A stretch of DNA of 64,000 nt from Phycisphaeraceae bacterium D3-23 (GTDB lineage Bacteria > Planctomycetota > Phycisphaerae > Phycisphaerales > Phycisphaeraceae), in the NCBI GenBank assembly GCA_039555135.1, contig CP114179.1, positions 496,001 to 560,000 of the forward strand, given 5' to 3'. A program made the translations under genes and the position numbers. Shown here one piece after another: positions 1-64,000 of this stretch; position 1 is the stretch's first letter, and each line of letters starts with the position of its first letter. Below the pieces are notes generated by a model that was given only the letters and a program-made list of their open reading frames with translations, did not search any database and was not told the DNA's origin.

Positions 1-2339
1 TCTATGAACGCATCAAAGCGGCCGTGAAACGCGGGCAGTGGCAGGTCATGGGGTCGATGTGGGTCGAGCCCGACTGCAACCTCGCGTCCGGCGAATCGCT
101 CGTCCGCCAACTCCTGCACGGCAAACGGTTCTTCATGGACGAGTTCGGCGTCGAGACCGACGACGTCTGGATCCCCGATGTCTTCGGCTACAGCGCCGCG
201 ATGCCGCAGCTCATGAAGCAGGCGGGCGTGACATCGTTCCTCACCCAAAAAATCTCGTGGAACCAATTCAACCGCTTCCCGCACCACACCTTCAACTGGC
301 GCGGCATTGACGGCACGGAAATCTTCACGCACTTCCCCCCCGCCGATACGTACAACGGCTGCTTTAGCGCGCAAGAAGTCGCTAAGGGCCAATCGCGCTT
401 CCTCGAACACGACCGCGCGACCCGCTCGCTGTACCCCTTTGGCCACGGCGACGGCGGCGGCGGGCCCAGCCGACAGATGCTCGAAAACGCGAAGCTGCTC
501 GAAGACCTCGAAGGCATGCCGCGCGTCACCATCGAGCCGACGACCGCGTTCTTCGAGAAGGCGAAACAGGACGCGGCCGACCTGCCGACCTGGGTGGGCG
601 AGCTATACCTGGAGTATCACCGCGGGACGTACACGACGCAGGGCCGAACCAAGCGCGGCAACCGCAAGGGCGAGTTCGCGCTACGCGATGCCGAGTTCTT
701 CGACGCGATCGACACGGCGGTCAACGGGCCGGCCCAACCGCTGCCGCCCGACGCCGTGGCCGACATGGCGTTGCCGGACCGTGCGTTCTACGACGTGTTC
801 GACCACCCGCAGGGCGACCAGCGCGGCGGCAAGGTCGGCCTGCTCGACCGCGCGTGGAAACTGCTCCTCACCAACCAGTTCCACGACATCCTCCCCGGCT
901 CGTCGATCGGGTGGGTGTACGAAGACGCGGCACGCGACTACGAGACGATCCAGCTACTCGCGGCACAAGTCCGTGACGACGCAACCTCCAGAATAGCCGC
1001 GTCGCTAGGTGACGCTGGTGCCTTGCGCGAGTCGCAATCTCAACAACCCACGCAAACCCCGGCACCGCGTAGCGGTGCGGCTATTGCGGATGGCGCAGAC
1101 GCAACCCAAGGCCAGCCCTTCGTCTTTAACACGCTTAGCCATACGCGGCGCGAAGTCATCGACCACTCCGCCGGGCCGACGCTTGTTGTAGCACCGAGCT
1201 GCGGCTACACATCGACCGACAACACAGCCCCTGACGTTGAGCCGGTGTGTGTCGAGCACGCCGACGGCGGCGTCACCCTCGACAACGGCCTGCTCCGCGT
1301 CACGATCGATACCCGAACGGGACACCTCACCGGCGTCACCGACTACCGCGCCGCAGGCCGTGAGACGCTCGCCCCGCCAACCGGCAGCGACGCTATCGCA
1401 GCCAACGTCCTGCAGCTTCACCATGACCTGCCCAACCAGTGGGACGCGTGGGATGTCGATGCTTTCTATAAGGAACAATGCGAGACGATCGACCAGCTCG
1501 ATTCGATCGAGGTCGCCGAGCAGCACGCCCTGCGCGCGAAGGTTCACATCAGGCGCGCCTTCCGCAAGTCGATGATTGAGCAGACCATCGTCCTCCGCGC
1601 TGGGTCGGCGCGGATCGACTTCGAGACACGAGTCGACTGGCAGGAACGCCACCGCTTCCTCAAGGCCGCGTTCCCCGTCAATGTCCGCAGCGAGTACGCG
1701 ACCTACGACATCCAGTTCGGCCACGTCCAGCGGCCGACGCACGACAACACGAGCTGGGACCTCGCGCGGTTCGAGGTCTGCGCCCACAAGTGGGCCGACC
1801 TGTCCGAGGGCGGGCCCCCGGAAGCCGGCGGGTACGGCGTCGCGCTCTTGAACGACTGTAAGTACGGCCACGACATCCGCGACAACGTCATGCGTCTGTC
1901 GCTCCTGCGCGGCCCGGTCGAGCCCGACCCCGAGGCCGACCTGGGCGAGCATACGTTTACCTATTCGCTCTTTCCCCACCCGGGCGACTTCCGCGCGGGG
2001 CGCGTGATCGAGGAGGCGTACAACCTGAACGTGCCCTTGATTCCGTGGGGCAGACAGGAAGGTCTGCCCCACAATTCAAAGTCGTGGCTCGGACTCGACC
2101 AGCCGGGCATCATCATCGAGGCGGTCAAGGTCGCGGAAGATGGCGAGGGCATCATCGTGCGGCTGTACGAGGCATACGGGGCGCGGCGCGACGCCACACT
2201 GTCTGTGGGCTTCCCCGTCGCGCGCGTCACCGAAACCGATCTGCTTGAACGTTCGGGCAACTCCGCAGTAGATGTGAATGATGGGACCGTTGCGCTCGCC
2301 TTCGCCCCGTTCGAGATCAAGACGTTACGGTTTAGATGA
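1..2339 (+). CDS. alpha-mannosidase, GH38 (5' end outside window)
   Basis: Hydrolyses alpha-mannosides. The frame is open from base 3 (YERIKAAVKRGQW...), so the true start lies upstream and about 778 residues are visible. The segment WIPDVFGYSAAMPQ carries the GH38 nucleophile Asp in its WxPDxFGxxxxxPQ context; HGDGGGGPS and TNQFHDILPGSS are further family motifs. The pattern resembles the cytosolic/vacuolar MAN2C1/Ams1 type. The usual EPDGN motif reads EPDCN here. The linker between the helical domain and the C-terminal beta domains (about 960-1200) is Gln/Pro/Ala-rich and contains a palindromic repeat read in frame (1059-1085). A second palindrome lies in frame near the C-terminus (2045-2072). 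The family call is strong; the exact substrate linkage is not visible. Confidence 0.93.
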   Translation, partial: YERIKAAVKRGQWQVMGSMWVEPDCNLASGESLVRQLLHGKRFFMDEFGVETDDVWIPDVFGYSAAMPQLMKQAGVTSFLTQKISWNQFNRFPHHTFNWRGIDGTEIFTHFPPADTYNGCFSAQEVAKGQSRFLEHDRATRSLYPFGHGDGGGGPSRQMLENAKLLEDLEGMPRVTIEPTTAFFEKAKQDAADLPTWVGELYLEYHRGTYTTQGRTKRGNRKGEFALRDAEFFDAIDTAVNGPAQPLPPDAVADMALPDRAFYDVFDHPQGDQRGGKVGLLDRAWKLLLTNQFHDILPGSSIGWVYEDAARDYETIQLLAAQVRDDATSRIAASLGDAGALRESQSQQPTQTPAPRSGAAIADGADATQGQPFVFNTLSHTRREVIDHSAGPTLVVAPSCGYTSTDNTAPDVEPVCVEHADGGVTLDNGLLRVTIDTRTGHLTGVTDYRAAGRETLAPPTGSDAIAANVLQLHHDLPNQWDAWDVDAFYKEQCETIDQLDSIEVAEQHALRAKVHIRRAFRKSMIEQTIVLRAGSARIDFETRVDWQERHRFLKAAFPVNVRSEYATYDIQFGHVQRPTHDNTSWDLARFEVCAHKWADLSEGGPPEAGGYGVALLNDCKYGHDIRDNVMRLSLLRGPVEPDPEADLGEHTFTYSLFPHPGDFRAGRVIEEAYNLNVPLIPWGRQEGLPHNSKSWLGLDQPGIIIEAVKVAEDGEGIIVRLYEAYGARRDATLSVGFPVARVTETDLLERSGNSAVDVNDGTVALAFAPFEIKTLRFR
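1059..1085. repeat. 27-nt palindromic repeat inside mannosidase ORF
   Basis: This 27-base sequence is the exact reverse complement of 26393-26419 upstream of the oxidase gene. Its core is the palindrome ACCGCGTAGCGGT. Here it is translated in frame as part of an interdomain linker (APRSGAA). A shorter relative of the core lies at 16351-16363 between the sigma factor and the GT9 gene. Confidence 0.8.
2045..2072. repeat. 28-nt perfect inverted repeat inside mannosidase ORF
   Basis: Two 11-base arms (GTGGGGCAGAC and its complement) enclose a 6-base loop. It is read in frame near the C-terminus. The GTGGGGC...GCCCCAC ends resemble the ends of the 97-nt repeats at 31328 and 53629. Confidence 0.7.
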
Positions 2340-2373
2340 AGACCTGTCCTGATCACTCTGAGGATTTTGCAGC

Positions 2374-2610
2374 ATGTTCGAGGCCATCATGTTCAAGTCG
2401 ATGGGTGTGCTGCTCATAGTGTTTGGCGTGTATGAGATAGCCGGGTCTGTCTTGAATTTCCGCGGCTTCGGGTTTAGCTCCGGTCTCAAAGTCAAGGAGG
2501 TCCGAGCCATGTTTGGGAATCTCGGGGCCAGGATTGCATTCTTCATCTTCGGTCTGGCGACGTCTGGGGCTGGTCTCGCATGTCTGAAGGGGTACTTCGG
2601 CACACCTTGA
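2374..2610 (+). CDS. small two-TM membrane protein, unknown function
   Basis: A 78-residue protein with a hydrophobic segment near residues 6-27 and another near 52-70, joined by a short loop containing RGFGFSSGLKVKEVRAMFGNLGAR. A GAGG sequence lies about 9 bases before the ATG. It follows the mannosidase by 34 bases on the same strand and may be co-transcribed. I do not recognise the family; short two-TM proteins of this shape include Imm17-like immunity proteins, but no toxin partner is seen and that name is not supported here. Confidence 0.6.
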   Translation: MFEAIMFKSMGVLLIVFGVYEIAGSVLNFRGFGFSSGLKVKEVRAMFGNLGARIAFFIFGLATSGAGLACLKGYFGTP

Positions 2611-2613
2611 ACG

Positions 2614-2646
2614 AAAAAACAACCCCGCCGGTGGGGCGGGGTTGTT
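2614..2646 (-). terminator. intrinsic terminator of aldolase gene
   Basis: On the minus strand a 12-bp GC-rich stem (AACAACCCCGCC and its complement, GGTG-type loop) is followed by six T. It lies 54 bases past the aldolase stop codon. The plus-strand side has only a weak T tract, so it may also stop the small upstream gene. Confidence 0.85.
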
Positions 2647-2699
2647 CGCTAGTTTTACATGTCATCACTGCTTCACGAGCAGCTCTTGGTCAGCGGGTT

Positions 2700-3746
2700 T
2701 CAACCCACGGCCGCTGCTGCGCCCAGCGTCTTGCCCGTCGCCTTGAGGTCTTCGCAGGCCTCCTTGACGCGGTCGGCCATCGCGGTCTCGGCGGCTTTCA
2801 GGTAGCTGCGGGGGTCGTAGAATTTCTTGGCCCCGACTTCGCCGTCAACCTTGAGGACCTGGTCGTAGTTCTTCATCACGTGGTCGACGATCGGGCGGGT
2901 GAAGGCATACTGGCAGTCGGTATCGACGTTCATCTTAATGACGCCGTAGTCGAGGGTCTCCTCGATTTCGTGTTTTGCGGAGCCCGAGCCGCCGTGGAAC
3001 ACGAGGTAGAACTTCGCGTCGCTGCCGAACTTGGCTTTGATCGCGTCCTGGCCTTCCTTGAGGAGCTTGGGGCGGAGCTTGACGGCCCCGGGCTTGTAGG
3101 CGCCGTGGACGTTGCCGAACGTCGCGGCGAACATGTACGTGCCGTCGACCTTGGACATCGCCTCGTAGACCCGGACCATCTCGTCGGGGGTCGTGTAGAG
3201 GTCTGCGTCGGGGGTGTCTTCGCTGCCAGCTGCGCCGTCTTCTTCGCCGCCGACGACGCCTGCCTCGATCTCGATGATCTGGCCGATCTTCGCCATGCGC
3301 TCGAAGATGGGCACAGACAGCGCGAGGTTTTCTTCAAGCGGGAGCCCGGAGGCGTCGAGCATGTGCGAGTTGTAGAGCGGGAGCTTGCCCTCGGCGACAC
3401 GTCGCTCGGACTCCTCGATCAGCGGGACCATGAAGGTATCGACCGCGTCGGGCGGGCAGTGGTCGGTGTGGAGGACGATGTTGACGTCGAGCTTCTCCGC
3501 GGCGCGGTGGATGTGCTCGGCCAGGGAGATCGCGCCCATAACCAGGTCGCCGTTGATGAGGCCCGAGGCGAACTTCGCCCCGCCGGTGGAGACCTGGATC
3601 ATGCCGTCGCTCTTGAGTTCGGCGAAGGCCTTGAGGGCCGCATTGGCGGTGACCATCGAGCTGACGTTGATCGCGGGGTAGGCGAATTTGTTTGTGAAGG
3701 CGTTGTCCAGCATGCGGACGTAGGTGTCGTAATCGGCGATAGGCAT
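2700..3746 (-). CDS. fba: class II fructose-bisphosphate aldolase
   Basis: Zn-dependent aldolase of glycolysis and gluconeogenesis: fructose-1,6-bisphosphate to dihydroxyacetone phosphate plus glyceraldehyde-3-phosphate. 348 residues, normal for the class II family. LHTDHCPPD contains the metal and catalytic HxDH motif, IEIEAGVVGGEEDG is the conserved loop, and FGNVHGAYKPG and FHGGSGSAKHEIEE hold further metal and phosphate ligands. The frame is open upstream of 3746 into argJ, but the ATG at 3746 is chosen because CAGGAGA lies 6 bases before it and the protein then begins MPIADYDTYVRML. It is divergent from argJ with about 76 bases between the starts. Confidence 0.95.
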   Translation of the reverse strand: MPIADYDTYVRMLDNAFTNKFAYPAINVSSMVTANAALKAFAELKSDGMIQVSTGGAKFASGLINGDLVMGAISLAEHIHRAAEKLDVNIVLHTDHCPPDAVDTFMVPLIEESERRVAEGKLPLYNSHMLDASGLPLEENLALSVPIFERMAKIGQIIEIEAGVVGGEEDGAAGSEDTPDADLYTTPDEMVRVYEAMSKVDGTYMFAATFGNVHGAYKPGAVKLRPKLLKEGQDAIKAKFGSDAKFYLVFHGGSGSAKHEIEETLDYGVIKMNVDTDCQYAFTRPIVDHVMKNYDQVLKVDGEVGAKKFYDPRSYLKAAETAMADRVKEACEDLKATGKTLGAAAAVG

Positions 3747-3822
3747 CGCGGTCTCCTGGGTGAGTAGTTTTTTGGGCCTAGGGCTTCGGGCCTCGGCAAG
3801 CCAAGCATTATACTCGGCCACC

Positions 3823-5061
3823 ATGAGCCCACCAGTCGAGCCTAAATCGTTGCACAGTCTGACCCGCCCGAAGGGGTTTTCCGTGGCGTCGTGGACGTGT
3901 GGCTTGAAGCCCTCGGGCAAGCCGGACCTGGCGATTATTGCGGCGGATTCGGCGTGCGCTGCGGCGGGCGTGTTTACGCGGAACAAGGTCAAGGGCGAGC
4001 CCGTGAAGGTCGGGATGCGACACCTGCGGTCGAGCGGCGGGATGCTGCGGGCGGTCGTGGTAAACAGCGGGTGCTCGAACGTCGCGACGGGTGAGCAAGG
4101 CAAACGTGACGCGGTGGCAATGTGTCAAGCGGTCGCGGACGGGCTGGGCTGTGCGACGAAGCAAGTCGTGCCGTGTTCGACGGGAGTGATCGGCCGGCAC
4201 TTGGAGATGGATAAGCTATTGCCGGGGATCGCCGCAGCGGTGCCGCGCCTGGCGCGTGGCAGGCAGCCCGACGGCGATGCCGCCCACGCGATCTTGACGA
4301 CGGACCTCGTGCCCAAGGCCGCGACGCGCACCGTCACGCTCGGCAACCAGCGCATCACGCTTGGCGGGGTGTGTAAAGGCAGCGGGATGATCGCTCCCAA
4401 TATGGCGACGATGCTCGCGTTTGTGACGACCGACGCGGCGGTCACACCCGAGATGCTCAAGCCGATGCTCCAGGAGGCCACGGCCGGGAGCTTCAACCGC
4501 GTCACCGTCGATACGGACACGAGCACGAGCGACAGCGTCATCGTGATGGCGAGCGGCGCGGCGGGCAACCGGACCATTGCGAAGCAGGGCGAGCAATACA
4601 ACGCGCTGCGTGATGCGCTCACCAACCTCTGCCGCGACCTGGCGTACCAGCTTGTGTGTGATGGCGAAGGCGCGACGAAGGTGTTCCGTGTCGCGGTCGA
4701 AGGCGCGCGGAGTGAGCGCGACGCGGACAAGGTCGGCCGATCGGTGGCCGAGAGCCCGCTGGTGAAGACCGCGGTCCACGGTGGCGACCCGAACTGGGGC
4801 CGGCTGGCGATGGCGGTGGGCAAGAGCGGCGCGGCGGTGAAGCCCGAGGTGATGACGCTCGCGGTCGGCGGCGTGTGTGTGTTCGACGCGGGCATGCCGA
4901 CGAAGCTCAGCGCCGCGCAGCAGCGCCGACTCGCCAAAGCGATGGGCGGCAGCGAGGTCCACTTCGCCATCATGCTCGGGCTAGGCGATGCGGGCTGCGA
5001 GTGGCTGGGCTGCGACCTGTCGCGCGACTATATCCGCATCAACGCGGACTACACGACGTGA
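3823..5061 (+). CDS. argJ: bifunctional glutamate N-acetyltransferase / amino-acid acetyltransferase
   Basis: Arginine biosynthesis: transfers acetyl from N-acetylornithine to glutamate, and may also make N-acetylglutamate from acetyl-CoA. 412 residues from the ATG at 3823; an in-frame ATG at 3760 would lengthen it with non-conserved residues. The precursor is expected to self-cleave before Thr196 in the motif APNMATMLAF, giving alpha and beta chains. The C-terminus DYIRINADYTT is typical of the family. GDPNWGRLAMAVG is also conserved. No other arg genes lie nearby. Whether it is mono- or bifunctional cannot be told from sequence alone. Confidence 0.95.
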   Translation: MSPPVEPKSLHSLTRPKGFSVASWTCGLKPSGKPDLAIIAADSACAAAGVFTRNKVKGEPVKVGMRHLRSSGGMLRAVVVNSGCSNVATGEQGKRDAVAMCQAVADGLGCATKQVVPCSTGVIGRHLEMDKLLPGIAAAVPRLARGRQPDGDAAHAILTTDLVPKAATRTVTLGNQRITLGGVCKGSGMIAPNMATMLAFVTTDAAVTPEMLKPMLQEATAGSFNRVTVDTDTSTSDSVIVMASGAAGNRTIAKQGEQYNALRDALTNLCRDLAYQLVCDGEGATKVFRVAVEGARSERDADKVGRSVAESPLVKTAVHGGDPNWGRLAMAVGKSGAAVKPEVMTLAVGGVCVFDAGMPTKLSAAQQRRLAKAMGGSEVHFAIMLGLGDAGCEWLGCDLSRDYIRINADYTT

Positions 5062-5281
5062 TACTGGTCGGCGGGGCTGAGCGTCCTATTGCTTCGGCCC
5101 GGCGCGCTCGCCGTGCTATTGTGCATCAAAAAGTGACCCAAAAAACCGTGACTTTGCCCGGCCTGTCGGGTAGCATAATCGTGTTCATGGATCGCACGGA
5201 GGCGGCCGTTCTGGCCCGGGTAGGGAAGCCCACATCTTTACGAGTCTCACCCGCCGATCTGTCGGCTGTGGAATCATCTCT

Positions 5282-5804
5282 GTGCGCTGCCGTGGCCTCA
5301 ACCTGATCGAAGTGCTCGTCGCGGTCTGTCTGATCACCGTTCTCGCGGTCGTGTCGCTGCCGATGCTGACCCGCGCCAACGGCGAAGCACGCAGCGCCTG
5401 CCGCGCTAATCTGATGACGCTGGGCCGAGCCCTCGACGCGTACCAACAAACGCATGGCCAATTCCCCGCGCTGATGAACCGCGACGACCGTTCGCTCAAT
5501 GTCCCGACGCTCGACACCTTCCTCGACCTGCCCGAGCCCCAGCGCAGGCGCCCTGCACTGCCCCAGCGACAGTACACTCGCTTTCGAGCGCACCGGCACA
5601 AGCTACAGCTGGTCCGCCGAGTGGGACCACCGCGCCCGCCTGCAACTCGGCGAAGCCCCTTGGCCCATCACACCAATCCTCTCGGACAAGGCCCCGTACC
5701 ACACCGACCAGCAGTACCCCTACAACGTGCTGCGGCCTAACAGCGCGGCCGACGCCAATAACGCCCCGCCCTTTGTTGCGACGCCGCATGCGATGCCGTA
5801 CTGA
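5282..5804 (+). pseudogene. frameshifted prepilin-like (type II pseudopilin) protein
   Basis: The N-terminal frame starts at a GTG and gives MRCRG|LNLIEVLVAVCLI, a short basic leader, a prepilin peptidase site after Gly, Glu+5 of the processed protein and a hydrophobic helix. The protein continues (TLGRALDAYQQTHGQFP) until about 5537, where the frame changes by one base. Removing one C from the CCCC run at 5537-5540 joins it to PSAGALHCPSDSTLAFERTGTSYSW, with the CPSD element usual in these planctomycete pseudopilins, ending at TGA 5802. The repaired protein would be about 173 residues. It may be real decay or a homopolymer sequencing error. The start codon is uncertain because the frame is open upstream. 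Confidence 0.75.
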
Positions 5805-5907
5805 TCTAGTGTGATGGCGACCAGCCCAACTTCCAAAACCGCAACCATGCCCAGTGGCGGCTATCTCGTGGCCTATAGATCGGGTAGATTGTGACTGCAG
5901 GAAAACC

Positions 5908-5981
5908 GACCCGGTAGCCCAATTGGAAGAGGCAGTGGACTTAAAATCCATCCAGTGCGGGTTCGAACCCCGCCCGGGTTA
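5908..5981 (+). tRNA. tRNA with UAA anticodon (Leu), class I shape
   Basis: Folds as a cloverleaf: 7-bp acceptor (GACCCGG with CCGGGTT), short D stem GCC/GGC with GG in the loop, anticodon stem GTGGA/TCCAT with loop CTTAAAA (anticodon TAA), 5-base variable loop CCAGT, T arm GCGGG TTCGAAC CCCGC, discriminator A, no encoded CCA. UAA reads leucine codon UUA. Leucine tRNAs normally have a long variable arm; this one does not, so the amino-acid assignment is less sure than the tRNA call. Confidence 0.88.
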
Positions 5982-6087
5982 TTCGATTTGTTTCGCGGAA
6001 CTGGCCTGCCGCCACCCTGCGCCGCATCGCAAATCCTATCCGTGCCACGTTCACGCTGGCTGTTAGCGAAAACGTGAGATAGATACG

Positions 6088-6119
6088 AAAAAAGCACCTC
6101 CCGGTAGCCGAGAGGTGCC
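6088..6119 (-). terminator. intrinsic terminator of tRNA-Leu(CAG)
   Basis: On the minus strand GCACCTC and GAGGTGC form a stem around an 11-base loop, followed by six T. It begins 2 bases past the tRNA 3' end. Confidence 0.85.
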
Positions 6120-6121
6120 AA

Positions 6122-6205
6122 TGCCCGTGACAGGATTCGAACCTGTACTCCCTTGCGGGAACTGCCACCTGAAGACAGCGCGTCTGCCAATTCCGCCACA
6201 CGGGC
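6122..6205 (-). tRNA. tRNA-Leu(CAG)
   Basis: 84 nt on the minus strand. Acceptor GCCCGTG pairs with CACGGGC, and the D arm contains GGCGGAATTGGCAGACGC, typical of leucine tRNAs. The anticodon stem is CTGTC/GGCAG with loop TTCAGGT (anticodon CAG). The long class II variable arm is built on TTCCCGCAAGGGA, the T loop is TTCGAAT, and the discriminator is A. CCA is not encoded. It is convergent with the UAA tRNA. Confidence 0.96.
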
Positions 6206-6293
6206 TGGTGGGGTCGGAGGGACGGGGTAGTGTAGCCGAGCCCCCGGGGGCGTCAAGCGTTGCAGCGCCACAGCATCGCGAGGCCGCAGACGG

Positions 6294-6872
6294 CTAGAGG
6301 GTTTGGAGGGTAATGTTGGTATTGGAGTAGATGCATAACTCCCCGGCGATGTTCAAAGCGTTGTTGCAGATCGCTTCCGGGGGCTGGTCCGTGTGTTCGA
6401 GCAGGGCCCGTGCGGCGGCGGTGGCGAAGGTCCCGCCCGAGCCGATGCCGAGGATGCCGTCGGTGGGCTCGATGACATCGCCCGTGCCCGAGACCAGCAG
6501 CGAGACCTCGCGGTCGGCGACGCAGAGCAAACTCTCCAGCCGACGCAGCGCCCGGTCGGTCCGCCACTGCTTGGCGAGTTCGACGGCCGCCTTCTTGACG
6601 TTCGCGGGGGATTCCTGAAGGCACTGCTGAAAGCGTTCGAGCAGGGCAAACGCATCCGCCGCCGCGCCCGCGAAGCCGACCAGGACCCCCGCCTTTTCCG
6701 CGCCCAAGCCCTCGAGTGTGCGGACCTTCACGGCGTCCGCTTTGGCAACGGCGTTGTTCATCGTCACCTGCCCGTCCCCCGCGATCGCGACGGACTTGCC
6801 CCGGCGGACGGAGAGCACGGTCGTGCTGCGGATGATCGGGCTCGTCTCGGGATGTGCGTTGCGTCGGCTCAT
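6294..6872 (-). CDS. hslV: ATP-dependent protease proteolytic subunit HslV
   Basis: Peptidase subunit of the HslUV (ClpYQ) protease, a Thr-type proteasome-like ring in the cytoplasm. 192 residues. The mature N-terminal nucleophile is expected to be Thr17 in RSTTVLSVRRGKSVAIAGDGQ, leaving a 16-residue pro-segment that is longer than the usual one or few residues. The family segments FAGAAADAFALLERF, AVELAKQWRTDR and IGSGGTFATAAARALL are present. The partner ATPase gene hslU is not adjacent. Divergent from rsmH with only 29 bases between the starts. Confidence 0.95.
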   Translation of the reverse strand: MSRRNAHPETSPIIRSTTVLSVRRGKSVAIAGDGQVTMNNAVAKADAVKVRTLEGLGAEKAGVLVGFAGAAADAFALLERFQQCLQESPANVKKAAVELAKQWRTDRALRRLESLLCVADREVSLLVSGTGDVIEPTDGILGIGSGGTFATAAARALLEHTDQPPEAICNNALNIAGELCIYSNTNITLQTL

Positions 6873-6901
6873 GCGGGCTATTGTAGGTATAACGACAGCC
6901 C

Positions 6902-7918
6902 ATGGATGAACGCCCCGCGAAGAACGACGCCGCGCCCAAGCCGATCGAACCGGCCGACGAGATCGGGCATGTCCCCGTGCTGCCCGGGCAGGTGATGGAA
7001 CTGCTTGCGCCCAAGCCCGGCGGGGTGTTTGTCGACTGTACCGCGGGACGTGGCGGGCATGCGTCGCTCGTCATCCCAACGCTCGGCCCCGGCGGCACGT
7101 ACCTCGCGCTCGACCTCGACCCGGGTAACCTTGCATACACACGGCAGCGCTGCGGACCGATCGCCGAGGCCCACGGCGTGACGCTGCACACCGTCCAGCA
7201 GAATTTCGCCGGCGTCCGATCGGCGATGGACACGCTGGGAGTTGAACGGGCCGACGCCCTGCTCGCGGACCTCGGTTTTGCGTCGAATCAGGTCGACGAT
7301 GCGGACCGCGGGCTCTCGTTCAAGCACGATGGGCCGCTGGATATGCGTCTGGACCCCGATGGCGCGGTGACGGCAGCGCAGCTGGTCAACACACTGCCCG
7401 AGCGGGAACTGGCGGATTTGATTTATCGGCTGGGAGAGGAGCGCCTGAGCCGGCGGATCGCCCGGAAAATTGTCGCTCAGCGGGCGATTGAGCCGATTTC
7501 GAGAACGTTCGGGCTCGCCAAAATCTGCCGTTCGGCCTACGGGCACCAGCCGCGCAGCGTCCGGATCGACCCGGCGACGCGGACGTTCCAGGCCTTGCGG
7601 ATCGCGGTGAATGGTGAGCTCGACGCGTTGGACCGGCTGCTCGCGCAGCTCGCCGGCGTGCTGACCTCGGGCGGGCGAGCGGGGATGATTAGTTTTCATT
7701 CGCTCGAGGATCGGCCGGTGAAACGCGCGTTCCTCAAGGCCCAGCAGGACGGCTGGGCCAACCGGCTGAACCGCAAGCCCATCACCGCCGACGAGGCGGA
7801 GCAGCAGCACAACCCGCGCAGCCGCAGCGCAAAGTTCCGGGTGATCGAGCGGCTTGCTCTGGATCACCCACAAGCCCCCGGCGGAGACCGGCGGGAACCT
7901 CGGCCTCAACAGACATGA
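6902..7918 (+). CDS. rsmH: 16S rRNA (cytosine-1402-N4)-methyltransferase
   Basis: Methylates N4 of C1402 in the ribosomal P site using S-adenosylmethionine. 338 residues. The N-terminal HVPVLPGQVMELLAPKPGG, the SAM-binding segment VDCTAGRGGHAS and the C-terminal SFHSLEDRPVKRAF are diagnostic. It is the first gene of what remains of the dcw cluster here, followed by a LysM protein, an FtsL-like gene and ftsI. Confidence 0.96.
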   Translation: MDERPAKNDAAPKPIEPADEIGHVPVLPGQVMELLAPKPGGVFVDCTAGRGGHASLVIPTLGPGGTYLALDLDPGNLAYTRQRCGPIAEAHGVTLHTVQQNFAGVRSAMDTLGVERADALLADLGFASNQVDDADRGLSFKHDGPLDMRLDPDGAVTAAQLVNTLPERELADLIYRLGEERLSRRIARKIVAQRAIEPISRTFGLAKICRSAYGHQPRSVRIDPATRTFQALRIAVNGELDALDRLLAQLAGVLTSGGRAGMISFHSLEDRPVKRAFLKAQQDGWANRLNRKPITADEAEQQHNPRSRSAKFRVIERLALDHPQAPGGDRREPRPQQT

Positions 7919-7988
7919 CCGGCACCTAGCCGTTATCATGCCTGGGCCTGTCAAGGACGACAGCACTACCACCCAGGGACGAACGGTT

Positions 7989-9284
7989 ATGACTCGCGAA
8001 ACAAAGGTCGGGCTCGTCATCGGCCTCGGCGTCATCCTCTTGGTCGGCATCATCGTCTCCGAGTACTTCGTGCGAGACGACACGCTCCAAGACCAGCCGC
8101 TCGCGGTCGGGATGTCCGACTTCAACAACAACTCGAACCAGTCCGCGCTGCACCACCGCTCGCCCGATGGCTCGGTCGTCGATCCCTATGCGCCGGCCAA
8201 CACCCCGCCGGCGACGGCACGATCGCCCATCAATGAGCCGGGGCTGCGGCAGCCCGGCAACACCCCCATCAACGGCCCTGGCATGCGCAGCGGGCCCCCG
8301 CGCGTCGGCGCCAATGTCGCGTTGACGCCGATGCCTGTCGGGCAGCAGCCCGGGATCGGTCAGACCACCCCCCCCGCCCAGCCAGGCCCGGTCGTCGAGC
8401 TCGGCCCTGGCGCTGCAGCAGGACACCACGAAGCCCAGCCGATCGAGCGCCAGCACATCACCCAGCGGCCCGGCGGGATCAGCGGTCTGGCGACCGATCG
8501 CGACGGCAACTCGGTCCTCGATACGACCCAGCCGATCCCCTCGCTGCCCACCGAGCCACCCGCACCGACGATGATCGAGCATGTCGTGGCCGAGGGCGAA
8601 ACGCTGACACAGATCGCCCGGCAGTACTACCACGGCGACGGCAACATGTGGCGGTCGATCCGCGACGCCAACCGCGACCTGGTCGACGCCGACGGCCGGG
8701 TCCGCTCAGGCACAACGCTCCGCATCCCCAAACGCAGCGCCGAGGGCAGCGCGGATGAGCCGACCACCTCGCCCGAGCGACGCGACGTCGCGGACTCGCT
8801 GGCGGGTCAGGAACGCGCCACGCCTCGGCGCGGGCGACGCGTGACGGTCGAAGAAGGCGACACACTTAGCGCGATCGCTTCGGAGCACCTGGGATCGGCA
8901 AACGACTGGCAACTCATCATCGACGCAAACCCAGATGTGCTGACCCGCCCCGAACAGCTTCGCCCGGGCATGGAGCTGCGCATCCCCGCGCAGGAAGAGT
9001 CGGATGTCGCCGAGCTTGCCAATGGTGCGCTGAGCGCCCCGGCCCAGCAGCCGCCTACACGCCAGGGCCCGACGCCTGCCCCGCCGGCCGAGGAGGCGCG
9101 GCCCGCCGAGACGGTGCGGACGTATACTGTAGTTTCAGGGGACAATCTTTCTCGCATTGCTGAGAAGACACTGGGCAGCCCCAACCGCTATCTGGAGCTG
9201 TTTGAGGCCAACAAAGACCAGCTCGAAAACGAGAACGACATCCGCGAAGGCATGGTCCTGCGGATCCCGTCGACCGATCCTTGA
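7989..9284 (+). CDS. membrane-anchored protein with three LysM domains
   Basis: 431 residues from the ATG at 7989 (the frame is open upstream into rsmH, but MTRETKVGLVIGLGVILLVG is a natural start). One N-terminal transmembrane helix (about 8-26) is followed by a Pro/Gly-rich linker to about residue 195. Three LysM modules lie at about 197-245 (EGETLTQIA), 283-331 (EGDTLSAIA) and 377-428 (SGDNLSRIA), each ending in LRIP. LysM binds N-acetylglucosamine-containing glycans, so a periplasmic peptidoglycan-binding role at the division site is likely given its place between rsmH and ftsI. No catalytic domain is seen. Confidence 0.88.
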   Translation: MTRETKVGLVIGLGVILLVGIIVSEYFVRDDTLQDQPLAVGMSDFNNNSNQSALHHRSPDGSVVDPYAPANTPPATARSPINEPGLRQPGNTPINGPGMRSGPPRVGANVALTPMPVGQQPGIGQTTPPAQPGPVVELGPGAAAGHHEAQPIERQHITQRPGGISGLATDRDGNSVLDTTQPIPSLPTEPPAPTMIEHVVAEGETLTQIARQYYHGDGNMWRSIRDANRDLVDADGRVRSGTTLRIPKRSAEGSADEPTTSPERRDVADSLAGQERATPRRGRRVTVEEGDTLSAIASEHLGSANDWQLIIDANPDVLTRPEQLRPGMELRIPAQEESDVAELANGALSAPAQQPPTRQGPTPAPPAEEARPAETVRTYTVVSGDNLSRIAEKTLGSPNRYLELFEANKDQLENENDIREGMVLRIPSTDP

Positions 9285-9324
9285 GCCCGTTGATCGAACC
9301 GTCCGCCCTGCCGCTTGATTGGTC

Positions 9325-9606
9325 ATGGTCCTACGCTTCCTCTTTGTTGTGATTGTGCTGGCCGCCGTCGGCGCGGGCATGCTCGGGATGCGCCAGCAGC
9401 AACTCACCCACATGCACGCGACGACCGTGATCCACGGCCAGATGCGCGACCACCGCAAGGAAATCAAGGACTACCAGATCCGCATCGAGTCGCTCAAGGA
9501 GCCGGCCCGGCTGCGTGAGGCGATCCGCCGGCTCGACCTCCAACTCGAACCCATCGGCGAAGAGCCGTCCGCCCAAAACGACGCCGTCGCGCGGGGGACG
9601 CCATGA
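9325..9606 (+). CDS. FtsL-like cell division protein
   Basis: 93 residues: a short cytoplasmic start, one transmembrane helix (about residues 2-22), then a charged region likely to form a coiled coil (HKE/RIESL/RLREAIRRLDLQLEP). Sequence similarity to FtsL is weak in general; the call rests on topology, size and position directly before ftsI, with which its stop overlaps (ATGA at 9603). FtsL normally bridges FtsQ/FtsB and FtsW/FtsI in the divisome. A TTG six bases upstream is an alternative start. Confidence 0.65.
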   Translation: MVLRFLFVVIVLAAVGAGMLGMRQQQLTHMHATTVIHGQMRDHRKEIKDYQIRIESLKEPARLREAIRRLDLQLEPIGEEPSAQNDAVARGTP

Positions 9607-11501
9607 GTCGCGACCAACCCACACCCCCCGACACCGCGCGCGGCAAGGGCAAGAGCCCGGCCACACTGCGTATCGCGCAGTGGGCGAACTCGGACCCCGC
9701 CACGCTCGACGCCCGCCGGTCCAAGCGCGTGCTCCGCGTTGGCCGTGTGCTGGCGATCGCGCTGACCGTTGCCCTGCTTGGCTTGCTGGGCCGGGTCGTA
9801 CAACTCCAGGCCCGGCCGAGCAAGCCGATCGCCGAGATGCGCAACACGCAGACGAGCACCGCGACGCTGCCCGCGATGCGCGGCGCGCTGACCGACCGGT
9901 CGGGCCGGGTCTTCGCCGCGACGCGTGTGTCGTACCGATTGTTCTGCGACCCGCTGTTCATCGAGAACCGCACGACCTTCATCGAGACCATCGCCTACGA
10001 GTTGGGCTACGGCCCCGAAGAGATGATCGGGATGGAGATCAAGATGTCGGGGCGCAGCGACTCGCGCTACGTGCTGCTGGATGCGCGCATGACCGACGAG
10101 CAGGTCGACCGCTTCCACGAAGCCGACATCAAGGGCATCTACCTCGAACCCGTGGTCGTGCGCGACTACCCGCAGGGCAACATCGCCGGCACGCTGCTGG
10201 GTTTTGTCGGCAGCGAGGGCAACGGGCTCGAAGGGCTGGAGCGTCACTGGGAAGAACGCCTGGGCGCAACACCGGGCCACTACAAATACCTGCGCGACAG
10301 CCGACGCCGGGCGATGTGGCTCGAGAGCGAGACCTACGTGCCGTACGAGGACGGCGAGAACATCCGCCTCTCGATCGACGCGGTGATCCAGGGTATCGCC
10401 GAGCGCGAGCTGGCCAAGGCCGTCCTCGCGCACACGCCCGACCAGCACCCCGACGACCCGGACTACTTCGAAATCACCGGCCAGCTGATCGTCATGCAGC
10501 CGCACACCGGCGAGGTCCTCGCGATCGCGACCTACCCGTCGTACGACCCCAACGACTTCCAGGCCGTCGAAGATGCGCAGCGGCGCAACCGCCCGATCAC
10601 GGACGTGTTTGAGCCGGGCTCGATCTTCAAGCCATTCGTCTGGGCCGGGCTGCTGGAAATGGGCGCGGTCCGTGGCCCGGATGAAATGGTGGACACCTCG
10701 GACCAGGGCTACTGGGTCATGCCCAACGGGCGGACGCTTCGCGACGCGAGCCCACACGGCCTGTGTTCCTGGCACGACGTGCTGGTCTATTCTTCCAACA
10801 TCGGCATGGCGAAGATCGCATTGCGTCGCGACATCCACGACATCTTTGACATCATGGCCTCGTTCGGGTTCGGCCAGCGCACCGGCGTCGACCTGCCCGG
10901 CGAGGTCGTTGGCATCATGCAAATGAAAGACAACGCCGGGGCGCAGAGCTACTCGCACGGCTCCTGGCCCATGGGCCAGGAGGTCTGCACAACCGGGCTG
11001 CAACTGGTCCGCGCGATGTCGATGATTGCCAACGGCGGGGTCATGGTCACGCCCCGCATCGAGGCGATCAACCCGTACGACGAAACCAGTCTGGGCGTCA
11101 AGCCCCAGCGTGTCGTCTCGCAGCGCACCGCCGACGCGACGCTCGACGCGATGCGCGACGCCGTCGCGTACGAGCACGGCACAGGCCGACGCGCCGACTC
11201 CCCCTTCTACGACATCTTCGGCAAAACCGGCACGGCACAACTCCCCGACCCCAACGGCCGGGGCTATATGGCCGACGGGTTCGCCTCCTCCTTCCTCGGC
11301 GGCGCACCGGCCGACTCGCCCCGACTCGTCGTCGGCTGTTTCGTCATCGGCACCAAACGCGCGACAGGCCACTACGGCGGACTCGTCTCCGCGCCCGCCG
11401 TCCGCAATGTCATCGAACAATCGCTCGTCTACCTCGGCGTCCCCACCAACCCCGGGACCGACCCCGCCGACATCATGGCCGAAGACGACGAAGCCCAATA
11501 G
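9603..11501 (+). CDS. ftsI: septal peptidoglycan transpeptidase (class B PBP, FtsI/PBP3)
   Basis: Cross-links septal peptidoglycan. 632 residues: transmembrane helix at about 44-66, the non-catalytic PBP dimer domain (about 90-280, starting MRGALTDRSGRVFA), and the transpeptidase domain with S340xxK343 (EPGSIFKPF), S397SN399 and K541TGT. No PASTA domains. The start overlaps the stop of the FtsL-like gene by four bases, implying translational coupling. Downstream the usual mur genes do not follow; gcvT does. Confidence 0.95.
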   Translation: MSRDQPTPPDTARGKGKSPATLRIAQWANSDPATLDARRSKRVLRVGRVLAIALTVALLGLLGRVVQLQARPSKPIAEMRNTQTSTATLPAMRGALTDRSGRVFAATRVSYRLFCDPLFIENRTTFIETIAYELGYGPEEMIGMEIKMSGRSDSRYVLLDARMTDEQVDRFHEADIKGIYLEPVVVRDYPQGNIAGTLLGFVGSEGNGLEGLERHWEERLGATPGHYKYLRDSRRRAMWLESETYVPYEDGENIRLSIDAVIQGIAERELAKAVLAHTPDQHPDDPDYFEITGQLIVMQPHTGEVLAIATYPSYDPNDFQAVEDAQRRNRPITDVFEPGSIFKPFVWAGLLEMGAVRGPDEMVDTSDQGYWVMPNGRTLRDASPHGLCSWHDVLVYSSNIGMAKIALRRDIHDIFDIMASFGFGQRTGVDLPGEVVGIMQMKDNAGAQSYSHGSWPMGQEVCTTGLQLVRAMSMIANGGVMVTPRIEAINPYDETSLGVKPQRVVSQRTADATLDAMRDAVAYEHGTGRRADSPFYDIFGKTGTAQLPDPNGRGYMADGFASSFLGGAPADSPRLVVGCFVIGTKRATGHYGGLVSAPAVRNVIEQSLVYLGVPTNPGTDPADIMAEDDEAQ

Positions 11502-11578
11502 CCCGTTGTCAACCTGCTGCGTGGCACACCCGATCTCGATACGTCCAATTCCCTGCGCAGCAGTTTGCTGCGGGCTAT
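11498..11578. repeat. imperfect inverted repeat after ftsI
   Basis: Left arm ATAGCCCG...CTGCTGCG and right arm CGCAGCAG...CGGGCTAT are complementary with different central spacers. It begins at the ftsI stop codon and may act as a transcript end. Its outer AATAGCC resembles the end of the 27-nt repeat at 26393. Confidence 0.55.
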
Positions 11579-11630
11579 CCGCCGGGGTAGCTTGTCCCTC
11601 CACCCCGACGCCCCACCGCAGGAAAACCCC

Positions 11631-12749
11631 TTGAAACGCACCCCCTTCTACAAGTACCACGCCGACGAAGGCGCACGCTTTGTCGAGTTCGCCGGCTGGG
11701 AGATGCCGATCCACTACGGCTCGATCATCGATGAGCACCACCAGTGCCGCAACAGCGGCGCGATGTTTGACGTCTCGCACATGGGCCGAGTGGACATCAC
11801 CGGCCGACACGCGCGCAAATTTCTCGAAACGCTGCTGACGCGCAAGGTCAGCGACATGGCCGAGGGCCAGGCCCGCTACTCGCTCATCTGCAACGAGCGC
11901 GGCGGGGTGATGGACGATGTCCTGGTCTACCGCTTTGCCGAGCACTGGATGCTCGTCGTCAACGCATCGAACCGTACAAAGATCCTGACGCATATGGACG
12001 CGGTCGTTCAGCAGTTCGACTACGCGGTGAAGATCAAAGACGAGACCGAGTCGACCGCGATGATCGCGATCCAAGGCCCCAAGGTCATGGACAAGATCGC
12101 CGGCTTCTCGAGCGAGGTGCCGACCCTCAAGAACTACCGCTTCTGCGAGAAGAACCTGATGATCCTCAAGATGATCATCTCCCGCACCGGGTACACCGGC
12201 GAGGACGGCGTCGAGGTGATCCTCGGCGCGAAGATGGCGTCGATGGCGATCAAGCTGCTGCTCAAAGATAAGGGCGAAGGCATCGTCAAGCCCGCCGGGC
12301 TGGGCGCGCGCGACACGCTGCGCATCGAGGCGGGCATGCCGCTTTACGGCCACGAGCTCGACGAAGACACCGACCCGCTCTCGGCCGGGCTGAAGTTCGC
12401 CGTCAAACTCGACAAAGACATCGTCGAGGAGGGCCCGGCGATCCCGCGATTCATCGGGCAGGACGCGCTGCAAAAAATCGCAGACGCCGGCGCGCCCAAG
12501 ACGCTCATCGGGCTCAAGATCGACGGCAAACGCACGCCCCGTCAGCACGCCGAGGTCCACGCGAACGACACCACGATCGGCGAAGTCACCTCCGGCTGCA
12601 TGAGCCCGACGCTGGGTATCCCGATCGCCATGGCCTACATCAAGCCCGGCAGCGTGAGCGAAGGCGACACCGTCAGCATCCCGATGGGCAGCAAGTCGAT
12701 CGAGGCAAAAGTATGCAAGACGCCGTTCTACAAACGCGTCAAAGCATAA
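11631..12749 (+). CDS. gcvT: aminomethyltransferase (glycine cleavage T protein)
   Basis: Transfers the methylene group from the lipoyl-bound intermediate of glycine to tetrahydrofolate and releases ammonia. 372 residues from a TTG at 11631, which has GCAGGA 7 bases upstream and gives MKRTPFYKYHADEGARFVEFAGWEMP, the standard GcvT N-terminus; an in-frame ATG at 11565 lies inside the repeat region and is less likely. RTGYTGEDGVEV, GLGARDTLRIEAGMPLYGHELDE and VTSGCMSPTLG are family motifs. gcvH and gcvP are not in the window. Confidence 0.95.
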   Translation: MKRTPFYKYHADEGARFVEFAGWEMPIHYGSIIDEHHQCRNSGAMFDVSHMGRVDITGRHARKFLETLLTRKVSDMAEGQARYSLICNERGGVMDDVLVYRFAEHWMLVVNASNRTKILTHMDAVVQQFDYAVKIKDETESTAMIAIQGPKVMDKIAGFSSEVPTLKNYRFCEKNLMILKMIISRTGYTGEDGVEVILGAKMASMAIKLLLKDKGEGIVKPAGLGARDTLRIEAGMPLYGHELDEDTDPLSAGLKFAVKLDKDIVEEGPAIPRFIGQDALQKIADAGAPKTLIGLKIDGKRTPRQHAEVHANDTTIGEVTSGCMSPTLGIPIAMAYIKPGSVSEGDTVSIPMGSKSIEAKVCKTPFYKRVKA

Positions 12750-12829
12750 GTGTTTAGCCGCCGCCCAGGGGGCGGCGCTCGGCATCAGGGTCTGTCACGA
12801 ACGCGCCGCCCGTTGGGCGGCGGCTCAAC
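12750..12829. repeat. GTTTAGCC palindromic repeat, copy 1
   Basis: An 80-nt unit directly after the gcvT stop. It begins GTGTTTAGCCGCCGCCC and ends with the near complement GGGCGGCGGCTCAAC, enclosing an inner CGCGCCGCCCGTT segment. Related copies lie at 15203-15277 and 52805-52880, each just after a plus-strand gene. It could form a strong stem and end transcription. Confidence 0.8.
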
Positions 12830-12880
12830 GTGAGCTCGTGCCGATTCCGTTCCCGCACCTTTACCGATGGGAGTCTACGC

Positions 12881-13636
12881 ATGCGTACCTTCGTCCTGAC
12901 CCTGGCCGTCGTGGTGATGTTTGCCTGCACCGCAGCCATATCCCCTGGATCGGCGACGCCCAAGGCCCACGCGCAAGACGATGAACCCGCGCTCCAGCCA
13001 CACTCACCCGCGAGTGCATATCAGGAAGTCGACGCCCACGGCTGGACACTGCGCGTCCACGAAGACCTTATCGCCGAAGAAGAACTCCACGACCAGACAC
13101 TCGCAGAGATCCACCACCAGCTCTACCGCCTCACGCGCATCATGCCTGAAGAAGCCCTGGGCCATCTGCGCGACGTCGTGATCTGGGTTGAGCTGGACAA
13201 CCCCAACGGTGGCACGGCCGAGTACCACCCCAGCCGGGGCTGGCTGGAAAACAACGGCTACCTTCCCGAGAAGGCGCACTGCGTCGAGATCGGCGACGCC
13301 CGCGACTTCCTACGCTACACGAAACGCAACCAGCCCTACGTCCTCCTTCACGAACTCGCCCACGCCTACCACCACCAGCACCTGGGGTTCGACCATGAGG
13401 CGATTCTCGAGTGCTTTGCACAGGCCAAGGCCGAAGGGCTCTATGAACAGGTGATGTTCCTCGACGGCCGGACCGTCCGCCACTACGCGCTGACCGACCA
13501 CAAGGAGTACTTCGCCGAGGCGACCGAGGCGCTGCTGGGGCGTAACGACTTCTACCCCTTCGTCGAGGGCGAGTTGAAGGCGTACGACCCCCGGGCCCAC
13601 GACCTGCTCCTCGAGCTGTGGGGCATCGAGCGGTAA
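12881..13636 (+). CDS. secreted zinc metallopeptidase-like protein
   Basis: 251 residues from the ATG at 12881. A signal peptide spans about 1-31, with likely cleavage after AHA before QDDE. The motif HELAHAYHH (H157, E158, H161) is a gluzincin-type HExxH, and a downstream Glu in KEYFAEATEALLG (about 50 residues later) could be the third zinc ligand. The rest (RIMPEEALGHLRDVVIWVEL, EYHPSRGWLENNGY) matches secreted proteins of unknown substrate in planctomycetes as I recall them. Probably periplasmic or extracellular. Substrate unknown. Confidence 0.75.
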   Translation: MRTFVLTLAVVVMFACTAAISPGSATPKAHAQDDEPALQPHSPASAYQEVDAHGWTLRVHEDLIAEEELHDQTLAEIHHQLYRLTRIMPEEALGHLRDVVIWVELDNPNGGTAEYHPSRGWLENNGYLPEKAHCVEIGDARDFLRYTKRNQPYVLLHELAHAYHHQHLGFDHEAILECFAQAKAEGLYEQVMFLDGRTVRHYALTDHKEYFAEATEALLGRNDFYPFVEGELKAYDPRAHDLLLELWGIER

Positions 13637-13670
13637 CGGCCGCGCTGGCCGCCCGGCTATACTGTCGGCG

Positions 13671-15185
13671 ATGGCCGTCCTTGCGACCCCCAAAGAACTC
13701 GACCAGGCCTACGACGCCGAGCGGCTGCAGTGGCTGCGCAAGCGGTTTTTCGTCTATGCGTGGATTAGTATTGCGCTGAGTACGTTGAGCTTGCTCGTTT
13801 CGTCATTGACACTGCTTCTATTGGCGAGCGACGCCCTGATAGAGCCGGCGGCTGGCGAACCGATCCTCCGTTCCTCGGTCTTCTGGACCAGCGAGATCAT
13901 GGCGACCCTGATGCGCATGGCCGTCTTCGTGGTCGGCATACTCTGGGTGCGTCGCGAACAGCCCAGCCGATTTGGGGTGATTCGGCTGATCTACTGGCTA
14001 TTCGTCGGCAACCACCTGCTCAGCATGGCGCATGTCCTGCTGGTCGGCCTCTGGATCGACCCCGCAGCAGCAACGGGGACGATGCTCGACCAATCGCTCC
14101 TCGGCCTGTTCTTTACCCACTTCTTCGCGGCCATCATCATCCCCTGGACCGTCCGCGAATCGATCCAGCCATTGATCCCTGTCGTACTGGTCCACGCCTT
14201 CCTCATCGCGCTGTTCACCGCGGACCCCATCGGCCATCGCGTCTTCGACCTCATTATTCTCGCGCTGCTCGGCCTACCCGGCATGGGGATCTGCTGGCTC
14301 AAACAAACTTGGTTCCACCGGCGGTTCCAGTTCCGAAGCTACCGCGATGTCTACCACTACGTCTCGCGCGAGGTCGAGCAGGCCCGCACGCTGCACGAGA
14401 GCTTCTTCCCCAAACGCATCGCCCAGGGCCCGCTCCGCCTCGACTACCACTACCAGCCGATGTCGCAGCTCGGCGGCGACTACCTCCACGCCCACATCTG
14501 CCGCGATGTCGACGGCAACGCGACATCGCTTCTCTGCGCCGTTATCGACGTCACGGGCCACGGCCTGCCCGCCACACTCACCGCGAACCACCTGCACGCC
14601 CTGCTCAAACGGCAGACACAGTCGAAGCAAACGCCCGATCCGGGCGACCTGATCGCCGACCTCAACCGCTATATGCACGAGAGTTTTTCGGGCCTGAGCG
14701 TGTTCGCCACCGCGCTGTGCATGCGGATCGATCTGGCCGAGCAGCGGGTCGTTTGGGCCTCCGCCGGCCACCCGCCGGGGCTGCTTGTGAGCGAGGGCCA
14801 CTGCGAGCCCGCGCTCGAATCGACGTGCTGTCTGCTGGGAGTCATCGAGCCCGAGCGATACGACCCCTGTACGAAGGAGCTGCCGATCTCGGACAACGTG
14901 CAACTTGTCGCGTACACCGACGGCGCGAGCGAACTACCGCTGAAGGCCGGCGGGATGCTGGGGATCAGCGGGATGGCCGAGCGTGTCGCGGCACTCTCGC
15001 AGGGCGGGGCGTTCACATGTGAAAGCATGATGCGCGACCTCGCGAAGCTCACCACCGGCGACCGACAAGACGATATCCTGGTCGTGCAATTGGGTATGCA
15101 GCCCGGGCCGGCGGTACCTGAGACCGGCGGCGAGGGCGAGTCGATGCAAACGCCGGATGCCTCGCCAAGTCTGGTCACACCGTAA
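13671..15185 (+). CDS. membrane-bound PP2C-type (SpoIIE) serine phosphatase
   Basis: 504 residues. The N-terminal half (about 25-215) holds around six hydrophobic helices without a recognised sensor motif. The C-terminal half (about 230-470) is a SpoIIE/RsbU-type phosphatase: LHESFFPKRI, GGDYLHAH and VIDVTGHGLPATLTA carry metal-binding Asp residues; later WASAGHPPGLL, YTDGASE and DRQDDILVVQLG complete the fold. Such enzymes usually dephosphorylate an anti-sigma-factor antagonist (STAS) protein, but no STAS or kinase gene is adjacent. A sigma-70 gene lies convergent just downstream; a link is only a guess. Confidence 0.87.
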   Translation: MAVLATPKELDQAYDAERLQWLRKRFFVYAWISIALSTLSLLVSSLTLLLLASDALIEPAAGEPILRSSVFWTSEIMATLMRMAVFVVGILWVRREQPSRFGVIRLIYWLFVGNHLLSMAHVLLVGLWIDPAAATGTMLDQSLLGLFFTHFFAAIIIPWTVRESIQPLIPVVLVHAFLIALFTADPIGHRVFDLIILALLGLPGMGICWLKQTWFHRRFQFRSYRDVYHYVSREVEQARTLHESFFPKRIAQGPLRLDYHYQPMSQLGGDYLHAHICRDVDGNATSLLCAVIDVTGHGLPATLTANHLHALLKRQTQSKQTPDPGDLIADLNRYMHESFSGLSVFATALCMRIDLAEQRVVWASAGHPPGLLVSEGHCEPALESTCCLLGVIEPERYDPCTKELPISDNVQLVAYTDGASELPLKAGGMLGISGMAERVAALSQGGAFTCESMMRDLAKLTTGDRQDDILVVQLGMQPGPAVPETGGEGESMQTPDASPSLVTP

Positions 15186-15202
15186 TAACGCGAGCAGCGT
15201 CC

Positions 15203-15277
15203 GTTTAGCCCCCGCCCAACGGACGCGGCGTGTCCACTCGGCCACCCATCGCGCCGCCCGTTGGGCGACGGCTCAAC
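15203..15277. repeat. GTTTAGCC palindromic repeat, copy 2
   Basis: 75-nt copy of the unit at 12750: GTTTAGCCCCCGCCC at the left and GGGCGACGGCTCAAC at the right. It lies between the convergent phosphatase and sigma-factor genes. Confidence 0.8.
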
Positions 15278-15317
15278 AAAACGGCTCACCTGTTGTTTTG
15301 TATGCCGCCCAACCCCA

Positions 15318-16196
15318 TCAACTCGCTCGGCGCTGATCCGCCTCGATTTTCGCCCGCGCGGCGACCAAAGGCCGGTCCGAGTTCAGCCGGGCGTTGAGTT
15401 TCCGGAGCGCCTCGATTTCGATCTGCCGGACGCGTTCGCGGGTGAGCCCGACGTGCTTGCCGATCTCTTTGAGTGTGAGCGGCTCGTTGCCTTCGAGGCC
15501 GTAGCGCAGCCGGAGGATTGTCGCCTCGCGGTTGTCGATGGCCTGGAGCAGGATGCCGATCGTTTCGAGGTCGTCGTTGAGCAGCACCCGGTCCTCGGGC
15601 AGGCCGACGCGCTCGTCGCGGATGACGTCGTTGATCGATGGGCCGTCGTGGTCACCCGATGCCTCCTGGCGTGGCCGCTGGCAGGCGCGGACCGCCTTCT
15701 TGATGATCCGCACCTTCTTCTCGGGCAGGTCCATCCGCTCGGCGAGTTCCTTGATGTTCGGGATCCGGCCGAGCTCTTCTTCGAGGTCGCGCGACGCCCG
15801 CTTCCACTTCGCGATCAGCTCGACCATGTACGCCGGGATGTGGATCGGCTGCACCGCATTGATGAGCGCGCGTTTGATGCCCTGCTTGATCCACCACGTG
15901 CCGTAGGTCGAGAAGCGTGCGCCGTACTCGGGGTCGAAGTTCTCGACCGCCTTGAGCAGGCCGATGTTGCCCTCTTCGATGAGGTCCTGCAGCGGCAGCC
16001 CGCGGTTCATGTACCGCTTTGCGATCGACACGACCAGCCGGAGGTTCGACCGGATCATGTGCTCGCGAGAGGCCATGCACGCCTCGTCGCGGATCTTGCG
16101 GCACAGCGCGACCTCTTCCTCGCGGTTGAGCAGCGGGCTCTCGTCGATCTGCTTGAGGTAGACCTCGAGATCGGATTTGACTCTTCCCTTTGCCAT
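15318..16196 (-). CDS. sigma-70 family RNA polymerase sigma factor (RpoD/SigA-like)
   Basis: 292 residues from the ATG at 16196, preceded by GGAAG at 8 bases. Region 1.2 (DLEVYLKQIDESPLLNREEE), region 2 with RpoD-type core and -10 recognition (DLIEEGNIGLLKAVENFDP, FSTYGTWWIKQGI), region 3 and region 4.2 helix-turn-helix (LTLKEIGKHVGLTRERVRQIE) are all present. Region 1.1 is absent and the protein is short, so it may be a group 2 (secondary) sigma factor rather than the main one; many planctomycetes carry several. The upstream in-frame extension to 16370 lacks conservation. Confidence 0.93.
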   Translation of the reverse strand: MAKGRVKSDLEVYLKQIDESPLLNREEEVALCRKIRDEACMASREHMIRSNLRLVVSIAKRYMNRGLPLQDLIEEGNIGLLKAVENFDPEYGARFSTYGTWWIKQGIKRALINAVQPIHIPAYMVELIAKWKRASRDLEEELGRIPNIKELAERMDLPEKKVRIIKKAVRACQRPRQEASGDHDGPSINDVIRDERVGLPEDRVLLNDDLETIGILLQAIDNREATILRLRYGLEGNEPLTLKEIGKHVGLTRERVRQIEIEALRKLNARLNSDRPLVAARAKIEADQRRAS

Positions 16197-16424
16197 GTGG
16201 ATCGCTTCCTTCTCTCCGTGCCCTGGACCTGTCCGCGGTCCGATGCAGGGGTCGCCCTGCCCCAACAAAATCGGACCTATGGCTGGCCCCCTTGAGTCGC
16301 CCCTCCCACAACCGCGAACCCCGGACTTATCGGCCGCTATAACCGGCACGACCGCTACGCGGTGAGTCAAAAATCAGCAACAACGCTTGCAAGTCCGCCC
16401 CGCATCGCGCGGTATCCTCTTGCC

Positions 16425-17312
16425 ATGTTTCTGGTCTTCCACCAAGCCGCGCTGGGCGATTTCGTGCTGATGTTCCCGCTGCTTCGGGCGCTCGGCGGGC
16501 CGATCAAACTCGTCGCGCCGTGGCAACGCGCAGAACTCGCGGCGAAGCTGCTGCCCCATGTCACGCCTGTCGACATTGAGCAGTTCGAGTTCACACGCAT
16601 GTTCGTGCCCGGCGGGCCGACGCACCTGAGCCCGGTGGTGACCGACCTGTTCGATCAGACGCAGACCGTCATCAGCTTCATCGGTGCCGAGCACAATCAC
16701 TGGCGCGACAACCTGAGCGAGCGGCTGGGCCACGCCAAGCTTTGCTTCGTCGACCCCCGCCCCGCCAGCGACAAGCCGCAGCACATTACGCTTGCCCACC
16801 GTGCGCAGCTCGCCGACCAAGGCCTCGCGCTCGAACCCGCACATCCCTCGCCGCGGCACAACCCTGCGGGGCCGGTCGTCCTCCACCCGGGCAGCGGCGG
16901 GCTGGTGAAGTGCTGGCCTGTCGATCGATACGAAGCCTTGATCGCCCGGCTCGCGAGCGAGGGCCGATCGGTAACGCCCGTACTCGGCGAGGTCGAGGCC
17001 GAGCGGTGGCCGAGCGACCGGCTTGAGCGATGGACCCAGACGCTCGGCGCACAGGTCTGCCGATCGCCGGTCGAATTGCTCCCGGTGTTGTCGTCGGCGT
17101 CGCTCTATGTCGGCAATGATGCGGGCCCAACCCACCTCGCGGCGCAGCTCGGGCTGCCGACGGTCGCGTTGTTCGGGCCGACCTGCCCCGAGCGTTGGGG
17201 GCCCGTGGGGCCTTGTGTGGCGATCATCGCGGCGCCGGATGGGCCCACCACGATGGACTGGTTGGCCGTCGATCGGGTATGCGAAACGATCTCGAAACTC
17301 CCGGCCCGCTAG
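16425..17312 (+). CDS. glycosyltransferase family 9 (heptosyltransferase-like)
   Basis: 295 residues from the ATG at 16425. N-terminal MFLVFHQAALGDFVLMFPLLRAL is the GT9 acceptor-domain start (GDxxxxxP). The C-terminal half contains VLHPGSGGLVKCWP, followed by YVGNDAGPTHLAAQLGLPTVALFGPT, the GT9 nucleotide-sugar binding signature. Family members add heptose or similar sugars to LPS core on the cytoplasmic face of the inner membrane. It lies 9 bases before ispH, probably co-transcribed. Confidence 0.9.
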   Translation: MFLVFHQAALGDFVLMFPLLRALGGPIKLVAPWQRAELAAKLLPHVTPVDIEQFEFTRMFVPGGPTHLSPVVTDLFDQTQTVISFIGAEHNHWRDNLSERLGHAKLCFVDPRPASDKPQHITLAHRAQLADQGLALEPAHPSPRHNPAGPVVLHPGSGGLVKCWPVDRYEALIARLASEGRSVTPVLGEVEAERWPSDRLERWTQTLGAQVCRSPVELLPVLSSASLYVGNDAGPTHLAAQLGLPTVALFGPTCPERWGPVGPCVAIIAAPDGPTTMDWLAVDRVCETISKLPAR

Positions 17313-17321
17313 AATCCTCCT

Positions 17322-18269
17322 ATGAAGATCATCCTCGCCAACCCCCGCGGTTTCTGTGCCGGCGTCAACATGGCCATCGACACCGTGCAGGAGCTCATCG
17401 AGCTCATCGGCCCGCCGCTGTGGGTCTACCACGAGATCGTCCACAACAAGCACGTCGTCGAACGGTTCGTCAACCAAGGCGTCCACTTCGTCGACACCAT
17501 CGACGAGGTCCCCGAGGGGCAGACCGTCGTGTTCAGCGCGCACGGCATCAGCCCGGCCGTGCGCGAACGCGCCAAGCATCGCAAGCTCCGTATGATCGAT
17601 GCGACCTGCCCGCTGGTGACCAAGGTCCACGTCGAAGCAAGGCGCTACGCCAAGCAGGGCTGCAAGATCCTGCTGATCGGCCACGCAGGCCACGACGAGG
17701 TCGAGGGCACCTTCGGCGAAGCGCCGGATGCGATCACCATCGTCGAGTCCCCCGCCGATGTCGAGGCGACAAACTTCACCGCCGACGACGACCTGGTCTA
17801 CCTCACGCAGACGACGCTGAGCATCGACGACGCCAACCTCATCATCGACGCGATCAAGCAGAAGTACCCGCACTGTAATCGGCCGCCCAAGGAAGACATC
17901 TGCTACGCGACGACCAACCGGCAGCACGCCGTGCGTGCCCTCGCGCCGCAGGCCGACCTGACCCTCGTGGTGGGCAGTACGAACAGCTCCAACTCCGTAC
18001 GGCTCACCGAGATCAGCGAGACAGATGGCACCCCGGCGAAGCTGCTCGACGATGTCAGCGAGCTTCAAGACGGCTGGTTTGTCGGCGTCAAGACCGTCCT
18101 CATCACCGCAGGCGCCTCCGCGCCCGACGACCTCGTGCAGGCGATCATCCAGGCGCTAGTCGACCGGTACGATGGTGAAGTCGATGAGTCCACGGTAGTC
18201 GAGGAGGATGTGAAGTTCGCGCTGCCAGTGACGCTGCGCATCCTGAAGCGCGAGGCGGCGGGGGCGTAA
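17322..18269 (+). CDS. ispH: 4-hydroxy-3-methylbut-2-enyl diphosphate reductase
   Basis: Last step of the MEP isoprenoid pathway: reduces HMBPP to IPP and DMAPP with a 4Fe-4S cluster. 315 residues. The three cluster ligands are Cys12 (NPRGFCAGV), Cys96 (DATCPLV) and Cys194 (EDICYATTN). The substrate segments EIVHNKHVV, SAHGISP and VGSTNSSNS are present. The partner gene ispG is at 37.2-38.5 kb on the other strand. Confidence 0.97.
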   Translation: MKIILANPRGFCAGVNMAIDTVQELIELIGPPLWVYHEIVHNKHVVERFVNQGVHFVDTIDEVPEGQTVVFSAHGISPAVRERAKHRKLRMIDATCPLVTKVHVEARRYAKQGCKILLIGHAGHDEVEGTFGEAPDAITIVESPADVEATNFTADDDLVYLTQTTLSIDDANLIIDAIKQKYPHCNRPPKEDICYATTNRQHAVRALAPQADLTLVVGSTNSSNSVRLTEISETDGTPAKLLDDVSELQDGWFVGVKTVLITAGASAPDDLVQAIIQALVDRYDGEVDESTVVEEDVKFALPVTLRILKREAAGA

Positions 18270-18274
18270 CGTGC

Positions 18275-18293
18275 GGCAGGCATGTCACCTGCC
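18275..18293. terminator. small hairpin between convergent genes
   Basis: GGCAGG and CCTGCC with a 7-base loop, between the ends of ispH and the lipoprotein gene. No T run, so a terminator role is only possible. It resembles the GACAGG/CCTGTC palindromes at 26311 and 31292. Confidence 0.4.
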
Positions 18294-18301
18294 TGGCGTT
18301 G

Positions 18302-19210
18302 TCACTGCTGATCCATGTCGATGATTTCATCGGGCTCGAGCGCATCGATCAGTGTATCGAGGTCGAAGAGCTGGTCGCGGATGCGGCGGTCGTTGGTGGT
18401 CGCCGCGATCATCTCAATCGAGAGCCGCGACTGCTGACCCGTGATAAACACCTCGGCGTCTTCGCAAACAACCGGATACCGGTGGCCGGGCAGACCATCG
18501 ACTTCGACGCCGTAGCGGCCGGTCATCTGGCAGACGACGACGCTCCAGCCGCCTGCATCGAGCAGATCAACGCGCGTCGGGCGGAAGCTGCCCGGGTCGA
18601 TCAGCATCCGCATCCCCAGCCCCTTGGGCTCGATCAGGTACTGGCCTTCGTAGAGGAATACCTCGCTCTCCAGCGCGGGGTCGAGCGCGACCAGACCTAG
18701 CAGGTACGGCATCGCGTCGGGTCGAAAGGCGACCGGCAGGCGTTGGCTTGGGCTGCCGCCCAGCGGGTCGGCCGCGTCGTAGCTGCCGACATACGCAATC
18801 TTGTGATCGTCGTCGACCTGGTCAAACAGCCAGTACTGCGACGCATTGGACCCGGCCCATAGGTAGACCTTGCTGATCTTCTCGATCGTCAGCACGGTAT
18901 CGCTGGGTGCGCGGAAGAGGAACTTCCCGTCGCCCGCCTCGCGGCGGATGCGCGTGGAGCCGTCGGGCCGCGTCTCCTGCCAGACCATACGGACGTAGGT
19001 GCGCAGGAAGAGCGTGTCGAAGTGTGAGACGGTTGCGTTATAGCCCTCGGCGACTTCGCGGTAGGTCACGCCGGCGGTGTCGAGTTGGCCGATGGACGGG
19101 TCGTTGTCGGGGACGAAGACCGGGGGCGTGGCGTCGCAGCCGGTAAGCCCAAAGGCAACGACTAGGATCACGGTGTAGAAGACCGACCGGGTTGCCGCAA
19201 AGTCACTCAC
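18302..19210 (-). CDS. predicted lipoprotein, conserved unknown
   Basis: 302 residues from a GTG at 19210 whose first bases overlap the upstream gene's stop (GTGA), implying translational coupling. The N-terminus (VFYTVILVVAFGLTGC) is a lipoprotein signal with lipobox LTGC. The mature part lacks cysteine clusters or catalytic motifs I recognise; blocks such as REAGDGKFLFRAPSDTVLTIEKISKVYLWAG and MLIDPGSFRPTRVDLLD suggest a beta-rich, LolA/LppX-like fold of the cell envelope, which is inference from shape only. Confidence 0.75.
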   Translation of the reverse strand: MSDFAATRSVFYTVILVVAFGLTGCDATPPVFVPDNDPSIGQLDTAGVTYREVAEGYNATVSHFDTLFLRTYVRMVWQETRPDGSTRIRREAGDGKFLFRAPSDTVLTIEKISKVYLWAGSNASQYWLFDQVDDDHKIAYVGSYDAADPLGGSPSQRLPVAFRPDAMPYLLGLVALDPALESEVFLYEGQYLIEPKGLGMRMLIDPGSFRPTRVDLLDAGGWSVVVCQMTGRYGVEVDGLPGHRYPVVCEDAEVFITGQQSRLSIEMIAATTNDRRIRDQLFDLDTLIDALEPDEIIDMDQQ

Positions 19211-19836
19211 AGGTCGAGCTCCAGCACCTGGCCGAGTTGTTCGGTGACGCCGACGATCTGGGTCTCGTCGATATGCGGGTCGAGGACCTCGAACTTCATT
19301 TCTTCGTTCCACTTGCCGAAGTGGCCTTTCTCGATGTCGGCCTTGGGCGTGAACTGCCACCAGTCCTGCACGGGGCCGTCGCCTTGGGCGTCTTCGCGGC
19401 GGTCGATGCTGTCGTGGCGTAAAAGCTTCTTGCGCAGCAGGATCAGCGCGAGCACGTAGCGGAACGCGAGCTGCTTATCTTCCTCGACGTCGGCGAGCGA
19501 GAGCATCAGCTCCTGGATCGCGGCGTTGCCGACGAGCAGCTTCTTCTTCTCGTTGGGCTCGGGCACGACGCTGCGCCAGTAGCCAAACAAGTGCGGCGGG
19601 CGGAACCCGGCGTCCCACGACTCGGCCGAGATATCGATCCGGATCAGCGGCAGCTCGCCGTTGGCGTCTTTGATCTTCTCAACCGGTTTGTCGCCTTCGG
19701 CCTGCGCAGCGATGCGCTCTTCCTCGGGCGGGTCGACGAGCACGGCGTAGTACGTGTCGCCCGGCGGGAGCACACGGCCCGACGCAGCGCACTCGCCGGT
19801 AGGACGCTGGATGTCGTAGGTGTTGAGCTGAGTCAT
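19207..19836 (-). CDS. conserved hypothetical protein, unknown function
   Basis: 209 soluble residues starting MTQLNTYDIQRPTGECAASGRVLPPGDTYY, with no signal peptide or membrane helix. The sequence is charged, with Trp-rich pieces (FGYWRSVVP, DWWQFTPKADIEKGHFGKWNE). It is the first gene of a two-gene unit with the lipoprotein that follows it, overlapping by four bases. The CAASGR...PGDTYYAVL start recalls short zinc-ribbon-like domains seen in planctomycete proteins, but only one Cys is visible. Function not recognised. Confidence 0.75.
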   Translation of the reverse strand: MTQLNTYDIQRPTGECAASGRVLPPGDTYYAVLVDPPEEERIAAQAEGDKPVEKIKDANGELPLIRIDISAESWDAGFRPPHLFGYWRSVVPEPNEKKKLLVGNAAIQELMLSLADVEEDKQLAFRYVLALILLRKKLLRHDSIDRREDAQGDGPVQDWWQFTPKADIEKGHFGKWNEEMKFEVLDPHIDETQIVGVTEQLGQVLELDL

Positions 19837-19906
19837 GGGTGTTTAGTGCGCGTGAGGTCTGTGGTTTTAGTGGTTCGGGAGTGGGCTGGGTTCAATGAAG
19901 CGATTC

Positions 19907-19988
19907 AATTTGGTGATTTGGCGAAACAGGAACGGGATATACGTTGCCTTGGTTTCGCAAAATCGCCAGATCACTAGATCGCTAAATT
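19907..19988. repeat. inverted repeat spanning folD stop codon
   Basis: Left arm AATTTGGTGATTTGGCGAAA (from 19907) and right arm ending in ATCGCTAAATT are complementary with a small duplicated piece in the right arm. The right arm includes the folD stop codon, so the repeat forms the 3' end of the folD transcript. It is AT-richer than its surroundings. Confidence 0.55.
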
Positions 19989-20833
19989 TTTAGCTGCCGT
20001 TCCGCGGCGGTCACGGTTTGTTCGATCAGGGTCGCGATGGTCATCGGGCCCACGCCGCCGGGGACAGGTGTGATCATGCTCGCATGCGGGGCGGCGGCGT
20101 CGAAGTCGACATCGCCGACGTTGCCTTCGTTGTAGCCCGCGTCCATGACGACCGCGCCGGGCTTGACCCAGCCGCCCTGCACGAAGTTAGCTCGGCCGAC
20201 GGCGGCGACGACGATGTCCGCCCGCTTCACGACCTCGCCGAGGTCTTGCGTCCGACTGTGGCAAATCGTCACGGTGGCGTTGCGTTCAAGCAAAAGCCCC
20301 GCCATCGGCTTGCCGAGGATCGCAGACCGCCCGATGACGACGGCCTCCTTGCCCTCGATCTCGACGTCGTAGGCATCCATCAACCGCATGATCCCCTCGG
20401 GGGTACATGATGCGAAACCCGGGTGGCCGAACCACATGTGGGCGAACGAGCCGAAGGTCACGCCATCGACATCCTTCTCGACCGGGATGGTCTCGAAGGC
20501 GGCGCGTTCATCGACCTGCGGCGGCGAGGGGTGCTGCAGCAGGATGCCGTGTACCGCCGCGTCGTCGCCGAGTGCCTTGATCTTCGCGACGAGTTGCTGT
20601 GTCGTTGTTTCCGGAGGCAACTCGACCTTCATCGACTTCATGCCGATGGACTCGCAGCGTTTGCGTTTCATCTGCGTGTAGGTCACCGAGGCGGGGTCGG
20701 CCCCGACGAGTACGGTGGCGAGCGTGGGTGTGACGCCGGTCTTCTCGATGATGGCCTCGACGCGCTGCCTGGCCTTGTCCATCATCTCGCGCGCAACGCG
20801 CTTGCCGTCCATGAGGGTTGCGGTGGTGGTCAT
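19982..20833 (-). CDS. folD: methylenetetrahydrofolate dehydrogenase / cyclohydrolase
   Basis: Interconverts 5,10-methylene- and 10-formyl-tetrahydrofolate with NADP. 283 residues from the ATG at 20833, typical length. Catalytic Tyr52 and Lys56 lie in the motif YTQMK. GILLQHPSPPQ replaces the more common LPLP form. VIGRSAILGKPMAGLLLERNATVTICHSRT is the dinucleotide-binding block, and PVPGGVGPMTIATL is near the C-terminus. Links in metabolism to gcvT through methylene-THF. Confidence 0.96.
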   Translation of the reverse strand: MTTTATLMDGKRVAREMMDKARQRVEAIIEKTGVTPTLATVLVGADPASVTYTQMKRKRCESIGMKSMKVELPPETTTQQLVAKIKALGDDAAVHGILLQHPSPPQVDERAAFETIPVEKDVDGVTFGSFAHMWFGHPGFASCTPEGIMRLMDAYDVEIEGKEAVVIGRSAILGKPMAGLLLERNATVTICHSRTQDLGEVVKRADIVVAAVGRANFVQGGWVKPGAVVMDAGYNEGNVGDVDFDAAAPHASMITPVPGGVGPMTIATLIEQTVTAAERQLKI

Positions 20834-20846
20834 GGCGGCATTATAC

Positions 20847-20942
20847 GAAGGGGCCGAGGGGGCAGGGGCCAAGGGGACAAGTGATGCGCGGACATGTGCT
20901 TGGCACGGCACTCGGCCCCTTGGCCCCATAGCCCCTTCCCCC
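20847..20942. repeat. GC-rich inverted repeat between folD and cinA
   Basis: GGGGCC-rich left arm (from 20847) and the complementary GGCCCC-rich right arm (to 20942) fill most of the 121-base gap between the two divergent start codons, where both promoters should lie. The arms are imperfect. Confidence 0.5.
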
Positions 20943-20954
20943 TACACTCCCCGC

Positions 20955-22241
20955 ATGCGAGCGATCCTCCTCTCGATCGGCGACGAGCTGGTGCTGGGCC
21001 AGACCGTAGACACCAACGCGGCCTGGCTCGCGGCCCGGCTGTCGCGCATCGGCATCCGCACGCTCGAACACCGCACGGTCGACGACGGGCTCGACACGGT
21101 CGCGCAGGCGATCCGCGAGACGGCGGCGCGGTGCGAGTTGCTCATCATCACCGGCGGGCTCGGGCCCACGGACGACGACCTCACCCGCCCCGCGCTGGCC
21201 AAAGCGATGGGCGTCGACCTCGTCGTCGACCCGGACAGCGTCGCGGCCCTCGAACAATTCTTCCGGGGGCGCGGCCGAGACATGCCCGAACGCAACCGTG
21301 TGCAGGCGATGCACCCACAGACGAGCACGATGATCGAAAACCCGTGCGGCACGGCCCCGGGGATCGACGCGGTGCTGGGCGGCTGCCGGGTGTTTGTGAC
21401 GCCGGGCGTCCCGCGTGAGATGTTCGCGATGTACGAGCGTTCGATCGAGCCGGCGATCCAGGCGCAGGGCGGCTCGGGCCGGGTCATACTGACGACGAAG
21501 GTCAACACGTTCGGCAGCGGCGAGTCGGACATCGCCGAGCGTCTGGGCGCGTTGATGGTCCGGGATCGCAACCCGGTGGTCGGGACGACGGTGGCGAACG
21601 GCATCGTGAGTGTGCGCATCCGCGCCGAGTACGCCGAGGTGGACGAAGCGCAGCGCGAGCTCGACAAGACGGCGGCCGAGGCCGAGCGTCACGCCGGGTC
21701 TTTGGCGTTTGGGCGAGATGACACGACGCTGCAGGCCGCGCTGATCGAGCTGCTCATCGACCGCAAGCTCACCGTCGCGACGGCCGAGTCGTGTACCGGC
21801 GGGATGATCGCGGCGATGCTGACGGACGTGCCCGGCTCCAGCGCCGCGGTACTCGGCGGCTGGGTGACGTACGCCAACGCGATGAAGATCAAGCAGCTCG
21901 GTGTCCCGGCGGACATGATCGAAACCAACGGCGCGGTGAGCGAGCCCGTCGTCCGGGCGATGGCGCGTGGCGCGTTGCAAAACGCAAACGCCGACTTTGC
22001 GGTTTCCACCTCCGGCGTCGCGGGCCCCGGCGGCGGAACCGACGCCAAACCCGTGGGCACCATCTGGATCGGGCTTGCCTGGCGCGATGGCGACAGCGTA
22101 CACACCGACGCCCGACGCGCCCACTTCCCCGGCGACCGCGCGACCGTCCGCGAGCGCAGCGCGATGTGCGCGCTGCAGCTACTCCGCCTCCACGTGCTGG
22201 ACGAAGACCTCGGGCGGGTACGCTGGGCGAAGCGCGCATAG
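20955..22241 (+). CDS. cinA: CinA family nicotinamide-nucleotide amidohydrolase
   Basis: 428 residues from the ATG at 20955. The N-terminal MoaB/MogA-like (COG1058) domain has LSIGDELVLGQTVDTN and ITGGLGPTDDD; the C-terminal PncC-type domain (about 265-420) has TVATAESCTGGMIAAMLTDVPGSS and STSGVAGPGGGT. The C-terminal domain deamidates NMN in pyridine nucleotide recycling; the N-terminal domain is an ADP-ribose pyrophosphatase in some homologues. An upstream in-frame start would run into the repeat and folD and is rejected. Confidence 0.94.
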   Translation: MRAILLSIGDELVLGQTVDTNAAWLAARLSRIGIRTLEHRTVDDGLDTVAQAIRETAARCELLIITGGLGPTDDDLTRPALAKAMGVDLVVDPDSVAALEQFFRGRGRDMPERNRVQAMHPQTSTMIENPCGTAPGIDAVLGGCRVFVTPGVPREMFAMYERSIEPAIQAQGGSGRVILTTKVNTFGSGESDIAERLGALMVRDRNPVVGTTVANGIVSVRIRAEYAEVDEAQRELDKTAAEAERHAGSLAFGRDDTTLQAALIELLIDRKLTVATAESCTGGMIAAMLTDVPGSSAAVLGGWVTYANAMKIKQLGVPADMIETNGAVSEPVVRAMARGALQNANADFAVSTSGVAGPGGGTDAKPVGTIWIGLAWRDGDSVHTDARRAHFPGDRATVRERSAMCALQLLRLHVLDEDLGRVRWAKRA

Positions 22242-22304
22242 CGACGGCGATTTCGCGAAGGCCGTGATCGATTACGATTACGAGAACGAGAACGAAGTGA
22301 ACAG

Positions 22305-23105
22305 ATGCACCGCGACGCCATGAGCGCCACCCCCGACCCCAAACCCGAGACCCCCGACCCGTTCGACCCGCCGCCGCCAGGCCGGATCGACATGCACAGC
22401 CACGTCCTGCCCGGCATCGACGACGGCTGCACGACCGTCACCGAGTCGCTCGAATCCGTCCGTGCCCTGATCGCGCACGGCTACTCCGCGTCGTTCTGCA
22501 CGCCCCACTGCTGGCCCACGCTCTACCCCGCCAACACGCCCACCCACATCGCGATCTGGGTCCAAGCGCTTCGCCAGGAACTCGAACGCGAGGGGCTCGA
22601 CTACACGCTCTACCCCGGCGGCGAGCTGCGCCTCTACCCGGCCGTCGTCCCGTGGATGCAGTCCAACGGCGTCCCGACGCTCGGCGACTCGCGCTTCGTG
22701 CTCTGCGACTTTTGGGAAAAGAAGTGGCCCAAGTGGGTGGACAAGGCGTTCGACTGGCTGCTCGAGCAGGGCTACACGCCGATCCTCGCGCACCCGGAGT
22801 GCTCGGCCGGGCCCAAAGACTACGAGAAGCACCTGGACCGCTGGACCGAGCGCGGTGTGATCCTGCAGGGCAACTTCCAGTGCTTCACCGGCGAGGCGGG
22901 CTTCCGCGCCGACGAGCTCGTGCGCAAGTACATGGACGCGGGGCGCTACACCCTGCTCGCGCTGGACATGCACCGACCCGACTCGCTGCAAGGCCGGCTC
23001 GACGGCATCGCGGTCGCGTCGGATGAGTACGGCGCCGACCGCATCGACGCGATGACCGACGACGCGGTGCGTGCGTTGCTCTGGCCGGAAGCGTCGGCGG
23101 GCTAG
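22305..23105 (+). CDS. CpsB/CapC-type PHP-domain phosphatase
   Basis: 266 residues (an ATG at 22320 would give 261). The Pro-rich start is followed by DMHSHVLPGIDDGCTTVTESLES, the PHP-domain metal site of the CpsB/CapC tyrosine phosphatases, plus FCTPH, LAHPE and a late Asp-x-His (ALDMHRP). These Mn-dependent enzymes dephosphorylate bacterial tyrosine kinases that control capsule or exopolysaccharide export. No BY-kinase gene lies beside it; exopolysaccharide-type genes are 33 kb away. The family is well supported, the substrate is inferred. Confidence 0.85.
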   Translation: MHRDAMSATPDPKPETPDPFDPPPPGRIDMHSHVLPGIDDGCTTVTESLESVRALIAHGYSASFCTPHCWPTLYPANTPTHIAIWVQALRQELEREGLDYTLYPGGELRLYPAVVPWMQSNGVPTLGDSRFVLCDFWEKKWPKWVDKAFDWLLEQGYTPILAHPECSAGPKDYEKHLDRWTERGVILQGNFQCFTGEAGFRADELVRKYMDAGRYTLLALDMHRPDSLQGRLDGIAVASDEYGADRIDAMTDDAVRALLWPEASAG

Positions 23106-23164
23106 CGTTTTGTAAGTAGCGCGGCGGCACGGACGCCGCGCGTTTGCTGGTATCCTCCCCGGTC

Positions 23165-25171
23165 ATGCCCGACGCCGACCCCGCCTCCGGAAAGACGCCG
23201 CTCTGGCGCAACCTCAGCTTCACGCTGATGTGGACGTCCACCGCCGCGAGCGGCTACGGCGACCGGATGATCATGCTCGGCGCGCTGGCGATGCTCGGCG
23301 GGCTCGCGGAAAACTCCGACTCCAGCGCGATCCAGGCCTCGACCCAGTTCTGGTTCTTCCTGCCCTACCTCGTGTTCAACCTGTTCGGCGGCTGGCTCGC
23401 GGACCACCTGCCGCGCAAGTGGCTGCTGCTGGGCTGCGACGAGAGCCGGGGGCTGATCCTGCTGGGCTCGGTGATCGCGCTCGCCGGGCTCACGGGCTCG
23501 GCGCAGCTCCCCGAGGGCCACGCGTGGAAGGTCTGGGCAACGCTCGCCGCGATCGGCACCTTCGCCGCCATCTTCAACCCCACACGCAACGCGATCGTCC
23601 CGCAGATCGTCAAGCCCAACCAACTCCAGTCCGCCAACGCCGTCATCCTCGTCATCAACGTCGTCGCGTCGATGGTCGGGTTCGTGATCGGCAGCCGGCT
23701 GATCAAGCCCGACTCGATCGACTCGGTGCAGACCGGCCTGCTGATGGGGGCGCTGTTCTACCTCGTCTCGGGGATGTTCTTCGCGTTCATGAAGCCGGCC
23801 GCGCCGGTCGATGCCAACACAGCGAGCAACCGGTCGATGGGGCAGGCGGTCAGCTACGCCCGCGTCCACCGCCGGGTGTGGATCCTGATCCTCGTCAACG
23901 TGCTCGTGTGGGCCTCGGCCGCGGCCGTGTCGACCGGGATCCTCGGCGTGCTCCGCGTCCACCACGGGCTCTCGGGCAAACCGCTCCTCGAACAGTTCGG
24001 CATCATGTTCCCGCTGCTGGGGGTGGGCATGCTCGTCGGCGCGGTCGTCATCATCCTGATCCAGACTCGGCGGGAGTCGACCCTCGTCCTGACCGCCGCA
24101 CTCTTCGGCGCGGGCGTCTGTACGCTGGTGCTCGGGCTCGTGCCGGTCATGTGGGTCGCCTACGTCTCGTGCTTCGGCGTCGGGCTCTTCGGCAACATCG
24201 CCATCATCTCCGCGCTCACCGTGCTCCAGTCCATCTGCCCCAACTACATCCGCGGCCGAATCATGGGCCTCAACGCGATGATCAACACGATCTTCAGCGT
24301 CGTCGTCTACGGCGCGATCTGGCAGATGCCCAATGCCGACAAGGGCGTCGTCGCTTCCATGTCCATCATCGGTCCGATGCTCATCCTCGGCGGCATCATC
24401 GGCATGCTCCGCTACCTCCAGTCCGGCCCGATGCCCAACCGATTGGCCAACGCCTTCTGGCGCATCACCCGGCTCTTCTGCTACTCATGGCACCGGCTCA
24501 GCGTCACGGGCAAACACCACGTGCCAGGCGAAGGCCCGACCCTCATCGTCGCCAACCACACCACCGCGATGGACCCGTTCCTCATCCAGTCATCCTGCGT
24601 CCGCATGGTCCGCTGGCTGATGCTCACCAGCTACCGCATGAAGATCGCCGAGCCCTTGTGGCGCGCGATCGACCCGATCTGCATCGAGCACGACAAGAAA
24701 ACAGGCACCGCCAAGTCGGGCACGAAACAGGTTCGGCAGATCGTCGCCGAGCTCAAAAAAGGCGACGCCGTCGGCATGTTCCCCGAAGGCCACCTGCAAT
24801 ACGACAACCGCGAGATGAAACCGTTCGAGGACGGCGCGGCGGTGATGGCAAGACTCTCCAAATGCCAGATCGTCCCCTGCTGGATCGACGGCACCGTGCT
24901 CAGCAAACGCATGCTCATGCACGTCCTCAAACCCACCCACTCCACCGTCACCTTCGGCCCACCATTCACGCCCGATCCCGGCATGTCGGTCGAAGAACTC
25001 ACCGCGGAGATACGCAGACGTATCGTCGATGCCGGTCGCCGATCCGCCTTTTCTGTCGCGGGTTGCCCGAGTTGTGGGTATGACCTAAGGGGCATGTTCG
25101 AAGGTGGTTTAGACGCATGCCCCGAATGTGGCCATGTCATCTTCGCGCAACCTGCAGGAACATTGTCTTAG
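23165..25171 (+). CDS. MFS transporter / 1-acylglycerol-phosphate acyltransferase fusion with zinc-ribbon tail
   Basis: 668 residues. Residues 1 to about 430 form a 12-helix MFS transporter, with the loop WLADHLPRKWLLLGCDESRG after helix 2. Residues about 440-625 are a PlsC-type acyltransferase: N464HTTAMD470 (HxxxxD site) and MFPEGHLQYD. The last part, about 633-660, is a zinc ribbon CPSCGYDLRG...CPECGH. The first two parts match the order of lysophospholipid flippase LplT joined to Aas acyltransferase, so lysophospholipid import and re-acylation at the inner membrane is likely. The AMP-ligase part of Aas is missing. The zinc-ribbon tail is unusual. Confidence 0.88.
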   Translation: MPDADPASGKTPLWRNLSFTLMWTSTAASGYGDRMIMLGALAMLGGLAENSDSSAIQASTQFWFFLPYLVFNLFGGWLADHLPRKWLLLGCDESRGLILLGSVIALAGLTGSAQLPEGHAWKVWATLAAIGTFAAIFNPTRNAIVPQIVKPNQLQSANAVILVINVVASMVGFVIGSRLIKPDSIDSVQTGLLMGALFYLVSGMFFAFMKPAAPVDANTASNRSMGQAVSYARVHRRVWILILVNVLVWASAAAVSTGILGVLRVHHGLSGKPLLEQFGIMFPLLGVGMLVGAVVIILIQTRRESTLVLTAALFGAGVCTLVLGLVPVMWVAYVSCFGVGLFGNIAIISALTVLQSICPNYIRGRIMGLNAMINTIFSVVVYGAIWQMPNADKGVVASMSIIGPMLILGGIIGMLRYLQSGPMPNRLANAFWRITRLFCYSWHRLSVTGKHHVPGEGPTLIVANHTTAMDPFLIQSSCVRMVRWLMLTSYRMKIAEPLWRAIDPICIEHDKKTGTAKSGTKQVRQIVAELKKGDAVGMFPEGHLQYDNREMKPFEDGAAVMARLSKCQIVPCWIDGTVLSKRMLMHVLKPTHSTVTFGPPFTPDPGMSVEELTAEIRRRIVDAGRRSAFSVAGCPSCGYDLRGMFEGGLDACPECGHVIFAQPAGTLS

Positions 25172-25237
25172 CCGCTACACTTTGCCTGTTCCGTATCTGT
25201 CACCCACAAACGAATCCACATCCGTCAGGAGACCGCA

Positions 25238-26287
25238 ATGCCTAGACCCGTCACCCTCTTCACCGGCCAGTGGGCCGACCTGCCGTTTGAAACCATGTGC
25301 GAGAAGGCCGCATCCTTCGGCTACGACGGGCTCGAGCTCGCGTGTTGGGGCGACCACTTCGATGTCGACCAGGCCGCACGCAGCGACAAGTACTGCAAGG
25401 ACCGCTGGGAGGTCCTGTCCGACAACGGGCTCACGTGCCAGGCGATCTCGATGCACCTCGTGGGCCAGGCGGTGTGTGACCTGATCGACGAGCGGCACAA
25501 ACTGATCCTGCCCGAGGATGTCTGGGGCGACGGCAAGCCCGAAGGCGTGCGCAAACGCGCCGCGAAGAAGCTCGCCAAGTCCGCCAAGGCCTGCCGACGC
25601 TTCCTCAACAACAAGCCGGGCCGAGGAAAAAAGGCGGGGGCCAAGGGAGATGATTTTCCTGGGGTCGTCAACGGCTTCACCGGCAGCTCCATCTGGCACG
25701 CGATCTACGCCTTCCCCCCCACCGACCAGGCCTACTGGGACAAGGGCTACGCCGACTTCGCCAAGCGCTTTGGCCCGATCCTCGACGCCTTCGATAAAGA
25801 AGACATCAACTTCGCGCTCGAAGTCCACCCCACCGAGATCGCCTTCGACATCGCCACCGCGCAACGCGCGATCGATGCGGTCAAAGGACACAAACGCTTC
25901 GGCTTCAACTACGACCCGTCGCACCTGGGCTACCAAGGCGTCGACTACGTCAAGTTCCTCTACCAGTTCAAGGACCGCATCTACCACTGCCACATGAAGG
26001 ACGTCTGGTGGGGCCACGGCACGGGCGAGGTCGGCGTCTTCGGCGGGCACACCACCTTCGCCGACCCGCGACGCCACTGGGACTTCCGATCGCTTGGCCA
26101 CGGCGATATCAACTTCGAAGAGATCATCGTCGCGCTCAACGACATCCGATACGCCGGCCCGCTGAGCGTCGAGTGGGAAGACACCCGCATGGACCGCGAG
26201 CACGGCGCAACCGAAGCATGCGACTTCGTCCGCGCCGTCGACTTCCCCGGCAGCGACGTCGCGTTCGACGCACAGTTTGATAACTAA
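25238..26287 (+). CDS. sugar phosphate isomerase/epimerase family protein (TIM barrel)
   Basis: 349 residues. [38 protein letters not shown] is the typical AP endonuclease 2/xylose-isomerase-like barrel start. [39 protein letters not shown] and [16 protein letters not shown] hold the Glu, Asp, His and Glu ligands of the metal site. AGGAG lies 7 bases before the start. A conserved insertion rich in Lys ([18 protein letters not shown]) is present. The exact sugar or inositol substrate is not predictable. Confidence 0.88.
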
Positions 26288-26310
26288 ACACTGAATGCGG
26301 CAATCGGTAA

Positions 26311-26330
26311 GACAGGTATTCCTGCCTGTC
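26311..26330. repeat. 20-nt palindrome, copy 1
   Basis: GACAGGTATTCCTGCCTGTC differs at one base from 31292-31311. It lies after the isomerase gene. Confidence 0.7.
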
Positions 26331-26392
26331 ATCGGCGCAGCCCGAATCAAGCGTATAACCGCCTGCACCAAACGCCACAATGACCCATGCCC

Positions 26393-26419
26393 AATAGCCG
26401 CACCGCTACGCGGTGCCGG
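26393..26419. repeat. 27-nt palindromic repeat upstream of oxidase gene
   Basis: Exact reverse complement of 1059-1085 in the mannosidase ORF; palindromic core ACCGCTACGCGGT. Its presence rules against the ATG at 26387 as the oxidase start. Confidence 0.8.
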
Positions 26420-26446
26420 TCCCCCAAAGCGCCATACACCCCCACG

Positions 26447-27649
26447 ATGGAACGGATTCCACGCGTGAAAAAAACAGACTCCCAAGAACACGCGGTCGGC
26501 CGCCCCATCACCCGCCGTCGGCTTCTCCAGTCGGCTGCGGCCTCCCTGGTCGCGCCAACCATTTTCGGCTGCGCATCAGCCCGACAGGTCGTCGAGCCGG
26601 TGCCCGGCCCGGCGCTCCCCGTCATCCCGCCGATCGTGCCGGCCCCCCCGCCGCTCGGCCCGCTCGCGCTCGACCCGCTGCCGATCGCGACCCTCCCCAG
26701 CCCGGAGCTCGGACAATCCCATGTCGTTCGATACGTCGCGGGGCTTCGCCCCTATCGGCGAGGCACCGTCCGCATCGAGCACGAGCCGCTGGACACCAAA
26801 ACCATCATCCACCACTACGGCCACGGCGGCGCGGGCTTCACCCTCTCCTGGGGCACCGCCGAAGAAGCCGCCGACCTACTCGCACGCCACCATGCACCGC
26901 CCCAGCGCGTCGCCGTCCTCGGCGGCGGCGTCATCGGGCTCACCACCGCGGTCGTCCTGCAAGAACGCGGCTACCGCGTCACCGTCTACGCCAAAGCCGT
27001 CACCCCCGACACCACCTCCGACCTCGCCGGCGCACAGTTCGCACCGTCGCTGGTCCAATGCGACAGCGACGCCCGGCTCAACCGCTGGGTCCGTGCCGCC
27101 GCTGAACGATTCCTCACGCTGCGCGGGGACGACTACGGCGTCTACGAACGCGCCAACTACACCACCGCCAACGCCGCCGCCGCGCTACGCAAACTCCCCA
27201 CCGACCTCTTCCCAACCCGACAGTTCCACCGCCTCCCCTTCGCCGGCCCGCCGCGCAGCGGGCGTGTGCATCAGACACTGCTCATCGAGCCGCCGATCTA
27301 TCTGCCACGTATGCTCCAGCGCCTGCACGAAGCGGGCGGCACACTCCTACCACGCACCTTCAACACCGCGCAAGACATCACCGACCTGCCACAAGCCGTG
27401 GCCGTCAACTGCCTGGGCCTGGGCTCGGGCGAGCTCTTCCCCGACCGCGCCCTCTCGCCGTTGCGCGGCCAGCTCGTCTATATGCAACCCCAGGCGCTCC
27501 CCTACCTCCTCAGCCACGCCGGCTACCTCTTCCCACGCAAAGACGCACTCGTCCTCGGCGGCACCGTCGAACGCGGCGTCAACGACGCGACCCCCAACGA
27601 CCGCGCCTGCCAAAACATCCTCGCAACCCACCGCCAATTCTTCGCGTAG
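26447..27649 (+). CDS. Tat-exported FAD oxidoreductase, circularly permuted D-amino-acid-oxidase fold
   Basis: 400 residues from the ATG at 26447; a GTG at 26465 is also possible. RPITRRRLLQSAAASLVAPTIFGC is a twin-arginine leader ending in a lipobox-like IFGC. The order of conserved blocks is odd: AGLRPYRRGTVRIE and IIHHYGHGGAGFTLSWG (residues 122-128 and around), which close a normal D-amino-acid oxidase, come first. The FAD Rossmann motif GGGVIG (159-164) follows, and the protein ends with YLFPRKDALVLGGTVERG...ILATHRQFFA, which normally precedes the first blocks. The pieces are otherwise complete. FAD-linked oxidative deamination of D-amino acids, or a related glycine-oxidase type reaction, in the periplasm is inferred. 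Confidence 0.85.
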   Translation: MERIPRVKKTDSQEHAVGRPITRRRLLQSAAASLVAPTIFGCASARQVVEPVPGPALPVIPPIVPAPPPLGPLALDPLPIATLPSPELGQSHVVRYVAGLRPYRRGTVRIEHEPLDTKTIIHHYGHGGAGFTLSWGTAEEAADLLARHHAPPQRVAVLGGGVIGLTTAVVLQERGYRVTVYAKAVTPDTTSDLAGAQFAPSLVQCDSDARLNRWVRAAAERFLTLRGDDYGVYERANYTTANAAAALRKLPTDLFPTRQFHRLPFAGPPRSGRVHQTLLIEPPIYLPRMLQRLHEAGGTLLPRTFNTAQDITDLPQAVAVNCLGLGSGELFPDRALSPLRGQLVYMQPQALPYLLSHAGYLFPRKDALVLGGTVERGVNDATPNDRACQNILATHRQFFA

Positions 27650-27653
27650 CCCG

Positions 27654-28562
27654 CTACTGGGCCAAACGCGACTCGGCATCATCGCCGCTTTCAGTCACAA
27701 CGACGCCCGCCACCCCAAGGTGCCCCGACACCGCGTCACGGTACTTCTCCGCCTCCCCCGGCGAAGGCAGCCCGTTGTGCCCGCCCTCGAACGGCACCAG
27801 CGTCCCGTTCGGTGCCGCCGCGAGCAGGTCCCGCGCATGCTGGTACGCAAAAATCTCGTCGTCCTGCGCATGCATAATCAGCACCGGCACATCGAGCCCA
27901 CGGAAGACACGCGCGGTGTAGAACGGGCTGCGCACGATGAAGGGCGGCACCCCAAATCCCAGGGCTTTACGCGCCACGCTCGTCCCGGTCGATTCCACAA
28001 TCACCGCAGCGCACGGCCGACGGTCCGCGACCTGCGCCGCAACCCCCCCACCGATCGAACGCCCATGGATGACGACACGCTCCGCATCCACTTCCGGCCG
28101 CGCCACCGCCTGGTCATAAAACGCCAGCGCATCCTCAACAATGTGCCTCTGCGACGGGCTCCCCGCGCTCCCGCCCGCACCGCCATACCCGCGGTACTCC
28201 GGCAGCAGCACACTCACGCCCAGCGCGTGATACAGATCAACAATCGCAAACTGATGGTCCACCAACTCCGCGTTGCCATGGAAAAACACAACCATCGGCG
28301 CGGGGCCGTCTTCAGAACTCCCGGGCGCGGGGATGAACCACCCTACGCTTGTGCCCTCATCCGTCTCGACCTCCAGCCGCACCGCGTCCCCATGCAGCGG
28401 GATCGGCTGCGCCTGCCCCGCCATCGCCGCCGGGAAGATCAGCTTGTGCTGGACCAAGAACAACAGCCCGCAGTAGACAAGGTAGATGACGACGACATAC
28501 AACACACTCCGAGCGTACCACGGCATGCGTCTGCGTTTCATAGGGGCTTGCTTCTCTGCCAT
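27654..28562 (-). CDS. membrane-anchored alpha/beta hydrolase
   Basis: 302 residues with an N-terminal transmembrane helix (about 20-38). MVVFFHGNAE is the oxyanion-side strand, LLPEYRGYGGAGG follows, and HGRSIGGGVA contains the nucleophile Ser; HAQDDE (Asp) and FEGGHNGL (His) complete the triad. It resembles the BEM46/ABHD13-17 group of serine hydrolases. Convergent with the oxidase gene, stops 4 bases apart. Substrate unknown. An internal ATG at 28541 is an alternative start. Confidence 0.85.
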   Translation of the reverse strand: MAEKQAPMKRRRMPWYARSVLYVVVIYLVYCGLLFLVQHKLIFPAAMAGQAQPIPLHGDAVRLEVETDEGTSVGWFIPAPGSSEDGPAPMVVFFHGNAELVDHQFAIVDLYHALGVSVLLPEYRGYGGAGGSAGSPSQRHIVEDALAFYDQAVARPEVDAERVVIHGRSIGGGVAAQVADRRPCAAVIVESTGTSVARKALGFGVPPFIVRSPFYTARVFRGLDVPVLIMHAQDDEIFAYQHARDLLAAAPNGTLVPFEGGHNGLPSPGEAEKYRDAVSGHLGVAGVVVTESGDDAESRLAQ

Positions 28563-28566
28563 CGCT

Positions 28567-29803
28567 TCAGGATACCTCCCCCTCTTCCTCCGGGTGTACG
28601 AACCGCATCGCCGAGTCCGCAGTCGTGCCGTGCAGGAACACCGAGATCAGCACGATCAGCCCCGCCGTGGCCCAGAGCGACCGCGCGTTCGCGTTGAGCA
28701 GATGCGTTTCGTTCAGGCCGTGCGCCAGGTAATAAAACGTCCCGATCCCGCGGATCCCCAGCCCCGCGATCGCGAACCGTTCCCGCCACTTCAGGTCACA
28801 CCCGATCAGCCCGAGCAGCCCCGCGCCCCGGCCGGACCACCAGGATAAACGCCAGCGCGACGACGACCCCCTCCCACGTCAGCGCCGCGAACAGCCCGTG
28901 CGTGATCGACGCGCCGAAGAACATCAGCAGCCCCGCCATCAGCAGCCGCTCGATCTGATCGACAAACGCGTGCAGCGTCCGGTGCAGCTCGTGGCTGCGC
29001 TCCTGGGCGCGGAACACCAGCGCCGCAACGAACACCGCGATGAACCCGTAGCCGTGCACCAGCTCCGTCCCTCCGTACGTCACCAGCGTGATCGCCAGCG
29101 CCACGAACCCATCGATAATGTTGCCCGGGTGCGTGAACCGGAAGATCAGCCACGCCAGCCCGCGCCCCGCCAGCCACCCCATCCCCACCCCCGCGCCGAC
29201 CTTCCACACCACATCCACCGCCAGCCAGCCGGACAAGCCCCCGGCCGTCACGCCCGCCCCCGCCAGCAGGATCGCCAGGTTCACGAACGGGAACGCCAGC
29301 CCATCATTCAGCCCCGCCTCGCTGGTCAGCGCAAACCGCGTCTCGCTCGTGTCCTTCTCGCCCGGGGGGCCGACCTGCACACTCGCCGCCAGCACCGGGT
29401 CCGTCGGCGCAAGCGCCGCCCCCAGGATCACCGCACCCCCCAGCGTCAGCCCCATCAGCCCCCAGCCCCCCAGCACCAGCGCCAGGATGCACAACGGCAT
29501 CGTGATCCCAAGCAGCCGCCACGTCAGCTTCCACCGCTTCCACCCCACCGGCCGATCCAGCTTCAGCCCCGCCCCCATCAGCGCCACGATCACCGCCAGC
29601 TCCGACAGCCGCTCCGTCAACTCCCCCCGCAGCAGCGGGTCCGCCCGCGGCGCATCCGCCCACAGCGTCGGCAGCAGCATCCCCACCGCCACATACAACA
29701 TCGGCAGCGACAACGGCACCCGACGAAGCAGAGGCGGCAGCACCGCCGCCGCCAAAAACGCCAGCCCCAGGATGAACACAATCAGCGTGTAGTCCTGCCG
29801 CAT
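28567..29803 (-). pseudogene. frameshifted cation:proton antiporter (CPA1/NhaP type)
   Basis: From the ATG at 29803 the protein runs through about ten hydrophobic helices, including LGAALAPTDPVLAASVQVG and LTSEAGLNDGLAFPF, the CPA1 ion-binding motifs, until LAFILVVRPGRGAARADRV and a stop at 28796. Removing one base from the CCCC run at 28826-28829 restores RPGAGLLGLIGCDLKWRERF and then GIRGIGTFYYLAHGLNETH, ending at 28567, with a normal C-terminal pair of helices. As sequenced the last helices and tail are lost. Either decay or a one-base sequence error; the intact form would exchange Na+ or K+ for protons at the inner membrane. Confidence 0.82.
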
Positions 29804-29918
29804 GCACACCAGCGTACCGCAGAACCCCGCCGACTTTCCGTGACCCCAATCTCCTCACACAGAGGCCGCAACGTCCACCCACGCTGGCGCTGAGTCCGCG
29901 AAGCGTCTGGTACCGCCC

Positions 29919-30353
29919 CTACCCCTTGCCCGCCCCGCGCTCCACCTTCGATGATGCATCCAGCAGCACGCCCGCCGCGTCCCACGAATCCGCCAGGTTG
30001 TACTGGACCCACTCCGGGCTGAGGTGGATGTCCAATGTGTCCAGCCGGCCGGGCCCGAGGTTCTGGTACCCGTGCGGCACGTTCGCCGGCCCGAACACCA
30101 CATCCCCCGCCTCCGCGTCGATCACCTGGTCCCCGACGGTAAAACGTGCCCGCCCTTCCCTCACCGTAAACAGCTCGTCGTAAGGATGCACGTGCAGCGT
30201 CGGCCCCTCGCCCACCACCTCCGTGGCGTAGTGGATAAGCGTGACCCCGGTCCCCAGGTCCTTGCCCTCCAGCAGGCCGTTGTGGTTTTGACCAAGGGTG
30301 TGCCACTGCTTGGCGGTGATTTTCGCGGGCGATGTCTTCGAGGGAATCGGCAT
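29919..30353 (-). CDS. cupin domain protein
   Basis: 144 residues. LHVHPYDELFTVREGRARF is cupin motif 1 (His, His, Glu ligands) and GDVVFGPANVPHGYQNLG is motif 2 (His). A single small beta-barrel that likely binds a metal. The start MPIPSKTSPAKITAKQWHTL looks natural. No pathway context. Function within the superfamily cannot be assigned. Confidence 0.85.
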   Translation of the reverse strand: MPIPSKTSPAKITAKQWHTLGQNHNGLLEGKDLGTGVTLIHYATEVVGEGPTLHVHPYDELFTVREGRARFTVGDQVIDAEAGDVVFGPANVPHGYQNLGPGRLDTLDIHLSPEWVQYNLADSWDAAGVLLDASSKVERGAGKG

Positions 30354-30481
30354 GGTGGTCGCTCGGGTCTGACGCGGTCGTGTGATTTATCGGGACAGGC
30401 CGGAGCGCGACGCCCCGACGACTCCCGCATCATGTCACGCCCCACGCCGCCTTGCAACGCGCCGCATGCCGGCCGCGCCCC

Positions 30482-31255
30482 TCACGCCGCCAACCTTCCG
30501 CTCCCCCGCCCTCGGAGCGTCAGCACCCCCGCCGTGCCTTCACCCGCGCCGGGCCGCGGCCCCGCGCCCGCCTCCAAACCGCTGAACCCCACACGCACCA
30601 TCGTCGGCTCGCTCACCGGCCCCGGCTCGAACGTCGGGCTCTGCCAACTCGCCGCGAACCACACCCGCGACCCCGGCTCCAAACCACCCGGCACCTCGAA
30701 CGCCGTCCGTGTCACGCTCGTCGTCCCCGCGTACTCCCAGCCCGCCAGCGTCCCCGGCGGCCGATCGCCCACGAAGTACCGAACCACCGCGCCCGACACC
30801 CCCTCCGGCTTGCTCTTGCGCGACGGCGCGGCCTGGTCGCTCAGACGCAGCAGGGCCGTCCACCCCCGCACCCCGCGCACCGTCAGCCGGGGCGCCTCGC
30901 TCGGCCGCGCCACCGCCGACTTACGCGCGGTTTTCCGGGGCGCGATCCCCAGCAACTCCCGCTGCGCATCCGTCACACTCGGCCGCGCCTTGATCACCTT
31001 CACCAACTCCCGGCTCTGCGCCGCGAGCCGCGCCAGCGCCGCGTCCTTCGCCTTCACCGCCACGGAGGTCCGCGTGTCCGGGTCGTTCGCCACCGCATAC
31101 GCCGACTGCGCCTCGGCCAGCAGCGCCGCATACGACGCCGCCTCCGCCGCCGTCACGCCGAACGCTTCGGGCCCGGGTGCCGCGCTGAGGTGTTGGCTGA
31201 ACAGTCCGGCCCAGTGCATCATGTCCGCCTGCTTCCGTGGCAACACATCCCGCAT
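30482..31255 (-). CDS. conserved hypothetical protein (helical N-terminus, FN3-like C-terminus)
   Basis: 257 residues, no signal peptide. The first 110 residues are helical (AASYAALLAEAQSAYAVAND, TSVAVKAKDAALARLAAQS, ELVKVIKARPSVTDAQREL). The second half (ALLRLSDQAAPSRKSKPEGV, TRTAFEVPGGLEPGSRVWFAASW) looks like a fibronectin-III-type beta fold. Similar small proteins occur in planctomycetes and Bacteroidetes with no known role. The C-terminus is Gly/Arg-rich low complexity. Confidence 0.7.
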   Translation of the reverse strand: MRDVLPRKQADMMHWAGLFSQHLSAAPGPEAFGVTAAEAASYAALLAEAQSAYAVANDPDTRTSVAVKAKDAALARLAAQSRELVKVIKARPSVTDAQRELLGIAPRKTARKSAVARPSEAPRLTVRGVRGWTALLRLSDQAAPSRKSKPEGVSGAVVRYFVGDRPPGTLAGWEYAGTTSVTRTAFEVPGGLEPGSRVWFAASWQSPTFEPGPVSEPTMVRVGFSGLEAGAGPRPGAGEGTAGVLTLRGRGSGRLAA

Positions 31256-31291
31256 GGCTCAAGCTCCCGTCGTCAGAGGTTCTGGGGGTAG

Positions 31292-31311
31292 GACAGGCAT
31301 TCCTGCCTGTC
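31292..31311. repeat. 20-nt palindrome, copy 2
   Basis: GACAGGCATTCCTGCCTGTC, perfect 8-bp arms with a TTCC loop; one base different from 26311-26330. It stands 17 bases from the 97-nt repeat. Confidence 0.7.
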
Positions 31312-31327
31312 GGTGTCTGAGGTTCCC

Positions 31328-31424
31328 GGTGGGGCGGGCATCCTGCCCGCCATCAAGGCAACGCCTTGAAATGCTGTTCCACTCAGGCCTCCTGGCTGAC
31401 GGCGGGCAAGATGCCCGCCCCACC
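31328..31424. repeat. 97-nt composite palindromic (REP/BIME-like) repeat, copy 1
   Basis: Outer ends GGTGGGGCGGGC and GCCCGCCCCACC pair with each other. Inside, CGGGC/GCCCG hairpins flank an inner small hairpin (AAGGC/GCCTT). The same length and plan occur at 53629-53725. No RAYT transposase is in the window. Confidence 0.82.
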
Positions 31425-31957
31425 GCCAATCCCCCTATCGACTCCCCCACCGCGCCGATTTAGAACCACCCGCAAAACCCATAAAAACCCACCCCGCGAC
31501 ACTGCCCGCCCCCTCCGCAGCATCCCCCGCAAGTCGCGGGGAACTCCACACGACCCACGTAGCGACCGACGAAATCCGCGTAGCCCCCCTCACCCCCCGC
31601 GCGGAACTCATCTGAAATGCCGTATCCATCTCCCCCCTAGCCGAGGCACCCCCCGCCACCCCCGCTGCACCCTTCAATGGTTCGGGGGCACCGTCCCCAC
31701 TCCGCGTAGACTTCAATCCATCCATCCCTGCACGCATACCAACCCCGGGCGCGTTGAACCCGGCAGGTGGATGGTCCGACTCGTGGCACAATCCGCCCAA
31801 GCCACTAGTCCGGGCATGATTCAGGAAACATTGAGACGCAACACCCATCCCGGGCCATCGCCGGGTGCGCCCGCAATTCCTTTGCACTTGTAGATCCGCA
31901 TAGATATAGTGTTTTCTGGACTAGATCCAAAGACGTCATTTTTCCGAGGATACCAAC
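31425..31957. other. 533-base stretch without a convincing gene
   Basis: Only short reading frames with poor protein-like composition are present. The last 80 bases are clearly AT-richer and lead into the small lipoprotein gene, marking the start of a lower-GC patch. No tRNA, no hairpin with T run, and no transposase remnant was seen. Confidence 0.6.
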
Positions 31958-32365
31958 ATGCCCAAGCTTCAAAACGGTAGCGATTCCTATCGACAAGCGT
32001 TCCTTGTAGCCGTGCTTCTCGCAGGTTTTGCCCTGCTGCCCGGCTGTCGCTCGACGTCGGTGATCGGCGCATGGCATGAGGCAACGGACCACGAAAACCA
32101 GATCACCTACGATTTTAGAGATGATGGCCTGGTATTTTGGTATGAGGGGTGGTCAAATGGTGTCCCGCACTGGGCGCACGTGTATCGATACGAGATCAGT
32201 GATGACAAGCTCACGCTCATCCCGCAGTTGGACTCAAATGCCGGAGAGCCCGAAGAGGCACAAGTCTTCCACTTCCAGCAAATCGACCGAGACTCCATCC
32301 TGTTGCGCTATGTGACGGACGAAAACACCACCACCCACCTCTATTTCCGTTCCCCGCCCAGATGA
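31958..32365 (+). CDS. small predicted lipoprotein, unknown
   Basis: 135 residues. The N-terminal FLVAVLLAGFALLPGC is a lipoprotein signal with lipobox LPGC. The mature part begins STSVIGAWHEATDHENQITYDFRDDGLVFWYEG, the pattern of small beta-barrel (lipocalin-like) domains that start with a G-x-W turn. CCGAGGA lies 8 bases before the ATG. Base composition is lower in GC than the neighbours. Function unknown. Confidence 0.75.
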   Translation: MPKLQNGSDSYRQAFLVAVLLAGFALLPGCRSTSVIGAWHEATDHENQITYDFRDDGLVFWYEGWSNGVPHWAHVYRYEISDDKLTLIPQLDSNAGEPEEAQVFHFQQIDRDSILLRYVTDENTTTHLYFRSPPR

Positions 32366-32430
32366 ACTCTTGGCAGGTGGCCGGGGCAGAGTCTGCGATG
32401 CCCAGGCGTGCCTCGGAGCGCACCGCCCTG

Positions 32431-32820
32431 CTACCTCAACCGTTCGAGCCGGCCCTTGCGTTTGACGATGTTTTTGTAGTCCCACTGGATGTCGCGGGCA
32501 TCGGCGAGCCAGCGTTTGAGCTGGGCAATATCAACCTGGTCGGCGGCGGTGTAGCGTTGCTCGGCCGCCTTGAACTTGCCCTCAGATTTTAATCCGGGGG
32601 CGGTGAAGGACTGGCCGCTCCAGAACAGGAGGCGGACGGCGTGTTTGAGTTTGCTGTAGCCGACGACGGGGTTGCCGTCGAGGAACCAGACGGGGTGGGC
32701 GTGTCAGATCTTGTTCTCGGCCTCGGGCAGCGCGGCGTCGATCGTCTCGGCGAGCCGGTCACAGATGCCCCGGTCGCCGGGGGCTTGGGACTGGTTGTAG
32801 GTGGTGGTGTCGGGATGCAT
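32431..32820 (-). pseudogene. DUF1801 (YdhG-like) gene broken by an in-frame TGA
   Basis: Reading on the minus strand from the ATG at 32820, 38 residues (MHPDTTTYNQSQAPGDRGIC...PEAENKI) lead to a TGA at 32704-32706, where the family has Trp, then the same frame continues HAHPVWFLDGNPVVGYSKLK to a TAG at 32431. The whole is 130 codons with one nonsense codon and no frameshift. TGA is an ordinary stop elsewhere in the window, so recoding is unlikely. DUF1801 proteins are small, cytoplasmic and of unclear role. Confidence 0.82.
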
Positions 32821-32857
32821 GGGTTACCGCTGCGCTGGAAAATACTGCTCACTAACC

Positions 32858-33262
32858 TCACTGACCCTGGCATTGTGAGCATAGAAAAGGCGGGCGATAC
32901 GGAGGCTCTCTGTGGAGTTCGGACCCACAGCGATTACAGCGAAACTTCATGTAGCCGGGAATGCGATAGTGTTCCCACGCAACTTCTGGGGACGGATCGT
33001 AGCAAGGTGGATTGATGTCGAACAATGGATCAGATTCGCGGCCATCATCAGATCTTATGTATTCGATGTAATCAAACTCGTTTGCATCATTGAATACTGC
33101 GATCTTCCATCCATTGCTTGCCTGATAAACGACTGGGCCTGCATAGATTTCTTGCGGCTCACCGATCGGTGTGAGAGTGATTTTCTCAGATTCAACATCA
33201 CGGAGAAAGCTGAAACATTCTGCTTCTGTCAAACACGGAAGTGATGGTTTTCGATGCTTCAT
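32858..33262 (-). CDS. hypothetical protein with C-terminal zinc ribbon
   Basis: 134 residues. The first part (TEAECFSFLRDVESEKITLTP, GWKIAVFNDANEFDYIEYI) resembles small DUF7693-type domains; the end FRCNRCGSE...FLCSQCQ has two CxxC pairs forming a probable zinc ribbon. The gene is near 47-50% GC against about 65% around it, suggesting later arrival. A frame on the other strand (32912-33244) has no such features and is taken as a shadow. Function unknown. Confidence 0.65.
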   Translation of the reverse strand: MKHRKPSLPCLTEAECFSFLRDVESEKITLTPIGEPQEIYAGPVVYQASNGWKIAVFNDANEFDYIEYIRSDDGRESDPLFDINPPCYDPSPEVAWEHYRIPGYMKFRCNRCGSELHREPPYRPPFLCSQCQGQ

Positions 33263-33301
33263 GCCTCGATCTGTAGTTATACCTCAATATCTAGAATCGA
33301 A

Positions 33302-35188
33302 TCACACCCTGAAGATCGCCCCGAGCTTCTTACCCATCAGCACGCTTGCACCGACGAGGGTGACGGTGAGCAGGGCCATGCCCCAGACGCCCATGGCGCT
33401 GGCGATGAAGGGGCCGTCACCTAAACGGTTGTAGAGGTCCCAGATGGCTTTGGTGACGGGGTAGTCGCCCTGGCGTTCGGCGAGGATGAGGGAGTCGCTG
33501 ACCTCGAGCATGGCGAAGCTGAAGACGAGGATGCCGCCGGCGATGAGGTTGGCCATGATGAGCGGGACGACGATGCGGCGCAGCGCGGTCATGCCCGAGG
33601 CGCCCAGGTTCAGCGCGGCCTCTTCGAGCTGGCCGGAGGTCTGCTCGAGCCCGGCGGCGGCGGAGCGGAGGATGTAGGGCAGCCGGCGGATCGTGTAGGC
33701 GACGATCAGGAAGACCAGCGGGTTGGGCAGCGCGCCGCGGAGCTGGAAGAGCGAGCCGAACTGGTAGAACAGCGAGCCCGGGTCGTTGCCGCCCATGTTT
33801 TTCTGGAAGAAGTCGGCGATCTGGGGGAAGGGCCAATTGAGCGACATCGCGACGTAGCCGAACGCCATGACGAGCCCGGGCACGGCGAGGGGGAGCATGC
33901 CCAGGGCGTCGAGGAGCCAGCCGCCCTTGATGCGTAGCCGGACGGTGAGGAAGGCGATCGCGAGCCCAAGGATGATCGCGAGGATCATCGCGGAGATGGC
34001 GTAGACCAGCGAGTTTCGGATGGAGTTGACGGCGAGCTCGTGGGTGAGCATGCCCTCGTAGTGTTCGAGGGTGAAGTCCTGGGGCAGGATTGTGCGGTAC
34101 CAGTCGCTGCCCTCGGACATGCCCGAGACGGAGGTGAAGATCACGCCGAGGTGGGGCATGACGGCCAGCGCGGTGATGCCGAGGAAGAGGACGGCCGCGC
34201 CGAGCGCTTTGAACCCGGTCAGCTTCTGCGGGGCCTGGGCGTGCTGGGCCTTGGACTGCATGGCGTACGCCCGGCCGCCGAACGCCCACTTGCCGAGCAT
34301 GTAGAGCGCGACGGCGACGGCGAGCATAACGACGACCAGGGCGTAGGGGCGTTGGTTGTCGCCGATCTCGCTGAGGCCGTAGAACACCTGCACGGGGGTG
34401 ACGTTGGTGTACTCGAACATGAGCGGGGTGCCCAGTTCGGTGAAGGACCAGATGAAGACGATGGTGCCGCCGGCAAAAATGCCGGGGAGGATAAGGGGGA
34501 GGGTGCACTGCCGGAAGCGTTTCCACCGGCCCGCGCCGAGGTTGAGCGCGGCCTCTTCGAGCGAGGGGTCGAGGTTCGCCATCGCGGCGGTGATGTTGAG
34601 GTAGAGGATCGGGTAGAGGTGGAGCGCTTCCATCAGGACAACGGCGGCGAACGTGCCGTCGACAGGCCCGATGAAGGGGAGGTGGAACGACCCGCCGAGG
34701 AAGTCGATGCCCGGGTCGGACTCGGCGCGCAGGCCGATCCACTTGAGGAAGGAATTGATCGCGCCGTATCGGCCGAGGATCGCGCGCAGCCCGATCGCGC
34801 CGACGAAGGGCGGGAGGATGAGCGGGACCAGGACGAGCGCGCTGACGAGCGACTTGCCCGGGAAGCTGTACTTCGCGGCGATGGACGCCATGGGGAGCGT
34901 AATGATGAGGCACAGCAGCGTCGTACACACCGCGATCATCAGGGCGTTGACGAGCCCTTTGACGTAGAGCGGGTCGCGGAGGACGCCGACCTCGGGGCTG
35001 ATGAAGTAGCGGAGGGTGAAATCGCCGGCGATGCTGACGGACTCGCCGGTGTCGGGGTCGATGTGGGTCGCGCCGTCGGGCTGGACGAAGCCGCCCCAGA
35101 CGGTGAGGGTGATGGGCCAGATGAGGAACGCCGCCAGGACGGCGAGGATCACGCCGTAGAGGATCATGTGGCGGGGCTTGATACGCAT
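33302..35188 (-). CDS. ABC transporter permease, duplicated (Fbp/Thi/Pot type)
   Basis: 628 residues with about 12 transmembrane helices in two related halves, as in FbpB or ThiP. Each half has the EAA loop that contacts the ATPase: LEEAALNLGAGRWKRFRQCT and LEEAALNLGASGMTALRRIV. Such permeases import ferric iron, thiamine or similar small ligands. The ATP-binding and substrate-binding genes are not adjacent on this side; they could not be assigned. The start at 35188 (MRIKPRHMILYG) gives a normal first helix. Confidence 0.9.
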   Translation of the reverse strand: MRIKPRHMILYGVILAVLAAFLIWPITLTVWGGFVQPDGATHIDPDTGESVSIAGDFTLRYFISPEVGVLRDPLYVKGLVNALMIAVCTTLLCLIITLPMASIAAKYSFPGKSLVSALVLVPLILPPFVGAIGLRAILGRYGAINSFLKWIGLRAESDPGIDFLGGSFHLPFIGPVDGTFAAVVLMEALHLYPILYLNITAAMANLDPSLEEAALNLGAGRWKRFRQCTLPLILPGIFAGGTIVFIWSFTELGTPLMFEYTNVTPVQVFYGLSEIGDNQRPYALVVVMLAVAVALYMLGKWAFGGRAYAMQSKAQHAQAPQKLTGFKALGAAVLFLGITALAVMPHLGVIFTSVSGMSEGSDWYRTILPQDFTLEHYEGMLTHELAVNSIRNSLVYAISAMILAIILGLAIAFLTVRLRIKGGWLLDALGMLPLAVPGLVMAFGYVAMSLNWPFPQIADFFQKNMGGNDPGSLFYQFGSLFQLRGALPNPLVFLIVAYTIRRLPYILRSAAAGLEQTSGQLEEAALNLGASGMTALRRIVVPLIMANLIAGGILVFSFAMLEVSDSLILAERQGDYPVTKAIWDLYNRLGDGPFIASAMGVWGMALLTVTLVGASVLMGKKLGAIFRV

Positions 35189-35247
35189 GGCGGGATTTTA
35201 GCGGGAGCGCCGCGGTTGTGTTCGCACTGGCCTACACAGCATCGTGC

Positions 35248-35278
35248 CACGGCCGAACCGCTTCAGCGGTCGGCCGTG
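35248..35278. repeat. inverted repeat upstream of ABC permease
   Basis: CACGGCCGAACCGCT pairs with AGCGGTCGGCCGTG apart from one extra base. It lies 60 bases before the permease start in a 191-base gap. A related GGCCGAC piece follows at about 35315. Confidence 0.6.
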
Positions 35279-35379
35279 CGGTCGACGCAATGCACATGGC
35301 CAAGACACGGCCGACCACCCCGAGCGGCGGATCGACCGTGGTACATGATCTGGCTATTGGCTCATTGCTAACGGTTTTC

Positions 35380-36168
35380 TTACAGCCCCGTCTCGCTCAT
35401 CCATCGCATCGCCATCAGCGCCGCGCCCTGGGCCGAGGGGTGGACGCCGTCGCCGGCCCAGACGTTGGGCTGGCTGCCCGCCTCGACGGCTTCATCGAAC
35501 ATCGACTGGAACGGGACGAAGACCGCCCCCGCTGCTTCCGCGGCCTGCTTGCACAGCGCACGGCGGTTGTCAAAGTCGGGGAACCAGTTGTCGTTCACCG
35601 CGCCGCAGCGCAGGACGAACGGCTCACACACGACGAGCTTGGCGTCGGGCAGCGCTTCTTTCGTGCGGGCGAGGAGCGCGGCGAGTTGGTCGCCGTACTG
35701 CTCGGCGGTGCCGTCGTATCCGCCGTTGAGTCTGTGCCAGATGTCGTTGACGCCGATGAGGATCGAGACGAGGTCGGGGGCCAGGTCGATCGCGTCGCGG
35801 TCCCAGCGGTTGTCGAGGTCGGGGACCTTGTGCCCGGAGATGCCTCGGTTGTAGAGCTGGAGGCCTTTGTCGGGGTAGCGGGAGAGCAGGTGGTAGGCGA
35901 TGAGTTTCGCGTAGCCGTTGCCGAGCATGGCGAAGTCGTTGGCGGTGTCCTGGGTGTCGCGTGATCGGCCGGCGTCGGTGATGGAGTCGCCCTGGAGGAG
36001 GATCGTCGCGTTGTCGGGGAGCTGGTCGATCATGGGCTTGGCGTCGTCGGCCTGCTTGGTGTGGGCGTTGGCGCTGGACAGCGAAGCGCAGCCCGTCGCG
36101 GCAAGCGCGGCACCCGCCGCGGTCGAGGTTACGGTCGTGGCAAGCATCTCTCGGCGGGTCATCGGCAT
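35380..36168 (-). CDS. Tat-exported SGNH/GDSL hydrolase lipoprotein
   Basis: 262 residues from the ATG at 36168 with GAGGAG 6-7 bases upstream. The leader has TR5R6EML and ends in the lipobox A24TGC27. SGNH blocks: GDS62ITDAG (block I, Ser), NRGISGH (II, Gly), ILIGVNDIW (III, Asn), DGVHPSAQG (V, Asp and His). Family members cleave esters of lipids or of acetylated sugars; an outer-envelope carbohydrate esterase is plausible but not proven. Confidence 0.9.
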   Translation of the reverse strand: MPMTRREMLATTVTSTAAGAALAATGCASLSSANAHTKQADDAKPMIDQLPDNATILLQGDSITDAGRSRDTQDTANDFAMLGNGYAKLIAYHLLSRYPDKGLQLYNRGISGHKVPDLDNRWDRDAIDLAPDLVSILIGVNDIWHRLNGGYDGTAEQYGDQLAALLARTKEALPDAKLVVCEPFVLRCGAVNDNWFPDFDNRRALCKQAAEAAGAVFVPFQSMFDEAVEAGSQPNVWAGDGVHPSAQGAALMAMRWMSETGL

Positions 36169-36216
36169 GGCGGGCTCCTCGGGTGAATGTGAGGCCCACA
36201 GTCTAGCCAGAAACCC

Positions 36217-36295
36217 GGGTGCCACATAGCGCAGCTATGTGCGAAATCCGGTTTGATGAGGAGAGAAACACACATAGCTGCGCTATGTGGCACCC
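36217..36295. repeat. GGGTGCCAC inverted repeat, copy 1
   Basis: Perfect 25-bp arms, GGGTGCCACATAGC at the left and GCTATGTGGCACCC at the right, around a 29-base spacer. It lies between the SGNH and nitrilase genes. The outer ends match the element at 55443-55553. Confidence 0.88.
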
Positions 36296-36308
36296 GTCCC
36301 CAAGCGTG

Positions 36309-37223
36309 CTATTCGGTTTCACTGTCCGCCTCCGCCGGCACCAGCAACTCCGCATACAGAATCTCAACCGGCTGCTCGGGGTCGTCCTCAGCCTGTGTCA
36401 GGATCGTACCGTCGCGGGCGATGATCCGGCTCATCCCGTGGCCGTGCCACGCGGGGCCGTCGTACTCGGCAGGTTGGCACCAGTTCGCGCCGATGATGTT
36501 GAGGTCGTGGATCGCCGCGCGTCGTGGCAGGCCGACATCGAACCAGTCGCTGTCTTCGTGGTCGACCCACGCGATGCAATACAGCAGGTGGTCGACCTTG
36601 AGCCCCGACATCACCGGGCCTTGGTCGTGGATGTCGTAGCAGATGATCGTGCCGATTCGGCCGTAGGGCGTATCGACGACCGGGTTGCCGAGGTTGCCGA
36701 CCCAGGCCCAGCCGCGCTCGGCGTGCTGCCAGGGGTTTCGTTTGCGGTAGTGGATCGCGCGCTCGCCTTCGGGACCGACGACGACGATCGTGTTGTAGTA
36801 CCGGCCGGTCTTGCGGTCGACCTCGAGGATCGGCACGGTGATGTAGCAGTCGTGCTCATCGGAGAGTTCCGCGAACGCCCGGGTCGATGGCCCGGGCACG
36901 GTCTCCGCGGCGTCGCTCGGGTCGCGGCCGGTGAGCCCTTCGGTGATGTCGTATTCGCCGACCTGCCAGGTGGTCTGGATGTCGTGCGACATGTAACCCG
37001 TGACGGCGGTCTCGGGCAGGACGATCAGCTTCGCGCCGTGCTCGGCGGCTTCGGTGGCTAAGGCCAGCAGCCGCTCGCGGTTCACATCGGGCTCGCCCAA
37101 GGCGGAATCGACCTGGATCGCTGCGGCGAGGACGGTCCGCGCGGAATCGGTTTCTTCGTGTGCCAACACCGGATTGATGCCGGCCACACAAGCGAGAAGC
37201 AAGGCAACAAACTGCGTGCGCAT
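36309..37223 (-). CDS. secreted carbon-nitrogen hydrolase (nitrilase superfamily)
   Basis: 304 residues. A signal peptide spans 1-21 (VALLLACVAGINPVLA before HEE). Catalytic triad: Glu71 in LPETAVTG, Lys in HYRKRNP, Cys in IICYDIHD. These enzymes hydrolyse nitriles, amides or carbamoyl groups, and few are exported. The ATG overlaps the ispG stop in TGATG, so translation should be coupled to ispG although no shared pathway is evident. Substrate unknown. Confidence 0.87.
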   Translation of the reverse strand: MRTQFVALLLACVAGINPVLAHEETDSARTVLAAAIQVDSALGEPDVNRERLLALATEAAEHGAKLIVLPETAVTGYMSHDIQTTWQVGEYDITEGLTGRDPSDAAETVPGPSTRAFAELSDEHDCYITVPILEVDRKTGRYYNTIVVVGPEGERAIHYRKRNPWQHAERGWAWVGNLGNPVVDTPYGRIGTIICYDIHDQGPVMSGLKVDHLLYCIAWVDHEDSDWFDVGLPRRAAIHDLNIIGANWCQPAEYDGPAWHGHGMSRIIARDGTILTQAEDDPEQPVEILYAELLVPAEADSETE

Positions 37224-38527
37224 CACTGCCCCTCCACCGTGAGTGATACGCCTCCGTGCCCCGGTGCGTCGTCCACGTCCCCCGCCGCGATTTTGTCGAA
37301 GCCGCTGCCCAGTTCGCCGATCGGGTCGGGCGGGGCGATCTCGACAACCTTCTCGCCGAGCTTCGCTTCGCCGCGCTGGACCTTTTCCTCGAACTGCTTG
37401 CACTCGAGCAGCAGGCGTTCGAGGATTTCTTCTTCGGGGACGTTGGCGACCTTCTGGCCCTGGACGTAGATGATGCCGCGTTTGTTGCCGGCGAAGATCG
37501 CGACGTCCGCGCCCTCTGCCTCGCCCGGGCCGTTGACGATGCAGCCCATGACCGCGACCTTGATGGGCATGACCAGTTCGCTGAGCTTAGCGCGCACGTC
37601 CTGGATCAGCGTGAACAGGTCGACCTGGATTCGGCCGCAGGTCGGGCAGCCGATGAGGTCCACGCCGACGCGCTCGCGGAGCCCGAGGACGTACAACAAC
37701 TCTAAGCCGTCTTCGACTTCGTAGACCGGGTCGTTGGCGTAGCTGATGCGGATGGTGTCGCCGATGCCGGACGCGAGCAGGTGGCCCAGTGGGACGACGC
37801 TGCGGATCGTGCCGGTCTCTTTGGGGCCGGCGTGGGTCACGCCCAGGTGCAGCGGGTGGTCGAAGCGTTTGCTGACTTCGGTGTAGGCCGCGATGACGAG
37901 CGACGGATCGGGCGACTTCGCGCTGATGGTGATGTCGTAGAAGTCGTTCTCGTAGAAGATGTCGAGGTATTCTTCGAGCTTGGTGATCATGATGGCCAGG
38001 AAGTGGCCGTGCTTGTTGTCGGAGAAGACGCCGCCGAGTTCCTTCATCCGTTTTTGTTTGTCACGGCGTTCGACGATAGAGCCCTCGTTGACGCCGATGC
38101 GGATGGGGATGCCGCGCCCGCCGTTGGCTTCCTTGCAGGCGGCGATGACGTCTTCGACCTGCTTGCGGTCGTTGATATTGCCGGGGTTGAGCCGGATCTT
38201 GTGGACCCCGGCCGCGACGGACTCGAGCGCGCGGCCGAAGTGGAAGTGCACATCGGCGACGATCGGCACACGTACCTGCGGCATGATTTCTTTGAGCGCA
38301 TCGGTGTCGTTACGCCCGGGCACCGCGACGCGGACGATGTCCGCCCCGGCGGCGGCGAGCTTGTTGATCTCGGCGACGCAGGTGTCGATGTCGTGGGTGT
38401 ACCCGGCCGTCATCGACTGGACCGAGACCGGCGCGGGCGTCGTGCCGCCGACGCCGCCGCCGATACGAACGTGGCCGACGCGGTCGTCGCCGACGGATAC
38501 CTGGCGTGTAGGTCTGCGTGGTGTCAT
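37223..38527 (-). CDS. ispG: 4-hydroxy-3-methylbut-2-en-1-yl diphosphate synthase
   Basis: MEP pathway step before IspH: converts MEcPP to HMBPP with a 4Fe-4S cluster. 434 residues from the ATG at 38527. RPTRQVSVGDVRVGH-like start, VQSMTAGYTHDID and IRLNPGNI in the barrel, cluster ligands in LIGCPTCGR and AVMGCIVNGPGE. The C-terminal tail of about 60 residues beyond the cluster domain is charged and longer than in E. coli. The large middle insertion of plant and chlamydial forms is absent. Confidence 0.96.
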   Translation of the reverse strand: MTPRRPTRQVSVGDDRVGHVRIGGGVGGTTPAPVSVQSMTAGYTHDIDTCVAEINKLAAAGADIVRVAVPGRNDTDALKEIMPQVRVPIVADVHFHFGRALESVAAGVHKIRLNPGNINDRKQVEDVIAACKEANGGRGIPIRIGVNEGSIVERRDKQKRMKELGGVFSDNKHGHFLAIMITKLEEYLDIFYENDFYDITISAKSPDPSLVIAAYTEVSKRFDHPLHLGVTHAGPKETGTIRSVVPLGHLLASGIGDTIRISYANDPVYEVEDGLELLYVLGLRERVGVDLIGCPTCGRIQVDLFTLIQDVRAKLSELVMPIKVAVMGCIVNGPGEAEGADVAIFAGNKRGIIYVQGQKVANVPEEEILERLLLECKQFEEKVQRGEAKLGEKVVEIAPPDPIGELGSGFDKIAAGDVDDAPGHGGVSLTVEGQ

Positions 38528-38539
38528 GGTGGGATTATA

Positions 38540-38638
38540 GATCGGGTGCCGGGTCTCGGGTTGCGGGCCTCGTTTGCCAACCCACGACGTCGGTCTTCTC
38601 CACCCGAAACCCCGGAACCGGCACCCCAAACCCGATCC
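38540..38638. repeat. CGGGTTTCGGGTG-type inverted repeat upstream of ispG
   Basis: Left arm begins GATCGGGTGCCGGG and the right arm ends GGCACC...AACCCGATC, an imperfect palindrome of about 99 bases. It lies just before the ispG start. Similar arms flank 44771-44947. Confidence 0.55.
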
Positions 38639-38677
38639 AAAAAAGAAGCCCGCGATCAACTGCTTCACGCGGGCTTC
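38639..38677 (-). terminator. intrinsic terminator after the 38757-39329 gene
   Basis: On the minus strand AAGCCCGCG and CGCGGGCTT enclose a 13-base loop and are followed by C then six T. Confidence 0.85.
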
Positions 38678-38756
38678 CGGAGGGAAGAAAGCAACAGGAT
38701 GTTCGGCGTCGCTCGGCTGCGAGCCGGATGCAGAACAGATGGCGCGCTAACTCGGC

Positions 38757-39329
38757 TTAGTCGCCGACAGAAATCACGGTGCCATCCTTGCGGACGATGA
38801 CCGCGCCGCTGGTCTCGGGCATCTCGGCGTCGCCTTCGTAGATCGTCACCCGCATCGGCTCGACCGGTTCGGGCGGCGCCACGGCTTCACGGGCAGGACG
38901 CTCATCGCGTATCACGACGATCATCGGCTGTGAGGATTCCGCCGATTGACCCGCGCGGTCGCTGGTTTCGTTGCGTGATTGGCCGTGGAACTGCAGCACA
39001 CCCGTGCGCTCGGCCTGCGGCCGGTTTCGTGCGTGATAGCTGGCACGGGGGTGGATGCCGAACGTCCTGCGCCGGACGGGCCGCACATCGCGGCCGTCAC
39101 GGTGTACAGAGTTGTACGATCGAAAGCCCCGGCGGGCATCGACCAGACGGGTGCTCGTCGTGCTGAGGTAGGTCGAGGTCAGCGGCCGCAGCCGGTCGTG
39201 TGTTGCGTGCCGGCTGCTCGAATCTCGGATGATCGTGGCCTGCTCACGTGGATCGTCGCAGTCCCCCGCCATCGCGGGCACCGACATCGTCAGGGCGAGC
39301 AGCAGAACAACAAACAGCAGCTTACGCAT
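38757..39329 (-). CDS. secreted protein of unknown function
   Basis: 190 residues. Signal peptide about 1-21 (MRKLLFVVLLLALTMSVPAMA before GDCDD). The mature chain is basic, with many Arg, Ser and Thr, and ends in a short ordered block PMRVTIYEGDAEMPETSGAVIVRKDGTVISVGD. CTGGAGG lies before the ATG. A terminator follows. No family recognised. Confidence 0.72.
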   Translation of the reverse strand: MRKLLFVVLLLALTMSVPAMAGDCDDPREQATIIRDSSSRHATHDRLRPLTSTYLSTTSTRLVDARRGFRSYNSVHRDGRDVRPVRRRTFGIHPRASYHARNRPQAERTGVLQFHGQSRNETSDRAGQSAESSQPMIVVIRDERPAREAVAPPEPVEPMRVTIYEGDAEMPETSGAVIVRKDGTVISVGD

Positions 39330-39469
39330 CGTGGCCTCCAGTTTTCATCCCGGGATCGGCGGGCGGTTGCCTGCCACCTACATTGTTAGCGGATTGGACT
39401 GAAAAAACAAGGGTCTTTCGACCGAAAGTTAAGCTGGAGTACCGTTTTCTGCCCTGTGAGCCCCAATCG

Positions 39470-40510
39470 ATGCCTGAGACCTCCATGCTTTACCCGCTGC
39501 TGTTCGACCCGATCTATAAAGAGAAGGTCTGGGGCGGGCGGGCGCTGATGCGTCTGGGGCGTGAGCTGCCGGGCGATGCGGACACGCCAATCGGCGAGTC
39601 GTGGGAGCTCGTGGACCTCGCGACGACGAGCGCCTCGGGCGGGGGCGGCGCGGCCGAGCACTCCGTGGTCGCCAACGGCCCGCTGGCAGGGACACCGATC
39701 CACCGGCTCATCGCGGAGCACGGCGACGCGATCCTCGGCAAGTCGTTGAATCGTGGAGCACCCACCTTCCCGCTGCTCATCAAGTACCTCGACGCCCACG
39801 ACAACCTCTCGGTGCAGGTCCATCCCTCACCCGAGTACGCGGCGGCGCACCCCGAGGCGCACCTCAAGAGCGAGGCGTGGTACGTCGTTGATTGCGAGCC
39901 CGGCGCCGTGATCTACAAGGGGCTCAAGCCCGGCGTCACCGAAACGCAGCTCCGCGCCGCACTGAAGGCCAACACCGATGACGCGGTCGTGCCGCTTCTC
40001 AACGCCGTGCCCGTCAAGCCGGGCGACTGCCACTACCTGCCCAGCGGCACGTGCCACGCGCTGGGCGCGGGCGTCCTGGTCGCGGAGGTGCAGACGCCCA
40101 GCGACACAACATTCCGCGTGTACGACTGGGGCCGGACCGGGCGCGAACTGCATATCGAGCAAGCGATAGGGTGTATCAACTTCGACGACCCGGCCACTGA
40201 TTGGCCCAACGCGTGGGAGCAGCACGCCCCGCGCACGGTCGATATCGCCTTGCACACCCGGCTAGTCGCTTGCCCATTCTTCGAGATCGAGCGCATCGAT
40301 GTGAAGGCCGACGTCCAGACGTCTTGGCCCGTTGATCGGCCCGAGGTGTGGATGGTCCTGCGGGGCGAGGTCGGGTTCGTGGACCCCGCGGGCCAAACCA
40401 GCCGCGCGCACCAAGGCCATACCGTTTTGCTCCCCCCGGCCGGGCATCGGGTCGTCGTCACCGCCGCCGAGCCGACGCGTTGGCTGCGGGTCACGCTTCC
40501 TCGTACCTAG
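39470..40510 (+). CDS. manA: mannose-6-phosphate isomerase, class I
   Basis: Interconverts mannose-6-phosphate and fructose-6-phosphate with zinc. 346 residues from the ATG at 39470 (an ATG at 39485 is also possible). LLFDPIYKEKVWGGRAL, IGESWELVD, LIKYLDAHDNLSVQVHPS and KSEAWYVVD carry the cupin zinc ligands, with GTCHALGAGVLVAEVQ in the second half. The compact length fits the short bacterial form. It would supply fructose-6-phosphate from the mannose released by the GH38 and GH130 enzymes also in the window. Confidence 0.93.
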   Translation: MPETSMLYPLLFDPIYKEKVWGGRALMRLGRELPGDADTPIGESWELVDLATTSASGGGGAAEHSVVANGPLAGTPIHRLIAEHGDAILGKSLNRGAPTFPLLIKYLDAHDNLSVQVHPSPEYAAAHPEAHLKSEAWYVVDCEPGAVIYKGLKPGVTETQLRAALKANTDDAVVPLLNAVPVKPGDCHYLPSGTCHALGAGVLVAEVQTPSDTTFRVYDWGRTGRELHIEQAIGCINFDDPATDWPNAWEQHAPRTVDIALHTRLVACPFFEIERIDVKADVQTSWPVDRPEVWMVLRGEVGFVDPAGQTSRAHQGHTVLLPPAGHRVVVTAAEPTRWLRVTLPRT

Positions 40511-40617
40511 CGGGCCATCTATTGCGATCCGATTGACGATAACCTCACACCAGACGTTAACATGGCTAAGCTGTCGGGACGATAACGCTTAGACCGACTC
40601 CACCGTTTAGGAACGCC

Positions 40618-42072
40618 ATGAAACACTACGACTGCATCGTGATCGGCACAGGACCCGCGGGCCAGAAGGCCGCGATCCAGGCCGCCAAGCTCGGCAAGAG
40701 CGTCGCCATCATCGAGAAGGCGAAGGTCGTCGGTGGCGCGCAGATCAACACCGGCACGATCCCCTCCAAAGCCCTGCGCGAGGCCGCGCTCCACCTCACC
40801 GGCATCAACAAGCGCTCGCTCTACGGCGCGTCCTGCCGGGTCAAGAAAGACATCACGATCAAGGACATCGTCTCCGTCGCCGACGAGGTCATCCGCCACG
40901 AGTGGGAGGTCATCCTCGACCAGTTCGCGCGCAACGACATCGACCTCATCTGGGGCGAGGCCCACTTCGAAGGCCCGAACCTGATCCAGGTCGTCCGCGA
41001 AGATGAGAGCGAACTGCTCACCGCCGACAAATTCCTCCTCGCCGTCGGCACTCGCCCCGCCCGGCCCGACCATGTCCCGTTCAACGACGCCGACATCCTG
41101 TGCTCGGACCGCTTCCTCCACCTCGAAGCGCTGCCCGACACACTCATCGTCGTCGGCGGCGGCGTCATCGGTACCGAATACGCGTGCATCATGGCGACGC
41201 TCGGCGTCCACGTCATCCTCGTCGAAGGCCGCGACCAGGTGCTCGGCTTCCTCGACAAGGAAATCGCCGATGCGTTCCAGTACTTCATGCGCCAGTCCGG
41301 CATCACACTCCGCACCGGCGAGAAGGTCGAGCAGATCCGCGAGGTCGCGCCCCACGAGGGCAACGGCCGAAGCGTCCACGGCTCGCTCGTCGAGGCCCAA
41401 CTCGAATCCGGCAAGACCCTCCGCGCCGAGGCGCTCCTGTACTGCGTCGGCCGGCAGGGCGTCTGCAAGAACCTCGGCCTCGAAAACGCGGGCGTTACTT
41501 TCGACGACCGCGAACGGCTCAAGGTCAACGAGAACTACCAGACGCTCAACATGGAAGACCCCGACAACCCCAAGGTCGTCGAGCATATCTACGCGGCCGG
41601 CGACGTGATCGGCTTCCCCTCGCTCGCGTCGACGTCGATGGAGCAGGGCCGACGCGCGATCTGCCACGCCTTCGATGTTGCGGTCGAGGACTGGAACCAG
41701 AAGCTGTTCCCCTACGGCATCTACGCGGTGCCCGAGATCTCGATGGTCGGCAAGACCGAGCAGCAGCTCACCGACGAGGGCATCCCGTACGAGGCGGGCA
41801 TCGCGAGCTACAAAGAGATCGCCCGCGGCAAGCTGCTGGGCGACGAGAACGGCATGCTCAAGCTGCTCATCCACCAGGACACCCACGAGATCCTCGGCGT
41901 CCACGCCATCGGCACCGGCGCGACCGAGCTGATCCACATCGGGCAGACCGTGATGGCGATGAACGGCAAGGCCGAGTTCTTCATCAACAATGTCTTCAAC
42001 TTCCCGACCCTGGCCGAGGCCTACAAAATCGCGGCCTACAACGGGCTCAATAAGCTGGCGATGGTGGTGTAG
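40618..42072 (+). CDS. sthA: Si-specific NAD(P)+ transhydrogenase
   Basis: Soluble flavoprotein moving hydride between NADPH and NAD. 484 residues. FAD motif VIGTGPAGQ; in place of the redox-active CxxxxC of lipoamide dehydrogenases it has INTGTIPSKALREA, the mark of SthA. The second Rossmann motif is VVGGGVIGTEYA, and the C-terminal dimerisation domain contains IHIGQTVMAMNG. AGGA precedes the ATG by 6 bases. Confidence 0.95.
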   Translation: MKHYDCIVIGTGPAGQKAAIQAAKLGKSVAIIEKAKVVGGAQINTGTIPSKALREAALHLTGINKRSLYGASCRVKKDITIKDIVSVADEVIRHEWEVILDQFARNDIDLIWGEAHFEGPNLIQVVREDESELLTADKFLLAVGTRPARPDHVPFNDADILCSDRFLHLEALPDTLIVVGGGVIGTEYACIMATLGVHVILVEGRDQVLGFLDKEIADAFQYFMRQSGITLRTGEKVEQIREVAPHEGNGRSVHGSLVEAQLESGKTLRAEALLYCVGRQGVCKNLGLENAGVTFDDRERLKVNENYQTLNMEDPDNPKVVEHIYAAGDVIGFPSLASTSMEQGRRAICHAFDVAVEDWNQKLFPYGIYAVPEISMVGKTEQQLTDEGIPYEAGIASYKEIARGKLLGDENGMLKLLIHQDTHEILGVHAIGTGATELIHIGQTVMAMNGKAEFFINNVFNFPTLAEAYKIAAYNGLNKLAMVV

Positions 42073-42187
42073 GGACGGCGTACGCGCGGGCTTTGATGAA
42101 ATGGATGAAACTGATATGAACCGGCCGCCGTCCTTTAGGATGCTGCAGCCGCTTCAGTTTCTACCTACCCCTCACCAGGAGCCCGCG

Positions 42188-42475
42188 ATGCAACACCGTT
42201 TCCACCCACAGAGCATGATGGTCGGCGGCGTCGTGTCGGCCGTGTTGACCACGATGATCCTGCCGGCCTTCGGCAACAAGACCCCGCATGGCGCGGCGGA
42301 TAAACAGAACGATGCAGTCCGTGAGGTCGTCGTCCAGGCACAACGCTATGAGATCATCGCCATCGGCGACATCGCGTATCTCCTGGATACGGAAACCGGC
42401 GAGGTGTGGCGGAATCAGAATGCAACATCGCGCCGCTATCAAACCACCGATCATTTTTATGAGGAAAAAGACTGA
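42188..42475 (+). CDS. small exported or membrane-anchored protein, unknown
   Basis: 95 residues from the ATG at 42188, with CCAGGAG 7 bases before it. A hydrophobic stretch (MMVGGVVSAVLTTMILPAFG) near the N-terminus is followed by a short domain AQRYEIIAIGDIAYLLDTETGEVWR that looks like a single beta-propeller-type blade or a small beta sheet. It follows sthA by 115 bases. Family not recognised. Confidence 0.65.
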   Translation: MQHRFHPQSMMVGGVVSAVLTTMILPAFGNKTPHGAADKQNDAVREVVVQAQRYEIIAIGDIAYLLDTETGEVWRNQNATSRRYQTTDHFYEEKD

Positions 42476-42539
42476 GTTGAATGTTTGGCAGCGCCAGTGA
42501 TTTGGCAGCCGTCACGCTCTAGCCGGCATCGTGATGACC

Positions 42540-43616
42540 CTACAGTTCGAGCGGGGCGCATGCGGACTCTAGCCGCGCCAAATCGAACCCGCACACCCCG
42601 ATGTGCTCGTCTGCCGCGCCGTAGTACACATCGAGCCGGCCGTTATGGACGATCGCCGCCGTTGGGAAGACGACGTTATCGACAAAGCCGCGTCGCTCGA
42701 AGTCGTGCTCGGGCCGCATGAACGGCCCGGCCGTCCGCGCGACGACACGCCACGGCTCGTCACGGTCCAGCAACACCGCGCCGGCCGAGTACACCCCCGC
42801 CCCGCCGTCGCCGGGCTGCTTGTCCGAGCCGTGGACCAGCACCAGCCAGCCGCGGTCGGTGCGGATCGGCGGCGTGCTGCCGCCCACGCGGTCGCGGAAC
42901 GCGCCGCCCAGCGACACGCCCTCCACCGGCCGATGACCGCCCCAATGCGTGAACTCGTCGCTCTCCGCAAACCACACGCGCGGCGGCGCGAACTTCATGC
43001 TCGGCATCGGCCGATGCAGCATCGCGTAACGCCCGCCCACCTTCTCCGGGAACAGCAGCACGTCCTTGTTGTCCGGCGGGAGGATGACGCCCCGGCGCTC
43101 AAAGGCCACGAAGTCCTGCGTCGATATCAGCATCGTGCAGACGCCCAGCGGCGAGACACCGACATAGGTGAAGTGGTACGTGTCGCCGATCCGCGTGATG
43201 CGTGGGTCTTCGATGCCGTACGTCTCGTGCGGGCCCTCGGGCAGGATGCGTAGCGCTTCGACCGCAGACGCGGCGTACCCCGGCCCGCTGTGCTCCGCCC
43301 AGAACAGCCGGAGGTGCGAGACAAATCGCAGGCGGACCCGGCCGGTCGTTTTCGAGACCAGGGTGCGCGGGTCGCCGGTCTCACATTCATCGCAGGCCAG
43401 CCAGTCGATGTGCAGCGCTCCCGCGTCGTAACGCGGCGACGGGAAGTACCCCGCGCGCTCCTCGACGGGCTGCTCCACGACCCGCGCCAAGATCGCAGTG
43501 CGCCCGCCCACCTCCACCACCCCCGGGTTGAACACGCCGACCACGCGCATGCGTGGGTCGCTGGGTTCGAGGTCGCCGGGCGACAACAGCTTGTGGGTGA
43601 AGAGGCGTTGGATCAT
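42540..43616 (-). CDS. glycoside phosphorylase/hydrolase, GH130
   Basis: 358 residues, five-bladed beta-propeller family. GVFNPGVVEVGGRTAILARV near the start, ETYGIEDPRITRIGDTYHFTYV (with the catalytic Asp in GIEDPR) and the C-terminal GFVDNVVFPTAAI followed by LDVYYGAADEHIGV are typical. GH130 members phosphorolyse beta-1,4 or beta-1,2 mannosides to mannose-1-phosphate, or hydrolyse them. Which group this belongs to is not decided here. Possibly linked in metabolism to manA and the alpha-mannosidase. Confidence 0.9.
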   Translation of the reverse strand: MIQRLFTHKLLSPGDLEPSDPRMRVVGVFNPGVVEVGGRTAILARVVEQPVEERAGYFPSPRYDAGALHIDWLACDECETGDPRTLVSKTTGRVRLRFVSHLRLFWAEHSGPGYAASAVEALRILPEGPHETYGIEDPRITRIGDTYHFTYVGVSPLGVCTMLISTQDFVAFERRGVILPPDNKDVLLFPEKVGGRYAMLHRPMPSMKFAPPRVWFAESDEFTHWGGHRPVEGVSLGGAFRDRVGGSTPPIRTDRGWLVLVHGSDKQPGDGGAGVYSAGAVLLDRDEPWRVVARTAGPFMRPEHDFERRGFVDNVVFPTAAIVHNGRLDVYYGAADEHIGVCGFDLARLESACAPLEL

Positions 43617-43646
43617 GGGGGAACCAAGAACAGCCGGCGTTTGCGT

Positions 43647-44756
43647 TTACATCGGCAGCGTCTCGCCGAAGAAGCGTGTCCAGTTGCCGTGCATCATGAG
43701 TGCGATGTCTTCGTCGCTCCAGCCCCGGCCCTGCAGGGTCTCGACCAGCTTGTGCAGGTCACGGTGCGTGTCGATCTCGGCCGGCATGTGCTCGGCCCCG
43801 AAGCCGCCGTCCGCGTCGGTGCCCAGCGCGATGTGCCTGGCGCTGCCCGCGCGTTGGCAGATGTGGTCCGCGTGGTCGGCGAGGATCGTCAGCGGGACCT
43901 GCCCCTTCCCGCCGTCGCGTTGGTACTCCTTCATCAGGAACGCGTTGAGCAGCGGCAGGCCGATGACGCCGCCGCGCTCGACGATTGTGTTGATCTGCGC
44001 ATCGGTGTGGTTGCGCGGAATGTCGCAGATCGATCGGCAGCACGTGTGGCTCGAATAGATGCGACCCTCGAAAAGATCCACCGCCTCGGTAAACGTCTGG
44101 TCGGCGGTATGCGTCAGGTCGAGCGGCATCCCGAGCCGTTCCATGATGGGCAGTAGTTGTCGGCCCATATCGCTCAGCGGGCCGTCCACATCGTGCGAGT
44201 TCCCCTTGCCGCCGTCCATGCTCCCGGGTGTGCCGTGGGCGTATCGGCTTTGACCGAAGTGCGCGAGCATGAGCGTGCGCAGCCCCAGGCCGTGCCACAT
44301 CTCAAGTTCGGTGGGGGTCGTGATCGGGTCCGCGCCTTCCATCGTGAGGATGATGCCCACGGGCGTCGAGACCGGGTCGGCCGACCACTCGTCCAGGTGC
44401 TCGCGCAGCGCCGAAGCGGTCGTAAGGATCTTGATCTCGCCGCGCCCGGACAACAGCTTGTAGTAGGCGAGCTGCCCCATGCCCACCGCGTGGCTCATCG
44501 ACTGGGCGGGCCAGTCGCCGTCATAGACGTTTTCCCGGCAGGCGTCGATGTACGGCTTGCACCGCGCGATGACCGTCGTCAGCACGACCGGCGTGTTGCT
44601 CGCACGCAGCTCGGGGATGCTCACGGTGCTGATGCCCCGGCCGTCGTGGACGCCGGCGGCTTCGCGTTCACGGATGTGCGCGACATCCCAGGTCTGCCCG
44701 CGTTCGTGGTCCAGGGCGTTCATGGCCATATCGAGGTGGCCGTCGAAGATCATCAT
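43647..44756 (-). CDS. M19 family dipeptidase (membrane dipeptidase/renal type)
   Basis: 369 residues, cytoplasmic by sequence (no leader). IFDGHLDMAMNAL has the HxD zinc ligands, LTMEGADPI the bridging Glu, LDLTHTAD and YSSHTCCRSICD the two later His ligands, and GTDADGG the catalytic-site Asp. Cleaves dipeptides, in some members with D-residues. The start may be 44756 or 44753. It ends 31 bases before the GH130 start on the same strand and may be co-transcribed with it. Confidence 0.92.
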   Translation of the reverse strand: MMIFDGHLDMAMNALDHERGQTWDVAHIREREAAGVHDGRGISTVSIPELRASNTPVVLTTVIARCKPYIDACRENVYDGDWPAQSMSHAVGMGQLAYYKLLSGRGEIKILTTASALREHLDEWSADPVSTPVGIILTMEGADPITTPTELEMWHGLGLRTLMLAHFGQSRYAHGTPGSMDGGKGNSHDVDGPLSDMGRQLLPIMERLGMPLDLTHTADQTFTEAVDLFEGRIYSSHTCCRSICDIPRNHTDAQINTIVERGGVIGLPLLNAFLMKEYQRDGGKGQVPLTILADHADHICQRAGSARHIALGTDADGGFGAEHMPAEIDTHRDLHKLVETLQGRGWSDEDIALMMHGNWTRFFGETLPM

Positions 44757-44770
44757 GTGTTGCTCGGGTA

Positions 44771-44947
44771 GCGGGTTACGGGTCTTGGGTTTCGAGTGGG
44801 AATTGTAGACCCAATCACGTTGTTACAAGCAAGGCCACTATCCGGGTAGCGACGCAACGCCGGATGAGCGCCAAGGCACCGGCGCTCCGTCACAACACAG
44901 CTATCATGGTTAGCGCAACCCAGACCCCCGAACCCGAAACCCGTCAC
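44771..44947. repeat. inverted CGGGTTTCGGGT-type arms around a promoter region
   Basis: A 30-base left arm (44771-44800) and a complementary right arm (44918-44947) flank a 117-base centre between the dipeptidase and phosphatase start codons. The arms resemble those at 38540-38638. The right arm ends directly before the chosen ATG of the phosphatase gene. Confidence 0.5.
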
Positions 44948-45844
44948 ATGCCCCCCGACCCCGTCAAGATGCAGTGCCTCCAGGTCTGGGGCGGCAACCG
45001 GGCCGCCGACCAGACGCTCCGGTTGACGGGGCTGGATGGGTTCCTGGTGTCTCGTCCGTTCGAGGATGAGGACGCCGGGGGCGATGTGTACTACGCGTCG
45101 TCATGCGCCTCGGGGCGGATCACCCGCGTCGTCCTCGCCGACGTCGCGGGCCACGGCCAGGTCGTCGCGCGTTTCGCAAACGACCTGCGCACCTTGATGC
45201 AGCGCTTCGTCAACTACACGAGCCACCGCCGGTTCATGGCAGCCCTCAACGATGCGTTCGGCAAGCAGACCGAGGCCGGCCGCTTCGCCACAGCGATCGC
45301 GCTGTCGTACTTCGCGCCCAAGAACGAGCTGCACCTCATCAACGCGGGCCACCCGCCGCCGCTGTTCTACTGCGCCAAGACCAAGCAGTGGTCCGTCCTC
45401 GAAAACGATGACGCCGACGCGGCGGGCGAGAGCGAGACGCCCAAGCCGCGCACCGCCGACCTGCCGCTGGGGATTCAGGACGGCATCGGCTACCGTGCGA
45501 CCCGGCGCAAACTCGCGGCCGGCGACATGCTGCTGCTCTACACCGACGCATTCATCGAGGCGAAGAAACCCGACGGCAAGCTGCTCGGCGTCGCGGGGCT
45601 GCTCGAATCCATCTGCTTCGTCACGGGCGACACCCTCGCGCCCGCCTCGGACCGGCTGCTGGGGACCCTCATCGCCCACCTCGCCGCCAGCCGGGCCAAC
45701 ACCCCGACCCTCGCCGGCGACGACACGACCGCCCTGCTCCTGCGGGCCACCGGAGAAAAGCGTCAGTGGAGCCAGATCCTCACGAGCCCGATCCACCTCG
45801 TTCGCGGGATCAAGCTCGGCTCACGGATCACGCTCATGCACTGA
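44948..45844 (+). CDS. PP2C-type (SpoIIE) serine phosphatase, soluble
   Basis: 298 residues from the ATG at 44948; upstream in-frame ATGs at 44864 and 44906 would translate the repeat arm and are less likely. CLQVWGGNRAADQTLRLTGLDGFLVSRP is a common N-terminal block of this phosphatase type. The catalytic domain has GGDVYYASS, VLADVAGHGQVVAR, INAGHPPPLFY, YTDAFIEAK and GDDTTALLLRA. No membrane helices, unlike the one at 13671. Partner anti-sigma or STAS genes are not nearby. Confidence 0.86.
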   Translation: MPPDPVKMQCLQVWGGNRAADQTLRLTGLDGFLVSRPFEDEDAGGDVYYASSCASGRITRVVLADVAGHGQVVARFANDLRTLMQRFVNYTSHRRFMAALNDAFGKQTEAGRFATAIALSYFAPKNELHLINAGHPPPLFYCAKTKQWSVLENDDADAAGESETPKPRTADLPLGIQDGIGYRATRRKLAAGDMLLLYTDAFIEAKKPDGKLLGVAGLLESICFVTGDTLAPASDRLLGTLIAHLAASRANTPTLAGDDTTALLLRATGEKRQWSQILTSPIHLVRGIKLGSRITLMH

Positions 45845-45963
45845 GCGCTCGGCGGGCCGGCAACCGACCTTCGCAAAGTGGCGGAGGTTTGCCGCATCTC
45901 CCCGGCTGGTCTAGAATCAGCGATTCGCCGAGGCGACCCACCCCAACCTCCAAGGACCGCGCT

Positions 45964-46422
45964 ATGCGCCGGACGCCCGCCCGACTGATGCTTTTCCTGC
46001 TCCCCGCCCTGCTCACGCTCGTCGGCGGCTGTCAGCACATCAAGACGCCCGTGCTCGCGTTCACCGATGATGGCGACTACCTCCAGCCGGCCGTGGGCGA
46101 GGGGCTCGTCGCCAGCCGCGAGTCGTACATCCCGGACGTGCCGATGCCGATCGGCTTCCGCGCGGTCGCCAGCCAGTGCACGAGCGGCTCGGACGGCCGA
46201 TCGCGCACCGTGCATCATGTTTATCAGGGCCACGCCAAGTCGTCCGCTGCGGCCGCGTTCTATCAGGACGTGCTGCCCGAGCACGGCTGGGACTTCGTCA
46301 GCGCCCAGAACGTCAGCGACACCGCCACCCTCACCTACACCAAAGGCAGCGAGTCGCTGACCGTCGAGACGCGCCACGGCTACGGCGTCACGACCGTCAC
46401 CATCGACATCAACGCCCGCTGA
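45964..46422 (+). CDS. predicted lipoprotein, unknown
   Basis: 152 residues. The N-terminal LMLFLLPALLTLVGGC is a lipoprotein leader. The mature domain (HHVYQGHAKSSAAAAFYQDVLPEHGWDFVSA and YTKGSESLTVETRHGYGVTTVTIDIN) has the alpha/beta pattern of small domains that follow a G-x-x-x-Y-Q-x-x-L-P-x-x-G-W motif, as in DUF4864- or sporulation-related lipoproteins. AAGGA precedes the ATG. It ends 11 bases before the next gene, so the two are likely one operon. Confidence 0.75.
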   Translation: MRRTPARLMLFLLPALLTLVGGCQHIKTPVLAFTDDGDYLQPAVGEGLVASRESYIPDVPMPIGFRAVASQCTSGSDGRSRTVHHVYQGHAKSSAAAAFYQDVLPEHGWDFVSAQNVSDTATLTYTKGSESLTVETRHGYGVTTVTIDINAR

Positions 46423-46433
46423 GCGCACCCGAT

Positions 46434-47321
46434 ATGGATTCCAAGAAACGCCACGAGCTCGAGACCAACGACCTGCGCGAGTTCCTTGATAACTTCAAGG
46501 ACTTCTGGGACAAGAACGGCAACACGATCCTGATCGCGCTGATCATCGTCGTCGGCGGGCTCGCCGCGATGCGCTGGTACAAGAACAAGCAGGTCGCGAC
46601 CGTCAACGACGCGGCGCATGCGCTGGAGACCGCGACCAACGGCGAGTTCCTGCTCAGCGTCGCGGCCGACCACCCGAGCGTGCGGCACATCGCGCTGCTG
46701 CGGGCGGGCGACTCGTTCCTCGAAGAGGCGCGCCTTGCGCGTGTCGCCGGGGAAGATGACGACGCCGAGGAGCACTTGGAAAACGCCGCCAACGCCTACG
46801 CGAGTGTCGTCGGCGAAGAGAAGTCCCCCGCCGAGTTCCGCATTAGTGCTTACCTCGGCAGCGCGACCGTGGCCGAGGAACTGGGCGACTGGGACAAAGC
46901 GAAAGCAGCATACACCCAGGCGAGCGAGTTGGCGGGCGACCGTTTCATCCGGCTTGCGACGCTCGCCAAGGCCGGGCTCGACCGGCTGGATTCGCTGGGT
47001 GTCGCCGTGCCGTTCGGCCCCGAAGAGGTCGCCGCCCCGCAGACCCCGCCGGGCCAGCCGTTCAACCCCGACGACTTCAACCTGGATGATATCGATGACG
47101 ACGGTGTGCCCGACCGCATCCAGCGGCCCGAGCAAGACCCCGCCGATCCGCTTTTCCCCGGCGGCGACCCGCTCAATCCCAGCCCTGACCCGGGCAACGA
47201 CCCGCTCAACCCCGGCGGATTGCCCGGCGGACTAGGCGACCCGCTCGGTGGCGATCCAGAGGACGGCGCGGACACCCCGCCCGCCATCGACCCGCTGCTC
47301 AACCCGACCGGCGGCGAGTAA
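46434..47321 (+). CDS. single-pass membrane protein with TPR-like periplasmic domain
   Basis: 295 residues. A cytoplasmic start (MDSKKRHELETNDLREFLDNF), one transmembrane helix about 33-48 (TILIALIIVVGGLAAMRW), helical repeats to about 190 (AYASVVGEEKSPAEF, AYLGSATVAEELGDWDKAKAAYTQA), then a Pro/Gly/Asp-rich tail with repeated DPLNP units. The layout matches YfgM/DUF2133-type TPR proteins that sit near BamB in other bacteria. Role in envelope protein handling is inferred. The low-complexity tail is unusual. Confidence 0.78.
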   Translation: MDSKKRHELETNDLREFLDNFKDFWDKNGNTILIALIIVVGGLAAMRWYKNKQVATVNDAAHALETATNGEFLLSVAADHPSVRHIALLRAGDSFLEEARLARVAGEDDDAEEHLENAANAYASVVGEEKSPAEFRISAYLGSATVAEELGDWDKAKAAYTQASELAGDRFIRLATLAKAGLDRLDSLGVAVPFGPEEVAAPQTPPGQPFNPDDFNLDDIDDDGVPDRIQRPEQDPADPLFPGGDPLNPSPDPGNDPLNPGGLPGGLGDPLGGDPEDGADTPPAIDPLLNPTGGE

Positions 47322-47336
47322 GCCCACCGGACCGAC

Positions 47337-48683
47337 ATGAACCAGCCCTTCCACGCCGACTCGCCCGAGGCCCTCGCCCAGGCCCGGCGATACCACGCGC
47401 AGTCGCTCGAAGACCTCGAAGAGGCCGGCGCCGAGCGTATGCGCTGGACGATGAACAAGAACTCGTCGCTGCGTCTGGACAAGTACGTCCAAGGCCGGCT
47501 CAAGGGGACCTCCCGCAGCCAGGTCCAGAAGCTCATCGAGCTCGGGGCCGTCACCGTCAACGGCAATGAGGCCAAGCCCTCGCAGAAGCTGCGCGGCGAC
47601 GACGTCGTCGAGGTCGTCGTCCCGCCCAAGCCCGCCGACGACCTCATCGCCGAGGACATCCCGCTCGACATCCTCTACGAGGACGACGGCTTCATCGCCA
47701 TCAACAAGCAGGCCGGCTTCATCGTCCACCCCGCCCGCTCGCACCTCACCGGCACGATGCTCAACGCGCTGGCCTGGCACTTCCAGCACCACCCCGGCAA
47801 CAGCGTCGAGCTCAAAACAAACGACAACCAAACCCAAGCCATACCTGAGCACATCGAAGGTACGAATCGCCCCCCCTCTAAACCGAAGTCCAAAAAGAAA
47901 ACCAAGCCCGCCCTCTCCTCCGTCGGCCAGGACAAGGCCCGCCCCGGCGTCATCCACCGACTGGACATGAACACCACCGGCGTCATCCTCTTTGGCAAGC
48001 AGGACGAGTCGCACTGGCTGCTCGCCAAGCAGTTCGAGGACCGCACCAACACCAAGGCCTACCTCGCCGTCGTCCACGGCAACCCGCAGCCCTCGGCCGG
48101 GACGATCGAGGAGCCCCTGGGCAAGCACCCCACGATCCGCGAGGGGCAGGCCGTGCGACAAGACTCGACCGGCAAGCACGCGCTCACCCTCTACCGGGTC
48201 CGCGAGCACTACGACGGCTACGCGCTGGTCGAGGTTCAGATCAAGACCGGACGCACACACCAGATCCGCGTCCACATGCAGTACCTCGGCTTCCCCATCG
48301 TCGGCGACCTGCTCTACGGCGGCGAGCTCGTCGGCCCCCGCGAAATCGAAAATCCGCCCCATCCCGCCGGCGCTCGGCCCCACCTCAACTACGCCCGGCC
48401 CAAGGACGAAGGCAAAAAACTCGAAGCCCGCGCGATCGACCGGCTTGAGCAAGGCGACGCCCACCCCGACGGAGCCATCCTCATGCCCACCCCCGCGCTC
48501 CACGCCGGCTACCTCCAGGTCAGGCACCCGATCCACCGCCACGACATGACCTTCACCGCGCCGCTGCACGAGCCGATGCTCACGCTCGTCAAGGCCCTAC
48601 GCAAACGCCCGCACCCCGACGGGCTCAAGGGCGTCACGCAGGGCGCGTTGATCGATATGGAGTTGACGGTGCCGGCCAGCTAA
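47337..48683 (+). CDS. RluD-type 23S rRNA pseudouridine synthase
   Basis: 448 residues. An S4 domain at about 48-105 (LRLDKYVQGRLKGTSRSQVQKLIELGAV), then the catalytic domain with HRLD210MNTTG as active site, and TGRTHQIRVHMQYLGFPIVGD. An insert of about 40 residues (roughly 160-201, Lys/Pro/Gln-rich, coded by lower-GC DNA) splits the catalytic domain before RPGVIHRLD. The position modified (RluD or RluC type) cannot be fixed. Convergent with the next gene, 4-base overlap. Confidence 0.92.
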   Translation: MNQPFHADSPEALAQARRYHAQSLEDLEEAGAERMRWTMNKNSSLRLDKYVQGRLKGTSRSQVQKLIELGAVTVNGNEAKPSQKLRGDDVVEVVVPPKPADDLIAEDIPLDILYEDDGFIAINKQAGFIVHPARSHLTGTMLNALAWHFQHHPGNSVELKTNDNQTQAIPEHIEGTNRPPSKPKSKKKTKPALSSVGQDKARPGVIHRLDMNTTGVILFGKQDESHWLLAKQFEDRTNTKAYLAVVHGNPQPSAGTIEEPLGKHPTIREGQAVRQDSTGKHALTLYRVREHYDGYALVEVQIKTGRTHQIRVHMQYLGFPIVGDLLYGGELVGPREIENPPHPAGARPHLNYARPKDEGKKLEARAIDRLEQGDAHPDGAILMPTPALHAGYLQVRHPIHRHDMTFTAPLHEPMLTLVKALRKRPHPDGLKGVTQGALIDMELTVPAS

Positions 48684-49366
48684 ATCTTCTTGCCGCGGAT
48701 GCCCCAGATCAGCATGAAGAGGCCGATGAACGTAAACGGCAACGACGCCAACCACTTCCCACCCAGGTTGTAGAGGAAGGCGATGTAGCGGTTGACGCTC
48801 CGGGTTGTATCGGTGGAGTTCTCAAAATCCCAGAAGTACCACCAGATAAAGCCAGACACCCCGATCAAGAACAGACCCCAGAGGATGTTCTTCCACGGCG
48901 GATCGCCATTGTCGTCACCCTCGGTGGCCTTGGATGCCCCCAGACGGCCGGCCAGCGGCGCGGCCGCTACTGCGGTGTTGAGTTTCTTCCCGCTCTTGAA
49001 GTTGTAACCACACGACACGCACAGCGCAGCGCCCGGCTTGGCAGCCGTCCCGCACGATGGGCACTTGGCCCCGCCCGCGTGGCCCGACGCCATCTGCGCC
49101 TGGGCCCCGGCCTCCATCGCCGCGAGGGCGGCGAGGTCGCTGCTCACGCCGCCGGGCCCGCTCACGACTTCCAGATCAAAGCCGCTGTCGTCTCCCCCGC
49201 CGCCGGCGCTGGGCACGACCATCTCCAACTCGAAATCGTCCTCGGGCGGCTTGGGCCTGGGGACCCGGATGGGCTCTTTGCACTTGGGGCATTTCGCCCG
49301 CCGACCGGCGTGTTCGTCTTTGACGCCGATCTTGTGGGAGCAGTGCTTGCAGCGAAACTTGATCAT
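48680..49366 (-). CDS. membrane protein with two zinc ribbons
   Basis: 228 residues. N-terminal ribbon FRCKHCSHKIGVKDEHAGRRAKCPKCKE (MJ0042-like), an acidic/Gly linker, a second ribbon KCPSCGTAAKPGAALCVSCGYNFKSGKK at about 101-130, then two transmembrane helices in the last 70 residues (ILWGLFLIGVSGFIWWYF and LASLPFTFIGLFMLIWGI). Proteins of this plan are frequent in planctomycetes and of unknown role. Confidence 0.8.
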   Translation of the reverse strand: MIKFRCKHCSHKIGVKDEHAGRRAKCPKCKEPIRVPRPKPPEDDFELEMVVPSAGGGGDDSGFDLEVVSGPGGVSSDLAALAAMEAGAQAQMASGHAGGAKCPSCGTAAKPGAALCVSCGYNFKSGKKLNTAVAAAPLAGRLGASKATEGDDNGDPPWKNILWGLFLIGVSGFIWWYFWDFENSTDTTRSVNRYIAFLYNLGGKWLASLPFTFIGLFMLIWGIRGKKI

Positions 49367-49398
49367 CGGGTCCCCTGGAAAGAAGCGGTCAAAACAGG

Positions 49399-50751
49399 TC
49401 AGGTCGTACGCGGTGTGGGCTCAATGAGCGGGCTGTAGCGCGAGCCGGCGAGCGGGACACGGCGGTTCACCGGCGGGCCGGACGGCAACATCGGCCCGAT
49501 CAACGCGGCGCCGACGGCGACGAGCACGTTCGCGGCGGTGTACCAGTACCAACCGACGTTGAGGTCGGCCCGGCCGCCGTTGCCATCGAAGTGCACATCG
49601 ATCGCGGTCAATAGGCCGGTCACGAGCAGCATGACGATCATCAGCGGGATCATGCCGCGCCAGGCGAGCTTCATGAGCTGGTCAAAGCGCAGCCGCGGCA
49701 GCGTCCACCGCACCCACATCATCACGAAGAGTAGGAAGAAGATCTTGCCGCAGAACACGCCGAACTTCGTCATCACGATCGCGAGCCCGGCCCAGCCGCT
49801 CTGGGCGACCACCGGCAGGTCGCCGACAAACGGGAGGATGTCCCACCCGCCCAGGAACAGGATGGCGAAGAACGCGCAGCCCGTGATCATGTGCATGTAC
49901 TCGCCCAGGAAGAAGAGCGCCCACTTCATCGAGCTGTACTCGGTGTGGAACCCGCCGACGAGTTCCTGCTCCGCCTCGGCCAGGTCAAACGGCGCACGGT
50001 TCGCCTCCGCGAGCAGGCAGATAAAAAAGATGATCGCGACCAGCGGGTGGGCGAAGAGCCCCCATGCGCCAAAGCCGCTCGACGACGCCTGGGTGTTGGC
50101 CATGAAGCCGGCGTCGGTGGACTTGTAGAGCAGGAGCATGATGAGCACGCAGATGCCCATGGGGATCTCGTAGCTGAGCATCTGCGCAGTGGCGCGGAGC
50201 CCGCCCAGGAAGGCATACTTGTTGTTGCTGGCGTAGGCCCCGAGCACGATGCCGTAGACCGCGACCGACCCGACCGCGAGGATATAGACGACGCCGATGT
50301 TGACCGGCGCGACGGCGACGACGGTCCGACCCGCCTCCACCAGATGCAACCCGAATAGGTGGATGTCGGGCACCATGTACGTCCCGCCCCAGGGCACCAC
50401 CGCCCACCCGATCAGCGCGGGGATGACGACCAGGGCCGGCCCGAGGAAGAATAAGACGCGATCGACGTAGGGCGGGGTGTAGTCTTCTTTGAGCAGGAGC
50501 TTGATGCCGTCCGCGAGGGCCTGCCCAAAGCCGCCGAACTTTTTCTCGTAGAGCCAGGCGAGCCCCAACATGTTGAGCGGGCCGTCGAGGGCACGGAGCA
50601 TGCCGAAGCCGACGCGGTTGGGTCCGATGCGGTCCTGTGCCCAGGAGCAGACCTTGCGTTCCATGAAGATGAGGTAGGCGGTCGCGCCGAGCATCGTGTG
50701 GATCACGACGAGGATGAGCATGACGCTGACGAAGAACTGGGCGGAGAGCAT
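49399..50751 (-). CDS. nuoH: NADH-quinone oxidoreductase subunit H
   Basis: Membrane arm subunit of complex I near the quinone site. 450 residues with at least eight helices. ERKVCSWAQDRIGPNRVGFGMLRALDGPLNMLG (with EDYTPPYVDRVLF after it) and AEANRAPFDLAEAEQELVGGFHTEYSSMKWALFFLGEY are the diagnostic conserved loops. The C-terminal 60 residues after helix 8 are longer than usual. No other nuo gene is next to it; nuoB is 8 kb away on the other strand. Confidence 0.95.
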   Translation of the reverse strand: MLSAQFFVSVMLILVVIHTMLGATAYLIFMERKVCSWAQDRIGPNRVGFGMLRALDGPLNMLGLAWLYEKKFGGFGQALADGIKLLLKEDYTPPYVDRVLFFLGPALVVIPALIGWAVVPWGGTYMVPDIHLFGLHLVEAGRTVVAVAPVNIGVVYILAVGSVAVYGIVLGAYASNNKYAFLGGLRATAQMLSYEIPMGICVLIMLLLYKSTDAGFMANTQASSSGFGAWGLFAHPLVAIIFFICLLAEANRAPFDLAEAEQELVGGFHTEYSSMKWALFFLGEYMHMITGCAFFAILFLGGWDILPFVGDLPVVAQSGWAGLAIVMTKFGVFCGKIFFLLFVMMWVRWTLPRLRFDQLMKLAWRGMIPLMIVMLLVTGLLTAIDVHFDGNGGRADLNVGWYWYTAANVLVAVGAALIGPMLPSGPPVNRRVPLAGSRYSPLIEPTPRTT

Positions 50752-50862
50752 GGGGGTTTCCGTGTTGGAAGCCGGGTTGAGCCGAGGGGTCGGCGGGTGA
50801 GCCGTGGCGGTCCGTCGCCGGTGGCATTATCAGCCGGGCGGGGCGCGGGGGCAAATCCACGC

Positions 50863-52791
50863 ATGCCAACCCGTTGGATGACCGATCGTTACAATCGAAC
50901 GACCCGCCGGACAAAGCCCACCTTGCACGACCCTGAACCCGACCACCCGACGCCCGCCGACCCGCCCGCTGCTGCTGCGACGCCGGCGTCGCAGCCCGCG
51001 CCAACAGCCTCGAAGGAGGACGAGGGCGAGGCGGTCCCTGCAGAAGTGTTCAAGGCCCCCGCGTTCGAGTCGGCCCAGCCCGAGGCCGAGCTGCCCGCCG
51101 CCGGGGCCAGCACGGACGAGACGATCAAAGAGACGGTCGAGGCGCTGGTGATCGCGTTTATCCTCGCGTTTGTGTTCCGTGCCTTCGTGGTCGAGGCCTT
51201 CATCATCCCGACCGGGTCGATGGCCCCGACGCTCCTGGGCGAGCACATCACCTGCCATTGCCCGTCGTGTGGCTACGTCTTTGACACGAGCTCGAGCAAC
51301 CGTGACACCAACAACGACGATCCGGATAAGCCCTTCGCCGCGCCCTGCCCGATGTGCCGCTTCCCCGTGCAGGTCCCCGCGATCACCCAGACCCGCGCGG
51401 GCGACCGTATCCTCGTCGATAAGTTCATCTATACCTTCGCCGACCCCAAGCGGTGGGACGTCGTCGTCTTCAAGAACCCGCAGGCCTACAACGACGACGC
51501 CACGGCCAACACGCCCGACACACCGGGCCCACGCACCAACTTCATCAAACGGCTCATCGGGCTGCCCGGCGAACAGGTCTACTTGCTCGAGGGTGACGTC
51601 TTCATCGCCCCACCCGGCAGCGCGGATTTCGCCATCGCCCGCAAGGCCGACCCCGACGCCAACCCGCACTGGCGTCGGATTCAGAACGCCATGTGGCAGC
51701 CGATCTACCACAGCCAGTACGTCCCGCTCGTCACCGGGCTCCCCGGCTCGGGCCACGGCACGGTCGACGATGTCCGCGATGACGACCACGCCTGGGACGT
51801 GCCTTGGATCGTCGCCGACAACAACCAGGGAGACTGGCAGCTCGGCGACGCGCGGCACCCCGCCCGGCGCTACCGCTTCGCCGGCGGGAAGGGCCTCATC
51901 GAGTTCGAATTCGACCCGCTGGACTCGGGCGTCGCCTACGACAACTCGTTCTCCGTCTACCCCTACAATTTCGGCGGCTGGGGCCAGACCATGCACCGAC
52001 GGGACCACGAGCCGATCGAGGACATCCGTCTCGCCGCCGCCGTGAAACCCGAGGGCAATAACATCATGGTCATGCTCTCGACCACCGCCCGGCTCGATGT
52101 CCCCGGCAACGGCACGGAAACCCTCACGGTCTCGATCGACTCCGCGGGCTGGGTCATCGTCCAGGCCCCCGACCGGGGCGAAGCAAACAGCGTGCTGGGC
52201 GAACCGGCGCAGGGGCCAGCGCTGCAGCCGGGCGTCGCGACCACCGTCGAGCTCTGGCTCGTCGATCAGCAGGTCATGGTCTGGGTCGCGGGTGAACTGG
52301 TCACAACGTACCAATACGACCTTTCGTGGCAGCAGGTGCTCGACCGCCCCGCGCCCGAGCCGCTGCCAGAAGTGGTGATCGGCATCGACTCGGACCAGCC
52401 TGTCGAGCTGTACCGCGTCGAGCTGGACCGCGACGTGTACTACAGCGGGCGATACACACCTTCGGCCGGCAGCATCTTCCGCCGAAATGGGCAACTGGAT
52501 GCGAGCGACCTGCCCGCGCCGATGGTGCTCCGCGAACAGACGGCCGACCACGACGCCGAGTTCTACGTCATCGGCGACAACACCCCCGCCAGCGATGACG
52601 CCCGGGTCTGGACCGATGTCAACGGCTGGGTCCGGCTGCGCTACTTCGGCGGCGAAGAACGCACCCGCGTCGTACCCCGCAGCCTGATGGTCGGCCGGGC
52701 GTTCTTCGTCTACTACCCCGCCCCCCAGCCCGCGCGGCGCGGCGACAGCGGGATCATCCCGGACTTCGGCCGGATGCGATTTATCCACTGA
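50863..52791 (+). CDS. lepB: signal peptidase I with large insertion domain
   Basis: Cleaves signal peptides at the outer face of the inner membrane. 642 residues against about 250-320 usual. A Pro/Ala-rich start is followed by one transmembrane helix (about 95-113). Catalytic Ser119 in PTGS119MAPTL and Lys229 in FIK229RLIGLPGE; the GDN motif (571-573) is in GDNTPASDDARVW. Between Ser and Lys lies a CPSCGYVFD...CPMCRFPV zinc ribbon. Between Lys and GDN lie about 340 residues, including a beta-rich domain (VYPYNFGGWGQTMH, VELWLVDQQVMVWVAGELV) like a LamG/concanavalin fold. An ATG at 50878 is an alternative start. Confidence 0.93.
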   Translation: MPTRWMTDRYNRTTRRTKPTLHDPEPDHPTPADPPAAAATPASQPAPTASKEDEGEAVPAEVFKAPAFESAQPEAELPAAGASTDETIKETVEALVIAFILAFVFRAFVVEAFIIPTGSMAPTLLGEHITCHCPSCGYVFDTSSSNRDTNNDDPDKPFAAPCPMCRFPVQVPAITQTRAGDRILVDKFIYTFADPKRWDVVVFKNPQAYNDDATANTPDTPGPRTNFIKRLIGLPGEQVYLLEGDVFIAPPGSADFAIARKADPDANPHWRRIQNAMWQPIYHSQYVPLVTGLPGSGHGTVDDVRDDDHAWDVPWIVADNNQGDWQLGDARHPARRYRFAGGKGLIEFEFDPLDSGVAYDNSFSVYPYNFGGWGQTMHRRDHEPIEDIRLAAAVKPEGNNIMVMLSTTARLDVPGNGTETLTVSIDSAGWVIVQAPDRGEANSVLGEPAQGPALQPGVATTVELWLVDQQVMVWVAGELVTTYQYDLSWQQVLDRPAPEPLPEVVIGIDSDQPVELYRVELDRDVYYSGRYTPSAGSIFRRNGQLDASDLPAPMVLREQTADHDAEFYVIGDNTPASDDARVWTDVNGWVRLRYFGGEERTRVVPRSLMVGRAFFVYYPAPQPARRGDSGIIPDFGRMRFIH

Positions 52792-52804
52792 CACCGGCGC
52801 AACC

Positions 52805-52880
52805 GTGTTTAGCCCGCCGCCCAACGGGCGCGGCGTGTACGCCCAGGTAAGGCACGCCCCGCCCGATGGACGACGGCGGC
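52805..52880. repeat. GTTTAGCC palindromic repeat, copy 3
   Basis: GTGTTTAGCCCGCCGCCCAA at the left, diverged right half with GACGACGGCGG. Located just after lepB, as the other two copies follow gcvT and the phosphatase gene. Confidence 0.7.
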
Positions 52881-52982
52881 ATAGACGGCGTCACCGGTGA
52901 CGGTAAATCAGGCAAGCAAATTGCCAAGGGCAGACCCGTACCCACTGGCAGGGTCATCCCGACCCACTATCATGCCTCCCCT

Positions 52983-53597
52983 ATGGCACAGCCCCCCCTC
53001 ATCATGCGGCACGTCATCGCCGCCCTGGTCACCAACGAGCCCGGCGTCCTCGCGCAGGTCGCTGGCATGTTCGCCGCGCGCGGATTCAACATCGACTCCC
53101 TCGTCGTCGGCCGAACCGAAAACCCCGAGCTCTCCCGTATGACCATCGTCGTCATCGGCGACGATGCGATCCTCGAACAGGTCCGCAAGCAGCTCCAGAA
53201 ACTTGTCCCCGTTGTCAAGGTTGTCGACTATCAGAACGTCACCTTCGTCGAACGCGACCTAGTGATGGTCCAGGTCAACACCAAAGACGGTGAGGTCGAT
53301 ACCGCACACCGTGGCGAGATCGCCCAGCTCGCCGACTTCTTCCGCGCCAAGATCGTCGATGTCGCCTCCGACCGTATGATGGTCGAGCTCGGCGGCACCG
53401 AAGAAAAACTCGAGGCCTTCGTCGAGATGCTCAAGCCGTTCGGCATCATCGAACTCGCCCGCACCGGCGTAATCGCCATGCCGCGCGGTGACGCCGGCTC
53501 CAGCGCAAGACACCCCGTCCGCGGCGGCATCGTCCGCTACACCGACGCCGCGGGCGACGACGACGCCATTGACCCCAGCGACCTGCCGCCGGGGTAG
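52983..53597 (+). CDS. ilvN: acetolactate synthase small (regulatory) subunit
   Basis: 204 residues. An ACT domain at the N-terminus (RHVIAALVTNEPGVLAQVAGMFAARGFNIDSLVVG) binds valine for feedback control of branched-chain amino acid synthesis, followed by the second domain (DLVMVQVNTKDGEVDTAHRGEIAQLADFFRAKIVD, MMVELGGTEEKLEAFVEMLKPFGIIELARTG). The catalytic subunit ilvB is not in the window. The start at 52983 is the only ATG that gives the conserved N-terminus. Confidence 0.95.
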   Translation: MAQPPLIMRHVIAALVTNEPGVLAQVAGMFAARGFNIDSLVVGRTENPELSRMTIVVIGDDAILEQVRKQLQKLVPVVKVVDYQNVTFVERDLVMVQVNTKDGEVDTAHRGEIAQLADFFRAKIVDVASDRMMVELGGTEEKLEAFVEMLKPFGIIELARTGVIAMPRGDAGSSARHPVRGGIVRYTDAAGDDDAIDPSDLPPG

Positions 53598-53628
53598 GTC
53601 AGATCGTCCTTCGTGGTTCACTCTAAAA

Positions 53629-53725
53629 GGTGGGGCGGGCTTCCAGCCCGCCATCAGGCCGAAGGCCTGAAAGCGCACTTGGTTCACGGCTACGCCGTGA
53701 TGGCAGGCAGGATGCCCGCCCCACC
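53629..53725. repeat. 97-nt composite palindromic (REP/BIME-like) repeat, copy 2
   Basis: Same outer ends and length as 31328-31424: GGTGGGGCGGGC at the left, GCCCGCCCCACC at the right, inner hairpin AGGCC/GGCCT. Located between ilvN and the kinase gene. Confidence 0.85.
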
Positions 53726-53788
53726 TATCCCAATGTGAACGACTACCCGATCGTCCGCCGGTCATTGATTCAAATGTAAGATACCCGC

Positions 53789-55417
53789 ATGCCCAAGCGC
53801 ATCCGTGTCAGTCTTGCGAACAAGTGCCAGCTGCTGTTCGGCGTCGGGGTCGTGCTGATCCTGGTCGCCGCGCTGCTGGTCGTCTCGCGCCGGATGAACA
53901 CGCTCGTCGAGCAGGGCCCACTCCAACGCGCCCAGGACATCGCTAACCTCTGGCTCACCGACCAACTCCAACTCGGCACCGGCCCGGCCGCGACGCAACC
54001 CAACCCCGCCGCCGCGATCGCCAACACCGGCATCCAGGTCACGCTCATCAACCGTGAGCAGTTCGAGGCCCTCGCCGCCGAAGACCCCTTTGTTGCCGCA
54101 ACCATCGAACGCTTCGAGAACGTCGGCGACCAGACCGAAAACTTCGCGACCGACGAAGACCCCGAGGTCGGCACCTACTACCGCTACGCCCGGGCCGTTC
54201 GCACCAGCGACCTCGGGTCACCCGAAGGGGTCGGCAACGGCAACGTCGGCGGGCCGATGGAGGACGCCGCGGCCGACAACCCGCTCGAACAGGTCCTCTT
54301 CATCAACCTCATCGATCAGGCCACGCAGCGCCAGCGCATGGTCAACCGCATCTATCTCCTCGCCGCGGGGCTCCTCGCCGGGCTGCTCGCCATCGCGGCG
54401 TTCTGGTTTATCACCACCCGCCTGGTGCTTTCGCCCGTCCGGGTCCTCCGCGGCTTTGCCGAGAAAGTCGCGCAGGGCGACCTCAACCTCCGCAGCGACA
54501 TCAATACCGGCGACGAGTTCGAGCAGCTCTCCGACATGTTCAACGCCATGCTCGACAACGTCCGCTCCACCCAAGACAAGCTCCAGTCGGCGAACAAATC
54601 CCTCGACCTCAAACTCGGCGAGCTAGCCGAGTCCAATGTCGCGCTGCACGAGGCCAACAAGGTCAAGGGCGACTTCCTCGCCAATGTCTCGCACGAGCTG
54701 CGCACCCCGCTCAACTCGATCATCGGGTTCGCGGAAGTCATGCAGGAGACCCTCGCCGACCGTACGGGCCCGGTCGACGAGAAACGCAAGCGATACGCCG
54801 CGAACATCATCAACTCCAGCCGACGCCTGCTTGAGCTTATCAACGACCTGCTCGACCTCGCCAAGATCGAGGCCGGCCGGATGGAGCTGCGCCTCGCGAC
54901 TGTCTCGATCCAGGACACCACCGAAGGCCTGGCGAACCTGATCCGTCCGCAGGCCGAGAAACGCGGCGTCAACATCCGCGTCAAGGTCCAGCCCAACCTG
55001 CCCGCCGCTGAGACCGACCCGGGCAAGCTCCAACAGGTGCTGTTCAACTTCCTCGCCAACGCCGCGAAGTTCACTGCGCCCGACAGCGTCATCACCCTCG
55101 CCGCCGCCCTCGAAGGCGCGGGCGGCCCGACCAGCCAGGCGATGCTCCGGCTCAGCGTCTCGGACCAGGGCCCGGGCATCGCGCCCGAAGACCACCCCAA
55201 GGTCTTCGAAAAGTTCTCGCAGATCGACCCCAGCGTGACCCGCGAGCACGGCGGCACGGGGCTTGGCCTCACCATCAGCAAAGAGCTCGCCGAACTCTTA
55301 GGCGGCCGCATCGAACTTACCAGCGAACTGGGCAAGGGCGCGACCTTCGCGATCATCATCCCGCTGATCTACCAGCCCCCGAGCGCGCCGCTCATGCCAG
55401 CGATGGAATCCATGTAA
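53789..55417 (+). CDS. sensor histidine kinase (HAMP, HisKA, HATPase)
   Basis: 542 residues. TM1 about 11-31, an extracytoplasmic domain with no recognised fold, TM2 about 190-210, HAMP to about 265, a short coiled coil, HisKA with H302 in NVSH302ELRTPLNSIIGF, and HATPase with FLANAAKFT, DQGPGIAPED, GGTGLGLTISKELAELLGG. It phosphorylates a response regulator, but none is adjacent, so it is an orphan kinase here. Signal unknown. Confidence 0.93.
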   Translation: MPKRIRVSLANKCQLLFGVGVVLILVAALLVVSRRMNTLVEQGPLQRAQDIANLWLTDQLQLGTGPAATQPNPAAAIANTGIQVTLINREQFEALAAEDPFVAATIERFENVGDQTENFATDEDPEVGTYYRYARAVRTSDLGSPEGVGNGNVGGPMEDAAADNPLEQVLFINLIDQATQRQRMVNRIYLLAAGLLAGLLAIAAFWFITTRLVLSPVRVLRGFAEKVAQGDLNLRSDINTGDEFEQLSDMFNAMLDNVRSTQDKLQSANKSLDLKLGELAESNVALHEANKVKGDFLANVSHELRTPLNSIIGFAEVMQETLADRTGPVDEKRKRYAANIINSSRRLLELINDLLDLAKIEAGRMELRLATVSIQDTTEGLANLIRPQAEKRGVNIRVKVQPNLPAAETDPGKLQQVLFNFLANAAKFTAPDSVITLAAALEGAGGPTSQAMLRLSVSDQGPGIAPEDHPKVFEKFSQIDPSVTREHGGTGLGLTISKELAELLGGRIELTSELGKGATFAIIIPLIYQPPSAPLMPAMESM

Positions 55418-55442
55418 CGCGGCCGGGTCATGGTAATGCACC

Positions 55443-55553
55443 GGGTGCCACACAACTGCCCTGCTCGGAGGGCTGCTGTGTGCAGGGCCGCGAGACGGCT
55501 TGTTTCAAAACAGCACACAGCAGCCCTGAGGACAGGGCAGTTGTGTGGCACCC
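55443..55553. repeat. GGGTGCCAC inverted repeat, copy 2
   Basis: Two 41-base arms (55443-55483 and 55513-55553) match at all but about 6 central positions; outer ends GGGTGCCACACAACTGCCCTG. It lies between the convergent kinase and FemAB-like genes and could end both transcripts. The outer ends match 36217-36295. Confidence 0.88.
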
Positions 55554-55573
55554 GAGATGCATCTCAACCCGCG

Positions 55574-56635
55574 CTACGGGATCCCGCGCACGATCGCCGG
55601 GCCGATCAGCCGGGTCGTCCATACCGGCAGCTTCTTCCACGCCTCGATCTTCCGCCGGTTTGACGGGTGGTCCGGCCGGGCCGCGTCGAGCGCCCCTTCC
55701 CGCAGATACACCTGCCAGGGTGTCGCGTGCTCCAGTGCGCCCCACTGCCGCTTGAAACGGTACGTCCCCGAGTCCATCGAGCTTCGACCGAAGTCAAACG
55801 ACGCCGCGCCGCGCGCGATCGCGCGGGCGATCAGCTGGCGGTACATCCACATGTTCGCGCAGGTCGCGTGCATCGTGTGCAGGCAGCAGGCCGAGGGCAC
55901 CTGCGTCTCGCGATAGCCCACGGTGTCGTCGTGGATCAGCAGCGCCCCCGCAATCGGCGAGCCCTCCAATGTCACGAGCGCGAGTTCCGCCTTGGCACCG
56001 AGGTGGTGCAGGATCGATGCGAACAGCCGCTTGGGATAGACGGGCGTCCCAAGGTCGCGCATCGTCGTCGCGAACACGCTGTAGAAACCATTGAGCAGAT
56101 CGGTCCCGCCGAAGCGGATCGACAATGCGTGCCGTTCGCCCTTGCGCACCTGATTTCGTACTTTCGCCTTGAGCCCCTCCCACATCGCGTCGGTGTCGCT
56201 CGGCAGCGGCATCACCATGCGCACCTTCGCGTCGCGTGTGTGGTGGAGCGCATCATGCGCGACAGCTTCGCCATGGTGGCGCAGTTCGAGATAGCGTGCT
56301 CGGCGCTCGTCCGCCAGCCGAGTCGCGGCGTCGATCAGTTCGTCGACCGTGCCGTCGTCGCACGCCACAGCGCCGGCCCGGTTGACGTACGGCAGACTCA
56401 CGAGGTGCCGGCCAAACACCGGGCTGCGCAGCAGCGAGAGCGGCAGGTAGCCGGTGACCTGGCCGTGCTGTCGCGCGATCAACGCGGTGGTGCGGTGGCG
56501 CAGCCCGTCGCGGAGGATGTCGAGCCATGCAGGGTCGTGCTCGCCGCAGGCGCGCGGCGCGGCGGCCGGGTCTTTGAGCAGACGACGGACGGCGAAGCGT
56601 GTCCGGGCGTCGGGTTGGCTGACCTGCTGGATCAT
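55574..56635 (-). CDS. FemAB-related peptidyltransferase/acetyltransferase fold protein
   Basis: 353 residues from the ATG at 56635, which overlaps the upstream gene's stop by 4 bases. The double-GNAT FemAB fold is suggested by VSLPYVNRAGAVACDDG and AMWEGLKAKVRNQVRKGERHAL, then GTPVYPKRLFASILHHLG, and SFDFGRSSMDSGTYRFKRQWGA, the pattern of the FemAB-like proteins found beside exosortase/exopolysaccharide genes. An amino-acid or acyl transfer to a cell-wall or glycan acceptor is inferred. Confidence 0.84.
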   Translation of the reverse strand: MIQQVSQPDARTRFAVRRLLKDPAAAPRACGEHDPAWLDILRDGLRHRTTALIARQHGQVTGYLPLSLLRSPVFGRHLVSLPYVNRAGAVACDDGTVDELIDAATRLADERRARYLELRHHGEAVAHDALHHTRDAKVRMVMPLPSDTDAMWEGLKAKVRNQVRKGERHALSIRFGGTDLLNGFYSVFATTMRDLGTPVYPKRLFASILHHLGAKAELALVTLEGSPIAGALLIHDDTVGYRETQVPSACCLHTMHATCANMWMYRQLIARAIARGAASFDFGRSSMDSGTYRFKRQWGALEHATPWQVYLREGALDAARPDHPSNRRKIEAWKKLPVWTTRLIGPAIVRGIP

Positions 56636-57198
56636 GCCGCCCGCCGAAACTTGGTTGAGTGGAGTTCTTTCGCGGGCACACCGCCAACGGTGGCCCCTGC
56701 GGGGACCGGCCGGGTCACGACCGCGCCGGCCCCGACGACCGCCCCTTCGCCGACGTCCGCCATGACGACTGCGCCTGCGCCGATCCAAGCGCCCGCGCCT
56801 ATCGTGATGTGTGCGTGAAGCACCGCGTCGCTCGGTCTGGCGTGATGCCGACCGCCCGAGAGGAGTTGCACGTGGTCGGCGACCTTCACGTCGTCGCCGA
56901 TCGTCGCCCAGCCGACCGTGCAAAAGCGGCCCAAGTAGACCCTGTCGCCCAGCTCGGCCGCGGGCTTGCTGAAGACCGTCATAAACCCGAAGTGGATGTC
57001 GCGCCCGGTATGCGCTAGCGCACGGCGGTAGAACGCCTGACGCATGTAGTTGCCCAACGGCCCGGCCCACTTCGCGACAGACTCACCCACCGCGCTCAGG
57101 GCAGGGTCTTCGCCGACCACCCGCGCGAGACACGCCAAACGCAGCCGCGCAGGCAGCGCCAAAACAAAACCCACCGATCGAGCGACTGTTTTCAGCAT
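56632..57198 (-). CDS. hexapeptide-repeat acyltransferase (LbH fold)
   Basis: 188 residues. Left-handed beta-helix repeats start near residue 75 (LGDRVYLGRFCTVGWATIGDDVKVADHVQLLSG, ITIGAGAWIGAGAVVMADVGEGAVVGAGAVVTRPVPAG) and end in ATVGGVPAKEL, typical of sugar O- or N-acetyltransferases related to WbbJ and serine acetyltransferases. The His of SGGRHH is a candidate catalytic base. It lies between a GT4 gene upstream and the FemAB-like gene and is likely part of the same polysaccharide unit. Confidence 0.88.
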   Translation of the reverse strand: MLKTVARSVGFVLALPARLRLACLARVVGEDPALSAVGESVAKWAGPLGNYMRQAFYRRALAHTGRDIHFGFMTVFSKPAAELGDRVYLGRFCTVGWATIGDDVKVADHVQLLSGGRHHARPSDAVLHAHITIGAGAWIGAGAVVMADVGEGAVVGAGAVVTRPVPAGATVGGVPAKELHSTKFRRAA

Positions 57199-57260
57199 CC
57201 AACCGGTGTTATCGGCAAAGCACGCGGCCGCCCCGCAGCGCGAATATGCTTATCGGGTGC

Positions 57261-58520
57261 TCATGCGGGCGGCGATCCGCCTGCCCCATGAATCACCGCC
57301 GCAAGCTCCTGTGCCTTGCCCGCCCACGACTCGCCTGGCAGCCGACGCCTTCGCGCCTCGAGTTGCGACGCCGGCGCTCCAGTCTGGGCACGCTCCCGGA
57401 CTAAGAGCGCGAACTGCTCGGCCGACGACGCCAGGTCGCAGCAGTCCGCCCACTCCCGCGTCGCCGGCAAGTCCCGCACGACCACCGGCTTCATCGTCGC
57501 CAGGTACTCCTTGAGCTTGAGTGGCTGCATCGCCCGCGTCACCGGCGCATCGACGTAGGGCATGACAAGCACCTGCGCCAATGCCGCGTGCGCCGCGAGG
57601 TCGCGCTGCGCGATCGGGCCGAGGTAGACCTGTTCGATCACTGAAAATGAAACGTCACCCAGCGACCCCGGCGAGTTCGCGAATTCAATCTGCCTGGGAC
57701 CGGCAAGCACCAGATAGGAAGGGCACCCCGCCAGCAGCGCATCGAGCCAAACGAGATCGAGCCGTTCATCAATCAACCCCCAAAACAAAGCAACCGGCTT
57801 GTCATCACCGGGCCAGCGCTTGCTGACCCGCGAATCCACCGCCGGCGTCTGCCACATCTCGACATCGACGCCGTGAGTCAGCAGCGTGCTGTCCCCGCGC
57901 CCCATCGACGCCACCCGCCCGCGCAGCGTCTCGCTCACGCAGACCACTGCGTCCACCTTCGCCACCAGCTCCCGCTCCATCGCGTCCATCACCGCGTGGT
58001 CTGTGCCCGGCCACTGCGAATAATCGTCCACGCAGTAGTACACCCAGCGGTCCGCGCCGAGTTTCCCGACGAGGTCGGCCGTGATCGGCAGCGTCGTCAC
58101 CACCACGCGATCTAAAGCACGGGGGTGGCCACCCACGTGCTTTGGACCAGTCATACCCAGCCCACGCCGCACCGCCCCGCTCACCTGCCGCGCATTGAAC
58201 CGCCGCTGCCAACCCCGCCGAAACCCCGGGTACATCCGCGGCGCGACCACCCGCAACCCGTCCGGCAGCGCCGGCCCCGCTCGACCCGCCCCCGCCCCCG
58301 CCCCACCCAGCCAACGCTTGAGCACCCCGCACGCCCGGCCGAGGTCCGCGCGGTTCAGCCCCGGCGTCCGCGTCCCCACCGTGTTCACCCACAGCGTCGG
58401 ATGCCCCGGCAACAGCTCGCGCACCAAGTGCTGCGCGCTTGACGGGTGCCGACCCCAGTCGTCGGCAAAAACAATGAGCTGCGTCGGCTCGGCGGGAGAT
58501 TCCGGGGATATCGAAGACAT
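57261..58520 (-). CDS. glycosyltransferase, GT4-like
   Basis: 419 residues from the ATG at 58520 (MSSISPESPAEPTQLIVFADDWGRHPSSAQHL). The N-terminal half has VVVTTLPITADLVGKLGADRWVYYCVDDYSQWPG and VVCVSETLRGRVASMG; the C-terminal half ALFWGLIDERLDLVWLDALL and LGPIAQRDLAAHAALAQVLVMPYVDAPVTRAMQPLKLKEYLA is the GT-B nucleotide-sugar-binding side with the Glu of KLKEYLA. An ATG at 58532 is also possible. First gene of the three-gene polysaccharide unit. Confidence 0.88.
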   Translation of the reverse strand: MSSISPESPAEPTQLIVFADDWGRHPSSAQHLVRELLPGHPTLWVNTVGTRTPGLNRADLGRACGVLKRWLGGAGAGAGRAGPALPDGLRVVAPRMYPGFRRGWQRRFNARQVSGAVRRGLGMTGPKHVGGHPRALDRVVVTTLPITADLVGKLGADRWVYYCVDDYSQWPGTDHAVMDAMERELVAKVDAVVCVSETLRGRVASMGRGDSTLLTHGVDVEMWQTPAVDSRVSKRWPGDDKPVALFWGLIDERLDLVWLDALLAGCPSYLVLAGPRQIEFANSPGSLGDVSFSVIEQVYLGPIAQRDLAAHAALAQVLVMPYVDAPVTRAMQPLKLKEYLATMKPVVVRDLPATREWADCCDLASSAEQFALLVRERAQTGAPASQLEARRRRLPGESWAGKAQELAAVIHGAGGSPPA

Positions 58521-58632
58521 ACAACGATACATCGGCCGCACGCCCGGGCCGCGATGATTGCCGGCTTGCTTTGACCGATCAACCCCCTAGGATGAAGTAT
58601 CGTTGGCTGCGCCAACTCACCCGGAGACCCCT

Positions 58633-59202
58633 ATGGGCATCGAAGCCGCACTCCCCGCCGACACCATCCTGACCACGCAGCTCCAGAAGGTCATCAACTG
58701 GGCCCGCCGGTCGTCCGTCTGGCCCATGCCCTTCGCGACCGCGTGCTGCGGCATCGAGCTGATGGCCACCGCGTCGTCGCGCTACGACCTCGCTCGCTTC
58801 GGCGCCGAAGTCATGCGCTTCAGCCCGCGCCAGGCCGACCTCATGCTCGTCGCCGGCCGTGTCTCGACCAAGATGCTCCCCGTCCTCCAACGCATCTACC
58901 TCCAGATGACCGAGCCCAAGTGGGTGATCTCGATGGGCGCCTGCGCCTCCACCGGCGGGGTGTTCGACACCTACGCCGTCGTCCAGGGCATCGACCAGTA
59001 CATCCCCGTCGATGTCTACGTGCCCGGCTGCCCGCCGCGCCCCGAGACACTCATCGAGGGCGTCATGGCCATCCAGCGCATCATCGACCAGGACAACATC
59101 CCCAAGGGCCCCGACGGCAAACGCCTCCCCCTCAACATCGTCGTCGAGCCCAACCAAGCCCCGCGCCCCCAACCCGTGCCCGTCAGTATCGGGCAGAGCT
59201 AA
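58633..59202 (+). CDS. nuoB: NADH-quinone oxidoreductase subunit B
   Basis: Peripheral-arm complex I subunit carrying iron-sulphur cluster N2. 189 residues from the ATG at 58633 with CCGGAG upstream. The four ligands are Cys38 and Cys39 ([12 protein letters not shown]), Cys104 (SMGACAS) and Cys133 (VPGCPPRPE). It stands alone, with a glycosyltransferase on one side and a beta-lactamase-like gene on the other. Confidence 0.96.
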
Positions 59203-59308
59203 GGCGCTTTCGCAGCGATCACCGCAAGCCGTACCTGCGTCCGCGAAGTTGCGGATCAGTCCGCGCTAACTCGCAGCACCGGCAAGCCGATCCCGCTACT
59301 TTAGTGGG

Positions 59309-60730
59309 ATGACCTATCCCCTTACCGTACTGTCACGCCTGGCAACACTCACGCTTCTCACCGCCGCGTTCCTCGGCTGCGCGACCAAGCCCGACCCCTA
59401 CCAGGACCGTGTCGATGCACTCGCCGCGCCCTACGTCGAGGGCAACTACATCGTCGGCATGAGCGTCGGGCTCCTCGTCGATGGCGAGGTGTACACCTAC
59501 CACTACGGGACCACTCGGGCCGGCGAAGACAGCGCCCCCGACGATCGCACACTCTACGAGATCGGCTCGATCAGCAAGACGTTCACAGGGCTACTCCTCG
59601 CGCGCGGCGTTGTCGAAGGCGACTGGCAACTCGACGACCCCGTGAGCCGTTACCTGCCCGGCGACATCGAGCTGCCCGACGGCGTCACGCTCCGTCGACT
59701 CTCGACCCACACGTCCGGCGTGCCCAGGATGCCCGCCGACTTCGCGCCGGCGACGATGGACGACCCGTATGTGGATTACGGCACCGAACAGATGCACGCG
59801 ACGCTGCGCACGATGGAGATGAGCTACGCGCCGGGCGAAGGGGCCGAGTACAGCAACCTCGCCGTCGGGCTGCTGGGCACGGTCATGGCCGAGCAGCGCG
59901 GCGTTTCGTACGAGCAGATGCTGCGTGACGAGGTGCTCGCCCCCCTACGCATGCGGCACACGACGATCGCGCTGAGTGATCGTCAGGAACGCCACTTCGC
60001 CGCGCCCCACTCGGGCGATGGCGAACCCGCCCACCGCTGGGATTTTGAGGCCCTCGCCGGCGCAGGCGCGATCCGCTCGGACGTCCGCGACATGCTGCGC
60101 TATGCCGAGGCGCAGCTCGACCCCGAGGAGACACCGCTCGCCGAGGCGATCGCGCTGACGCACCGCCGACATACTGACCCCGAAGGCCCGTCGCTGGGCC
60201 AGGGCCTCGGCCTGGGCTGGTTCATCCTCGACACCCAGGGCGACATCATCACCGCCATGGGCCACGGCGGGCAGACCGGCGGGTACGCCTGCTTCCTGGG
60301 CTTCGACCGCGCCAACAACTTCGCCGTCGTCGTACTCACCAACACAAGCAACGAGTACAACGGCCAATTCTCGCACGACCTGCGCAACCTGCTGCGCGGC
60401 GAAGAGGTCGAGCCCGCGGACCTCCCCGCCCGGCCCGACCCGATCGACGTGCCCGAGGAAACCCTCGCCCGCTACATCGGCCAGTACCAGCTCGCGCCCG
60501 AGATGGTCTTCACCATCACCACCGACGGCGGCAAGCTCTACGCCCACCTCACCGGCCAGCCCACGCTGCGCGTCTACCCCACGAGCCCCACCGAGTTCGA
60601 GTACCGCGTCGTCGAGGCACGCATCGTGTTCGAGCTGCCCGACGACGATGGCCCGGCCACGAAGCTCACGCTCTACCAGAACGGCGCGGTGATGGAATCG
60701 CCCCGCATTGCGGAGGATGACACCGAATAG
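59309..60730 (+). CDS. class C beta-lactamase-like serine hydrolase lipoprotein
   Basis: 473 residues. The leader ends in lipobox FLGC. Catalytic S87ISK90 (YEIGSISKTFTGLLLA), YSN at about 180 (GAEYSNLAVGLLG), and GHGGQTGG near 318 as the KTG equivalent. After the catalytic domain comes a small beta-barrel tail (IGQYQLAPEMVFTITTDGGKLYAHLTGQPTLRVYP), typical of AmpC-fold esterases and D-aminopeptidases rather than resistance enzymes. Periplasmic peptidase or esterase activity is likely. Antibiotic resistance is not implied. Confidence 0.9.
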   Translation: MTYPLTVLSRLATLTLLTAAFLGCATKPDPYQDRVDALAAPYVEGNYIVGMSVGLLVDGEVYTYHYGTTRAGEDSAPDDRTLYEIGSISKTFTGLLLARGVVEGDWQLDDPVSRYLPGDIELPDGVTLRRLSTHTSGVPRMPADFAPATMDDPYVDYGTEQMHATLRTMEMSYAPGEGAEYSNLAVGLLGTVMAEQRGVSYEQMLRDEVLAPLRMRHTTIALSDRQERHFAAPHSGDGEPAHRWDFEALAGAGAIRSDVRDMLRYAEAQLDPEETPLAEAIALTHRRHTDPEGPSLGQGLGLGWFILDTQGDIITAMGHGGQTGGYACFLGFDRANNFAVVVLTNTSNEYNGQFSHDLRNLLRGEEVEPADLPARPDPIDVPEETLARYIGQYQLAPEMVFTITTDGGKLYAHLTGQPTLRVYPTSPTEFEYRVVEARIVFELPDDDGPATKLTLYQNGAVMESPRIAEDDTE

Positions 60731-61180
60731 CTACACACGCTGTATTGGCCGACCACACTCCGGGCAGGCACCCCCGGTAACGCCCTGCAACCCGTACGCA
60801 CAATCGGGGCAGACCGGCAGACGAACGCCTTTCAACTCGGCATCCCGCAAGGCCTCCCGGACCTGATTCTGGATCTGGTTCATCGTGCGCTGGTACATGA
60901 CCGGAAGCAGCACAAGGATCATCACGAACGTGCCGGCCAGCACGAAGCTGCCGTTGATGCTCGACGGGACGAGGTGTTGACCGCCGGTCATCGAATAAAA
61001 CAGCGTATCTGAAAGCAAAACGACGAGATACATCACGATGACAACACCGATGGTCCGGGCCACCGTATGCACAAGCACCCTCGGGTAGAAACCCGGCGTG
61101 ATGATCGCTCGGAGCAGGCGATGCCGCTCGGCCGCGCTCAGGTGCTGGAGTTCCGGGAGGTCGCTGAGCCGCCAGATCAT
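60731..61180 (-). CDS. two-TM protein with C-terminal zinc ribbon, paralogue 1
   Basis: 149 residues from the ATG at 61180 (MIWRLSDLPELQHLSAAERHRLLR). Two transmembrane helices (about 40-60 and 78-98), a helical segment, then CPDCAYGLQG...CPECGRPIQ. It is a paralogue of the next gene, which starts MIWRLRDLPELKDLAPEHKDKLLR with the same spacing. Unknown role. It abuts the beta-lactamase-like gene's stop. Confidence 0.75.
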   Translation of the reverse strand: MIWRLSDLPELQHLSAAERHRLLRAIITPGFYPRVLVHTVARTIGVVIVMYLVVLLSDTLFYSMTGGQHLVPSSINGSFVLAGTFVMILVLLPVMYQRTMNQIQNQVREALRDAELKGVRLPVCPDCAYGLQGVTGGACPECGRPIQRV

Positions 61181-61233
61181 GTCGGCATGATAGCCGAGCC
61201 CATGCAATGGCCAAAAGAATTCACGACACGCGG

Positions 61234-61698
61234 TCACTCCGTGTAGGTCGGCGCGCCGCACTTGGGGCAGTGGTTCGGGGTCGGCGGCTCGAACTGATAC
61301 ATGCAGTAAAAGCAGGCCGGCATCTTGGTAAAGGTATTCGCGTACTCTAGGATCGCGAGGCGTACCTGCCCTCGAACGCGGACCATGAAGAAGAGGAACA
61401 GCACGAAACTCGACACAAGCCAGGTCACGAGCAGCGACCACACCACGGCCGAATCTGAGAGCCAGCCCTCGAAGATCGGGCGGTTATTGCCGGGCTGCCT
61501 AGGCGCGGGCGGCGGCACCGCTTGGGCGACGAGGCCCAGGATGATGAACAGGACGATCGTGACCGCGACGCCGTAGGCCATCGCGAACAAAACGATTCGA
61601 AGCGACCCCAGCCGACCGGCGCAGTAGCGCAGGAGCTTGTCCTTGTGCTCGGGCGCAAGGTCTTTGAGTTCCGGGAGGTCGCGCAGCCGCCAGATCAT
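61234..61698 (-). CDS. two-TM protein with C-terminal zinc ribbon, paralogue 2
   Basis: 154 residues from the ATG at 61698. Same N-terminal block as the neighbour, two transmembrane helices, and a more diverged ribbon CFYCMYQFEP...CPKCGAP. The pair lies head to tail 53 bases apart, consistent with tandem duplication. Unknown role. Confidence 0.75.
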   Translation of the reverse strand: MIWRLRDLPELKDLAPEHKDKLLRYCAGRLGSLRIVLFAMAYGVAVTIVLFIILGLVAQAVPPPAPRQPGNNRPIFEGWLSDSAVVWSLLVTWLVSSFVLFLFFMVRVRGQVRLAILEYANTFTKMPACFYCMYQFEPPTPNHCPKCGAPTYTE

Positions 61699-61756
61699 GC
61701 GGGCATGATAGTCCGGCCCATCGGTTGGGTGCCACGCCACGCTAAGCCGCAAGCGT

Positions 61757-63616
61757 CTAGCCCGCGGCGGCGATGAGTTCGCGGGCCTGCTTGCGGTTCG
61801 TGGCGGTAAGTTTTTCGCCGGCGAGCATCTCGGCCAACTCGTCCACCCGCCGATCACCCTCGAGGACGTTGACCGTCGTCGCGGTCTGGCGGGTCTTGCC
61901 CTTGCCCGTGACCTGCTTAACGATGTGCAGGTGGCGGTCGGCGAAGGCGGCGATCTGCGGGAGGTGGGTGATGCAGATGACCTGGCCGGTGGGCGGGTGG
62001 TTCTTTTTGCTGCGCGGCGGCGGATTCCCCACGGCGAGCGCGCGGAGCTTGGTGCCGATGACGTGGCCCAGTCGGCCGCCGATGTTCGCGTCGATCTCGT
62101 CGAAGACCAGCACACTCACCCCGCCGGGCGAGCCGCCGTGTGCAGCCGTTTTTTTCTTCGAAGCGGCTCTTCCGGGCGTGTTGCCGGGCCTTGCCAGCAC
62201 CGACTTGATCGCGAGCATGATGCGCGACAACTCGCCGCCCGACGCGATCTCGCGCAGCGGGCGTTCGGCTTGGCCGGGGTTGGTCCGGGCCATGAGTTCG
62301 ATAGAGTCAAGCCCGCTGGGGCCGGCGTCTTCGTCGTCGAGTTGGAGGCGGCGCAGCGCGACACGCAGCCGGGCATCGGGCATGCCCAGGTCTTTGAGGT
62401 GCTGCTGAACAAGCGGGGTCAGTGCTTTGCCCGCCGCCGCGCGTGTAGTCGTCAGGCGATCCGCGATGGTGTTAAGTCCGCCAGCGAGCCCGGCGATGCG
62501 GCCGTCGAGCTCGTCGAGGTCTTCGCCCTGGCGTTCGAGCGTCTCGATCTCGCGGCCGACCTGTGCCCGGTAGGCGAGGACCGGCGTGAGGGCGTCGCTG
62601 CGTTCATCTCCTGGCTCGCGCTCGGCCTCGCGGGCCCCATCCGCCTTGCGCAGACGATCCCCCGCGTACTTCTGGATCAGCCGGTTGAGTGTGTTGAGCC
62701 GCTGCTCGATCTCCACGAGTTCCGCGGGGTCGAGGTCGAGCCGGCCCAGATACCGCGACAGCTCGAACGACGACTCCTGCAGCGATAGCGTCGCCGCGCG
62801 GACCTGCTCGGCGGTCTCCTCCAGCGCGGGGTCAAGCTCCGCGAGCGTTAGCAAGACCTGCGTCACCGCCTGCAGCCGCTCGGCCACCGACCCCTCGGCG
62901 TCATACAGCGCGCTGTAGCACGCCCCGGCGTCCTGCGTGATCTTCTTCAAGTTCCCCAGCACGCGCTCGCGCGCCTGAAGCTCGGCAACCTCCCCCGCCA
63001 CCGGCTCCGCCGCGTCGATCTCGTCGCGCTGGAAGCGGTACAGGTCCAACTGCTGCTCGCGCAGCGTCCGCGTCGCGGTCAACTCACGCTTGGTCTCGCG
63101 CAGCCGGCGAAGCTCGGCGAACCCGCGCGCAAACGCATGGCGGTCTTCCTCACAGCCCGCGAACGTGTCGATCACCGTGAGCTGGTTCGTAGGCTTGAGC
63201 AGGAACTGGTGGTCGTGCTGGCCGTGGATATCGACCAGGTGCTCGGCCGCGGCGCGGACCATCGCCGCCGTCGCGGGCTGGCCGTTGACATGGACAGACG
63301 ACCGGCCCGCCGCGCTGAGCTTGCGGGTGATGAGCAGCTCGTCGCCGGGCATCAGGTCCTGGTCCAGCGCGAGCCCGACGCGCTCGGCGGTGGCGGCGTC
63401 GGCGAGCTCGAACACGCCGGTGATGCGGGCCTGCTCCGCGCCGGGCCGTATCATCCGGGCCGGGCTCCGCTTGAGCCCGAGCAGGGCCTCGAACGCGCCC
63501 AGCACCAGCGACTTGCCCGCGCCGGTCTGGCCTGTAAACACGTTGAGCCCGGGGCCCAGCTCGATCGCGGCGTCTTCGATCACGGCGAGGTTGGCGATGT
63601 GGAGTTCACGCAGCAT
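61757..63616 (-). CDS. recN: DNA repair ATPase RecN
   Basis: SMC-like ATPase for double-strand break repair. 619 residues against about 550 usual. N-terminal MLRELHIANLAVIEDAAIELGPGLNVFTGQTGAGKS (Walker A), VDIHGQHDHQFLL, a coiled-coil middle, and a C-terminal Walker B region (EIASGGELSRIMLAIKSVL, VLVFDEIDANIGGRLGHVIG, QVICITHLPQIAAFADRHL). A low-complexity insert of about 25 residues (NTPGRAASKKKTAAHGGSPGG) lies between signature and Walker B. No SOS box was looked for beyond eye inspection. Confidence 0.95.
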   Translation of the reverse strand: MLRELHIANLAVIEDAAIELGPGLNVFTGQTGAGKSLVLGAFEALLGLKRSPARMIRPGAEQARITGVFELADAATAERVGLALDQDLMPGDELLITRKLSAAGRSSVHVNGQPATAAMVRAAAEHLVDIHGQHDHQFLLKPTNQLTVIDTFAGCEEDRHAFARGFAELRRLRETKRELTATRTLREQQLDLYRFQRDEIDAAEPVAGEVAELQARERVLGNLKKITQDAGACYSALYDAEGSVAERLQAVTQVLLTLAELDPALEETAEQVRAATLSLQESSFELSRYLGRLDLDPAELVEIEQRLNTLNRLIQKYAGDRLRKADGAREAEREPGDERSDALTPVLAYRAQVGREIETLERQGEDLDELDGRIAGLAGGLNTIADRLTTTRAAAGKALTPLVQQHLKDLGMPDARLRVALRRLQLDDEDAGPSGLDSIELMARTNPGQAERPLREIASGGELSRIMLAIKSVLARPGNTPGRAASKKKTAAHGGSPGGVSVLVFDEIDANIGGRLGHVIGTKLRALAVGNPPPRSKKNHPPTGQVICITHLPQIAAFADRHLHIVKQVTGKGKTRQTATTVNVLEGDRRVDELAEMLAGEKLTATNRKQARELIAAAG

Positions 63617-63766
63617 ATCATTTCCCTAACAGGTATCTCGCAGTATAGTTCGGTTTATGATCGGGTGTTGCTTGAATCTGTTTTTCCCCTACCGTTGGCG
63701 GGGCCCGCGACCGACCGATGTAGTCCTTGTCGCTGAGCATTTTTGAATCGCATCCTGGAGAACCCG

Positions 63767-64000
63767 ATGCCCAAGCATCGCACTGGAATCCGAGTCGGCC
63801 TTGCGGGGCTGTTTTTATGGGGCCTTGTGCTCGCCGCCCCGCCGGTGCTGCGCGGGCAGTCAGGCCGAGCGTCGCAGCCCGCGCGCGGCGTCGAGGCGAT
63901 GCTGTCGCAGTACGAGGGGTTCACCGAGCCGTCGCGCGAGGTGGTGCTGGGTGCGCCGCTTGATGGTGTGCTGGCCGAGTTGCCGGTGCGCGAGGGTATG
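63767..64000 (+). CDS. HlyD-type efflux adaptor, N-terminal part (3' end outside window)
   Basis: 78 residues visible, MPKHRTGIRVGLAGLFLWGL as signal peptide or anchor to about residue 31, then SREVVLGAPLDGVLAELPVREGM, the lipoyl/barrel-sandwich start of membrane-fusion proteins (LGAPxDGVLxEL-xVREGD). CTGGAG lies 8 bases before the ATG. The open frame runs off the window. Divergent from recN by 150 bases. Confidence 0.7.
   Translation, partial: MPKHRTGIRVGLAGLFLWGLVLAAPPVLRGQSGRASQPARGVEAMLSQYEGFTEPSREVVLGAPLDGVLAELPVREGM

Follow-up and report, generated by a model that had tools for sequence, protein, structure and literature searches.

The stretch of DNA analysed here (the window; 64,000 nucleotides of the Phycisphaeraceae bacterium D3-23 genome) contains a gene whose product resembles the D-amino-acid oxidases (DAAO) and D-aspartate oxidases (DASPO), with the blocks conserved in that family in circularly permuted order. 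The gene occupies positions 522447-523646 of the 4.62 Mb single-contig genome and its parts are listed in Table 1. An alternative in-frame ATG is present upstream, at 26387, and would give a 420-residue product. The GC contents of the three codon positions (0.74/0.51/0.83) and, over 391 codons aligned with the relative in L002, the differences at each position (104/72/139) both have the appearance of protein-coding sequence. As the initial annotation had quoted them, the blocks expected of a DAAO are each present once and in rotated order, namely, from the N- to the C-terminus, AGLRPYRRGTVRIE (98-111), HHYGHGGAGFTLSWG (122-136), GGGVIG (159-164), LVLGGTVERG and HRQFF, the last being near the final residue, Ala400. 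The adjoining genes encode a xylose-isomerase-like TIM-barrel protein (25238-26287, + strand) and an alpha/beta hydrolase (27654-28562, - strand). Elsewhere in the window, a 675-residue frame (23144-25171, + strand) looks by eye like a fusion of a major-facilitator-type transporter with an acyltransferase-like domain (NHTTAMDPF), and its tail resembles, again by eye, a zinc ribbon with two CxxC motifs.

Table 1. Parts of the permuted gene and its product, with positions in the window
Feature	Position	Strand	Basis
Whole frame: DAAO-like FAD protein of 400 residues, permuted	26447..27649	+	ORF, order shared by relatives
Residues 1-42: Tat-like leader (TRRRLLQ and hydrophobic stretch) with lipobox-like Cys42 at its end	26447..26572	+	Sequence, leader rule, leader alignment
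Residues 43-83: Pro-rich linker, model confidence mostly low	26573..26695	+	Sequence, shallow model
Residues 84-150: counterpart of the ordinary DAAO C-terminus	26696..26896	+	phmmer, rotation scan
GLRP, residues 99-102; Arg101 pairs with pig DAAO Arg283	26741..26752	+	Alignment
YGHGG, residues 124-128	26816..26830	+	Invariant in the 84-row alignment A2
Residues 148-152: junction of old C-terminus to old N-terminus	26888..26902	+	Rotation optimum at residue 151; pLDDT
Residues 151-400: FAD Rossmann and substrate part, corresponding to the first three quarters of an ordinary DAAO chain	26897..27646	+	phmmer, rotation, structure alignment
GGGVIG, residues 159-164, dinucleotide-binding motif	26921..26938	+	Sequence, alignment
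Tyr360, pairs with pig DAAO Tyr228	27524..27526	+	Alignment

Order of the conserved blocks and predicted fold

The Pfam DAO profile (PF01266) matches the window protein at 2.1e-30 (106.9 bits, cut-off 27.9) in two stretches, the best of which places residues 154-399 on profile positions 1-297. When solved structures were searched with phmmer, residues 148-392 aligned with residues 6-264 of human DASPO (i-Evalue 6.6e-20) and residues 86-147 with residues 272-336 of the same protein (i-Evalue 9.5e-8), and D-amino-acid oxidases were likewise matched in two swapped pieces. Judged from these alignments, a two-piece match in swapped order is far beyond chance, and the phmmer results, the rotation scan described below and the 80 relatives, all of the same order, together rule out a chance assembly of motifs. 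For the rotation scan, 27 bacterial relatives of ordinary order were made into a profile, against which each of the 317 rotations of residues 84-400 was scored. The optimum, a rotation starting at residue 151, is a single stretch of 241.2 bits (profile 3-315), whereas the native order is scored as two pieces, with 154.1 bits (residues 153-397) and 72.0 bits (85-147). In leave-one-out controls, scanned in rotation steps of 4, all 27 ordinary proteins scored best no more than 4 residues from their own order, and ordinary controls that were permuted likewise lost ~70 to 140 bits. Similarly, the rotated query matches human DASPO (6rkf) as a single stretch at 4.1e-34 and the unrotated query at 3.1e-31 in two stretches. 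The rotated form therefore aligns better, and as one stretch, in agreement with the clean circular permutation proposed in the initial annotation; the start of the permutation was also recognized there, but at residue 159, a few residues from the best cut at 151. Because its block order is rotated, we class the window protein as a circular permutant rather than as an ordinary member of the DAAO/DASPO family.

Past GHGG, the helix that ends an ordinary chain leads, with hardly any linker between them, into the strand that begins the FAD domain, and the termini of the permuted chain lie in the loop between the helix that precedes GLRP and the GLRP strand. Among 102 permuted proteins (a set from which L032 and duplicates were removed), the spacing from YGHG to GxGxxG is most often 33 residues (68 proteins) and ranges from 31 to 47. 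As ordinary chains already carry at least 23 residues from the YGHG Tyr to the chain end, the joining linker adds little. An AlphaFold2 model of residues 75-400, built with 82 permuted sequences, has a pLDDT of 96.3 and a pTM of 0.94, with a mean pLDDT of 94 at the junction (model block 71-80, residues 145-154), and supersedes a shallow five-sequence model (pLDDT 64.3, with residues 1-78 under 50). With VIA-align, Z scores of 19.8-22.6 were obtained to 17 listed DAAO/DASPO entries, for alignments that pair the model from residues 74-79 to residue 326 with the first ~263-286 residues of those chains; CmiS2 and glycine oxidases come next, with Z 17-18. Model residues 1-78, the moved piece, are left uncovered, as expected of a permuted chain since Foldseek and VIA-align alignments are both sequential and a sequential alignment covers only part of such a chain. 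Over the comparable part, model residues 79-326, an ordinary DAAO-type core is predicted, with Z 21-22 to DAAO.

The residues paired with Arg283 and Tyr228 of pig DAAO, which we take to be those that hold the substrate carboxylate, are widely retained. In the rows of the tree described below, the Arg101 column is Arg in 43/43 permuted, 27/27 ordinary and 3/3 eukaryotic proteins, and the Tyr360 column is Tyr in 37/43 permuted and 23/27 ordinary proteins. The 84-row alignment A2, all 84 members of which match PF01266 at 1e-5, has 18 invariant columns that include R101, P102, R104, H122, YGHGG and the three FAD-motif glycines. Excluded from A2 were L032, for its undetermined bases; L070, which is cut by a contig end; L002, which duplicates L012; L102, which is broken; L096 and L099, which are divergent and give split matches; and, in L101, a slip of 11 residues. 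The lid loop that has Tyr224 in pig DAAO, presumably a second Tyr on the active-site lid that is not universal in the family, falls in a gap of the window protein alignment and, with this loop missing, the specificity or substrate range may differ.

A permuted order could be mimicked by a misassembly, a frameshift or a broken gene, and a truly broken copy does exist elsewhere, on a Mesorhizobium plasmid (L102). The window frame is, however, uninterrupted, and the same order recurs in 80/80 kept loci from many assemblies and in four near genomes (G001, G002, G007, G012), so that we consider this explanation exceedingly improbable and the gene, as initially annotated, not broken. Nor do we give any appreciable weight to the suggestion that an ordinary DAO-fold protein has acquired an unrelated N-terminal domain with GLRP/GHGG-like motifs and lost, or diverged in, its own C-terminal piece. 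The FAD part alone does match DAO normally, as that suggestion would predict, but the N-terminal piece by itself aligns with the DAAO C-terminus (9.5e-8; 72.0 bits), the chain stops before a second GLRP/GHGG and, with a strict pattern, none of the 102 loci has two such motifs. Misassembly and an unrelated N-terminal domain were the two outcomes that the initial annotation had named as contrary to a permutation, and neither holds.

Relatives, distribution and origin

Full-length permuted copies are present in 5 of 61 near genomes (G000, G001, G002, G007 and G012), and four kin genomes keep the permuted order, with identities of 41-63%. When the named genomes were scanned, at least 592 stretches with the pattern were returned, at least 571 of them encoding a relative. 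The best 80 of these 571 were kept, and hmmsearch gave one colinear match to the permuted profile for each of the 80. Based on record titles, the best 80 of 571 come from about ten phyla (Planctomycetota, Pseudomonadota, Acidobacteriota, Gemmatimonadota, Myxococcota, Actinomycetota, Verrucomicrobiota, Bacteroidota, Cyanobacteriota and Zixibacteria), with Myxococcota, Cyanobacteriota and Zixibacteria contributing one record each, and most of the records are metagenome-assembled. The homologues of the same order that had been anticipated in related genomes are thus found there and also in distant ones. Where an annotation was seen on such genes, it was only 'FAD-dependent oxidoreductase'.

In samples of individual groups, both the permuted and the ordinary form look uncommon at the thresholds used. 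Among the matches listed for 294 Planctomycetota genomes at E 1e-3, a threshold that also admits other FAD proteins, at least 5 genomes have the permuted form and at least 7 the ordinary form (one split over contigs). At 1e-15, and with first-look candidates scored in part in many of the genomes of this census, the permuted and ordinary forms number 1 (the centre genome) and 11, respectively, in 119 Actinomycetota, 8 (including the centre genome) and 3 in 99 Acidobacteriota, 1 (the centre genome) and 0 in 114 Gammaproteobacteria, and 6 (including the centre genome) and 0 in 115 Alphaproteobacteria. A search of 49 genomes with a permuted gene, at 1e-12, found both forms together in one, G370 (the genome of L071). 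Two acidobacterial genomes have several copies, with five long permuted matches and one fragment in G353 (the genome of L040) and four permuted copies in G547 (the genome of L187). The permuted copy on the Mesorhizobium onobrychidis plasmid (L102, 2974-4037) is frameshifted and annotated as two FAD genes; a reading of this locus as a naturally split gene was rejected, as it is a frameshift, located at the FAD motif, that interrupts the frame.

For phylogenetic analysis with IQ-TREE, 43 rotated permuted proteins, chosen from the 102 to have pairwise identities under 58%, were combined with 27 ordinary bacterial, 3 eukaryotic and 5 glycine-oxidase-like outgroup proteins (78 rows). The permuted rows form one clade, on a branch with support of 100/99 that is present in 100% of 200 bootstrap trees, and a quick tree also recovers this clade (SH-aLRT 99). 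To judge from these trees, the permutation is a single old event. Deeper branches among the ordinary proteins are poorly resolved. L108 is the sister of the permuted clade in the quick tree (82) but the careful tree has no starred branch at that position, and for this reason we do not name a donor lineage. A strict pattern for duplicated intermediates, with two GLRP..GHG motifs, found none with two among the 102 loci, 90 having one motif and 12 none.

Leader, gene neighbourhoods and possible function

The initial annotation had proposed a Tat-type leader with a lipobox-like Cys. The TRRRLLQ motif, the hydrophobic stretch and Cys42 are all present in the window protein; the lipobox itself, IFGC, is loose, and that of the close relative L002 is LTGC. 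In the leader alignment, Cys is at this position in four of five rows and is replaced by Phe in L004. The genome that encodes the window protein has a TatC gene, and it is reasonable to infer from the leader that the protein would be folded before Tat export. By rule, a Tat-like leader is present on 88/102 permuted proteins, 0/27 ordinary proteins and 33/191 neighbouring ORFs, the first figure having been 80/102 before the rule was widened on inspection of leaders such as RRRWL, and the 27 ordinary proteins being a small sample collected by way of the permuted profile or plasmid hits; exported oxidases of ordinary order may exist. A lipobox-like Cys follows the leader in 61/102 permuted proteins. 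The 14/102 proteins that fail the rule include some copies from Phycisphaerales, rhizobia, Caulobacteraceae and actinobacteria; of these 14, L084 starts at the edge of a contig and L054 appears Tat-like by eye. Leader state changes at least four times on the tree and, with 14/102 proteins lacking a leader by rule, export is evidently not required of the permuted form. The association of the permutation with a leader is numerically strong but, as the permutation has one origin, amounts in effect to one event.

Among the ORFs given to Pfam (90/95 upstream and 93/96 downstream picks) there is no common neighbour theme, and many of the picks, including that upstream of the window gene, are likely antisense noise. 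In L005 (2-1411), the likely GTG start of the permuted gene overlaps the stop codon of a gene for a D-Ala-D-Ala carboxypeptidase (Peptidase_S13) in the sequence GTGA, an arrangement found for 1 of the 90 upstream ORFs scanned. It is possible that this pair releases and oxidises D-Ala in the periplasm. In eight Sphingomonadales loci (L017, L029, L034, L035, L044, L055, L059 and L064), an AAA (HslU-like) gene follows the permuted gene at a distance of ~37-68 bases. The L055 copy is also preceded by a proteasome-like (HslV-like) gene, with which the upstream ORFs of L034, L059 and L064 cluster, and in those loci the permuted gene seems to be set between hslV and hslU, names that are read from the Pfam matches Proteasome and AAA_2. 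Leaderless permuted copies in Rhizobium, Mycolicibacterium and Nonomuraea (L092, L050, L093) and in L102 adjoin a TPP-enzyme gene, annotated as such in L092 and L102, whereas for L050 and L093 the assignment is from sequence and clustering; the Rhizobium copy also adjoins a gene for a berberine-bridge-like FAD oxidase. The setting of the leaderless copies looks like that of a different, cytoplasmic pathway. Our best guess at a function is the oxidation of D-amino acids outside the cytoplasm, for which the gene neighbourhoods, through the one locus L005, give thin support.

Taken as a whole, the window protein is very probably a natural circular permutant of the DAAO/DASPO family that was re-cut once and that, in most of the relatives sampled, is a putative exported FAD oxidase. 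The ordinary N- and C-termini would have been close enough for joining, and an ancestral gene would have been duplicated or fused head to tail and then re-cut, once. The resulting protein presumably binds FAD and oxidises a D-amino acid, with Arg101 and Tyr360 holding the carboxylate and the electrons passing to oxygen. In this bacterium and most of the sampled relatives it would fold with FAD in the cytoplasm, be exported by Tat and often be anchored by a lipid, and might then act beyond the cytoplasm, with D-amino acids released from peptidoglycan as a possible substrate. As the permutation moves the FAD strand away from the N-terminus, a leader and a flexible linker could be attached with the cofactor site untouched. 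That this freed N-terminus is the reason for the spread of the permuted form is our hypothesis, and the leader also varies within the clade. A still broader proposal is that one ancient permutation freed the N-terminus from the cofactor site and so made possible, in some ten phyla, a new class of oxidases, exported by Tat and anchored by a lipid, that would break down in the periplasm the D-amino acids shed as the cell wall turns over and would make hydrogen peroxide there; it is put forward only tentatively and is less likely than not.

The permutation might also be real and have no connection with export, as a neutral accident in a lineage that happened to gain a Tat leader, and to this we assign a likelihood somewhat short of even. 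The 14/102 proteins that fail the leader rule and the four or more leader changes on the tree would fit such an accident, as would the ordinary-order DAO-fold entry 3dme, titled 'conserved exported protein'; the distribution of leaders, on 88/102 permuted and 0/27 ordinary proteins, argues for a connection, although these are non-independent events. It is also conceivable, but rather unlikely, that the permuted protein has another chemistry, either as a periplasmic dehydrogenase that passes electrons to a cytochrome or quinone or as an enzyme for some other amine. Genes for a cytochrome c and for a DsbD-like cytochrome c biogenesis protein are located beside the Kozakia (L096) and Niveispirillum (L099) copies, respectively, the leaderless rhizobial and actinobacterial copies have a TPP-enzyme-like gene nearby, joined in Rhizobium by a gene for a berberine-bridge-like oxidase, which suggests another pathway, and the Tyr224 lid loop is missing. 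Against another chemistry, Arg101 is retained in 43/43 and Tyr360 in 37/43 permuted tree rows, the nearest solved relatives carry oxidase names, and the window protein scores far below the cut-offs of the NCBIfam D-amino-acid dehydrogenase models.

Comparison with known flavoenzymes

D-amino-acid oxidase is a textbook, much-studied flavoenzyme, and natural circular permutants are a known kind of protein variation. As the permutation is old, arose once and has many descendants, two questions become testable, namely how a Rossmann enzyme that binds a cofactor copes with permutation and whether selection can favour a permutation for the terminus that it frees for export. A natural circular permutant of D-amino-acid oxidase seems to be undescribed in the open-access papers searched, no report of one having been found in their titles and abstract openings; the main text of a survey of new DAAOs (PMC9844085), to the extent that it was available, has no mention of permutation, motif, signal or C-terminal. 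Of the 92 NCBIfam models that the window protein matches, the best 25 all score it below their cut-offs. The 84 members of A2 match 13 NCBIfam families, and the window protein is below the cut-offs of all seven of its own. The permuted profile matches 17 solved sequences at 1e-10 and, as the FAD part begins at chain residue 2-21 in these, all 17 are of ordinary order.

Glycine oxidase ThiO (TIGR02352) and other members of the DAO superfamily resemble the window protein in the FAD domain, with VIA-align Z scores of ~17 for glycine oxidases, but ThiO has the ordinary order and the window protein reaches 65.6 bits against the TIGR02352 cut-off of 250.8. Ordinary-order bacterial DAAO-like proteins (e.g. 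L108-L113, L164-L174 and L193-L195) are closer, in that the rotated window protein matches their profile with 241 bits and they group with the permuted clade in a DAAO-like set relative to the glycine-oxidase-like outgroup. They differ in having the FAD strand first and a chain end soon after GHGG, and in that none of 27 passes the Tat-leader rule. With the DAAO/DASPO family itself (human DASPO 6rkf, pig DAAO 1an9/1kif, yeast DAAO 1c0i; PF01266), the window protein shares the blocks, once each, the GLRP Arg, the active-site Tyr, the FAD motif and the predicted fold over the comparable part. It is distinguished from that family by having the last ~67 residues of the ordinary chain first, with new termini before GLRP, by a leader and linker in front, and by a shorter lid loop.
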